DNA from: Leptospiraceae bacterium
GTDB lineage: Bacteria; Spirochaetota; Leptospiria; Leptospirales; Leptospiraceae
Reading direction: 5' to 3'
Assembly (NCBI GenBank): GCA_947458405.1
Contig: CANGZW010000034.1
Span: 1 to 33,393 of the forward strand
Length of the DNA stretch: 33,393 nucleotides
Shown: in pieces, positions 1 through 33,393 of the stretch
Position numbering within the stretch: position 1 is the first letter of the stretch
How the letters are laid out: each line of letters begins with the position of its first letter
Program-made: the position numbers and the translations under genes
The notes under the pieces: model-generated
What the model saw: the letters and a program-made list of their open reading frames with translations, nothing else
Told to the model about the DNA's origin: nothing
The model's database searches: none

Positions 1-519
1 CGGGCTCTTGCCATACAAAACCTTCCTCCCAACCAAGTGATGATGGGACTCGCATTGTTTATGACATTTTTTATAATGGCTCCCACTTTGAAAGAAGTGA
101 ATGCAAAAGCCTTTTCTCCCTATGTGGATGGAAAAATTGAAACCACAGAGTTTTTTGAAAAATCTATGCTCCCAATACGCGAATTTATGATCAGACAAAT
201 TGGAAAATCGGGAACCAAGGATGTAGCCTTATTTCTAAAACTGGGAAAGGTGAGTGATGTAAAAACATACGATGATGTTCCCTCCTATATTCTCATTCCC
301 TCTTTTATGCTCTCCGAATTGAAAAAAGCATTTATCATAGGTATCTATCTCTTTATTCCCTTTATTATAATTGATATTGTTGTGGCTTCCACACTTCTCT
401 CCATGGGTCTTATGATGCTACCCCCCGTTATGATAAGCCTACCATTTAAACTTATCCTTTTTGTTTTGGTGGATGGCTGGAATCTATTAGTATTTGAACT
501 TGTAAGGAGTTATAAATGA
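1..519 (+). CDS. fliP: Flagellar export gate protein FliP (C-terminal part, cut by window start)
   Basis: FliP is a core subunit of the flagellar type III export gate (FliP5-FliQ4-FliR1) in the inner membrane. The frame is open from base 1, so the gene begins outside the window and 172 residues are visible, against about 250 for the family. The first visible residues ([20 protein letters not shown]) match the conserved FliP segment that leads into a membrane helix. A hydrophilic domain follows (about residues 30-95), then two hydrophobic C-terminal helices ending [10 protein letters not shown]. An internal ATG at 37 is not the true start. The stop codon overlaps the fliQ start by 4 bases (ATGA at 516-519), so the two are probably translationally coupled. 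Identity is secure from sequence plus the fliQ-fliR-flhB-flhA order that follows. Confidence 0.95.
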
Positions 520-779
520 CAGAGTTAGATGTAGTCACACTCTTGAGAGAATCCCTTTTTGTAACACTGAAAGTTTCCTCTCCTATTTTAATAACCGCTC
601 TCGTCGTTGGACTTGTGATTGGTATATTGCAAACTACCACTTCCATTCAGGAGCCTACCATAGCTTTTGTGCCCAAACTTGTCGCCATCTTTGTGGTGAT
701 TGTAATCTTTGCCTCCTGGATAGTGAGAGTCATGACCGATTACACAAGAAATATTTTTTACATGATAGAGAAGATATAG
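516..779 (+). CDS. fliQ: Flagellar export gate protein FliQ
   Basis: FliQ is the small two-helix subunit of the FliPQR export gate. At 87 residues it has the family's length, with two hydrophobic segments at about 17-39 and 53-73. The sequence from [20 protein letters not shown] to [20 protein letters not shown] is the typical FliQ core, including the conserved Q-x-x-T-S-I-Q-E turn between the helices. A ribosome site (AAGGAGT at 504-510) lies just before the ATG at 516, inside the end of fliP. The stop at 777-779 directly abuts the fliR start at 780, which fits strictly coupled, stoichiometric synthesis of the gate proteins. Confidence 0.95.
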
Positions 780-1565
780 ATGCTAAATTATTTTCTGTAT
801 AACTTCCAAACATTTCTAATGATACTCTCTAGAGTATTCGGGCTATTTTCTATAGCTCCCGTGTTTGGTTCGGATGCAGTGACTTTTTCGTATCGCATAA
901 TGCTTTCTTTTTTACTTTCTTTGATATTGTATCCCTTTGCGAATGAACACATGATGAAGGTTCCCGGAGGAATGGGGGAATTTGCTGTAATTATCATCTC
1001 GGAAGGATTGATAGGAATACTGATCGGATTTCTAGTGAATATAATTTTTGCAGGTTTTCAGATGGCTGGAGAATACTTCAGTGTTCAGATGGGATTTGGT
1101 TATACAGAGGTTTTAGACCCCGTAAGTCAAACTTCCCTCCCTGTGATCAGTCAGTTAAAAAACCTAATGGGTATTATGCTATTTTTGGTTACGGGTGCAC
1201 ACAGAGTGATGATAGAGACATTAGCCCTCTCCTTTGAAAAAGTAAAAATAATCGTATTTACCGCTGAAGTAAACAATGGAATCATTAAAGTCTTTGAATC
1301 CGCCATTGGGGCTATGTTTGTGGTGGCTTTTAAAATTGCCTTACCAGTGCTCGGGATTTTAATATTAGTTACGATTGCAGAAGCACTCATGGGAAAAGCC
1401 GCTCCCCAAATGAATATCATGCAACTCAGCTTTCCCGCAAAAATAGTAATAGGAATGGGGGTTTTAATTATAACCATTCCTTTGATTGAAAAACAAATGA
1501 TAAGTAGTTTTGAATTATCCTTTGATAGAATACAAACGCTCTTTAGGTTATGGCCCGCACAATGA
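780..1565 (+). CDS. fliR: Flagellar export gate protein FliR
   Basis: FliR is the single-copy polytopic subunit that completes the FliPQR export gate. At 261 residues it has the family's length, with about six hydrophobic segments. Recognisable FliR stretches include FLMILSRVFGLFSIAPVFGS near the N-terminus, the loop GFQMAGEYFSVQMGFGYTEV, and the later segment around EALMGKAAPQMNIMQLSFPAK, which is a FliR hallmark. The start abuts the fliQ stop without a spacer. The 3' end overlaps flhB by 16 or 4 bases, depending on which flhB start is used. No ribosome site of its own is evident, so translation probably depends on coupling to fliQ. Confidence 0.95.
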   Translation: MLNYFLYNFQTFLMILSRVFGLFSIAPVFGSDAVTFSYRIMLSFLLSLILYPFANEHMMKVPGGMGEFAVIIISEGLIGILIGFLVNIIFAGFQMAGEYFSVQMGFGYTEVLDPVSQTSLPVISQLKNLMGIMLFLVTGAHRVMIETLALSFEKVKIIVFTAEVNNGIIKVFESAIGAMFVVAFKIALPVLGILILVTIAEALMGKAAPQMNIMQLSFPAKIVIGMGVLIITIPLIEKQMISSFELSFDRIQTLFRLWPAQ

Positions 1566-2659
1566 TATATGAAGAATTTTTAATTGACCTTCAATTATTT
1601 GCCGCCGAAGACGAGGGGCGAACAGAAGAAGGAAGTGAGAGACGAAGAAAAGAAGAAAGGGATAAGGGAAATGTACCCAAATCCAATGAGCTTCCCGCTT
1701 CTTTGGTATTACTTGCTTCCATACTTACGGTTTATTTGTTGGGCAATTATTTTTTTACAAAATCATTTTTTCTCTTTAGAAAGTACATAGAAAATATACA
1801 TACTTACGAATCATTTTCTTCGGAAGATCTGGGTATTTTGTTTAGAAATGCGGCAGAAGATATTCTTACACTCTTATTTCCTATTCTTGCCGTTGGATTT
1901 ATTGTGGCTATTGCCGGAAATATTGCCCAAGTAGGATTTCTTTTTAGTACCCAGGCTATCTCTTTTAATTTTGGAAAAATTGCTCCCAATTTCAAAAAAG
2001 TACTACCGACCCGCCAAACATTGTTCAGCCTCGGAAAAGCATTGGCTAAATTATTGTTGATTGGGTGGGTTTCCTATATTATTATTTCCAATGATTTTAT
2101 ACCCATGCTCAAAGCGGGAGATGTTGGTATTAAGGGTGCGTTAATCATGATAAGTCGATCATCCTTAAAAATCTTTTTGGTCATCGGGATCTTATTTTTT
2201 GCCATCAGTATTTTGGATTATTACTTTCAGAAATACGAATTTGAAGAGTCCATTAAAATGACACCCTCCGAAGCCAAGCAGGAAATGAAAGAAACAGAGG
2301 GGGATAAATCAATTCTCAATAGAAGAAGAAATATGGTGAGAGAATTTATTCGAAAAGGTATGCTCCAGAGAATTCCCAAAGCGGATGTCGTAATAGTCAA
2401 TCCCACCCACTATTCAGTGGCTCTCGAATACAAACCAGAAAAACACACCGCACCCATAGTGACAGCCAAGGGAATGGATGAAATGGCACTTTTGATACGA
2501 AGACTCGCTAAAAAGAATGATGTACCCATAATTGAAGATAGGATAACAGCCAGAATGTTATACGATGAAGTTGAAGTGGATAAGGAAATACCCGCCAAAT
2601 TTTTTAGAGCGGTATCCATAATTATTTCCAGACTCGATAAGTATAGGAGAGTTGCTTAA
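1550..2659 (+). CDS. flhB: Flagellar export switch protein FlhB
   Basis: FlhB is the substrate-specificity switch of the flagellar export apparatus. It self-cleaves at an N-P-T-H motif when export changes from rod/hook to filament proteins. The motif is intact at residues 284-287, in the context [12 protein letters not shown]. The N-terminal half carries a charged segment ([20 protein letters not shown]) and four hydrophobic helices, and a lysine/glutamate-rich linker precedes the cytoplasmic domain. At 369 residues it has normal length. Two starts are possible: ATG 1550 (16-base overlap with fliR) or ATG 1562, which would give an ATGA overlap like fliP/fliQ. An AGG at 1545-1547 is too close for the first and somewhat far for the second, so the start is undecided. 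Confidence 0.96.
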
Positions 2660-2661
2660 AA

Positions 2662-4773
2662 ATGAGTACAAAAAAATGGTACAACCAATCTGATGTAATA
2701 CTAGGGGGGGGTGTTATAGGAATACTAGCTATGTTAATAGTTCCTCTTCCCGGATTTGTATTAGATCTTTTGATTGTAGTAAGTCTTACCTCCGGACTCT
2801 TAATTTTACTTACTTCTCTCTCTGTAAAAGAACCATCCGATTTTACAATATTTCCAAACTTACTTTTGATTACTACCCTGTATAGGTTGGCTCTAAACGT
2901 TTCAACAACCAGACAAATTTTAGCAAAAGGTTCCTCCTTTAATAGCCATATTATTGATGCCTTCGGAACATTCGTTGTCGGTGGTGGTACGGGTATGGGA
3001 CGTTATGTAATAGGATTTATTATATTTTTAATTTTAGTAATCGTCCAAATAGTAGTTATCACCAAGGGTGCAACCCGTATTGCAGAGGTTGCGGCAAGGT
3101 TTACTTTAGATGCACTTCCCGGTAAGCAGATGGGGATTGATACAGAACTTTCGAGTGGAAATATTACAGAAGAAGAAGCACGAGCTAGAAGAAAAAAAGT
3201 CCAAAGAGAAGTTGATTTTTACGGGGCAATGGATGGAGCGAGTAAATTCGTTCAGGGGGATGTTCGGGCGGGGCTAATCATTACTGCCATTAACTTAATC
3301 GGTGGAATTATAATTGGTATGGCAATCAGAGGGGAAAGCTTTGCAAATGCCCTGGAAATATATGGAAAATTTACGATTGGGGATGGTCTTGTATCGCAAT
3401 TGCCCGGTCTTTTGACAACAACTGCAACGGGTATGATTGTAACACGTGCTGGTTCGGATAAAGACTTAGCAGAAGAGTTTAGAGCACAACTCTTTATGAA
3501 TCCCCAAACTCTCTATGTGGTTTCAGCCAGTCTTGCCGCAGCTTCACTCATTCCGGGATTGCCATTTTTTACTTTGATGTTTTTTGCGGCAGGAATAGCT
3601 TATTTAGCCTATTCCATAGATAAAAATGCCAAGGAAACACTCGCATCCATAGAGAAAAAAGATAATGATATAAAAGTAGAAAAGAAACCAGATTATTACA
3701 AAGAATTGCGTATTGATCCTATTGAAGTTGAATTGGGATTAAATTTAGTACCCCTTGTGGATGCCAGTCAGGGTGGTGTACTACTCGATCAAATCTCTAA
3801 TCTTAGAAGAAGGTTCGCTATTGATACAGGACTTGTAATACCTGCAGTTAGAATCTTAGATAATTTGGAGTTAAATCCGGATTCCTATTCAATTAAGGTA
3901 CATGGTGTGGTTGTCGGTGAAAGTAAGATCAAAGCTGATAGACTCATGGCACTAGACAATGCTAAAAAAGTTACCGATCCCGTTCGGGGAGAAGATTTCA
4001 CAGAGCCAACATTTGGATACAAAGCTAAGTGGATTCATCCGGATGATAAAATTGACGCTGAGAATAAAGGTTATACTGTCGTAGATCCATCTACAGTAAT
4101 TGTAACACATCTAAAAGAATTAATAGCAAATCATGCCGCATCCCTATTGGGAAGAGAAGAGATCAAGAGTCTTCTCGAGCATCTCAAGGCTTCCCATCCA
4201 TCCCTTGTGGCTGAAATTGATGACAAAAAAATTGGATATGGTCTTATCCAACAGGTATTACAAAATCTTTTGAGGGAAGGTTTGGGAATTAGAAACTTAT
4301 CCGGAATTATTGAAGCAATTGCCAATAACGAAGCCCGTTCTAGAGATCCCTATTTCTTATCCGAGAATGTAAGACAGTCTATTTCCAGACAGATTATCAA
4401 TGATTACCAAGGGGCTGATGGAAGATTGCATGTTGTAACACTTGACCCTAAGGTAGCGGATAGATTGAGCAAAGGGGTTGTAGTCGATCCAATCGAGGGA
4501 AGTCTGATTTCCATTCCTCCTGATTATTATAACAAATTAATAGAATCTATCGCTAGAGAGTACAATAAGTTTCACAATGAGGGAAAATTTCCAATATTTG
4601 TAGTCAGTCGTCCCCTACGTTTGCCATTTTCATATATGTTAGCAAAAGAATTTCCTCCGAGAAATTTTGCAGTGATTGCCATTGAAGAAATACAATCCTC
4701 CACTAAAACTGTAATGGAAGGTGTAATCAATGTTTACTCAGAGCCGGTGAAGAGCGGTAGGAACACAGAATGA
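2662..4773 (+). CDS. flhA: Flagellar export apparatus protein FlhA
   Basis: FlhA forms the nonameric ring of the export apparatus. Its membrane part conducts ions and its cytoplasmic domain docks chaperone-substrate complexes. The 703-residue length fits the family. The first roughly 330 residues hold about eight hydrophobic helices. The cytoplasmic loop between helices 4 and 5 carries the FHIPEP-family signature, including [19 protein letters not shown], with L152-P153-G154-K155-Q156-M157. A linker around residues 330-360 leads to the large C-terminal cytoplasmic domain. The GGAGAGTT stretch before the ATG at 2662 provides a ribosome site inside the end of flhB, leaving a 2-base gap. Confidence 0.97.
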
Positions 4774-4798
4774 TAAATATATTTTTTGAGAGGTATGT

Positions 4799-6133
4799 AT
4801 GGATTTTGTAAAGATTAGAGGTAGGGATATTCAGGATTGCTTTATGCAAATGAAGATGAAGTACGGACCGGAAGCCCATGTTTACGAGCAAAGGATAGTC
4901 ACCGAAGGGGGCGTCTTTGGAAGTAAGTTGTTAGCCAAAAAATATATTGAAATCGAGATTGGAGTACCCGAACAACAAACCTCAAAGGATCGGGTAGAGC
5001 GTAAGCTCGAAGATCTAAAAGAATTGCTCCGCCAAAAAACAGGGGATGAATCACGAAACAAAAAGAAAGGATTGAGTGATATCAAGCCTATTTTGTCGAG
5101 GGAGAGGGATCGCGATAGGGATAGAGAAAAAAGATCTTCTTTCGAGGAAGAAAATCCTAAAACAGAGCCCCAATTTACTGAATTTACCCCTGTAATTAAA
5201 AGGGAGAGTAGGGAATTAGGCATTTCTATGAAAGATGAACTTTTATACAATGAACCTAATATACCTGTAAAACAAAACTATAGCAATGATTCAGTGTATC
5301 TTAGAAGAGTTAAAGAAAAGCTAATAAAAGAAGGTATGACACCAGATTATGTTGAAGAATTAGTCCAAAAAGCTGACAAACATCTTTCTTATATCGATAA
5401 GGCTAAGAGTTCAGCAGTGAATGATAAAATGGCTGAAATTATGGAAGATAGAATCAGTGTAGATTCTGATTTATTTTCAGGTACAGGAAGGGGAAAAAGA
5501 AAAGTAATATTTCTCGTCGGGCCCACAGGGAGTGGTAAGACAACTACAATCGCAAAATTAGCGGCTAAGTATTTTTTGCACATGGGTAGAATGGTTTCGT
5601 TGTACACAACGGATAATTATAGAATTGCCGCTATTGAACAGTTGAAGAGATACGCTGATACAATGGATATTCCATTTTTTGCAGTTAAGGATTTAAAAAA
5701 ATTCAAAGAAAATCTTTCCCGGGATGGGTCTGAACTAATTTTAATAGACACAGCCGGTTATAACCATAAAAATCCTGATTTTTTGCAAAAAATGCAAGCC
5801 TATCAGGAGGCCTTCTCTGATAGAGACCAAGTAGAAAATATACTTGTATTACCTTCAATTATATCTTCATCCAATATGAAATCTGTAATGACTGCCTATG
5901 AAGATGTTGGGTATAAACGAATTATTTTATCTAAAATGGATGAAGCAGATTATATTTCATCTGCCCTAGAGTTAGCAGATACAAACTCTAAGTCGTTTGC
6001 CTATTTCAGTATTGGACAGGAAGTTCCTTTTGACATGATACCAGCATCCAAAAAGATATTCGCTGATTTAATTATGAATCCAGAAAAAATGAAGGATATA
6101 AAAGGGGAAGCATTTGCGTTTGCAAATTCGTAA
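4799..6133 (+). CDS. flhF: SRP-type GTPase FlhF
   Basis: FlhF is the third SRP-family GTPase (with Ffh and FtsY). It directs flagella to their correct cell site and works with FlhG. The N-terminal B domain (about 1-85) is followed by a charged linker containing an unusual run of alternating R and D near residue 100. The NG domain then shows a Walker A P-loop GPTGSGKTTT at residues 241-250, TTDNYRIAAIEQL, the DTAG switch at 317-320, and SKMDEA in place of the usual TKLDE. The GAGAGG at 4788-4793 supports the ATG at 4799; the ATG at 4795 is out of frame. At 444 residues, family membership is clear. Confidence 0.96.
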   Translation: MDFVKIRGRDIQDCFMQMKMKYGPEAHVYEQRIVTEGGVFGSKLLAKKYIEIEIGVPEQQTSKDRVERKLEDLKELLRQKTGDESRNKKKGLSDIKPILSRERDRDRDREKRSSFEEENPKTEPQFTEFTPVIKRESRELGISMKDELLYNEPNIPVKQNYSNDSVYLRRVKEKLIKEGMTPDYVEELVQKADKHLSYIDKAKSSAVNDKMAEIMEDRISVDSDLFSGTGRGKRKVIFLVGPTGSGKTTTIAKLAAKYFLHMGRMVSLYTTDNYRIAAIEQLKRYADTMDIPFFAVKDLKKFKENLSRDGSELILIDTAGYNHKNPDFLQKMQAYQEAFSDRDQVENILVLPSIISSSNMKSVMTAYEDVGYKRIILSKMDEADYISSALELADTNSKSFAYFSIGQEVPFDMIPASKKIFADLIMNPEKMKDIKGEAFAFANS

Positions 6134-6142
6134 GATATAAAA

Positions 6143-7033
6143 ATGGACCAAGCCGCGGCACTTAGAAAATTACGGGATAAATCTCCAATTAAATCCTCCC
6201 AAAATAAGACTAAAAAAAGATCTACCAAGATTTTTGCTATTAGTTCTGGAAAGGGAGGTGTGGGAAAAAGCACCATAACTGTAAACTTAGGACTCTCCTT
6301 AACTTTAGAGGGAAAAAAAGTTTTGATTATGGATGGTGATCTTGGACTGGCTAATATCAATGTAATAATGGGAATAATTCCCAAGTACACATTGTATCAC
6401 GTAATACGTGGACAAAAGACTCTTAAAGAAATTATTTTACAAACTCCCGAAGGATTGAGTATTATCCCCGGGGCTAGTGGATATACACAACTAGCTGATT
6501 TAGATTCTAATGCTCGAGAAAATCTTATGAAGAGTTTTGCAGAGATTGATGATTTTGATTATATCCTAATAGACACGGGTGCAGGTATTAACTCGGTTGT
6601 TATCAATTTAATTATGGCGGCTGATGAAGTGATTATAGTTACAACTCCCGAGCCCACATCTATAACAGACTCATATGGATTAATTAAATCAATTATCAAT
6701 AGAAATAAAAGTTTTAAACTTAGTGTAATAATAAATAAAGCAAAAGATGAAATAGATGGTAGAAAAGTTTCAAAAAGGGTCGTGGATATCTGTAATAAAT
6801 TCTTAAATGTAGTACCAAAAGAAATTGGAGTTGTCTATAAGGATGAGGAAGTCGAACGAAGTATTTATGTTCAAAAACCATTCATCATAAACTCACCTAA
6901 ATCTAGAGCGGCAGATTGTATTTTTAGATTGAGTAGGACAATCATAGAAGAAAACATTGGTCAATCAGATGATGATAAGCGTTTGAGTGGCTATTTGAAA
7001 AAGTTTTTTGCTAATAATGATAATGAGAAATAG
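6143..7033 (+). CDS. flhG: MinD-like ATPase FlhG (YlxH)
   Basis: FlhG is a MinD-type ATPase that limits flagellar number and stimulates the GTPase of FlhF. The N-terminus begins MDQAAALRKL, which contains the DQAxxLR activator helix known from FlhG proteins to act on the FlhF dimer. The deviant Walker A motif is KGGVGKST at residues 37-44, with the signature lysine K37 and the P-loop lysine K42. MDGDLGLANI is the Walker A-prime/switch I aspartate region, and DYILIDTGAG is Walker B/switch II. The 296-residue length is normal. The gene lies 9 bases downstream of flhF with only a weak AAGA ribosome site, so coupling to flhF is likely. Confidence 0.95.
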   Translation: MDQAAALRKLRDKSPIKSSQNKTKKRSTKIFAISSGKGGVGKSTITVNLGLSLTLEGKKVLIMDGDLGLANINVIMGIIPKYTLYHVIRGQKTLKEIILQTPEGLSIIPGASGYTQLADLDSNARENLMKSFAEIDDFDYILIDTGAGINSVVINLIMAADEVIIVTTPEPTSITDSYGLIKSIINRNKSFKLSVIINKAKDEIDGRKVSKRVVDICNKFLNVVPKEIGVVYKDEEVERSIYVQKPFIINSPKSRAADCIFRLSRTIIEENIGQSDDDKRLSGYLKKFFANNDNEK

Positions 7034-7042
7034 GGGAATAGC

Positions 7043-7552
7043 GTGAAATCAAAAATCGTTATAGCTTTTTTTGTTATAGGAATTGGATTGAGTTTACCGG
7101 GTGGCATTATTGCGGGAAATTCTATTTATAATATTATAACATATAGTATTATCTCTTCAATTGTATTGGCTGGATTAGTTTTTGGATTGTTATCTTTTCT
7201 GGAATCTAAGGTTCCCGAATTTACAGATTTTTTAAACAATGTCAGTAGTGGAAATTTTTCGGCAGCTTCCGAAGGAGAAGAGGGAACTGACTCTTCCGAA
7301 CAACAGGGAGATTCAAAATCTAATCAAGAATTTTCAGATTCTCACTCGGGCACATCGGGAGAAAAATCAACATTGGGTGACCCGTCATTACCTTCAAATC
7401 CTAAGAATGAGAGACCTAAGAATGGAAAATTTGGGGATCATATAATGATAGATAATATTCCTATTAAAAATGAACCCAAATTAATGGCAGAAGCTATAAG
7501 AACGATTATGGCTCAGGATGACATGCCCAATAATCTAAATAAACCAAAGTGA
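7043..7552 (+). CDS. Two-helix membrane protein of the flagellar operon, function unknown
   Basis: I do not recognise a named family. The GTG start at 7043 is supported by AGGGGA at 7032-7037. The 169-residue product has two hydrophobic segments (about 4-24 and 31-53), then ESKVPEF and a long polar tail rich in Ser, Glu and Gly (about 70-130) that looks disordered. The C-terminus is more ordered and ends with a helix-like stretch around LMAEAIRTIMAQDD. It lies 9 bases after flhG and 88 bases before the sigma factor. I recall comparable small membrane proteins at this spot in other spirochaetes, but cannot verify that. A role in flagellar assembly or in sigma-28/FlhG regulation is inference from position only. 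Confidence 0.8.
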   Translation: MKSKIVIAFFVIGIGLSLPGGIIAGNSIYNIITYSIISSIVLAGLVFGLLSFLESKVPEFTDFLNNVSSGNFSAASEGEEGTDSSEQQGDSKSNQEFSDSHSGTSGEKSTLGDPSLPSNPKNERPKNGKFGDHIMIDNIPIKNEPKLMAEAIRTIMAQDDMPNNLNKPK

Positions 7553-7640
7553 AAATATACCAGAGTAATTATAAAAATATACAAAGTGAGGAAATGATTT
7601 AATTCAAACCCAAGAGCTAAGAGTTAAATTAAAATAATTT

Positions 7641-8441
7641 ATGTCCAGACTACTAGATAAGTACAATCAAATTGATGAAACATCCCTTTGGAAAGAATAT
7701 CGTGCCACCAAGAAACCAGAAATCAGAAGCTACTTGGTTGAAAAATATTCTCCTCTTGTAAAGCACGTTGCCGGTAGAGTTGCAATTGGTATGCCTCAAA
7801 ATGTGGAGTTTGATGATCTTGTGAGTTATGGAGTATTTGGACTTTTAGATGCAATAGAAAAATTTGATCCGGCAAGAGAGATTAAATTCAAAACCTATGC
7901 TATGACCCGAATCAGGGGTAGTATATTTGATGAATTGAGATCTGTGGACTGGATTCCCCGATCTATCAGGCAAAAAGCTAAACAATTAGAGCAAATAATT
8001 GGAATGCTTGAGAACAAAGAAGGAAAACCTGTTGAAGATGAGGTTATTGCTAAAGAATTAGGTGTTTCCATGGAGGAATATACTTCTATTCTAACTAAAA
8101 TCAGCGGAACTTCTCTTGTATCACTTAATGATATTTGGTTCTTGGGGGATGAAAACGATGAAGTTTCTTTTATGGAAACATTAGAATCCCCCTCTAATAT
8201 GAATCCCGATGTAATTATAGAAAGAGAAGAAATTAAAAATGTAATAGTAGAAGCAATTAAGACCCTCCCGGAAAAAGAAAAAAAGGTAATAGTTTTGTAC
8301 TACTATGAAGATTTAACCTTAAAAGAAATTGGTGAGGTTTTGGAAGTTACTGAGTCAAGAATCTCTCAATTACATACAAAAGCTGTGATGAGATTGAGAA
8401 GTAAATTAGGAAAAGTAAAATCTGTGGTAACTCGAAAATAA
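7641..8441 (+). CDS. fliA: Flagellar sigma factor sigma-28 (FliA/WhiG type)
   Basis: This is a group 3 sigma factor that directs RNA polymerase to late flagellar and motility promoters. Region 2 is clear ([20 protein letters not shown], then [20 protein letters not shown] and [15 protein letters not shown], all hallmark FliA/WhiG sequence). Region 3 follows ([19 protein letters not shown]). Region 4 contains a helix-turn-helix, [20 protein letters not shown]. At 266 residues it matches the family. The start ATG at 7641 has no obvious Shine-Dalgarno site after an 88-base AT-rich gap, so expression may be separately set. The gene ends in a strong terminator and is the last member of the operon. 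In spirochaetes the same gene is sometimes named whiG. Confidence 0.94.
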
Positions 8442-8470
8442 AAAAAATGCTAAAAGCATTTTTTTTATTT
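8440..8470 (+). terminator. Rho-independent terminator closing the flagellar operon
   Basis: A perfect 12-base inverted repeat (left arm 8440-8451, right arm 8455-8466) with a 3-base AAA loop is followed by an AT-rich tail with more T residues. The pairing core is ATGCT/AGCAT and the A-run pairs with the T-run. It overlaps the sigma-factor stop codon. The symmetric A and T runs mean it could work in both directions, but both neighbouring genes are on the plus strand. Confidence 0.75.
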
Positions 8471-8480
8471 TAATTAAGAA

Positions 8481-9101
8481 GTGAAAAATAAGAAAAGAGT
8501 CACAAATGTAATACTTAGTACTTTATTAGTAATATTTAATTTTATAAATTGTAAAATTTCAGACCCAAATTATTCAAAAAAACCATTATTGAATACTACA
8601 TATACGGGTTTTATTTCCCGAGATTTTTTTCAGGTAGTTGTGAATGTTCCCATACTACTTGAAGAAAAAACAATTGTCAAGGAAAGGGAAACCTGTCTTC
8701 AAAGATCAATTTCTGAGAGGGACAAGTTAACTATTCCTATACTTAGAGCGATTGCTACTAGTAATGTAAAAAATAAAGAGGAATATTCTGGAATAAAAAT
8801 AAACATAGGAGAACGTAAAAATAAATCAGAATTATCAAGGGGAGAGTTTTCTTGGTTTTTGGATTCGATGTTTTTATTTAAAGAAGATTATTCATCCCGA
8901 AAAAATTGTATTTTTGTATTTCGAGTTATTCAAGATAAGCTATACGATAAAGTAGAAAATGTAAAACTTGTAATACAAGAAGATATGCCAAAACAAAAAA
9001 ATACATTTTTGGAAACAACTCCATCAGGCTCAACAAATACACAACAAAATAACCAAAACCAAAATCAAAACCAACCAAATATTCCAGGGGTTGTACGTTA
9101 A
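8481..9101 (+). CDS. Putative lipoprotein, function unknown
   Basis: The product has a basic N-terminus, a hydrophobic stretch and a lipobox-like FINC, giving a lipidated cysteine at C24, typical of loose spirochaete lipoboxes. The GTG start at 8481 has only a weak AAGAA upstream. The mature part (about 180 residues) contains two further cysteines, in the segments ERETCLQRS and SRKNCIFVF, which could form a disulfide. The C-terminus is an Asn/Gln-rich low-complexity tail of alternating NQ. I do not recognise a domain. It precedes the amidohydrolase-like gene by only 5 bases, so the two probably form one unit exported to the periplasm or outer membrane. Confidence 0.75.
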   Translation: MKNKKRVTNVILSTLLVIFNFINCKISDPNYSKKPLLNTTYTGFISRDFFQVVVNVPILLEEKTIVKERETCLQRSISERDKLTIPILRAIATSNVKNKEEYSGIKINIGERKNKSELSRGEFSWFLDSMFLFKEDYSSRKNCIFVFRVIQDKLYDKVENVKLVIQEDMPKQKNTFLETTPSGSTNTQQNNQNQNQNQPNIPGVVR

Positions 9102-9106
9102 TAAAT

Positions 9107-10399
9107 ATGAAATTCTTTTTATTTATTATATTATTTCTAAATTTTAATTTATACTCAAAAGAAATTAACTTAAAAGGAATTAAGTATTATGATTCCAATA
9201 CTAATGATTTTTCTGAAAATTCAAATATTTTTATATCAAATGATATAATTAAAAATATTACTAAAAACAGAACTGATGGAATATCATTTTATGCACTACC
9301 TTCATTTTGTGATATAGGTGTTACTCTAGGAGCAGATTCATTGGGAGGAGCAAATACCTCTTCAGGGATATTTTTGGCTTTAAATTCTTACTTATCCCAT
9401 GGATTTTCACATATTTATAGTATAAACAACCCTCCCTATCTATCAAATTTAATTAGTAAAAAAAAAATAAAATATCCACACATAAAATATAGTCAAAAAT
9501 CAATAATTTATTTAACAAATGAATACCCCAGTTTATCGGAAGAAATATATATAACAGTAAAAAATGAGGAACAGGCTTTACAACAAATCCAGGAACAAAT
9601 CAAAATCAACACTCCTATCATATATTTATTAAATAGATACAATGAAGACATAAATTATTATTTTGATTCAGATTTTTTCAGAAAAGTAAATAAAATTAAT
9701 AATAAATCAGTTATATTCATATCCTCTTTTGGAGATAAAACAGGTAATTTAGATTCAATTCGTTCCGGTATGAGATACATTCAACATCCATTATCCAGTG
9801 AAATTTCACAAACTATTAGTAATGAAGTACTTGAAAAAATAAATTATATTCCAGAACTAAATGTATATAGAAATCTATATATTGAAAAAGATAAAGATGA
9901 ATTTATAGTTGAAAATGAATATCTTGCCAATATTTCAAAATATTATAAGAAATATTACTATCCTGAAGTTAAGGAAAAAATAAACTCAAATAATTATGAC
10001 ATTGAAAAATATAGTAAGATAAAAAAAGAATATGACTCCTACTTAGAATTTTTGAAAAATAATAATTTTTTAATTAATAATCTAATAATTAGTGGGGGAA
10101 GTGGGAATATGCTATCTTTTCCAGGAATTTCAGCCATTCGGGAATTTATCATTTTAAATAATATCCTAGAGAATCCTTATTTATTGGTAAAGGCATTAAC
10201 AAAAAATTCCTGTCCACTCTTTGCTGATAATTATAATGGCGTAATACGAGAAGGAGAAAAAGCAAATTTACTCTTATATAAAGAAAATCCTTTTAAATCT
10301 GAAAGAGGACTATTAAATATTGAAAGAATGTATATAGATGGAGAATTAATATCCAAGGAAGAAATAAAAGAAAAAGATTCAAAAAAAACTAAAAAATAA
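9107..10399 (+). CDS. Exported amidohydrolase-like protein, probably without metal centre
   Basis: A signal peptide (MKFFLFIILFLNFNLYSKE) precedes a 410-residue domain whose framework follows the metal-dependent amidohydrolase family. The first-strand motif PGxxDxHxH appears as P65-S-F-C-D69-I-G71-V-T73, so both metal-binding His are replaced. IRSGMRYIQHPL matches the raGvdxixHg strand and keeps H227. The Gly-x-Asp loop appears as SGGSGN, lacking the Asp. The C-terminal small domain is well kept (NGVIREGEKANLLLYKENPF, then MYIDGELIS). Such a pattern suggests a pseudoenzyme or binding protein rather than a hydrolase. The family assignment is inference from motif alignment. The coding sequence is very AT-rich and Asn/Lys-heavy, as is its upstream neighbour. 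Confidence 0.7.
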   Translation: MKFFLFIILFLNFNLYSKEINLKGIKYYDSNTNDFSENSNIFISNDIIKNITKNRTDGISFYALPSFCDIGVTLGADSLGGANTSSGIFLALNSYLSHGFSHIYSINNPPYLSNLISKKKIKYPHIKYSQKSIIYLTNEYPSLSEEIYITVKNEEQALQQIQEQIKINTPIIYLLNRYNEDINYYFDSDFFRKVNKINNKSVIFISSFGDKTGNLDSIRSGMRYIQHPLSSEISQTISNEVLEKINYIPELNVYRNLYIEKDKDEFIVENEYLANISKYYKKYYYPEVKEKINSNNYDIEKYSKIKKEYDSYLEFLKNNNFLINNLIISGGSGNMLSFPGISAIREFIILNNILENPYLLVKALTKNSCPLFADNYNGVIREGEKANLLLYKENPFKSERGLLNIERMYIDGELISKEEIKEKDSKKTKK

Positions 10400-10414
10400 A
10401 AAATCGAATTAAAA

Positions 10415-11059
10415 TCAAGAAAAATGAATCAAATCTAAAATTTCTAATTTAATATCATCCCATGGAAACTCAAGGTTTCTTTCCATACTACCGGGGTATT
10501 TCTCATAAAGTGTTTCTTGTATTTGAAAAAATATTTTTTTCTTTTTATCATTTCTTACTATATCTTTAAGATTATATCCAAAAGAAGTAATCTCAACTAA
10601 AAATTTCCGATATATTTCTTCAATTTTAATCCTTTTATCGAGATCGGATAAAAGAATATAATCAGAATAATCAATACTTACATCACTATTAAAACATTCT
10701 AAACATCTTTCTCTTGATACACTATTTATTTTAAAATCTTTTGATTCAAGATTATAATTTAATGGAAAAATTCTACAGACAGTAGGTCTATGAGAATGAA
10801 TATCACATAAATAATTTTGAGTTTCTGTTTTTAAAAATGGACAAACATTATCTTTACCAAGATTAATTACTGGATCCATCCAATAATTATTTTTATTTAT
10901 AATATATGTTATTAACTTATTTTGAAATAAAAATTTTGCGCTTACATTTAAGTTTATTGCAATATTAAAAATATCATAAGAATTTAAAATAACTTGATTA
11001 TGAATGCAACATTTTCCTGTTAATTTACATAAAAATTTAAAGTTAGAAATTTCAGTCAT
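10415..11059 (-). CDS. YkgJ-family cysteine-cluster protein (putative Zn/Fe binding)
   Basis: The 214-residue product carries the cysteine pattern of the YkgJ family (CxxCxxCC-type putative zinc- or iron-chelating domain): C11, C17-C18 (CKLTGKCC), C73 (NVCPFL), C85 (YLCDIH), C95 (RPTVCRIFPL), then C119 and C122. The RPTVCRIFPL segment is especially characteristic. There is no signal peptide, so it is probably cytosolic. The molecular function of the family is not established. Its start overlaps the stop of the upstream beta-propeller-like gene by 4 bases (11056-11059), so the two are likely coupled. It is the last gene of the minus-strand operon and converges with the amidohydrolase-like gene across a 15-base gap. 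Confidence 0.8.
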   Translation of the reverse strand: MTEISNFKFLCKLTGKCCIHNQVILNSYDIFNIAINLNVSAKFLFQNKLITYIINKNNYWMDPVINLGKDNVCPFLKTETQNYLCDIHSHRPTVCRIFPLNYNLESKDFKINSVSRERCLECFNSDVSIDYSDYILLSDLDKRIKIEEIYRKFLVEITSFGYNLKDIVRNDKKKKIFFQIQETLYEKYPGSMERNLEFPWDDIKLEILDLIHFS

Positions 11060-12141
11060 TCGGTAAAGACTTTCATTTGAGTGATACTATTTGAATTTTC
11101 TATAAAAAATATATCATCTGTTTTTCCTGAAAATATTCTTGTTTTATTCGAACTAAATTTCATTTTTTTTATAATATCTCCATATTTAGTGAAGAAGAAT
11201 AATTTTTCGTTAAAATTAGCGGAAAATATATTACCATTCGAATATGATACCTGATATACATCTTCTTTAATTTTTTTATCATTTTTAATTATCTCTTTCC
11301 CCTCTGGAGATAAGATTATAATTTTATCCCGTAAGTTTAATAATACTTCTCCTGAATTAGATACCGCCATATATATCTTATGGGGATATAAGGAATCGAG
11401 TTTATATTGGTATAATAATTTTCTTTTATCATCGTATGTGTTTATAAAATCGTTTTCTTTTTCCATAAAATGTACTGCACTAAAAATTCCATTTTCGGAG
11501 ATAGCAGAGCTTTTAAAAAAATGAAATACTTTTGGATCAGCCTCATCGTTCCTGTATATGAGTTTTCCATTACTATCGAGTCTATATAATTCACCACCCG
11601 AAAAAAGTAAGATACTACCTGAGTGAACAGTATTAGATATATCAGTTAAAAATCTTCCATCTAGTTGCAGAGAGCCCGTTAAATTCCCATTTATATCTAT
11701 CACTAAGACCTGATTACCATCTCCAGAGACTAGATAGTGTGTATTACCAATGGGAGTAGAAAAAGGGTAGCTCTGGTATGATTTTTTCCATAGTACTTCA
11801 CCATTTTTGGAAAAATAAGTGATCTTATCACCTATCTTTTTGAATGATATATATCCATTTCCTAGCACGGGAAGTTCGAATAAGTCATTGTCTTCACCAT
11901 AAAATGTTTTACGTGCGCTAAAAAGATATGGTTTGTTGAATGAAGTAAAGTATCCATTTAATGTTTTATAAGGAGAATTTTCTTTTAAACTATTTCTATT
12001 GTCCTTACCATATACATCACTCAATTCTCTCTTATCCCATATCCAAACTTCTTGGATTATAGGAACCTGAGTTAGTTTGTTATTGTAATTATAAATAATA
12101 CTAAAACTTATTAGTAATGAAAAAAATAGATAGTATAGCAT
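11056..12141 (-). CDS. Membrane-anchored or secreted beta-propeller-like protein
   Basis: An N-terminal hydrophobic segment (about residues 2-18) serves as signal peptide or anchor. The rest shows repeated short beta units, such as NGEVLWKKSYQS, DINGNLTGSLQLD, DSNGKLIYRNDE and NSGEVLLNLRDKIIILSPEGKEI, typical of PQQ-/WD-like propellers that sit outside the cytoplasmic membrane. No catalytic residues are recognisable, so a scaffold or binding role is more likely than an enzyme. TAAGGA upstream of the ATG at 12141 gives a ribosome site. It begins 17 bases after cinA and overlaps the YkgJ-family gene by 4 bases. No specific function is assigned. Confidence 0.7.
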   Translation of the reverse strand: MLYYLFFSLLISFSIIYNYNNKLTQVPIIQEVWIWDKRELSDVYGKDNRNSLKENSPYKTLNGYFTSFNKPYLFSARKTFYGEDNDLFELPVLGNGYISFKKIGDKITYFSKNGEVLWKKSYQSYPFSTPIGNTHYLVSGDGNQVLVIDINGNLTGSLQLDGRFLTDISNTVHSGSILLFSGGELYRLDSNGKLIYRNDEADPKVFHFFKSSAISENGIFSAVHFMEKENDFINTYDDKRKLLYQYKLDSLYPHKIYMAVSNSGEVLLNLRDKIIILSPEGKEIIKNDKKIKEDVYQVSYSNGNIFSANFNEKLFFFTKYGDIIKKMKFSSNKTRIFSGKTDDIFFIENSNSITQMKVFTE

Positions 12142-12158
12142 ATTGATAAATCCTTAAT

Positions 12159-13406
12159 TTAATTATTTTCTAAAATTTCATTGTATAAATAAAAAAGAGA
12201 AATTTGAACTACAGCATTTCTAAAACTCTCCCTTCCAAAGGGATACAAATGCTTATGTATTTTTATTTCTTTATTTATTCTTTTTATACCAATATAGACT
12301 GTGCCAACTTCTTTTTCTGGTGTTCCGCCACCGGGTCCCGCTATACCTGTAACAGATATACTATATGTAGATTTAAAATTATTTTCTAATCCTATTAGCA
12401 TTTCCCTTGCAACTTCTTCACTCACCGCACCAAAATTTTTCAAAGTATCTCTTTTTACATTTAAAAGTTTTTCTTTAATATCATTGTGATAACTCACAAT
12501 TGATCCTAAATAATAATGAGAAGAACCAGCTAAATCTGTTATACATTTTCCAATATAACCCCCCGTACAGGATTCTGCAGTAGAGAGAGTTTCCTTATTA
12601 TTAATCAGTAAATTATGAATAGATTCTAAAATATCATCTGTAAGTAATTTTTTATAAAAATTCTGTAATCTTATTAAGATTTCATCTAATAATAGATTAG
12701 ATTCAGATATAAAAGATACTTTAATATGTCCTGCTTTAGCTGTAACACCCCATTCGATATTGTTTTCTTTGATAAAATTGAGATTTTCATTTATAAATTC
12801 TTTCTGATATAGACCTTCGCTCATATTCCAAATGTACTTGGAGAGGTATAATTTTTTTACAATAGGAAAATCCTTTATAATATTGGGTAATAATTCATTT
12901 GAAAACATTGACTTCATTTCAATAGGCACACCGGGCATTGCAGATAGCCAAAAATTATCACCTAATTTAACCAAAAATCCGGGGGCAATTCCAACATTAT
13001 TCAAAAGAACAGTGGCATTTTCAGGAATATAGGTTTGTTTCGAAGTAACCCCGAGTAATTCCATATACTGGGGTCCTCTTTTTTCGGAGATACTGACTAA
13101 TTTATTGTAGGCGGATTCTACTCTTATTTTAGAAGAACCTGTAATACCCAAAACTACATTTAAAGTATGATCATCCATGGTGGCTCCCAATCCACCCGTC
13201 ATAATTATTAAAGTTGGAGATGTTGATGGGATAAATCTTTCTATTTCTTCTTTTATGATTTTTGGAGAATCCGGAACTACTATAAATCTTTCAGCAATAT
13301 AACCCTTTAAAGAGAGTTCATTGGCTATCCACATTGAATTTGTATCTAAACTCTTACCGGTAGTTATTTCAGATCCGGTTGACATTATAATTATTGATAA
13401 ATTCAT
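12159..13406 (-). CDS. cinA: CinA-family protein (MoCF-like domain plus NMN deamidase domain)
   Basis: The N-terminal domain (about 1-170) is the MoCF/CinA fold, with STGSEITTGKSLDTNSMWIA and the TGGLGATMDD motif. The C-terminal domain (about 255-415) is the PncC type, which deamidates nicotinamide mononucleotide in pyridine nucleotide recycling. It carries the characteristic TAESCTGG with the probable nucleophilic Ser, then GSIVSYHNDIKEKLL and SVTGIAGPGGGTPEKEVGTV. At 415 residues it is a normal two-domain CinA. The N-terminal domain of this family has been described as an ADP-ribose pyrophosphatase. Its start overlaps the argS stop by 4 bases (13403-13406). The older name, competence/damage-inducible protein, does not imply competence here. 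Confidence 0.92.
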   Translation of the reverse strand: MNLSIIIMSTGSEITTGKSLDTNSMWIANELSLKGYIAERFIVVPDSPKIIKEEIERFIPSTSPTLIIMTGGLGATMDDHTLNVVLGITGSSKIRVESAYNKLVSISEKRGPQYMELLGVTSKQTYIPENATVLLNNVGIAPGFLVKLGDNFWLSAMPGVPIEMKSMFSNELLPNIIKDFPIVKKLYLSKYIWNMSEGLYQKEFINENLNFIKENNIEWGVTAKAGHIKVSFISESNLLLDEILIRLQNFYKKLLTDDILESIHNLLINNKETLSTAESCTGGYIGKCITDLAGSSHYYLGSIVSYHNDIKEKLLNVKRDTLKNFGAVSEEVAREMLIGLENNFKSTYSISVTGIAGPGGGTPEKEVGTVYIGIKRINKEIKIHKHLYPFGRESFRNAVVQISLFYLYNEILENN

Positions 13407-15160
13407 TTAGATTCCCTTTCTAATCTATCCGGAGCAGTAATACCAAGAATTGCAAGACCCTCTTTTAAGCACACTAGGGTACCTTCCAATAAAAAACTCA
13501 ATGCTTTTCTTTCATCCGTAGAACAATCTTTTAATTTATTATCCTTGGCAATATAAAATTTGGAAAATGTTTTAGCCAGATTTTGTAAATAATTGGCAAG
13601 TCTATGTGGCTCCATATTTTTAGCAGAATCTAATATTTCTTCAGGAAATCTAGCAATCCAAAATAATAATCTATCTCTTTCATAAGTTGAATTTAAATTT
13701 AAAAACAAGTCTATATCTATCTCTTTTCCAACTTCTTTAAATATCGATTGAATTCTCGCATGTGCGTATTGCAAATAAAATACAGGATTTTTATCGCTTT
13801 CTTCTTTAGCCAAATCTAAATCAAAATCCAAGGGAGTTTCGAGAGCTCTTATCACAAAAAAATATCGGGCTATATCCCTACTGGAATCGCCTAGAAACTC
13901 CATAAGATCATTCATCGTTTGAAACTGTCCGAGTCTTTTACTCATTTTTACTTTCTCGCCTTTTGAGAGAAGGTTTACTTGTTGGGCTATTAAAATTCGA
14001 AAGGATTCATCGGGATAACCCAAAGCAATCATTGCACCTTTTAATCGTGCAATATAACCATGATGATCGGGTCCCCATATATTATAAAGTTTTGTAAATT
14101 TCCTATCTACTTTTGTCTTGTGATAAGCAATATCCGCCAGTAAATATGTGGGTCTTCCATCATCACGTACTACAACTCTATCTTTATCATCCCCGTACTC
14201 AGTGGATAAAAAAATAAATTTATTATCTTCTTTTTTGATTTTACCTGTGTTGTTTAATTCTGCAAAACATTCATCAACTTTTTTTGATTCATGAAGACTT
14301 CTTTCACTATAAAAAGTATCAAATTTTACACCAAAATTCTCTAAATCTTTCTTTTGGGTTTCGAGATTATAACTTGTAGCTTTGATTGAGAAATATTCTG
14401 CTAATTCTAAAAAATTATTTTTGTTATACATTAAATCTATATTTTCTTTTTCAGATGAATTATAAATTTCTTTAACAAATTGTGCTACATATTCTCCTCT
14501 ATATCCTTCATAGGGAAGTTTATTAGTATTTAATAAGATTTCGAGGCTCGTAATGTCGCCTTCTTCCTGAAACTGAATTTCAAGACCCTTGAGTTCTTTT
14601 AGTCTAATAACACAGGATGCTCCCAATAAAAGAACCTGATTTCCATAATCATTTACATAAAATTCTCTTTCAACTTGATTCCCAACCTTACTTAATAAAT
14701 TTGTAATACTAGCACCCATAGCCGCGGCTCTAGCTGAAACGATATTTAAAGGACCTGTGGGATTTGCACTTACAAATTCAAATAATATCTTTTCTTTATG
14801 TGTAACTTCTGGAAAAATAGTAGATTTATTAATAGTAAATGAATTTATATAATTTGCTAATTCATTTTTAGAAATTTTAAAATTTACAAAACCGGGGGGA
14901 GAAAATGTAACTTCACTGAAAAGGTTAGATTGTAAAAAATTTATAAATTCTTTGGAATTTTCTATAGGTAAACCCAATTTTTCTTTATGCTCTAGCAAAA
15001 ATGCAGACGAATAATCTCCAAATTTTTCATTTCTTGAATATTCTATTTTAGGATTTAGCTCTTCGAGTGTATAAGGTAGGGATTTTAATTTTAAAAACTC
15101 CAAAACACCTTTTTCTAAAATTTTTAATACCTTATTTCTTAGTACTTCTGATTCATTCAT
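13403..15160 (-). CDS. argS: Arginyl-tRNA synthetase (degenerate HIGH motif)
   Basis: This class I aminoacyl-tRNA synthetase charges tRNA-Arg with arginine. The N-terminal domain (about 1-110, with FGDYSSAFLLE) is followed by the catalytic core beginning FEFVSANPTGPL, then DYGNQVLLLG, the ADIAYH region and the KMSKS loop as KMSKR at residues 405-409. The C-terminal helical domain includes FYLQYAHARIQSI and the DALR-type end. At 585 residues it has the expected length. The HIGH motif reads N139-I-V-S142 instead of HxGH, read directly from the bases; the surrounding NPTGPL and ARAAAMG are intact. This is the only argS in the window. It lies in an operon with recO (14 bases upstream) and cinA (4-base overlap). 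Confidence 0.95.
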   Translation of the reverse strand: MNESEVLRNKVLKILEKGVLEFLKLKSLPYTLEELNPKIEYSRNEKFGDYSSAFLLEHKEKLGLPIENSKEFINFLQSNLFSEVTFSPPGFVNFKISKNELANYINSFTINKSTIFPEVTHKEKILFEFVSANPTGPLNIVSARAAAMGASITNLLSKVGNQVEREFYVNDYGNQVLLLGASCVIRLKELKGLEIQFQEEGDITSLEILLNTNKLPYEGYRGEYVAQFVKEIYNSSEKENIDLMYNKNNFLELAEYFSIKATSYNLETQKKDLENFGVKFDTFYSERSLHESKKVDECFAELNNTGKIKKEDNKFIFLSTEYGDDKDRVVVRDDGRPTYLLADIAYHKTKVDRKFTKLYNIWGPDHHGYIARLKGAMIALGYPDESFRILIAQQVNLLSKGEKVKMSKRLGQFQTMNDLMEFLGDSSRDIARYFFVIRALETPLDFDLDLAKEESDKNPVFYLQYAHARIQSIFKEVGKEIDIDLFLNLNSTYERDRLLFWIARFPEEILDSAKNMEPHRLANYLQNLAKTFSKFYIAKDNKLKDCSTDERKALSFLLEGTLVCLKEGLAILGITAPDRLERESK

Positions 15161-15174
15161 TATTCTATACCTTT

Positions 15175-15939
15175 TTATATTATAGCATTTAACTCATGCA
15201 GTGATCTGTATAACATTTCAGAACTTTTAGGGGATACACCCAAAGAGCTTTTAATAAACATATCTAAAATAGTATCAGCTCTCATAAGTAGTACTTCAGG
15301 GATTTTTTCTAAAACTACCGAATCATAACTTTTTTTAGAAATACCTTTAAATAATCTTATAATTTCTATGTCATTTTCAGAAAAAACCTCACAATCACAG
15401 CAGAGAGCTTCAAGAGTTGCTAAATTTAATTTTGCAGAATCTTTAGTGAGTATTCCGTCACCACATTTTTGACAATTATATTCTCGTGGTACAACACCCA
15501 AACTCAAGAGAAGTTTAAATTTAAAAAAAGGTAGAATTAGTATATTCGAGCCATATTTTTCTAATGCCTCTAAGGCTCCAAATAAAAGTTTGAAATGTTT
15601 TGGATCTGCATATCCTTCCGGGAGGGTCTTTTCAATTAGCTCAAGAAATAGGCATAAAATTAAAGTGGATAAATAATTATTTTTGATTACGTCATACCTT
15701 TTTTCGAGACTTATCTCTTTCACTAAATAAAAGAGGCTATTATTTTGATGAAAATAATAATCTATATGAATTAAGGTTCCTATCTCACTTGCCACTATGG
15801 GTCTTTTTTTACTTTTCTTTATGCCTTTGATTAAAAATTTCTCTTTAAAACCATCATCAGATAATAATGTTATTAGAGCATCTGCTTCGGAGTATGTATT
15901 ACTTTGTAAAATAATTCCTCTTTTCTTAAGTAGTGACAA
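15175..15939 (-). CDS. recO: DNA repair protein RecO
   Basis: RecO loads RecA with RecR in RecF-type recombinational repair. The N-terminal OB fold begins KKRGIILQSNTYSEADALIT, which matches the usual RecO opening. A helical domain follows, with a Cys4-type zinc site (CQKCG, then LCCDCE) near residues 155-190 of the short form. I chose TTG at 15939 (254 residues): it gives MSLLKKRGIIL, as in the family, and has AGGA six bases upstream. An upstream ATG at 16017 would add 26 residues that RecO proteins do not normally carry and would overlap the preceding gene by 44 bases. The start choice is inference; the gene identity is firm. Confidence 0.85.
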   Translation of the reverse strand: MSLLKKRGIILQSNTYSEADALITLLSDDGFKEKFLIKGIKKSKKRPIVASEIGTLIHIDYYFHQNNSLFYLVKEISLEKRYDVIKNNYLSTLILCLFLELIEKTLPEGYADPKHFKLLFGALEALEKYGSNILILPFFKFKLLLSLGVVPREYNCQKCGDGILTKDSAKLNLATLEALCCDCEVFSENDIEIIRLFKGISKKSYDSVVLEKIPEVLLMRADTILDMFIKSSLGVSPKSSEMLYRSLHELNAII

Positions 15940-15973
15940 TTTAGTTCCTGTTTTTATTAAAATGAGGGATAAT

Positions 15974-16765
15974 TTATTTCCCCTTAAATATTGGCTTTCT
16001 CTTTTCAACAATTGCATTTAAACTTTCTTCAAAGTCTTCTGATTGAAAACACTTCGCCTGTGCTTCTGCTTCTATCCGTAAAGCCTGTTGGAGCTCTTCA
16101 TAGCTTGATTGGGTTTCCTTTAATAATTTCAGAGCTAAGGGTGCTCCTTCGCTTAATATAATGGCTATTTCAGTTGCCCTTTTGACTACATCCCCTTGAC
16201 TTACGGCATCCTGGCAGAGATGTAAGACCTTGGCTTCATCCCCGGAAATTGGCTCACCGGTGAGTAATAAATTATTAGCCATATCTTTTCCGAAAAGTTC
16301 CTTCACTATAAAAGACGAACCCATACCGGGGTGGATTCCCAATTTCACAAAATTAAATGCATACTTGGAATGGGAAGAAAATACCCTGAGATCGCAGGCA
16401 AAGGCTAAAGAAAGCGCTGCCCCAACTGCATGACCATTGACTGCCGCTACAACAGGAAAGGGGAGGGTTCGAATACAAAGAAAATTATTATAAAATTCAT
16501 ACATATCCCTCTTATTTTCTTCAAACGTTTTTTCTTTGAATGACCTGAGGAGGGAAAGATCCCCACCCGATGAAAAAATATTATTTTTCCCTGTTAGAAT
16601 TAAACTGGAGGGGGGTTCTGAGGAATCTTTTAATTTCTGTATCTCCTGTCTAAAAGCTATACTCATATCCCATGTCATTGAATTTTTGGTTACCGGGTTA
16701 TTTAGGTATAAAAATGCTATCTTTTTTCGGTTGATCTCAATAATTTCAGTGGTTATCAGTGTCAT
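15974..16765 (-). CDS. Enoyl-CoA hydratase/isomerase (crotonase) family protein
   Basis: The crotonase fold is clear: NNPVTKNSMTWDM, the oxyanion-hole segments FSSGGDLSLLR and NGHAVGAALSLAFACDLRV, and LGIHPGMGSSFIVKELFG. This superfamily acts on acyl-CoA thioesters. However, the two catalytic Glu of true enoyl-CoA hydratases (in GGGCELA and QPEILLG) are Ser in GAALSLA and Val in NFVKLGI, so classic hydration is unlikely. An isomerase, hydrolase or thioesterase-like role is possible. The ATG at 16765 follows AGGGA eight bases upstream; another ATG at 16780 lacks this. The 263-residue protein is probably the first gene of the minus-strand operon leading to recO, argS and cinA. Confidence 0.85.
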   Translation of the reverse strand: MTLITTEIIEINRKKIAFLYLNNPVTKNSMTWDMSIAFRQEIQKLKDSSEPPSSLILTGKNNIFSSGGDLSLLRSFKEKTFEENKRDMYEFYNNFLCIRTLPFPVVAAVNGHAVGAALSLAFACDLRVFSSHSKYAFNFVKLGIHPGMGSSFIVKELFGKDMANNLLLTGEPISGDEAKVLHLCQDAVSQGDVVKRATEIAIILSEGAPLALKLLKETQSSYEELQQALRIEAEAQAKCFQSEDFEESLNAIVEKRKPIFKGK

Positions 16766-16867
16766 TTTCCAGTCCCTCATAAACCAAAATATCAGACTTT
16801 CTATCTTAGGGAAGAGAATTTTAGAATTATATATAACATAAAATCGAATTGCTTTTTTTTTTTACTA

Positions 16868-16875
16868 ACCGATAA
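16868..16875 (+). promoter_or_regulatory. Possible sigma-28-type -10 element upstream of the PilZ-type gene
   Basis: ACCGATAA at 16868-16875 matches seven of eight bases of the GCCGATAA -10 element known for FliA-type sigma factors, seven bases before the ATG at 16883. No TAAA element stands at the canonical distance. The nearest, TAAAATCG at 16839-16846, is 21 bases away instead of about 11, with an 11-base T run (16853-16863) between them. If used, transcription would start at or next to the ATG, giving a leaderless message, and indeed no Shine-Dalgarno site is visible. Tentative. Confidence 0.35.
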
Positions 16876-16882
16876 TATAATC

Positions 16883-18169
16883 ATGGCAGTCGGTAGATCT
16901 AATTCCTTGCAGGATTTAATCAATCTCATGGAAAAAACCTATGGAGAAACAATCATTGGATCGGATATTAATCTGATAAAACACTTATTTCATTATCTGA
17001 AATTTGAAAGTATTGAATTTCGCTTTGAATATGAAGAAGATGTAATGACGGTAATTGTACATGATGTACTACAAGATTTTGTAGAATTGAATGTTTTGGG
17101 TTTTGAAGAAGGAACATCCAGAAGGGCAAAAATTAAGTTTGAAGTAGTAAACGTTCTATATCAATTTGAAGTTATAATAGAAGATATTCGTAGTTCCTTC
17201 GTAAAAATAAAAATTCCTTCCGAGCTCCAAGCGGCAGAAATGAGAAATTACAGAAGAGTTTTAGTGGATGATCTCTTTATGGATTTCGTTATTCTATTTA
17301 AGTCTTTTAGGGGGGGTATTTATGTCACTGGAGATAATATTCATGCCGAAAGACAATTTACTCACTTATTCCGGGAAATAAAAAAAGACACTCCAGATTT
17401 AAAATTAATGAATCTCATATTGACTGATTATATTTTAAATGTATCACAAGAGTATGAGATTGTGATATATAAAGAGGGTGATGAGAATGAATTAGTCAAA
17501 GGAGTTTTTACTAAAAATCATAAGTCTATATATATTGAAGATTGTGCAATCTTAGAAAATTATTACTCTGAATCGAAGAATTCTAATTTTATGTCATACA
17601 GGGATTTATATTTAGAAAAAGTTGAAAAAGATGGTGATTATAAATCGCAAAAATTCTTTGAAAAACTCCAAAAATCCGAACTTAGAAATTTTATGGTTTC
17701 CTATATAATATCTCCCCTCACACTATTCGATCAAGTTATAGGTCATATCAAAGTATTTACTACTGCAATGGATAAACATATGCTCACCCATTTTCATGCA
17801 GAGTACATCCATGAAATGACTGAAATTGCCTGCTATGGTTTTACAAAAATTTCAATTCGGGGAAATAATTTTAATACATTGTATACTAATACCAGGATTA
17901 TTGATATTTCTATTAGTGGTTTATTGTTTGAAATAACAGATGAGAATCTATATAATTATTTGGTTAAACACAACACTATCAAAATGTATATACCTATTGG
18001 AAGAAAAACCCTCACTTTATCGGGTGAAATCATTCGCTATTTTAAAATAGAGGAAAACTATGAAAAGATATATAGATTGGGTATTACATTTATTTCCTCA
18101 AACCCCGATGATATGAATATTTTGGAAACATATATTTACGAACGACGTGGAAATATATTATCGGAGTGA
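16883..18169 (+). CDS. PilZ-type domain protein (possibly DUF1577-like), putative c-di-GMP effector
   Basis: This is a 428-residue soluble protein without signal peptide. A central segment, MRNYRRVLVDD, supplies an RxxxR pair (R121, R125) like the c-di-GMP-binding arginines of PilZ proteins. The C-terminal region (about 325-428) resembles a PilZ barrel with the D-x-S-x-x-G motif D341-I-S-I-S-G346, followed by LSGEIIRYF and LGITFISSNPDD, typical of PilZ strands. Arginines and the DxSxxG motif thus lie some 215 residues apart rather than about 30, so binding is uncertain. I associate this architecture with Leptospira DUF1577 proteins, from memory. The start has no ribosome site and follows a T11 tract and a sigma-28-like element. 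It converges with the next gene (12-base overlap of ends). Confidence 0.7.
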   Translation: MAVGRSNSLQDLINLMEKTYGETIIGSDINLIKHLFHYLKFESIEFRFEYEEDVMTVIVHDVLQDFVELNVLGFEEGTSRRAKIKFEVVNVLYQFEVIIEDIRSSFVKIKIPSELQAAEMRNYRRVLVDDLFMDFVILFKSFRGGIYVTGDNIHAERQFTHLFREIKKDTPDLKLMNLILTDYILNVSQEYEIVIYKEGDENELVKGVFTKNHKSIYIEDCAILENYYSESKNSNFMSYRDLYLEKVEKDGDYKSQKFFEKLQKSELRNFMVSYIISPLTLFDQVIGHIKVFTTAMDKHMLTHFHAEYIHEMTEIACYGFTKISIRGNNFNTLYTNTRIIDISISGLLFEITDENLYNYLVKHNTIKMYIPIGRKTLTLSGEIIRYFKIEENYEKIYRLGITFISSNPDDMNILETYIYERRGNILSE

Positions 18170-19423
18170 TTTTGTATATTCAAGTGCTTGTAATACTGCC
18201 GGTTCAGGCTTTTTACCCTTAGCTCTGTAAATCATATAAAACTTTGCATGACGTTCAATTTTTTCTACTAATTCCTTGGCTAAACTTGCCTGGGATGTAG
18301 TAAGATTTTTAGCAGGAATGTCTTTTAGTTTTTCAAAATAATAAAAGGTAGCAAGAGACTGGATTCTGGAATCTTGGATTCTATTCTCAAGTGCTAGGTT
18401 TAAATATTCCGAAGTTAAGTTGTCATACTCTTCCACTTTTTTTCTATTCTCAAGATTATTTTCTTTTGATCTGTATAATATGTAGTTGAGAAAACTAATT
18501 TCGGAGAGATTGAGAAGGTTTTCAAAATGAGAGGGCTCAATTCTGTAATTCTCTTTGGATACAAGTCCTGCTAATTCTAAATCTGATTTCTTTAATAAAG
18601 AATTTGAAAATTCTACCTTATGTTTGTTGATTAAAAATCTTGCATATTTAATCATAAAATCATATTTTTCTTGTTCTTCTACAAACTTATCTCTTCTTTT
18701 ATAAGTTTGTGAATATTCATATGCCGCCGATATATAATCCTCTGATTTTAAATCATGAATTTTAGCGAGTCCATAATGAGGTTCTGGAGAATTTCCATCT
18801 AGCTGTATAGATTTTTTGTAGTACTGTATTGCACTTGGTATGTCACCCTTATTCACATAATAGTCAGCTTGTTTTTTTATAATTCTTGCTTCCTTTAAGC
18901 CTTCATTGGTAAGGGGCATCGCAACGGTCATAGTATTGTCTTCTATCATTCTCAGATGACCTTCCCCTCTCAATTGTTGACCAAAAAAGGATGTATTAAA
19001 AACAGAGATTACTTTGATTTGACCGACAATATTTCCATCTTTATAAAAATCATGATCGGGGTGTTTTTCTAATAGGTAAAGAGTTTGACCCGGCCTGATT
19101 CCGGGGTTATTATGAACCTTTACAATAACGATATCCGGCCTGGTATCGAAATCCAAAAGGGATTTGTCATCTTTCATGTCGAGTTCCACCGTTGATGCTT
19201 TTTCTATTGTGGAAGTTTCCCCGATTACTATCATCTTGATATATCTTGTTCCCTCTTCATCAAAAAAACCATACACAAACTTGTTGTCTTTTTTATCTGA
19301 AAAAATTGCATTCATGGGAGAAAGGATTAGAATGGTAAAAAGAAGGGTAAAAAAGGCAAAGGGGAGATTTCCCGGGACACGAAACACCCTTTTTAGGAAA
19401 TGAGATAGTTTTACAGGAATCAT
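18158..19423 (-). CDS. Membrane-anchored TPR-containing protein
   Basis: The 421-residue product has a basic N-terminus and one hydrophobic segment (about residues 20-37) acting as signal peptide or anchor. A beta-rich region follows (about 45-185, including PGIRPGQTLYLLEK). Then comes a TPR segment (about 195-265) with ADYYVNKGDIPSAIQYYKKS and a second unit starting at EPHYGLAKIHDLKS. The rest is mainly helical. TPRs generally mediate protein contacts, and the location is probably periplasmic. No ribosome site is evident before the ATG at 19423. Its 3' end overlaps the convergent PilZ-type gene by 12 bases. I do not recognise a named family. Confidence 0.75.
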   Translation of the reverse strand: MIPVKLSHFLKRVFRVPGNLPFAFFTLLFTILILSPMNAIFSDKKDNKFVYGFFDEEGTRYIKMIVIGETSTIEKASTVELDMKDDKSLLDFDTRPDIVIVKVHNNPGIRPGQTLYLLEKHPDHDFYKDGNIVGQIKVISVFNTSFFGQQLRGEGHLRMIEDNTMTVAMPLTNEGLKEARIIKKQADYYVNKGDIPSAIQYYKKSIQLDGNSPEPHYGLAKIHDLKSEDYISAAYEYSQTYKRRDKFVEEQEKYDFMIKYARFLINKHKVEFSNSLLKKSDLELAGLVSKENYRIEPSHFENLLNLSEISFLNYILYRSKENNLENRKKVEEYDNLTSEYLNLALENRIQDSRIQSLATFYYFEKLKDIPAKNLTTSQASLAKELVEKIERHAKFYMIYRAKGKKPEPAVLQALEYTKSLR

Positions 19424-19556
19424 ACTTTTTTATTTTCGACAGATTCGAAAAAATTATGCTAGTGCAAATTTGAAAAATTAATATTTTTCTGAAGATATCC
19501 TAAAAAAACGGGCGGGAGCGTTTCCAGTTCGAATTTAATAAACATACGCAATTGAC

Positions 19557-19895
19557 ATGATCGACTTAAACTTACTCCTTTTTATACCTATAGTTTTATC
19601 TCTGAGTGCTTGCTCGGTGGGATATTTATCCTATTTTGGATTGTTTAGATCACCAACAATTGTTCATCATATAAATTATTTGTTTCTGTTCAGCTCTATA
19701 ATTTTTGTTTTTCTTATCGGCTATTTTAAGTATGAAGAGGTTCTTTATTTATACTATCCCCTGATTTTTGGAATGACTCTGCTTCCTATTGTAGGGAAAA
19801 ATAGTCGGCTTCATAAATATATTGGAATTCTTAGCTTTTTTCTCAGTGTTATTCAATTTTTTGTTTTCAAATATCATGGAAATACCCTAGATTAA
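19557..19895 (+). CDS. Small polytopic membrane protein, function unknown
   Basis: The product is 112 residues long and almost wholly hydrophobic, with four predicted membrane segments (about 4-24, 38-56, 63-79 and 87-104) and short charged loops (GKNSRLHKY near residue 80). I recognise no family. The ATG at 19557 has no clear ribosome site and lies 133 bases from the divergent TPR gene; that gap holds a GC-rich patch near 19509-19520 but no promoter I would call. A 44-base gap separates it from the GHKL ATPase gene, which has its own good ribosome site. Confidence 0.65.
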   Translation: MIDLNLLLFIPIVLSLSACSVGYLSYFGLFRSPTIVHHINYLFLFSSIIFVFLIGYFKYEEVLYLYYPLIFGMTLLPIVGKNSRLHKYIGILSFFLSVIQFFVFKYHGNTLD

Positions 19896-19939
19896 CGATT
19901 ATAATAGAAACCACTAAATCGTCCACCGGAAGGAGCCCA

Positions 19940-20638
19940 ATGACTAACGACAAAGATGCCGCACTAGATGTTCGAATCGGTAACGCAATTGAAGACAAAG
20001 ATAAAATATCTGTGAAGTCATCAAAAATTAACCAACGTCTTGAACATTACATTTTAAAAATTATAACCGGTATCCTAAAAAAACATGGTCAGGATAGATT
20101 TACTGACATGGTTTATACCATTTTGAAGGAACTTGCTATCAATGCTGTAAAGGCCAACCAAAAGAGAATGTTCTTTGAGGATAACAAGTTAAACATATCT
20201 GATGAGAATGATTACCAGGAAGGGATTGTAAAATTCAAAGCATCCTTCTCGGATAGCATGTCAGAGGAATACGGAAGAAAGTGTATGGAGAGGGGGATTT
20301 ATTGTCAGATAAATTTTTATCACAATCCCACGGGTATGTATGTTGAGGTTGTAAACAATACCCCTGTACTACGAACTGAAGAATTGAGAATGCGTGAAAA
20401 AATGAAAAAAGCAATGGGATATAACGATATTGCTGAATTTTACATGGACAATATGGATAATACGGAAGGAGCGGGCTTAGGGATTGCTCTTATCTTAATC
20501 CTATTAAAGAATGATTCCATAGATCCCAATTTATTTCGCATTATAACCAGACCTGATAAAACCGTTGCAAGAATTGAAATACCTTTTACCCCTGACTATG
20601 TTACTTTAAGAGAAAGAGGACAAAAGCAGGTTAAATAA
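19940..20638 (+). CDS. Stand-alone GHKL-type ATPase (histidine-kinase-like) without a phosphoacceptor domain
   Basis: The 232-residue protein shows the Bergerat ATP-binding fold of histidine kinases and anti-sigma factors. The N box is [14 protein letters not shown] with E64, N68 and N73. A region around VEVVNN (to 140) takes the G1-like position, and the G2 box is [14 protein letters not shown] at 176-189. There is no membrane segment, no phosphoacceptor-His domain and no sensor domain; the N-terminal 40 residues are charged and probably disordered. It could be a serine kinase/anti-sigma-type switch protein or a kinase core acting with a separate partner. AAGGAG sits before the ATG. Its stop overlaps the start of the SDR gene by one base (TAATG). 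Confidence 0.75.
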
Positions 20639-21408
20639 TGGAAATCAAAGGAAAAACAATAGTAATCACCGGCTCGGGAAGTGGCTTAGGAAAAGCCATG
20701 GCTCTGGGTTTTGCCAAAAAAGGTGGTAATATAGTTGTATCTGATATTAAAGAAGAATCAGTAGTAGCGACAGTAAATGAAATCTCCAAACTTGGAGTAA
20801 AAGCTCATGGTATCATAGGAAACGTATCCGTAGAGGCAGATGCTGTAAGACTCATGGAAGAAACTGTATCACATTTTTCTTCCTTGGATGTTGCCATACT
20901 AAATGCGGGTATACTGAGAGATGGTCTATTGGTCAGAGTGGATAAGGAAACCGGAAAGGTTAAGGGAAAATTATCCTTAGAGCAGTGGCAGTCAGTTATA
21001 GATGTAAATCTTACCGGTGTTTTCTTAACAGGTAGGGAAGCGGCAGTCCAAATGATTGATTCCAAAAAAGGAGGGGTCATCATTCCTATTTCTTCGGTAG
21101 CAATGCATGGAAATCCGGGTCAATCCAATTATTCAGCCGCAAAGGCGGGTGTAGCTTCAATGACAAAATTATGGGCTCAAGAGCTTAAAAACTACAGGAT
21201 TCGGGTAGCAGGAATTGCCCCCGGTTTTATAGCCACAGAAATGGTTTTAAAAGACATGAAAGCCGAAGCCCTGGAAAAATGGAAATCTCTGATTCCAATT
21301 GGTAGGCTGGGAGAACCCTCAGAAATTGCCCATACAGCAGAATTTATTGTAGAAAATGACCTAATTGACGGTGTAGTTTTAGAGGCTTCTGGAGGAATAA
21401 AAATCTAA
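20638..21408 (+). CDS. Short-chain dehydrogenase/reductase, FabG-like
   Basis: This is a classical SDR of 256 residues that reduces or oxidises carbonyl/hydroxyl groups with NAD(P)H. The cofactor-binding TGSGSGLG motif lies at residues 11-18, NAG at 89-91, the structural Asn at N124, and the catalytic Ser-Tyr-Lys at S153, Y165 and K169 (YSAAK). The C-terminal APGFIATEM is also typical. FabG (3-oxoacyl-ACP reductase) is the closest well-known relative, but the segment [17 protein letters not shown] after the NAG motif is longer than in housekeeping FabG, and no fatty-acid genes are adjacent. The true substrate is therefore open. It is coupled to the GHKL gene by a TAATG junction and followed by a terminator. 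Confidence 0.88.
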
Positions 21409-21434
21409 AGTTAATTTCCAATTGTTTTTAAATG

Positions 21435-21466
21435 AATAAGCAGACTCAAAAACTGCTTATTTCTTT
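21435..21466 (+). terminator. Hairpin terminator after the SDR gene
   Basis: A perfect 9-base inverted repeat (AATAAGCAG at 21435-21443, CTGCTTATT at 21453-21461) with a 9-base loop is followed by TCTTT. It lies 26 bases after the SDR stop and ends the GHKL-SDR unit. The remaining 170 bases up to the ArsR-type gene are AT-rich, and I see no feature in them beyond scattered T and A runs. Confidence 0.6.
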
Positions 21467-21637
21467 AACAAATCTTCTTTTTTGTAAATAAATCCTATTA
21501 AATTCTAAAAATATAAAAAATAATTGATCTTATTCAAAAGGATAAGGGAAAATTTTATAAAAAAAGTATTTGTCACATTTTTAGTATTTTTCAAAATAAA
21601 TGGAATAAAAAATATGAGAAAGTTGAACGGATAGAAC

Positions 21638-21964
21638 ATGAAAAAAATAAAATTTGACCTGAGTAAAAAACAACTTGATCACTTAATTAAAGGAATCAGA
21701 GGGATGGCACACCCTGTTAGATTTATGATTTTATACTCTTTATTAAAAGAAGAGTTATCAGTGAGTGATTTGTCTGAATATACTGGTGCCAGTCAATCAG
21801 TTACCTCCCAACATTTGAGTAAAATGAAAGAATCAGGTATATTAGATAATCGTAAAGAATCAAATAAAGTATTTTATTTCATTAAAGATTCTAATTATAG
21901 AGAATTGATAAAAATATTCTTTAAAATATCACTAGAAGAAGAAAAGAATAACAAGAAAAAATGA
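21638..21964 (+). CDS. ArsR-type winged-helix transcriptional regulator
   Basis: The 108-residue protein has the ArsR-family layout: an opening helix, then MAHPVRFMILYSLLKEELSV, a helix-turn-helix (SDLSEYTGASQSVTSQHLSK), and a wing (GILDNRKESNKVFYFI). The Q-S-V-T-S-Q-H-L-S recognition helix is typical. It has no cysteine at all, so it cannot be a thiol-based metal sensor of the ArsR or SmtB metal-site types; it may sense another ligand or bind constitutively. The stop overlaps the next gene by 4 bases (ATGA at 21961-21964), so regulator and partner are made together and the pair is probably autoregulated. Confidence 0.88.
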   Translation: MKKIKFDLSKKQLDHLIKGIRGMAHPVRFMILYSLLKEELSVSDLSEYTGASQSVTSQHLSKMKESGILDNRKESNKVFYFIKDSNYRELIKIFFKISLEEEKNNKKK

Positions 21965-22437
21965 AAAAATTAATTATCTTACTATTAATAGTACAATTTA
22001 CTTTAATTGGCAAACCATTAGAGATTGGAAATGATTGGCCAGCCATATCTTTAAAAGACCAAAATGATAAAGTTAGAGATATAACCCCCGAAACTAACCT
22101 TGTTATATTTGTGGCTGAAATGGATCCCAGTAAGATCGTTCATGAAGTATTACAATCAGAAACTGAAGAATCATTGACCAAAAAAAAAGTTATTTTTGTT
22201 TCTGATATTAATAAAATGCCTTCTCTTATCACAAGATTTATTGCTCTTCCTAAAATGCGTGGATATTCTTATCCTATTTCTCTGGTGAGAGAAGCTGGTA
22301 TTACACAGGACATACCCAGAGAGAAAGGGAAGGTTACTCTATTTTATTTACAAAAAATGAAAGTAAAAAAAATAGAGTATACCAATGATAAAGAAGAATT
22401 GAAAAAATCAATCATAGAAATAGAAAGTGTGAAATAA
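21961..22437 (+). CDS. Exported thioredoxin-fold-like protein lacking cysteine
   Basis: A signal peptide (residues 1 to about 17) precedes a roughly 140-residue domain. The opening LEIGNDWPAISLKDQNDKVR and the following strand NLVIFVAEMDP resemble the start of redoxin/AhpC-TSA-type thioredoxin folds. However, the protein has no Cys, so redox chemistry is excluded. The later KVTLFYLQKMKVKKIEY suggests the closing strands. It could bind a ligand or act as a structural relic of a redoxin. The gene is translationally coupled to the ArsR-type regulator and converges with the serine-hydrolase lipoprotein gene one base away. The fold assignment is inference from pattern only. Confidence 0.65.
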   Translation: MKKLIILLLIVQFTLIGKPLEIGNDWPAISLKDQNDKVRDITPETNLVIFVAEMDPSKIVHEVLQSETEESLTKKKVIFVSDINKMPSLITRFIALPKMRGYSYPISLVREAGITQDIPREKGKVTLFYLQKMKVKKIEYTNDKEELKKSIIEIESVK

Positions 22438-22438
22438 A

Positions 22439-23605
22439 TTATTTTTGAAGCTTTTCCATATTCTTCACAGCAGAGCTAATCCAATACATCATTTCAAATA
22501 CTTTTGAAATATCATTTGTGCTACCCATATTTGCAATAATATGAGTGTCAATATCTGGGGAATAAAACATAACCGTAGAGAGTAGTCCCGAGTGTCCGTG
22601 TAAGTCGGGGGAGCCTTTCATTAAAAATAACATATCTCCATATCTAACGGTCATTAAACCCAAACCGTAATAAATACCATCCATAAATTTATAGCGTCCC
22701 CGCATTGCTTTATAATTCTGTTGAGTGATGATTTTGCCCTCTATAAGAGATTTTTGAAATAAAAGTAAGTCCTCAGCTGTTGAAATAATTCCTCCACCGG
22801 TCCAGTCTGCACTGATACTTTTATAATTTGTAACATCAATATTGGAAAGCATCATTGTACTGATGGGTTTTTTAGATTTGGAGAGGGGTTCACTTCTCAA
22901 ATGAACATAGGTATCTTTCATATTCAGTGGGCTTAGGATTTTTTCTTGTAGTACAACTTCAAATTTTTTGCCACTTACTTTTTCAATGATTAGCCCGAGT
23001 AAAATGTATCCCGTATCGGAATAAAAATATTTATCACCGGGTTTTGCGATAGTGCTTTGGTTAGTTCGTGTAAAGTCCAGGAGTTCTTCGGGGGTCCAAA
23101 ACTTATCGGGCTTATTTTTAATTTCTTTTAAGAGAGATTTAGATTCCTTGCTGTCGGATTCAAAGTAATCATTTATACCCGAGGTATGGCTCAGTAACTG
23201 TGTAATTGTAACTTTTTCAGAATAGTCGATACCATTGTATAAAAATAATTTATCCAGGGATTCTTTTTTTAGATACTTTGAAATAGGATCGGAGAGGACT
23301 AATTTACCTTCTTCAAAAAGTTTTAATATAATTGTAGCTGTAAAAACTTTTCCTATACTCGCTATGTGAAAGGGTTGATTGGCATCTGTCGGAGTCTTAA
23401 CTCCATTATCAAGGATATTGCCTTCCCCTCTTGTGAGATGAAGGTTGAACTTATCGGAATGCACCAAGAAACTGGCAGATTTTGAAAACTGGGCTTCTTT
23501 AAAGGTAGTGGTAAATCTTTTTATGATTTTAGATTCCCCTTCCTGTTTGGTTGGTATAGAGCAGGAAACGAATAGTAGCAATAGAATATAAATAAATATT
23601 TTCAT
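22439..23605 (-). CDS. Serine hydrolase lipoprotein (class C beta-lactamase/DD-peptidase fold)
   Basis: A lipoprotein signal ends in the lipobox LFVSC (C15). The domain is the beta-lactamase-related serine hydrolase family: nucleophile motif S83-I-G-K86 (HIASIGKVFTATI), second motif Y195-S-D197 in place of the common YxN, and third motif H338-S-G340. Other family segments are QLLSHTSGINDYF and GGIISTAEDLLLF. Members are esterases, D-aminopeptidases, DD-peptidases or penicillin-recognising enzymes; the substrate cannot be read from sequence. At 388 residues it is of normal size. A ribosome site (AGGGAGA) precedes the ATG. It lies 14 bases after the OmpA coiled-coil gene on the same strand, so a shared cell-envelope role is plausible. 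Confidence 0.88.
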   Translation of the reverse strand: MKIFIYILLLLFVSCSIPTKQEGESKIIKRFTTTFKEAQFSKSASFLVHSDKFNLHLTRGEGNILDNGVKTPTDANQPFHIASIGKVFTATIILKLFEEGKLVLSDPISKYLKKESLDKLFLYNGIDYSEKVTITQLLSHTSGINDYFESDSKESKSLLKEIKNKPDKFWTPEELLDFTRTNQSTIAKPGDKYFYSDTGYILLGLIIEKVSGKKFEVVLQEKILSPLNMKDTYVHLRSEPLSKSKKPISTMMLSNIDVTNYKSISADWTGGGIISTAEDLLLFQKSLIEGKIITQQNYKAMRGRYKFMDGIYYGLGLMTVRYGDMLFLMKGSPDLHGHSGLLSTVMFYSPDIDTHIIANMGSTNDISKVFEMMYWISSAVKNMEKLQK

Positions 23606-23619
23606 AGGAATCTCCCTAA

Positions 23620-25560
23620 TTATGGAATGAGTACAATATCAACCCGTCTATTTTTACTCTTATCAGGAGTTTGTATTGGATTGTAGAATGCATTTCCAAC
23701 AATTGTAAACTTTTCTGGATCTAATTTTTTTGCATAGATTAAATACTCCAAAACGGAAAGTGCACGATCGGTGGAGAGGTGCCAATTGTCTTTATATTTG
23801 CTATTTCTTACAGGATCATCATCTGTATTGCCTTCTATAGAGATTTTAGAATAATTGGAGGTGCTGATTACCTTTTCAATCTTATCTAAGATACGTTTGC
23901 CCTCTATTTTTAATTCACTTGATCCCGAATTAAAGGTGATCATTTCATAAAAATTAATTATAATTCTTCCTTTGTTATTGGAAACTTTTAATTGACCTTT
24001 TTTAATTTCACTCTCTAGTGTTTCTTCTAATCTTTTAGTTTGGAGTGTCAATTTTTCTAATTCTTTGAGTAATTTATTGTTTTCTGTTTCGAGTTTTTCT
24101 TTTAAAATCGATATTTCTTCTTCTTTTTCTTTGATATTCTTTTCTAAATTTTCTATATTAATTCTTGCTAAATCAATTTCTTCTTTGTGTAGGGATCTGA
24201 GAGAATTCAGCTCTTCTTCTTTAGTTAGCAATTGAGTTTTTAATTCCAATATATTAATATCTTTTTTTACTATATCCAAATTTAAAGATTCTATTAATTT
24301 ATCAGATTCCTTTTTTGAGTCTCTTAATTTTTGAGAAATTTCCTTTTCATCTTCATATTGTTTGGATTTTTCCTGGAGTTTGACAAGTAAGATTGATATT
24401 TCTGATTGTACTTTCTTTTTTTCCTCTTCGAGGGAATTTACTTTTTTTTCTGTATCAACTGTTTTTATGCCGGATTTTTGCGACTCATTCAATTGCTTTT
24501 GGAGATCGGTTATTTTTTTTTGTAAGTCATCATTTGCTTTGTCTCTTACTGCTACATCCTTGAGGGCTTTTTGACTTTCTGTTAAATCAAGGGTGAGTTT
24601 ATCATATTTTAACTTTTCATTTTGGAGTGTTCTTTGATACTCTATAATTTGTTTTTGGAGTTCAGATTCTTTTTTAATTTTTTCTAATAAATCTTGGGAT
24701 AATTTCTCTGTCTTAAATTTTTCCATCTGGAGTAATTTTTGTATTTCATCAAATTTTCCCTGGAATTCGGAAATTTCAGATCTCATTTTATTGGAGAGAG
24801 TCTTTTCATTTTGAAATTGTTTTTTAGCTTCGTCAATTTCTTTCTGTAAATTTAATATAATAGTATTTAATTTCTCATTATTTAGTTTCTCAGATTGTAA
24901 TACTATTTGAAGATCATCAAGGGTTTTGTTTAATTTTTCAGAGTTTGACTTCTCAATTAAATTTTGTTTTTGAAGATCAAGAAGTTGCTTCTGAAGAGCC
25001 TGTACTTCTTGAAGAGATTTTGCGTTATTATTGTCGATTTGCTGTAATTTTTCGGTTAATTGTTTTTCAATCAGTGTTTTATTTTCTAATAGTTTTTTTA
25101 GCTCTGCAATTTCTTTGGATTTATCTGTTAATTGATTACTCGAATCAAGTAAGGATCTTTCATTTTTATCTTTCTGGTTTCTTAGAGCTTTAAGTTCAGC
25201 TTCTAATTTTTCAATTGTAATTTTATCAATATCAGCCTGATTTTTTAAAATAGTAATTTCTTTTTCTCTGTCCTCAATCTTAGTTTCTAGTAAATTAATT
25301 TCTGAATATAAATATTGTATGTCGGTATTATATTTTTTAATTAGATCTGAAATCTTTTTATCATTTGTTTTTTTATACTCTGCTAATTTTTTATATTCAG
25401 AAACCCAATAAAATAAAGACGCATTTAATTCTTCCGGTTTCTCCTCAGGCGCAGTTTCTTCGGAAAGTGAACTGATTCTATTTTTTTGGGGTGTAGATTG
25501 GGAAGATATAGAAATAATTTGCAAAAAATAGATAAAAAGTATTGTAAATATAATTTTCAT
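23620..25560 (-). CDS. Coiled-coil protein with C-terminal OmpA peptidoglycan-binding domain
   Basis: A signal peptide (about 1-20) is followed by a very long Lys/Glu/Leu-rich coiled coil (about 55-525) with heptad-like repeats. The C-terminal OmpA-like domain (about 530-646) carries ITFNSGSSELKIEGKRILDK, then SIEGNTDDDPV, LSTDRALSVLEYLI and NRRVDIVLIP. This domain binds the peptidoglycan peptide, so the protein probably spans the periplasm, anchored to the wall. The NTDDDPV loop stands where OmpA has GHTD. The 646 residues are dominated by the coil. A good ribosome site (AAGGAAA) precedes the ATG. It is the first gene of a two-gene unit with the serine hydrolase. Confidence 0.88.
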   Translation of the reverse strand: MKIIFTILFIYFLQIISISSQSTPQKNRISSLSEETAPEEKPEELNASLFYWVSEYKKLAEYKKTNDKKISDLIKKYNTDIQYLYSEINLLETKIEDREKEITILKNQADIDKITIEKLEAELKALRNQKDKNERSLLDSSNQLTDKSKEIAELKKLLENKTLIEKQLTEKLQQIDNNNAKSLQEVQALQKQLLDLQKQNLIEKSNSEKLNKTLDDLQIVLQSEKLNNEKLNTIILNLQKEIDEAKKQFQNEKTLSNKMRSEISEFQGKFDEIQKLLQMEKFKTEKLSQDLLEKIKKESELQKQIIEYQRTLQNEKLKYDKLTLDLTESQKALKDVAVRDKANDDLQKKITDLQKQLNESQKSGIKTVDTEKKVNSLEEEKKKVQSEISILLVKLQEKSKQYEDEKEISQKLRDSKKESDKLIESLNLDIVKKDINILELKTQLLTKEEELNSLRSLHKEEIDLARINIENLEKNIKEKEEEISILKEKLETENNKLLKELEKLTLQTKRLEETLESEIKKGQLKVSNNKGRIIINFYEMITFNSGSSELKIEGKRILDKIEKVISTSNYSKISIEGNTDDDPVRNSKYKDNWHLSTDRALSVLEYLIYAKKLDPEKFTIVGNAFYNPIQTPDKSKNRRVDIVLIP

Positions 25561-25814
25561 TCAATTTCCTTAGAGAGTATTCAAATAAAATTTTATTTTA
25601 TTATCTTTATAACCATTTTAATAAAAATTGATAATCTAATCAAGCATGAAAACTTTGGTATTTTTCTTATAAAAAAGAATCTATAATTTTTAATTTAGAA
25701 TAATTAATATTTAAAAAAAAAATATATTAAAAATATTTACTAAATATTTGCATAATTCAAAAAAAATCTAAAAATATTGTAAGTAATTTAAAGTTAAATT
25801 GATTGGAGGATTAG
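25561..25814. other. AT-rich divergent intergenic region
   Basis: The 254 bases between the divergent OmpA-coil and RND genes are almost purely A and T. They include an exact 16-base palindrome AAATAAAATTTTATTT (25583-25598) and long A runs near 25712. Promoters for both genes probably lie here, but I cannot place one with confidence and find no open frame. GGAGGA at 25805-25810 is the RND ribosome site. Confidence 0.5.
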
Positions 25815-28800
25815 ATGAAATCGATTGTAGAATTTTTCTTAAAAAGACCAATGATTGCAAATCTAATTATTATTCTAGTATTTGGATTAGGAATATTTTC
25901 AATATTAAATTTGAGAAAAGAGGCTTTTCCAGAGATTACCATGGGAAGGTTTACTATTACTAGTATATATCCGGGAGCTTCTGCTTCGGATGTAGAGATT
26001 AATCTTACAGTTCCCATTGAGGATGCTATTAAAGAATTAGAAAATATTCAAGAGATAACATCAATTTCTAGAGAAGGAATGTCAATTGTCAATATTTTAG
26101 CAGATGAAAATATATCTAAAGAAAATTTGAATAAATTACAGAGGGATATTGATAATAAAATCAATAATATATCAAATTTACCGCGCAATTTAAAAGGAAA
26201 ACCTGAGATACAAGAAATAACTTCTAGTGAACTACCAATTATAGAGCTTGCTTTTGAGGGATCGTATGACGATTTAAAAGATTTTATTTTTGATTTTAAA
26301 GAGGAATTACTTCTCATAAAAGGTGTTTCAAAAATTAAGGTCATTGGGATTGGTGAAAAAGAAATTCATATTTTAGTGGATCCCCAAAAAGCAAAAAAGG
26401 AATATGTTGATCTTTTGACTATAGCTCAGGCTATTCGTAAAAGAAACTTAGATGGGAGTGGGGGGACAATAAAATCATTCTTATCTGAAAAAAAGATTGT
26501 ATCGTACGATAAAATTATATCACCCGAAGAAATTTTAAATACAGTAATACGCATGAGTCCTGATGGATTTGGGGTAAAATTAAGCCAGGTGGCGGAGATT
26601 GAGATACATGAAGAGGATTTAAAATTAAAAGTTGTAAATAATTCTAAACAGGGAGCGAATCTTTTAATATCAAAAAAAAGTAATGCAGATATTATTAAAA
26701 CTTTAGATGAAATTTCCCTTTATTTGGATGCTAGAAAATTTCCTAGAAATATTACCATGACAAAATTGAATGATAACTCTAAGTTAACTAGAAATAGAAT
26801 TAATCTTGTTCTAGGAAATGCTCTCTTAGGATTTTTTTTAGTAAATGTAGTCCTTTTTCTAACATTTGATATCAAGACAGCCTTTTGGACGGCTTTTGGG
26901 ATTCCTTTTTCGATGATGGGGTGTATGATTTTTTTGTACTTCGCAAATAGCTCATTGAATATGTTTGTTTTGGGTGGATTTATTCTGGTAGTTGGAATGT
27001 TAGTGGATGATGCGATTGTTATTTCTGATTCAATCAATTCGTATATCGAAAAAGGATTTACGGCTATGGAGTCAGCAAAAAGTGGAGTAAATGATGTTTG
27101 GTTACCCGTGCTTGCCTCATCAACTACAACAATGGCCGCTTTTTCTCCTTTGGTAAGTATAGGAGGACTTCCGGGAAAGTTTATTTGGATTATTCCTGCA
27201 ATTGTCATACTTTGTTTGGGAATATCATTATTTGAAGGATATTTTTTGCTTCCCGTGCACTTATCTCATTCTGCAAATAAGAGAGTCGAAAGAAAAAAAC
27301 TAATAACACTTCTAGAAAATTATTATGAAAAGTTATTAAGAAAAGTACTACAACATAAGAAATTATTTTTATTGTTTACATTCCTTTTATTTTTACTTAC
27401 TATATTTGTTACCAAAAAATATATTAAGGTAGATCCTTTTCCACAAGAGGCTTCGGAGGGTTTTATAATCAATCTTAGTATAGAAAAAGGCTCCACTATT
27501 GATAAGACAGAGTCAATTGTAGAAGAACTCGGAACTTATATTTCCACACTTTCTAAAACTGAAATTTTAGGTACTACTTCTAGAGTGGGAACAAATAGCG
27601 AAATGACTACTCTCGAAAGGGGAAGTATGAGTAACTCTGCGGTTCTATTTGTTTATCTAACCTCATTTGAAATGAGAAAAAGAACTGCAGAAGAAATAAG
27701 AAAAAGTACAATTGAGGCAATAGAAAAAAGGGAAGTACATTCAAAAATAAGTAGTTTAACTTCTCATATAATTCGTTTTGGACCTCCCCTCGGTAAACCT
27801 TTTGAAGTAAGAGTAATACACAATGATTTTGAAGTCCGAAGAAAAAAAGTCAATGAAATCAAAGAATTCTTGAAATCTATTACAGGAGTGTATGATATAG
27901 ATGATGATGAAATCATAGGAAAGGATGAAATAAATCTTGAAATAAATCATACTTTACTATCAGGGGCAGGTTTGACAGTAGAGGATGTATTACAAACAAT
28001 CGGATATGCTTTTGAAGGGAGGATTGTGAGTGATATTCTTTCCGTTGATAAAAGTACAAATTTTAGATTAAAACTCAAAACAGGTTTAATAGATGAAAAA
28101 GAAATTGTTTCAAATATACCTATATTAAATAGAGCAGGGCAGGAAATAAAATTAGGATCAATCATATCAACAAAAGAAAGAAATTCCATTGAAGAATATA
28201 AGCATATCAATAAAAAAAGATATACAAATGTTTATGGTAATATAAATAAAGATATTATTTCCACAGAGATTGTCTTACAAAAAATTAAAGAGAATTTTAG
28301 TTCTACTGATGATATAAAAATAGAATTTGCGGGAGAGCCCATTGAAAATTCAAAAATTTTCAAAAATTTAGGAATTGCTGCAATTTTTGCTTTTGTTATG
28401 GTTTATTTAATCATTTCTCTAATTTTTAATTCTTATAAGAAACCTATAATTGTGATACTTGCAATTCCCTTGGGGATAATCGGTGTTTTTTTATCAATCT
28501 TTATGCATGGTATGGCTATCTCAATGTTTGTCGGAATAGCCCTCATTGGATTGATGGGAGTGATTGTCAATAATTCTATCATAATGGTATATATATCTTC
28601 GAACCAAAACGATGATTTATCCAATGATGAGACTATCATTAATGTTGCCAAATCCAGATTAAGACCAATTTTATTGACTACAATCACTACAATTTTTGGT
28701 CTTTTACCTACTGGATATGGAATAGGTGGATATGATCCTGTATTGAGTCCTATGAGCCTTGCACTCTCGTATGGATTACTTTTTGGTACAGTAATTATTT

Positions 28801-28847
28801 TATTTTTTATACCAACGGTTTATTCTCTGACTAAAAAATATTTATAA
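25815..28847 (+). CDS. RND-family efflux permease (AcrB/MdtC-like)
   Basis: The 1010-residue inner-membrane transporter has the hallmark RND layout: a first membrane helix after MKSIVEFFLKRPMIANLIII, a large periplasmic loop (about 30-330), a block of membrane helices, a second periplasmic loop (about 550-850) and a final helix block. The proton-relay motif VGMLVDDAIVISDS carries the two aspartates D398-D399. PLGIIGVFLSIFMHG and NSIIMVYISS are from the second helix half. Tripartite pumps need a membrane-fusion protein and an outer-membrane channel, and neither is in the window next to it, so it may be an orphan pump or share partners. GGAGGA precedes the ATG. The substrate is unknown. Confidence 0.93.
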   Translation: MKSIVEFFLKRPMIANLIIILVFGLGIFSILNLRKEAFPEITMGRFTITSIYPGASASDVEINLTVPIEDAIKELENIQEITSISREGMSIVNILADENISKENLNKLQRDIDNKINNISNLPRNLKGKPEIQEITSSELPIIELAFEGSYDDLKDFIFDFKEELLLIKGVSKIKVIGIGEKEIHILVDPQKAKKEYVDLLTIAQAIRKRNLDGSGGTIKSFLSEKKIVSYDKIISPEEILNTVIRMSPDGFGVKLSQVAEIEIHEEDLKLKVVNNSKQGANLLISKKSNADIIKTLDEISLYLDARKFPRNITMTKLNDNSKLTRNRINLVLGNALLGFFLVNVVLFLTFDIKTAFWTAFGIPFSMMGCMIFLYFANSSLNMFVLGGFILVVGMLVDDAIVISDSINSYIEKGFTAMESAKSGVNDVWLPVLASSTTTMAAFSPLVSIGGLPGKFIWIIPAIVILCLGISLFEGYFLLPVHLSHSANKRVERKKLITLLENYYEKLLRKVLQHKKLFLLFTFLLFLLTIFVTKKYIKVDPFPQEASEGFIINLSIEKGSTIDKTESIVEELGTYISTLSKTEILGTTSRVGTNSEMTTLERGSMSNSAVLFVYLTSFEMRKRTAEEIRKSTIEAIEKREVHSKISSLTSHIIRFGPPLGKPFEVRVIHNDFEVRRKKVNEIKEFLKSITGVYDIDDDEIIGKDEINLEINHTLLSGAGLTVEDVLQTIGYAFEGRIVSDILSVDKSTNFRLKLKTGLIDEKEIVSNIPILNRAGQEIKLGSIISTKERNSIEEYKHINKKRYTNVYGNINKDIISTEIVLQKIKENFSSTDDIKIEFAGEPIENSKIFKNLGIAAIFAFVMVYLIISLIFNSYKKPIIVILAIPLGIIGVFLSIFMHGMAISMFVGIALIGLMGVIVNNSIIMVYISSNQNDDLSNDETIINVAKSRLRPILLTTITTIFGLLPTGYGIGGYDPVLSPMSLALSYGLLFGTVIILFFIPTVYSLTKKYL

Positions 28848-28867
28848 AACCGATATTTTAAAGGAGC

Positions 28868-30475
28868 ATGAAGCAATATATCAAATATTCCCTTATTTCT
28901 ATTCCCTATGGTATTTACTTTTTATTGAGTTATATAGATTCAGTGTGGTTTTTTTTTGGAGAGAGAGAAATCTATAGAAAGATAATTTTAATTGGTTTTG
29001 TAGTTCATTTGTCTTATCTTTATTATATTCAAAAAAATAGCTACCTTTCATTTATTCAAAATAAAAATGTCGGGATGACTATTAGTTTTCTTGGATTTTT
29101 AGGATTTATTTTTTTTCCCATTCAGAATTTGAATTTAGGGGATGGAATACTATTGGTTGAAAATGCAATTTTAGAAAATTTGACTTATGGTTATACTGTG
29201 ATACCTGATGAAATTTTGGAAGGTATAGTGCATTCGACTGTATTTTTACTTTTAAAAAATTATACTATTAATCCCATGATTGCATATAAAATAGTAAGCA
29301 CTTTAATGGGTGCTATTTTTTTAGGTGTCTTATTTATTAATTTTAAAGGTACAAAAGAATATTTTTTGATAGTAATCCTTTTTTTATCTCAGGGAGGAAG
29401 TTTACTCTTTTATGGATACACCGAAAACTATACAATTGTATCACTTTTGATCTTTGTAACTATTCTTTATGGTTTCAATCAATTAAAAAAGAAAGAATAT
29501 TCAACTAAATCTATCATTTTTATTGCACTATTGGCTGGATTTTCAGCTCTTACTCATTTGATCTCTGGATTTATGGCATTGGGTTTAATTTACTTTTGTA
29601 TAATAGTATCAAATGAAAATAATGAATCGATAAAAATTTTGGATAATAAAGAATTTTATAAAAATGCGGGTATGGCTTTAGGTTTTGCGTTAGGTGTAAT
29701 TATTCCCGTTTATTTTTATTTCCTATTTTTTTCTGATTTAAGAATTGAAATCGGACTGGCTCATGCAGTACACCCTCCATTTCTTACTTTAAAGAAAATT
29801 TTTACATTCAATCATTTTAAGGATTTGGCATTGGAATCAATATTTATGGTTATGCCATTGGCTTTTAGTTTAAAATATATTTATTTCACTGATAAAAAAT
29901 TCTTACTTAGTATTTTAAACAAAAATGAATTTCGATTTTTAATCCTAATATTTTTAGGATTTTTTATGCATTTTTTAACATATAATCCTTTGTTGGGGTA
30001 TCCTTCCGATTGGGATTTGATGGGTTTTATTTGGATACCTCTATTTTTATTTGTAGTACAATTGGCAATAGAAAACCAAAAACCGTTTATAGAAATTATC
30101 CCCCTATATGTAGTACTTTATGTAGTAATCCTCTTTCATGCTCACAATTTAAAGATAACTGAAGTTCAGGCCTCAAAAATTGTCTTTTTAGAGGATAGTA
30201 TAAGGGAATTTTTAAAGGAATACAAACTCACCGAAAATAATATAGATGCAAAATTCAAAAAGAGCTATTTACATACGGGATATTTTTTATTTCGAACCCA
30301 TCAAAAAATCAAAAGGGAAGGGGATGAGGAGCTTTTGAGAATGAATGAGTCTCTCCAAAAAGAGTTTCGGGGTGGGGAAATCATAAAGGACAGGGAAAAA
30401 TGGAAGGTATTTTTAAGCAATGCGACAGAATTCCACCATTTGTATCTAGAAAGAATTGAAAAAAACCACAAATAG
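28868..30475 (+). CDS. Polytopic membrane protein, possibly a GT-C-type glycosyltransferase
   Basis: The 535-residue protein has about ten to twelve hydrophobic helices in its first 430 residues and a hydrophilic, charged C-terminal tail of about 100. Features that recall GT-C glycosyltransferases are the acidic first loop (NLNLGDGILLVENAI), the segment GGSLLFYGYTENYTIVSLLI, TLYGFNQLKKKEYSTK between helices, and LGYPSDWDLMGFIWIPLF late in the core. The acceptor and donor cannot be deduced, and a non-enzymatic membrane protein is also possible. AAGGAGC precedes the ATG, 20 bases after the RND stop, so both probably belong to one transcript. Confidence 0.7.
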   Translation: MKQYIKYSLISIPYGIYFLLSYIDSVWFFFGEREIYRKIILIGFVVHLSYLYYIQKNSYLSFIQNKNVGMTISFLGFLGFIFFPIQNLNLGDGILLVENAILENLTYGYTVIPDEILEGIVHSTVFLLLKNYTINPMIAYKIVSTLMGAIFLGVLFINFKGTKEYFLIVILFLSQGGSLLFYGYTENYTIVSLLIFVTILYGFNQLKKKEYSTKSIIFIALLAGFSALTHLISGFMALGLIYFCIIVSNENNESIKILDNKEFYKNAGMALGFALGVIIPVYFYFLFFSDLRIEIGLAHAVHPPFLTLKKIFTFNHFKDLALESIFMVMPLAFSLKYIYFTDKKFLLSILNKNEFRFLILIFLGFFMHFLTYNPLLGYPSDWDLMGFIWIPLFLFVVQLAIENQKPFIEIIPLYVVLYVVILFHAHNLKITEVQASKIVFLEDSIREFLKEYKLTENNIDAKFKKSYLHTGYFLFRTHQKIKREGDEELLRMNESLQKEFRGGEIIKDREKWKVFLSNATEFHHLYLERIEKNHK

Positions 30476-30477
30476 GA

Positions 30478-30525
30478 TAGAAATTTAGGAAACAAATTGA
30501 AAAAACTCTTTAGGGAAAATTTCTA
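30478..30525. repeat. 9-base inverted repeat upstream of flgF
   Basis: TAGAAATTT at 30478-30486 and its exact reverse complement AAATTTCTA at 30517-30525 are separated by 30 bases in the gap between the membrane-protein stop and the flgF start. It could be a hairpin or an operator pair, but the arms are AT-rich and chance is a real alternative. A purine-rich GAGGTAG before the flgF ATG is the ribosome site. Confidence 0.4.
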
Positions 30526-30558
30526 AACTGTCGTTATATAGAGAGTAGAGGTAGTAGA

Positions 30559-31425
30559 ATGCTTAGAGGAATATATACAGGTGCAAATGGGATGATATCC
30601 CAACAGGTGAGAATGGATGTGATTGCTAACAATTTAGCAAATGCGGACAAAACAGCCTTTAAGCGAGATACAACCATCTTTAAAACATTTCCCGAAATGC
30701 TCATTCATAGGTATGACGAAGATGGAGTGGGTAAGATGCCCCTAGGTTCTTATGATACTGCTCCTGTAGTCGGAAAGCTAGGCCTCGGAACAGAAATCAA
30801 TGAAATATATACAAGATTTGAACAGGGAGCTGTCAAGAAGACAGACAATACTTTTGATCTTATGCTCAATGATAAGCCCGGTGTAGAGAAGCCTTCTTTT
30901 TTTGTTGTGATGACAAATAGGGGAGAGCGTCTTACAAGAAGTGGATCTTTTGTACTCGATACAAAGGGTTATTTGGTAACACCCCAAGGGTTTCCTCTTA
31001 TGGGCGAAAAAGGACCCATTCAGGTAACACGTTCTAATTTCTTGGTCAAAGAAAACGGGGAAATTATGATAAATGCTGATGTTGGAAATGAGCCCCGTAC
31101 TACAACTTCTACAGATCATAACCGTTTTAGCAATCCTGTAACACTAGATAAGTTAAAAATCAGAACAGTAGAAAACCCCCGTCATCTCGACAAAGAGGGG
31201 GATTCTTTTTATGCAGATACCCCCGAAAGCGGTGAGCCCATGCCTTTCCCGAATGCAAACTACGAGCCTGAAATTTTACAGGGCTATTTAGAGACTTCTA
31301 ATGTTCAGGTAGTTACCGAAATGGTGGAAATGATTGAAGTCAACCGTGCCTATGAAGCCAATGCTAAAGCTATGCAGACACATGATCAGTTATTGGGTAG
31401 GTTGATTAATGAGGTGGCTCGTTAG
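30559..31425 (+). CDS. flgF: Flagellar rod/basal-body protein FlgF (FlgF/FlgG family, FlhO-type)
   Basis: FlgF and FlgG form the flagellar rod in the periplasm. The N-terminus [20 protein letters not shown] with [16 protein letters not shown] is the axial-protein signature for export and coiled-coil packing. The middle shows the Flg-type beta region ([20 protein letters not shown]). The C-terminal motif [20 protein letters not shown] leads to [20 protein letters not shown], the second helical half. At 288 residues it is slightly longer than FlgG (about 260), which with family features favours FlgF. It is separated here from the export operon by other genes. The expected downstream flgG is absent and a transposase remnant overlaps the last 12 codons on the other strand. 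Confidence 0.88.
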
Positions 31426-32001
31426 GGATTCCTTACTCACTAATCCCAAATAACCACTTTCATTAGGACATGCCTTATTAACTAATAAGCCTATCCCATA
31501 GTGTCTCAAATTAGCCATTAAGCTATATTCAGATAAATACAATCCTGCATTCTCTGGTTTAAAGTAACAATACGACCTGAATGCAGTCTTAAGATTATTA
31601 TTATACCCCTCAGCTACCTGATTGTGTATTCCATTCTGACACCAACGATTCCCACTGAACCTGTATCTCTTATCTCTGCTCTTTAAACTATGATTTACCA
31701 TTCTGTGATTCTTGTAGATCCCCTGTAGAAAAGGGTAGCCCTCATCTGTGAAAATCCTTGAGTGCTTGGGAATGAACTCTACAATCTGGGAACCCAAGGA
31801 TTGAGTCGTTTGATCTGTGATATACTGGTAGATTACCCCTCCGCCTTTGATGGCTATTGTATGCACCAGAGACCCAATCTGTTTGCCCCCCAAGGAATCC
31901 GATAGATAGATACTTGCTGTCTGCCCTCCATGCCTGTGTCTCTTTCTCCCCTTATTCGCTCTCTGGCTTGCCGAAAACAAAACGAGAGTGTCTGCGTTCA
32001 C
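31390..32001 (-). mobile_element. Truncated IS1595-type (ISXO2-like) transposase gene
   Basis: The frame matches the C-terminal two thirds of a DDE transposase of the IS1595/ISXO2-like kind: RIFTDEGYPFLQGI with the second catalytic Asp, VNHSLKSRDKRY, and QVAEGYNNNLKTAFRSY with the catalytic Glu region. Full-length relatives are roughly 300 residues with an N-terminal zinc ribbon; here 203 remain, from a GTG start, and the N-terminal part is missing. A possible first Asp lies in NADTLVLFSAS. The frame is open upstream only to a stop at 32068-32070, with unrelated peptide. The last 12 codons read antisense through the end of flgF, so the original C-terminus was probably lost. It is very likely inactive. 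Confidence 0.75.
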
Positions 32002-32138
32002 AAGGGTATTAACGAAAGGGAATGGGGTGTGTAAGAAAAAGAAATCAATTCCCTGAACCTCAAATAATTAGATAACAATAAGCCTATATTGCATTTGAAA
32101 ATGTGTTCTTACAGATAGAATTAATTTAAAGTTTTAAT

Positions 32139-32429
32139 CTAAGTAATTATTAAGGGAAATCTATTTTTTGAGAAAAGTATTCCATTTATCTTTTTAACGT
32201 GGATATGGTTTAGTCCCAATGTTTTGAAAATATAAGTTTGGTCTTGGGAGGAAGGATTATCTTCATCAACTTTAGTTGGGAGATATCTCTTTATAATAAC
32301 TTCATCTTCATTGGAATTTACATCCAAAACCTCATAAGCATATTTGCTCTGGAAGTTTATGATAGTGGCTCCTTTTCCTACAATGGGAAAATTATCTGAG
32401 GTGTTATCTGATTCATGAACAGTATTCAT
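32139..32429 (-). CDS. Small hypothetical protein
   Basis: The 96-residue product is soluble and acidic, with no cysteine, signal peptide or recognised domain. Its middle has beta-strand-like alternation (GKGATIINFQSKYAYEVLDV, then DEVIIKRYLP). AGGAGAG, six bases before the ATG at 32429, strongly supports a real gene. It lies between the transposase remnant and the DUF1810 gene, in a region of short, apparently unrelated genes. The 219 bases between it and the DUF1810 stop hold no complete gene, only a short remnant-like frame. Confidence 0.6.
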   Translation of the reverse strand: MNTVHESDNTSDNFPIVGKGATIINFQSKYAYEVLDVNSNEDEVIIKRYLPTKVDEDNPSSQDQTYIFKTLGLNHIHVKKINGILFSKNRFPLIIT

Positions 32430-32648
32430 TTGCTCTCTCCTATAAATATAAATTTAGCAATCGCCTGAGTATCATCCTATCAGAGAAAAAAATATCGGTG
32501 AATATTTTTTTGGGATTTTTAAAAAAAGTGAGCCTAAAATTTTAATCCGAGACATCAAAATAACCTTAGAATCTGGAGTTTTGCCCGGATAACTTTGAAC
32601 CTATTTTAGAAAAGATTACTTACGAGGATGGAATAAAATCTTTGGAAT

Positions 32649-33080
32649 TTAACTCTTAATTTCTCTTAAGATTTCAACAGTTTTCTCATCAAACTCTCCC
32701 TCAAAGAATTTTTGAATCACCTTTTGGAATAGATTGTTCTCAGTCCCTTCAGCAATAGAAAAAAGTGTCATACAGGATTTTAATTTTAAATCATCGGGAT
32801 AGCCAAAGATATTTGTGGGATCGGTTTCTTCTAAATCAAGAAGAACTTCTGTAATTTCTTTAAGACATTTTCCTAAGATTTCATGGTTTAGGAAGTCTTT
32901 GGCTTCTGTTAGAGACTCGATGGAGTAGAATTGGGCGGTTGATGAAAATCCCAATCCTTTGATTTGAGGGAAAATGTACCACATCCAGTGGGTTTCTTTT
33001 CGACCATTTTTTATTTCGGACAGGGCAGTTGAATAGGAGCTCTCCTGAGCAGTCAGGAATTTGTTTAAGTTTGGATTCAT
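32649..33080 (-). CDS. DUF1810 family protein
   Basis: The 143-residue protein matches the DUF1810 family in length and motifs: NKFLTAQESSYSTALSEIKN near the start, then GRKETHWMWYIFPQIKGLG, FYSIESLTEAKDFLNHEILG, and the DDLKLKSCMTLFSIAEG region. The W-M-W-Y-I-F-P-Q-I-K-G-L-G stretch is distinctive. The family's biochemical role is not well established. AAGGAG precedes the ATG at 33080. It is divergent from the zinc-ribbon gene across a 115-base AT-rich gap and appears to be a single-gene unit in the accessory end of the window. Confidence 0.88.
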   Translation of the reverse strand: MNPNLNKFLTAQESSYSTALSEIKNGRKETHWMWYIFPQIKGLGFSSTAQFYSIESLTEAKDFLNHEILGKCLKEITEVLLDLEETDPTNIFGYPDDLKLKSCMTLFSIAEGTENNLFQKVIQKFFEGEFDEKTVEILREIKS

Positions 33081-33195
33081 GGGGTAACTCCTTTTATAAA
33101 AAAAATGATTGTTTTTTATAAAATAAATTTAAATATTCTAAAATAAATTTGCATAAATAGATTTAGTTTTTCTCAAAGATTCATAGGAGTAAATC

Positions 33196-33393
33196 ATGAG
33201 CAACACAGAGTACATAAGCACAATTGAGTGCCCTAAATGTCGACTGAAAAATATCGCTGGATCTAAGTTTTGTGAAGATTGTGGTACGCCACTCATCTCA
33301 TCTATTCCCATTATATGCGTAAAATGCAGGGCTGAGAATACTTCAACTGCCAAATTCTGTAATGATTGTGGAAGCACTCTAATTATAAATGAA
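33196..33393 (+). CDS. Tandem zinc-ribbon protein (N-terminal part, cut by window end)
   Basis: An ATG at 33196 with AGGAG at 33185-33189 opens a frame that runs uninterrupted to the end of the window (66 codons). It encodes two similar zinc ribbons: CPKC (near residues 12-15) with CEDCG, and CVKC (near 41-44) with CNDCG, as in double zinc-ribbon (DZANK-type) N-terminal domains. Such tandem ribbons often front regulatory or signalling proteins, but the rest of this protein is outside the window. The opposite-strand frame over the same bases (33138-33377) is a shadow. Confidence 0.82.
   Translation, partial: MSNTEYISTIECPKCRLKNIAGSKFCEDCGTPLISSIPIICVKCRAENTSTAKFCNDCGSTLIINE

Follow-up and report, generated by a model that had tools for sequence, protein, structure and literature searches.

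An arginyl-tRNA synthetase with NIVS in place of the HIGH motif: copy number, spread and possible mode of action

Class I aminoacyl-tRNA synthetases are recognised by two sequence signatures, one of which is the HIGH motif. Its first histidine is not universal, as illustrated by the TxGN variants of TrpRS-type enzymes, but these keep the glycine, unlike the arginyl-tRNA synthetase (ArgRS) considered here, which reads NIVS at the motif site and breaks a rule that has been taken as defining. Passages of a study on isoleucyl-tRNA synthetase (Brkic et al. 2023, PMC10485003) state that the first histidine of class I enzymes stabilises the transition state of activation and that its mutation costs about 1000-fold, and furthermore that the conserved glycine leaves space for adenine. 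The locus therefore raises the question of whether the protein is a working ArgRS and, if so, how it manages without these residues. In our estimation the probability is about 0.8 that it is the only, housekeeping ArgRS of the organism and belongs to a broad bacterial group whose motif reads [NVL]-[IVA]-V-[SN]. That it charges tRNA-Arg is very likely, judging from its occurrence as a single copy in draft genomes, its conservation and its predicted fold.

The argS gene and its motif site

The window, by which we mean the whole stretch of 33,393 nucleotides that was analysed, carries argS on the minus strand at 13403-15160 as an open reading frame of 585 codons for amino acids, the translation of which contains VSANPTGPLNIVSARAAAMGAS and KGEKVKMSKRLGQ. 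The protein scores 324.8 bits with the TIGR00456 argS profile (cut-off 261.65), and the domains Arg_tRNA_synt_N (PF03485), tRNA-synt_1d (PF00750) and DALR_1 (PF05746) are all found above their cut-offs and in the order of ArgRS. Where HxGH is expected, translation and alignment give NIVS (residues 139-142; 14735-14746, minus strand). The motif is approached by the conserved NPTGPL (residues 133-138; 14747-14764, minus), of which N133, P134 and G136 are conserved in the alignment across 114 sequences with V141 (V141-type) and 41 with G141 (G141-type), and it is followed by ARAAA. The second class I signature is intact as KMSKR (residues 405-409; 13934-13948, minus), K408 and R409 being conserved; MSKR is conserved throughout the family and the first lysine of KMSKR is not. 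The original prediction, made from the DNA sequence alone, had read the motif and all of these surroundings in the same way. In the motif helix, alanine replaces the aspartate of the usual G-D at residue 150 (14711-14713), where 154 of the 173 sequences aligned have D and two have A.

The AlphaFold model of the protein (pLDDT 93.9, pTM 0.92) has the Rossmann-type catalytic fold, its best match among solved structures being the Campylobacter jejuni ArgRS 3fnr (Z 34.2, rmsd 1.9, 445 residues, 35% identity), and among the 50 structure matches listed the top 15 are ArgRS, followed by CysRS and MetRS. Descent, profile and fold thus mark the protein as an ArgRS, and by its HIGH signature it is a variant class I enzyme rather than a regular member. 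It does not belong to the ArgS-related anticodon-binding proteins of the NrtL family (NF045898; 55.8 against a cut-off of 340), nor does it resemble IleRS2 with its G/AXHH motif in having histidines at motif positions 3 and 4, which are here V141 and S142.

One argS per genome and the spread of the motif

In the organism's own draft genome, which is 96.47% complete, searches that used the protein or the TIGR00456 profile as query match the argS locus alone, and this is the only argS found; the next profile match reaches 14.5 bits. The weak matches in this genome are, from their motifs, apparently MetRS (HLGH/KMSKS), ValRS (HIGH/KFSKS) and CysRS (HIGN/KMSKS), and HIGH has consequently not been lost generally in the organism. 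A first batch of 80 profiled genomes comprised 73 NIVS genomes at least 80% complete, five blanks and the genomes of loci L062 and L064. An argS was found in 75 of them (73 above cut-off) and a second full-length argS in none of the 75, the irregular cases being G036, with an extra argS fragment of 95 residues on another contig, G040, with argS in two pieces in different frames, and G041, with a piece only. The second batch brought together genomes of differing motif state, and argS was present in 53 of its 56 genomes, at one locus each.

These counts bear directly on the suggestion in the original prediction that this might be a diverged copy accompanied by another argS elsewhere. A degenerate or repurposed copy, with a canonical argS doing the work, would be in keeping with the loss of two residues regarded as catalytic. 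However, such a reading is highly improbable in view of the missing second gene in the organism's own genome, the single argS per genome in both batches, the full ArgRS domain set and the low score of the protein with the paralogue family NrtL.

A DNA pattern for the NIVS stretch has one match each in 83 of 392 Spirochaetota genomes, its reversed control having none in the table, and of the genomes searched, N[IV]VS was present in 43 of the 48 from the organism's own class and in 40 of the 344 from other Spirochaetota. The five genomes of the class that are without N[IV]VS (G021, G022, G026, G030 and G044) yielded no argS at the thresholds used and are assumed to have assembly gaps. G030 is listed as 100% complete, yet neither protein nor profile search found its argS, and for this genome one may think of a missing contig, or of something stranger. 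The closest relatives of the window ArgRS are found in metagenome-assembled genomes titled Leptospiraceae. A search by whole-protein similarity yielded 30 loci, the organism's own included, each of which carries NIVS or NVVS. Sixty-three loci from public collections comprise 24 of V-type (NIVS, NVVS or VIVS), one with TVAS and 38 with the first histidine; 46 of the 63 were listed for folding, and eight of these, with a stop within the matched stretch, were dropped.

The motif furthermore crosses phyla. The NIVS-type pattern is present in all seven genomes of the phylum of L062. In the phylum of L064, N[IV]VS is carried by 18 of the 45 genomes, and the other 27 comprise three with no argS, two with an E. 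coli-like ArgRS carrying HVGH, and 22 with other V-type motifs (NVVN, NIVN, VVVS, VVVN or LVVN). The pattern was found in none of 200 genomes of the phylum of L069 (from a genome titled Lysobacterales), and in one of 199 genomes of that of L060 (from a genome titled Oscillospiraceae), the match being locus L239. NIVS is in other words a lineage trait. This had been offered as one possibility in the original prediction, along with an uncertain memory of similar sequences in related spirochaetes, which turns out to have been correct, and the trait is spread more widely than was guessed there. It had also been held that NIVS would be ordinary for the clade if all close relatives shared it with normal activity; the sharing is borne out, normal activity is what we expect on the grounds given above, and by that measure NIVS is normal for the clade.

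An error of sequencing, assembly or alignment, for which one may point to the 198 contigs of the draft, is already contradicted and practically out of the question, since the same motif occurs in relatives from independent assemblies, with V141 and S142 in 30 of the 30 similar loci and synonymous variation of the motif codons in 90 distinct loci, since HxGH-bearing relatives align through the site ungapped, and since the motif helix starts at motif position 2 in both of two AlphaFold models (I140 in the window ArgRS and the equivalent I106 in the HIGH-bearing L057), by which an alignment slip is rejected.

Being broad and at variance with a defining rule, the NIVS-type group should stay of interest to those who work on synthetases. 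A natural group of HIGH-less ArgRS present as sole copies provides ready-made enzymes for studying what role HIGH plays, whether it can be replaced by KMSK and tRNA, and how a valine facing adenine is accommodated. On the practical side, motif filters that require HIGH would miss real ArgRS.

Substitutions found with the motif and losses of HIGH without them

Short sequences (L081 and L097) and rows identical to or contained in others were dropped to give a set of 163 sequences, which a 66% identity cut reduced to 94 representatives; five far ArgRS (L164-L168) were left out. A comparison of the 65 representatives with V141 and the 26 with HxG, groups that are defined by residue 141 itself, gave seven separating positions with a Jensen-Shannon divergence of at least 0.76, namely N139, V141, S142, A145, P364, A392 and Q394, the next position reaching 0.61. 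Four of these, A145, P364, A392 and Q394, lie outside the motif. The small residue A145, right after the motif (14726-14728, minus), is found in 64 of 65 V-type and in none of the 26 HxG-type representatives, the HIGH-bearing relatives having mostly W, G, N, Q or Y. Position 364, within GPDHHG (residues 363-368; 14057-14074, minus), is proline in 63 of 65 V-type and alanine in 26 of 26 HxG-type representatives, the stretch then reading GADHHG. Position 394 (13979-13981, minus), adjoining V395, is Q in 62 of 65 and L, F or M in 26 of 26, respectively. When ten later sequences are added to the 163, 112 of the 115 V-type sequences have P364 and 109 have Q394, and neither residue is found in any of 45 G141-type sequences of the NPxGP kind. 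Position 139 is V in five and L in one of the 115 V-type sequences. A relocation of HIGH to the HH of the protein was considered and rejected, this being the family's own GxDHHG, which HIGH-bearing relatives have as well.

Compared with canonical bacterial ArgRS that combine NPTGP with HxGH and MSKR, such as 3fnr, the window protein thus shares the fold, the domain order, NPTGP, MSKR and 46 positions conserved in both the 114 V141-type and the 41 G141-type sequences, but it has NIVS for HxGH and A145, P364 and Q394 for mostly W/G/N/Q/Y, A and L/F/M. Among the shared positions are N133, R144, N170, Q175, Y339, D343, Y346, D365, H366, Q393, V395, K408 and R409. From our own alignment we take N133 to be the equivalent of residue 153 of yeast ArgRS 1f7u, the N-terminal backbone bracket, and V395 to be that of residue 405, the C-terminal one, and because of this match the set A145, P364 and Q394 probably lines the ATP pocket, a placement that stems from alignment. 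The backbone brackets formed by residues 153 and 405 around adenosine are described in a passage of PMC5919687. The set may however be shared by descent rather than coupled to the motif, since the tree tests neither establish nor reject a single origin of the V-type and since the groups were set by residue 141.

Several HIGH-less ArgRS do without P364 and Q394. At position 364, A or T is found in L199 (VVVN) and L205 (LVVN), both of which have F at 394, and L239, which reads NVVS, has H145, R364 and M394; it is similarly near to HIGH-bearing and to NIVS sequences, and its motif is perhaps convergent. In the Thermoleophilia, the class of the L063 genome (titled Thermoleophilaceae), the pattern NP[TA]GPxT[VI] is found in 57 of 249 genomes, but this loose pattern is noisy, given that its reversed control matches about 16 of the 249 and that six of 30 fetched loci are not evident ArgRS. 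The other 24 loci (within L212-L237) are ArgRS and read TVGS (11), TVAS (8), TVAA (3) or TVAH (2). GADHHG is present in 22 of them, the remaining two being too short or broken there, an MSKR-like loop is kept where it was read, and all nine that were aligned have A364, L394 and K408. The genome of L063, the one profiled from this class, has one argS. Since the HIGH-less forms of the Thermoleophilia fall inside a starred group of the tree that also has HVGH members, the class has lost HIGH separately from the main lineage. As L199, L205, L239 and the Thermoleophilia all lack P364 and Q394, these substitutions are unnecessary for life without HIGH, and obligate compensation by them is weakened. 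The compensated active site proposed in the original prediction is accordingly upheld in so far as linked substitutions exist, and it fares less well in that several HIGH-less ArgRS are without P364 and Q394.

An ArgRS of another type, with SPNIAKPF, one of GIGH, SMGH or SIAH at the motif and an MSTR loop, is found at loci L165, L166 and L168 of the spirochaete genomes G050, G054 and G059. Q394 occurs in two of these three far, first-histidine-less sequences (L165 and L166, not L168), but the alignment is weak there and this is a lead only.

When the tree is built without the trait columns, the V-type forms a main group and two small groups at unresolved forks, and a constraint that unites it in a single clade is not rejected (p-AU 0.39 with 47 chosen rows, and 0.34 with 49 rows after L239 was added). 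The fewest state changes are 3, 6 and 8 on three trees that differ in their rows and in how states were coded, figures that do not amount to a count of events, since the deep forks are weak.

How activation might proceed without HIGH

The second lysine of MSKR, K408, is kept in all 115 sequences of the 163-sequence set that have neither histidine, all seven sequences without K408 keep at least one histidine, and nine later-read sequences without histidines have K408 as well. This pattern fits the notion that the two signatures can substitute for each other, although the counts are not independent, because of common descent. The mirror case also exists, since the ArgRS at L192 and L206 have a degenerate KMSK and a HIGH that is kept; like the NIVS type they have lost one signature, but the opposite one. 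A lysine of the HIGH loop of ArgRS is reportedly the subject of Sekine et al. 2001. KMSK is called degenerate in ArgRS in a passage of PMC8318970, and according to passages of PMC7916415 the adenylate is made by ArgRS only when tRNA is bound.

With these observations in mind, a mechanism can tentatively be proposed for which we would give somewhat less than even odds. Neither histidine would be required for the class I reaction. K408, together with backbone contacts from N133 and V395, would hold the transition state and the leaving pyrophosphate, and the active site would be closed by the tRNA, on whose binding activation by ArgRS depends in any case. N139 and S/N142 might assist, but the side chain of N139 is presumably non-essential, given that V or L can take its place. 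A valine at position 141, that of the adenine-facing glycine, would be tolerated by way of a shifted tip of the motif helix as in IleRS2, and in the main lineage A145, P364 and Q394 would fit the shifted site, with A145 giving room. The IleRS2 precedent (Brkic et al. 2023, passages of PMC10485003) is likewise a natural class I enzyme with an altered HIGH and a bulky residue at the adenine-facing glycine; the tip of its G/AXHH helix is shifted by 1.7 angstrom, so that a bulky third residue is accepted, and IleRS1 loses activity when changed likewise. IleRS2 however still has two histidines, at positions 3 and 4, the one at position 3 standing in for that at position 1, whereas NIVS has none.

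About equally tentative is the broader idea that HIGH is dispensable in the ArgRS family, because tRNA-dependent activation and the MSKR lysine would suffice, and that the two signatures are mutually substitutable. Both histidines would then have been lost several times and N-V-V-S have arisen perhaps twice, in the main lineage and in L239, the main lineage having lost the glycine as well, and every ArgRS would keep at least part of one class I signature. An easy loss of HIGH is counted against by LeuRS, where changing HVGH to AVGA raised the activity of the urzyme but severely lowered that of the full-length enzyme according to passages of PMC10450160.

A slightly weaker case can be made for mere tolerance, namely that the enzyme works because tRNA binding completes the active site of ArgRS, so that the histidines add little, and that the motif has drifted repeatedly, the additional substitutions being lineage history that compensates for nothing. 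The graded forms HVGH, HVGG, TVGS, TVAS, TVAA and TVAH in the Thermoleophilia-titled loci and class speak for this, as do the NVVS of L239 without A145, P364 and Q394 and the loss of the first position in the GIGH, SMGH and SIAH enzymes. The new motif is however itself conserved. In 90 distinct loci collected with a pattern that fixed N139 and V141 and also admitted T, C, R and W at position 142, only serine is found there (90 of 90), and its codons vary synonymously (TCN in 73, AGY in 17); V141 and S142 are likewise invariant in the 30 loci of whole-protein similarity.

Selection of the altered motif as protection from a natural inhibitor of ArgRS that binds in the ATP pocket, in analogy with G/AXHH of IleRS2 and mupirocin, appears improbable. 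No natural inhibitor of ArgRS acting in this pocket is known to us, and the trait sits in the only argS across whole genome groups rather than in a second copy. On the other hand, the bulky residue at position 3 of IleRS2 raises the inhibition constant up to 1000-fold according to passages of PMC10485003, and position 3 is here a valine.

A search of the literature, which left older subscription work uncovered, brought up no HIGH-less ArgRS in the titles and abstract openings of the papers listed, and PMC10485003 was the only paper on an altered HIGH noticed in it. Passages of two ArgRS papers treat KMSK and not HIGH, and the part of PMC3726837 examined, in which spirochaete ArgRS is used as a phylogenetic marker, makes no mention of the motif.

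Elsewhere in the window, positions 1550-8441 hold a flagellar run with FlhB and FlhA family proteins, a protein with an SRP54 GTPase domain, a ParA/MinD-type ATPase and a FliA/WhiG sigma factor, the best score of the latter being with WhiG (447 bits against a cut-off of 343), and a weak remnant of an IS1595 transposase is found at 31390-32001 (28.8 bits against a cut-off of 75).
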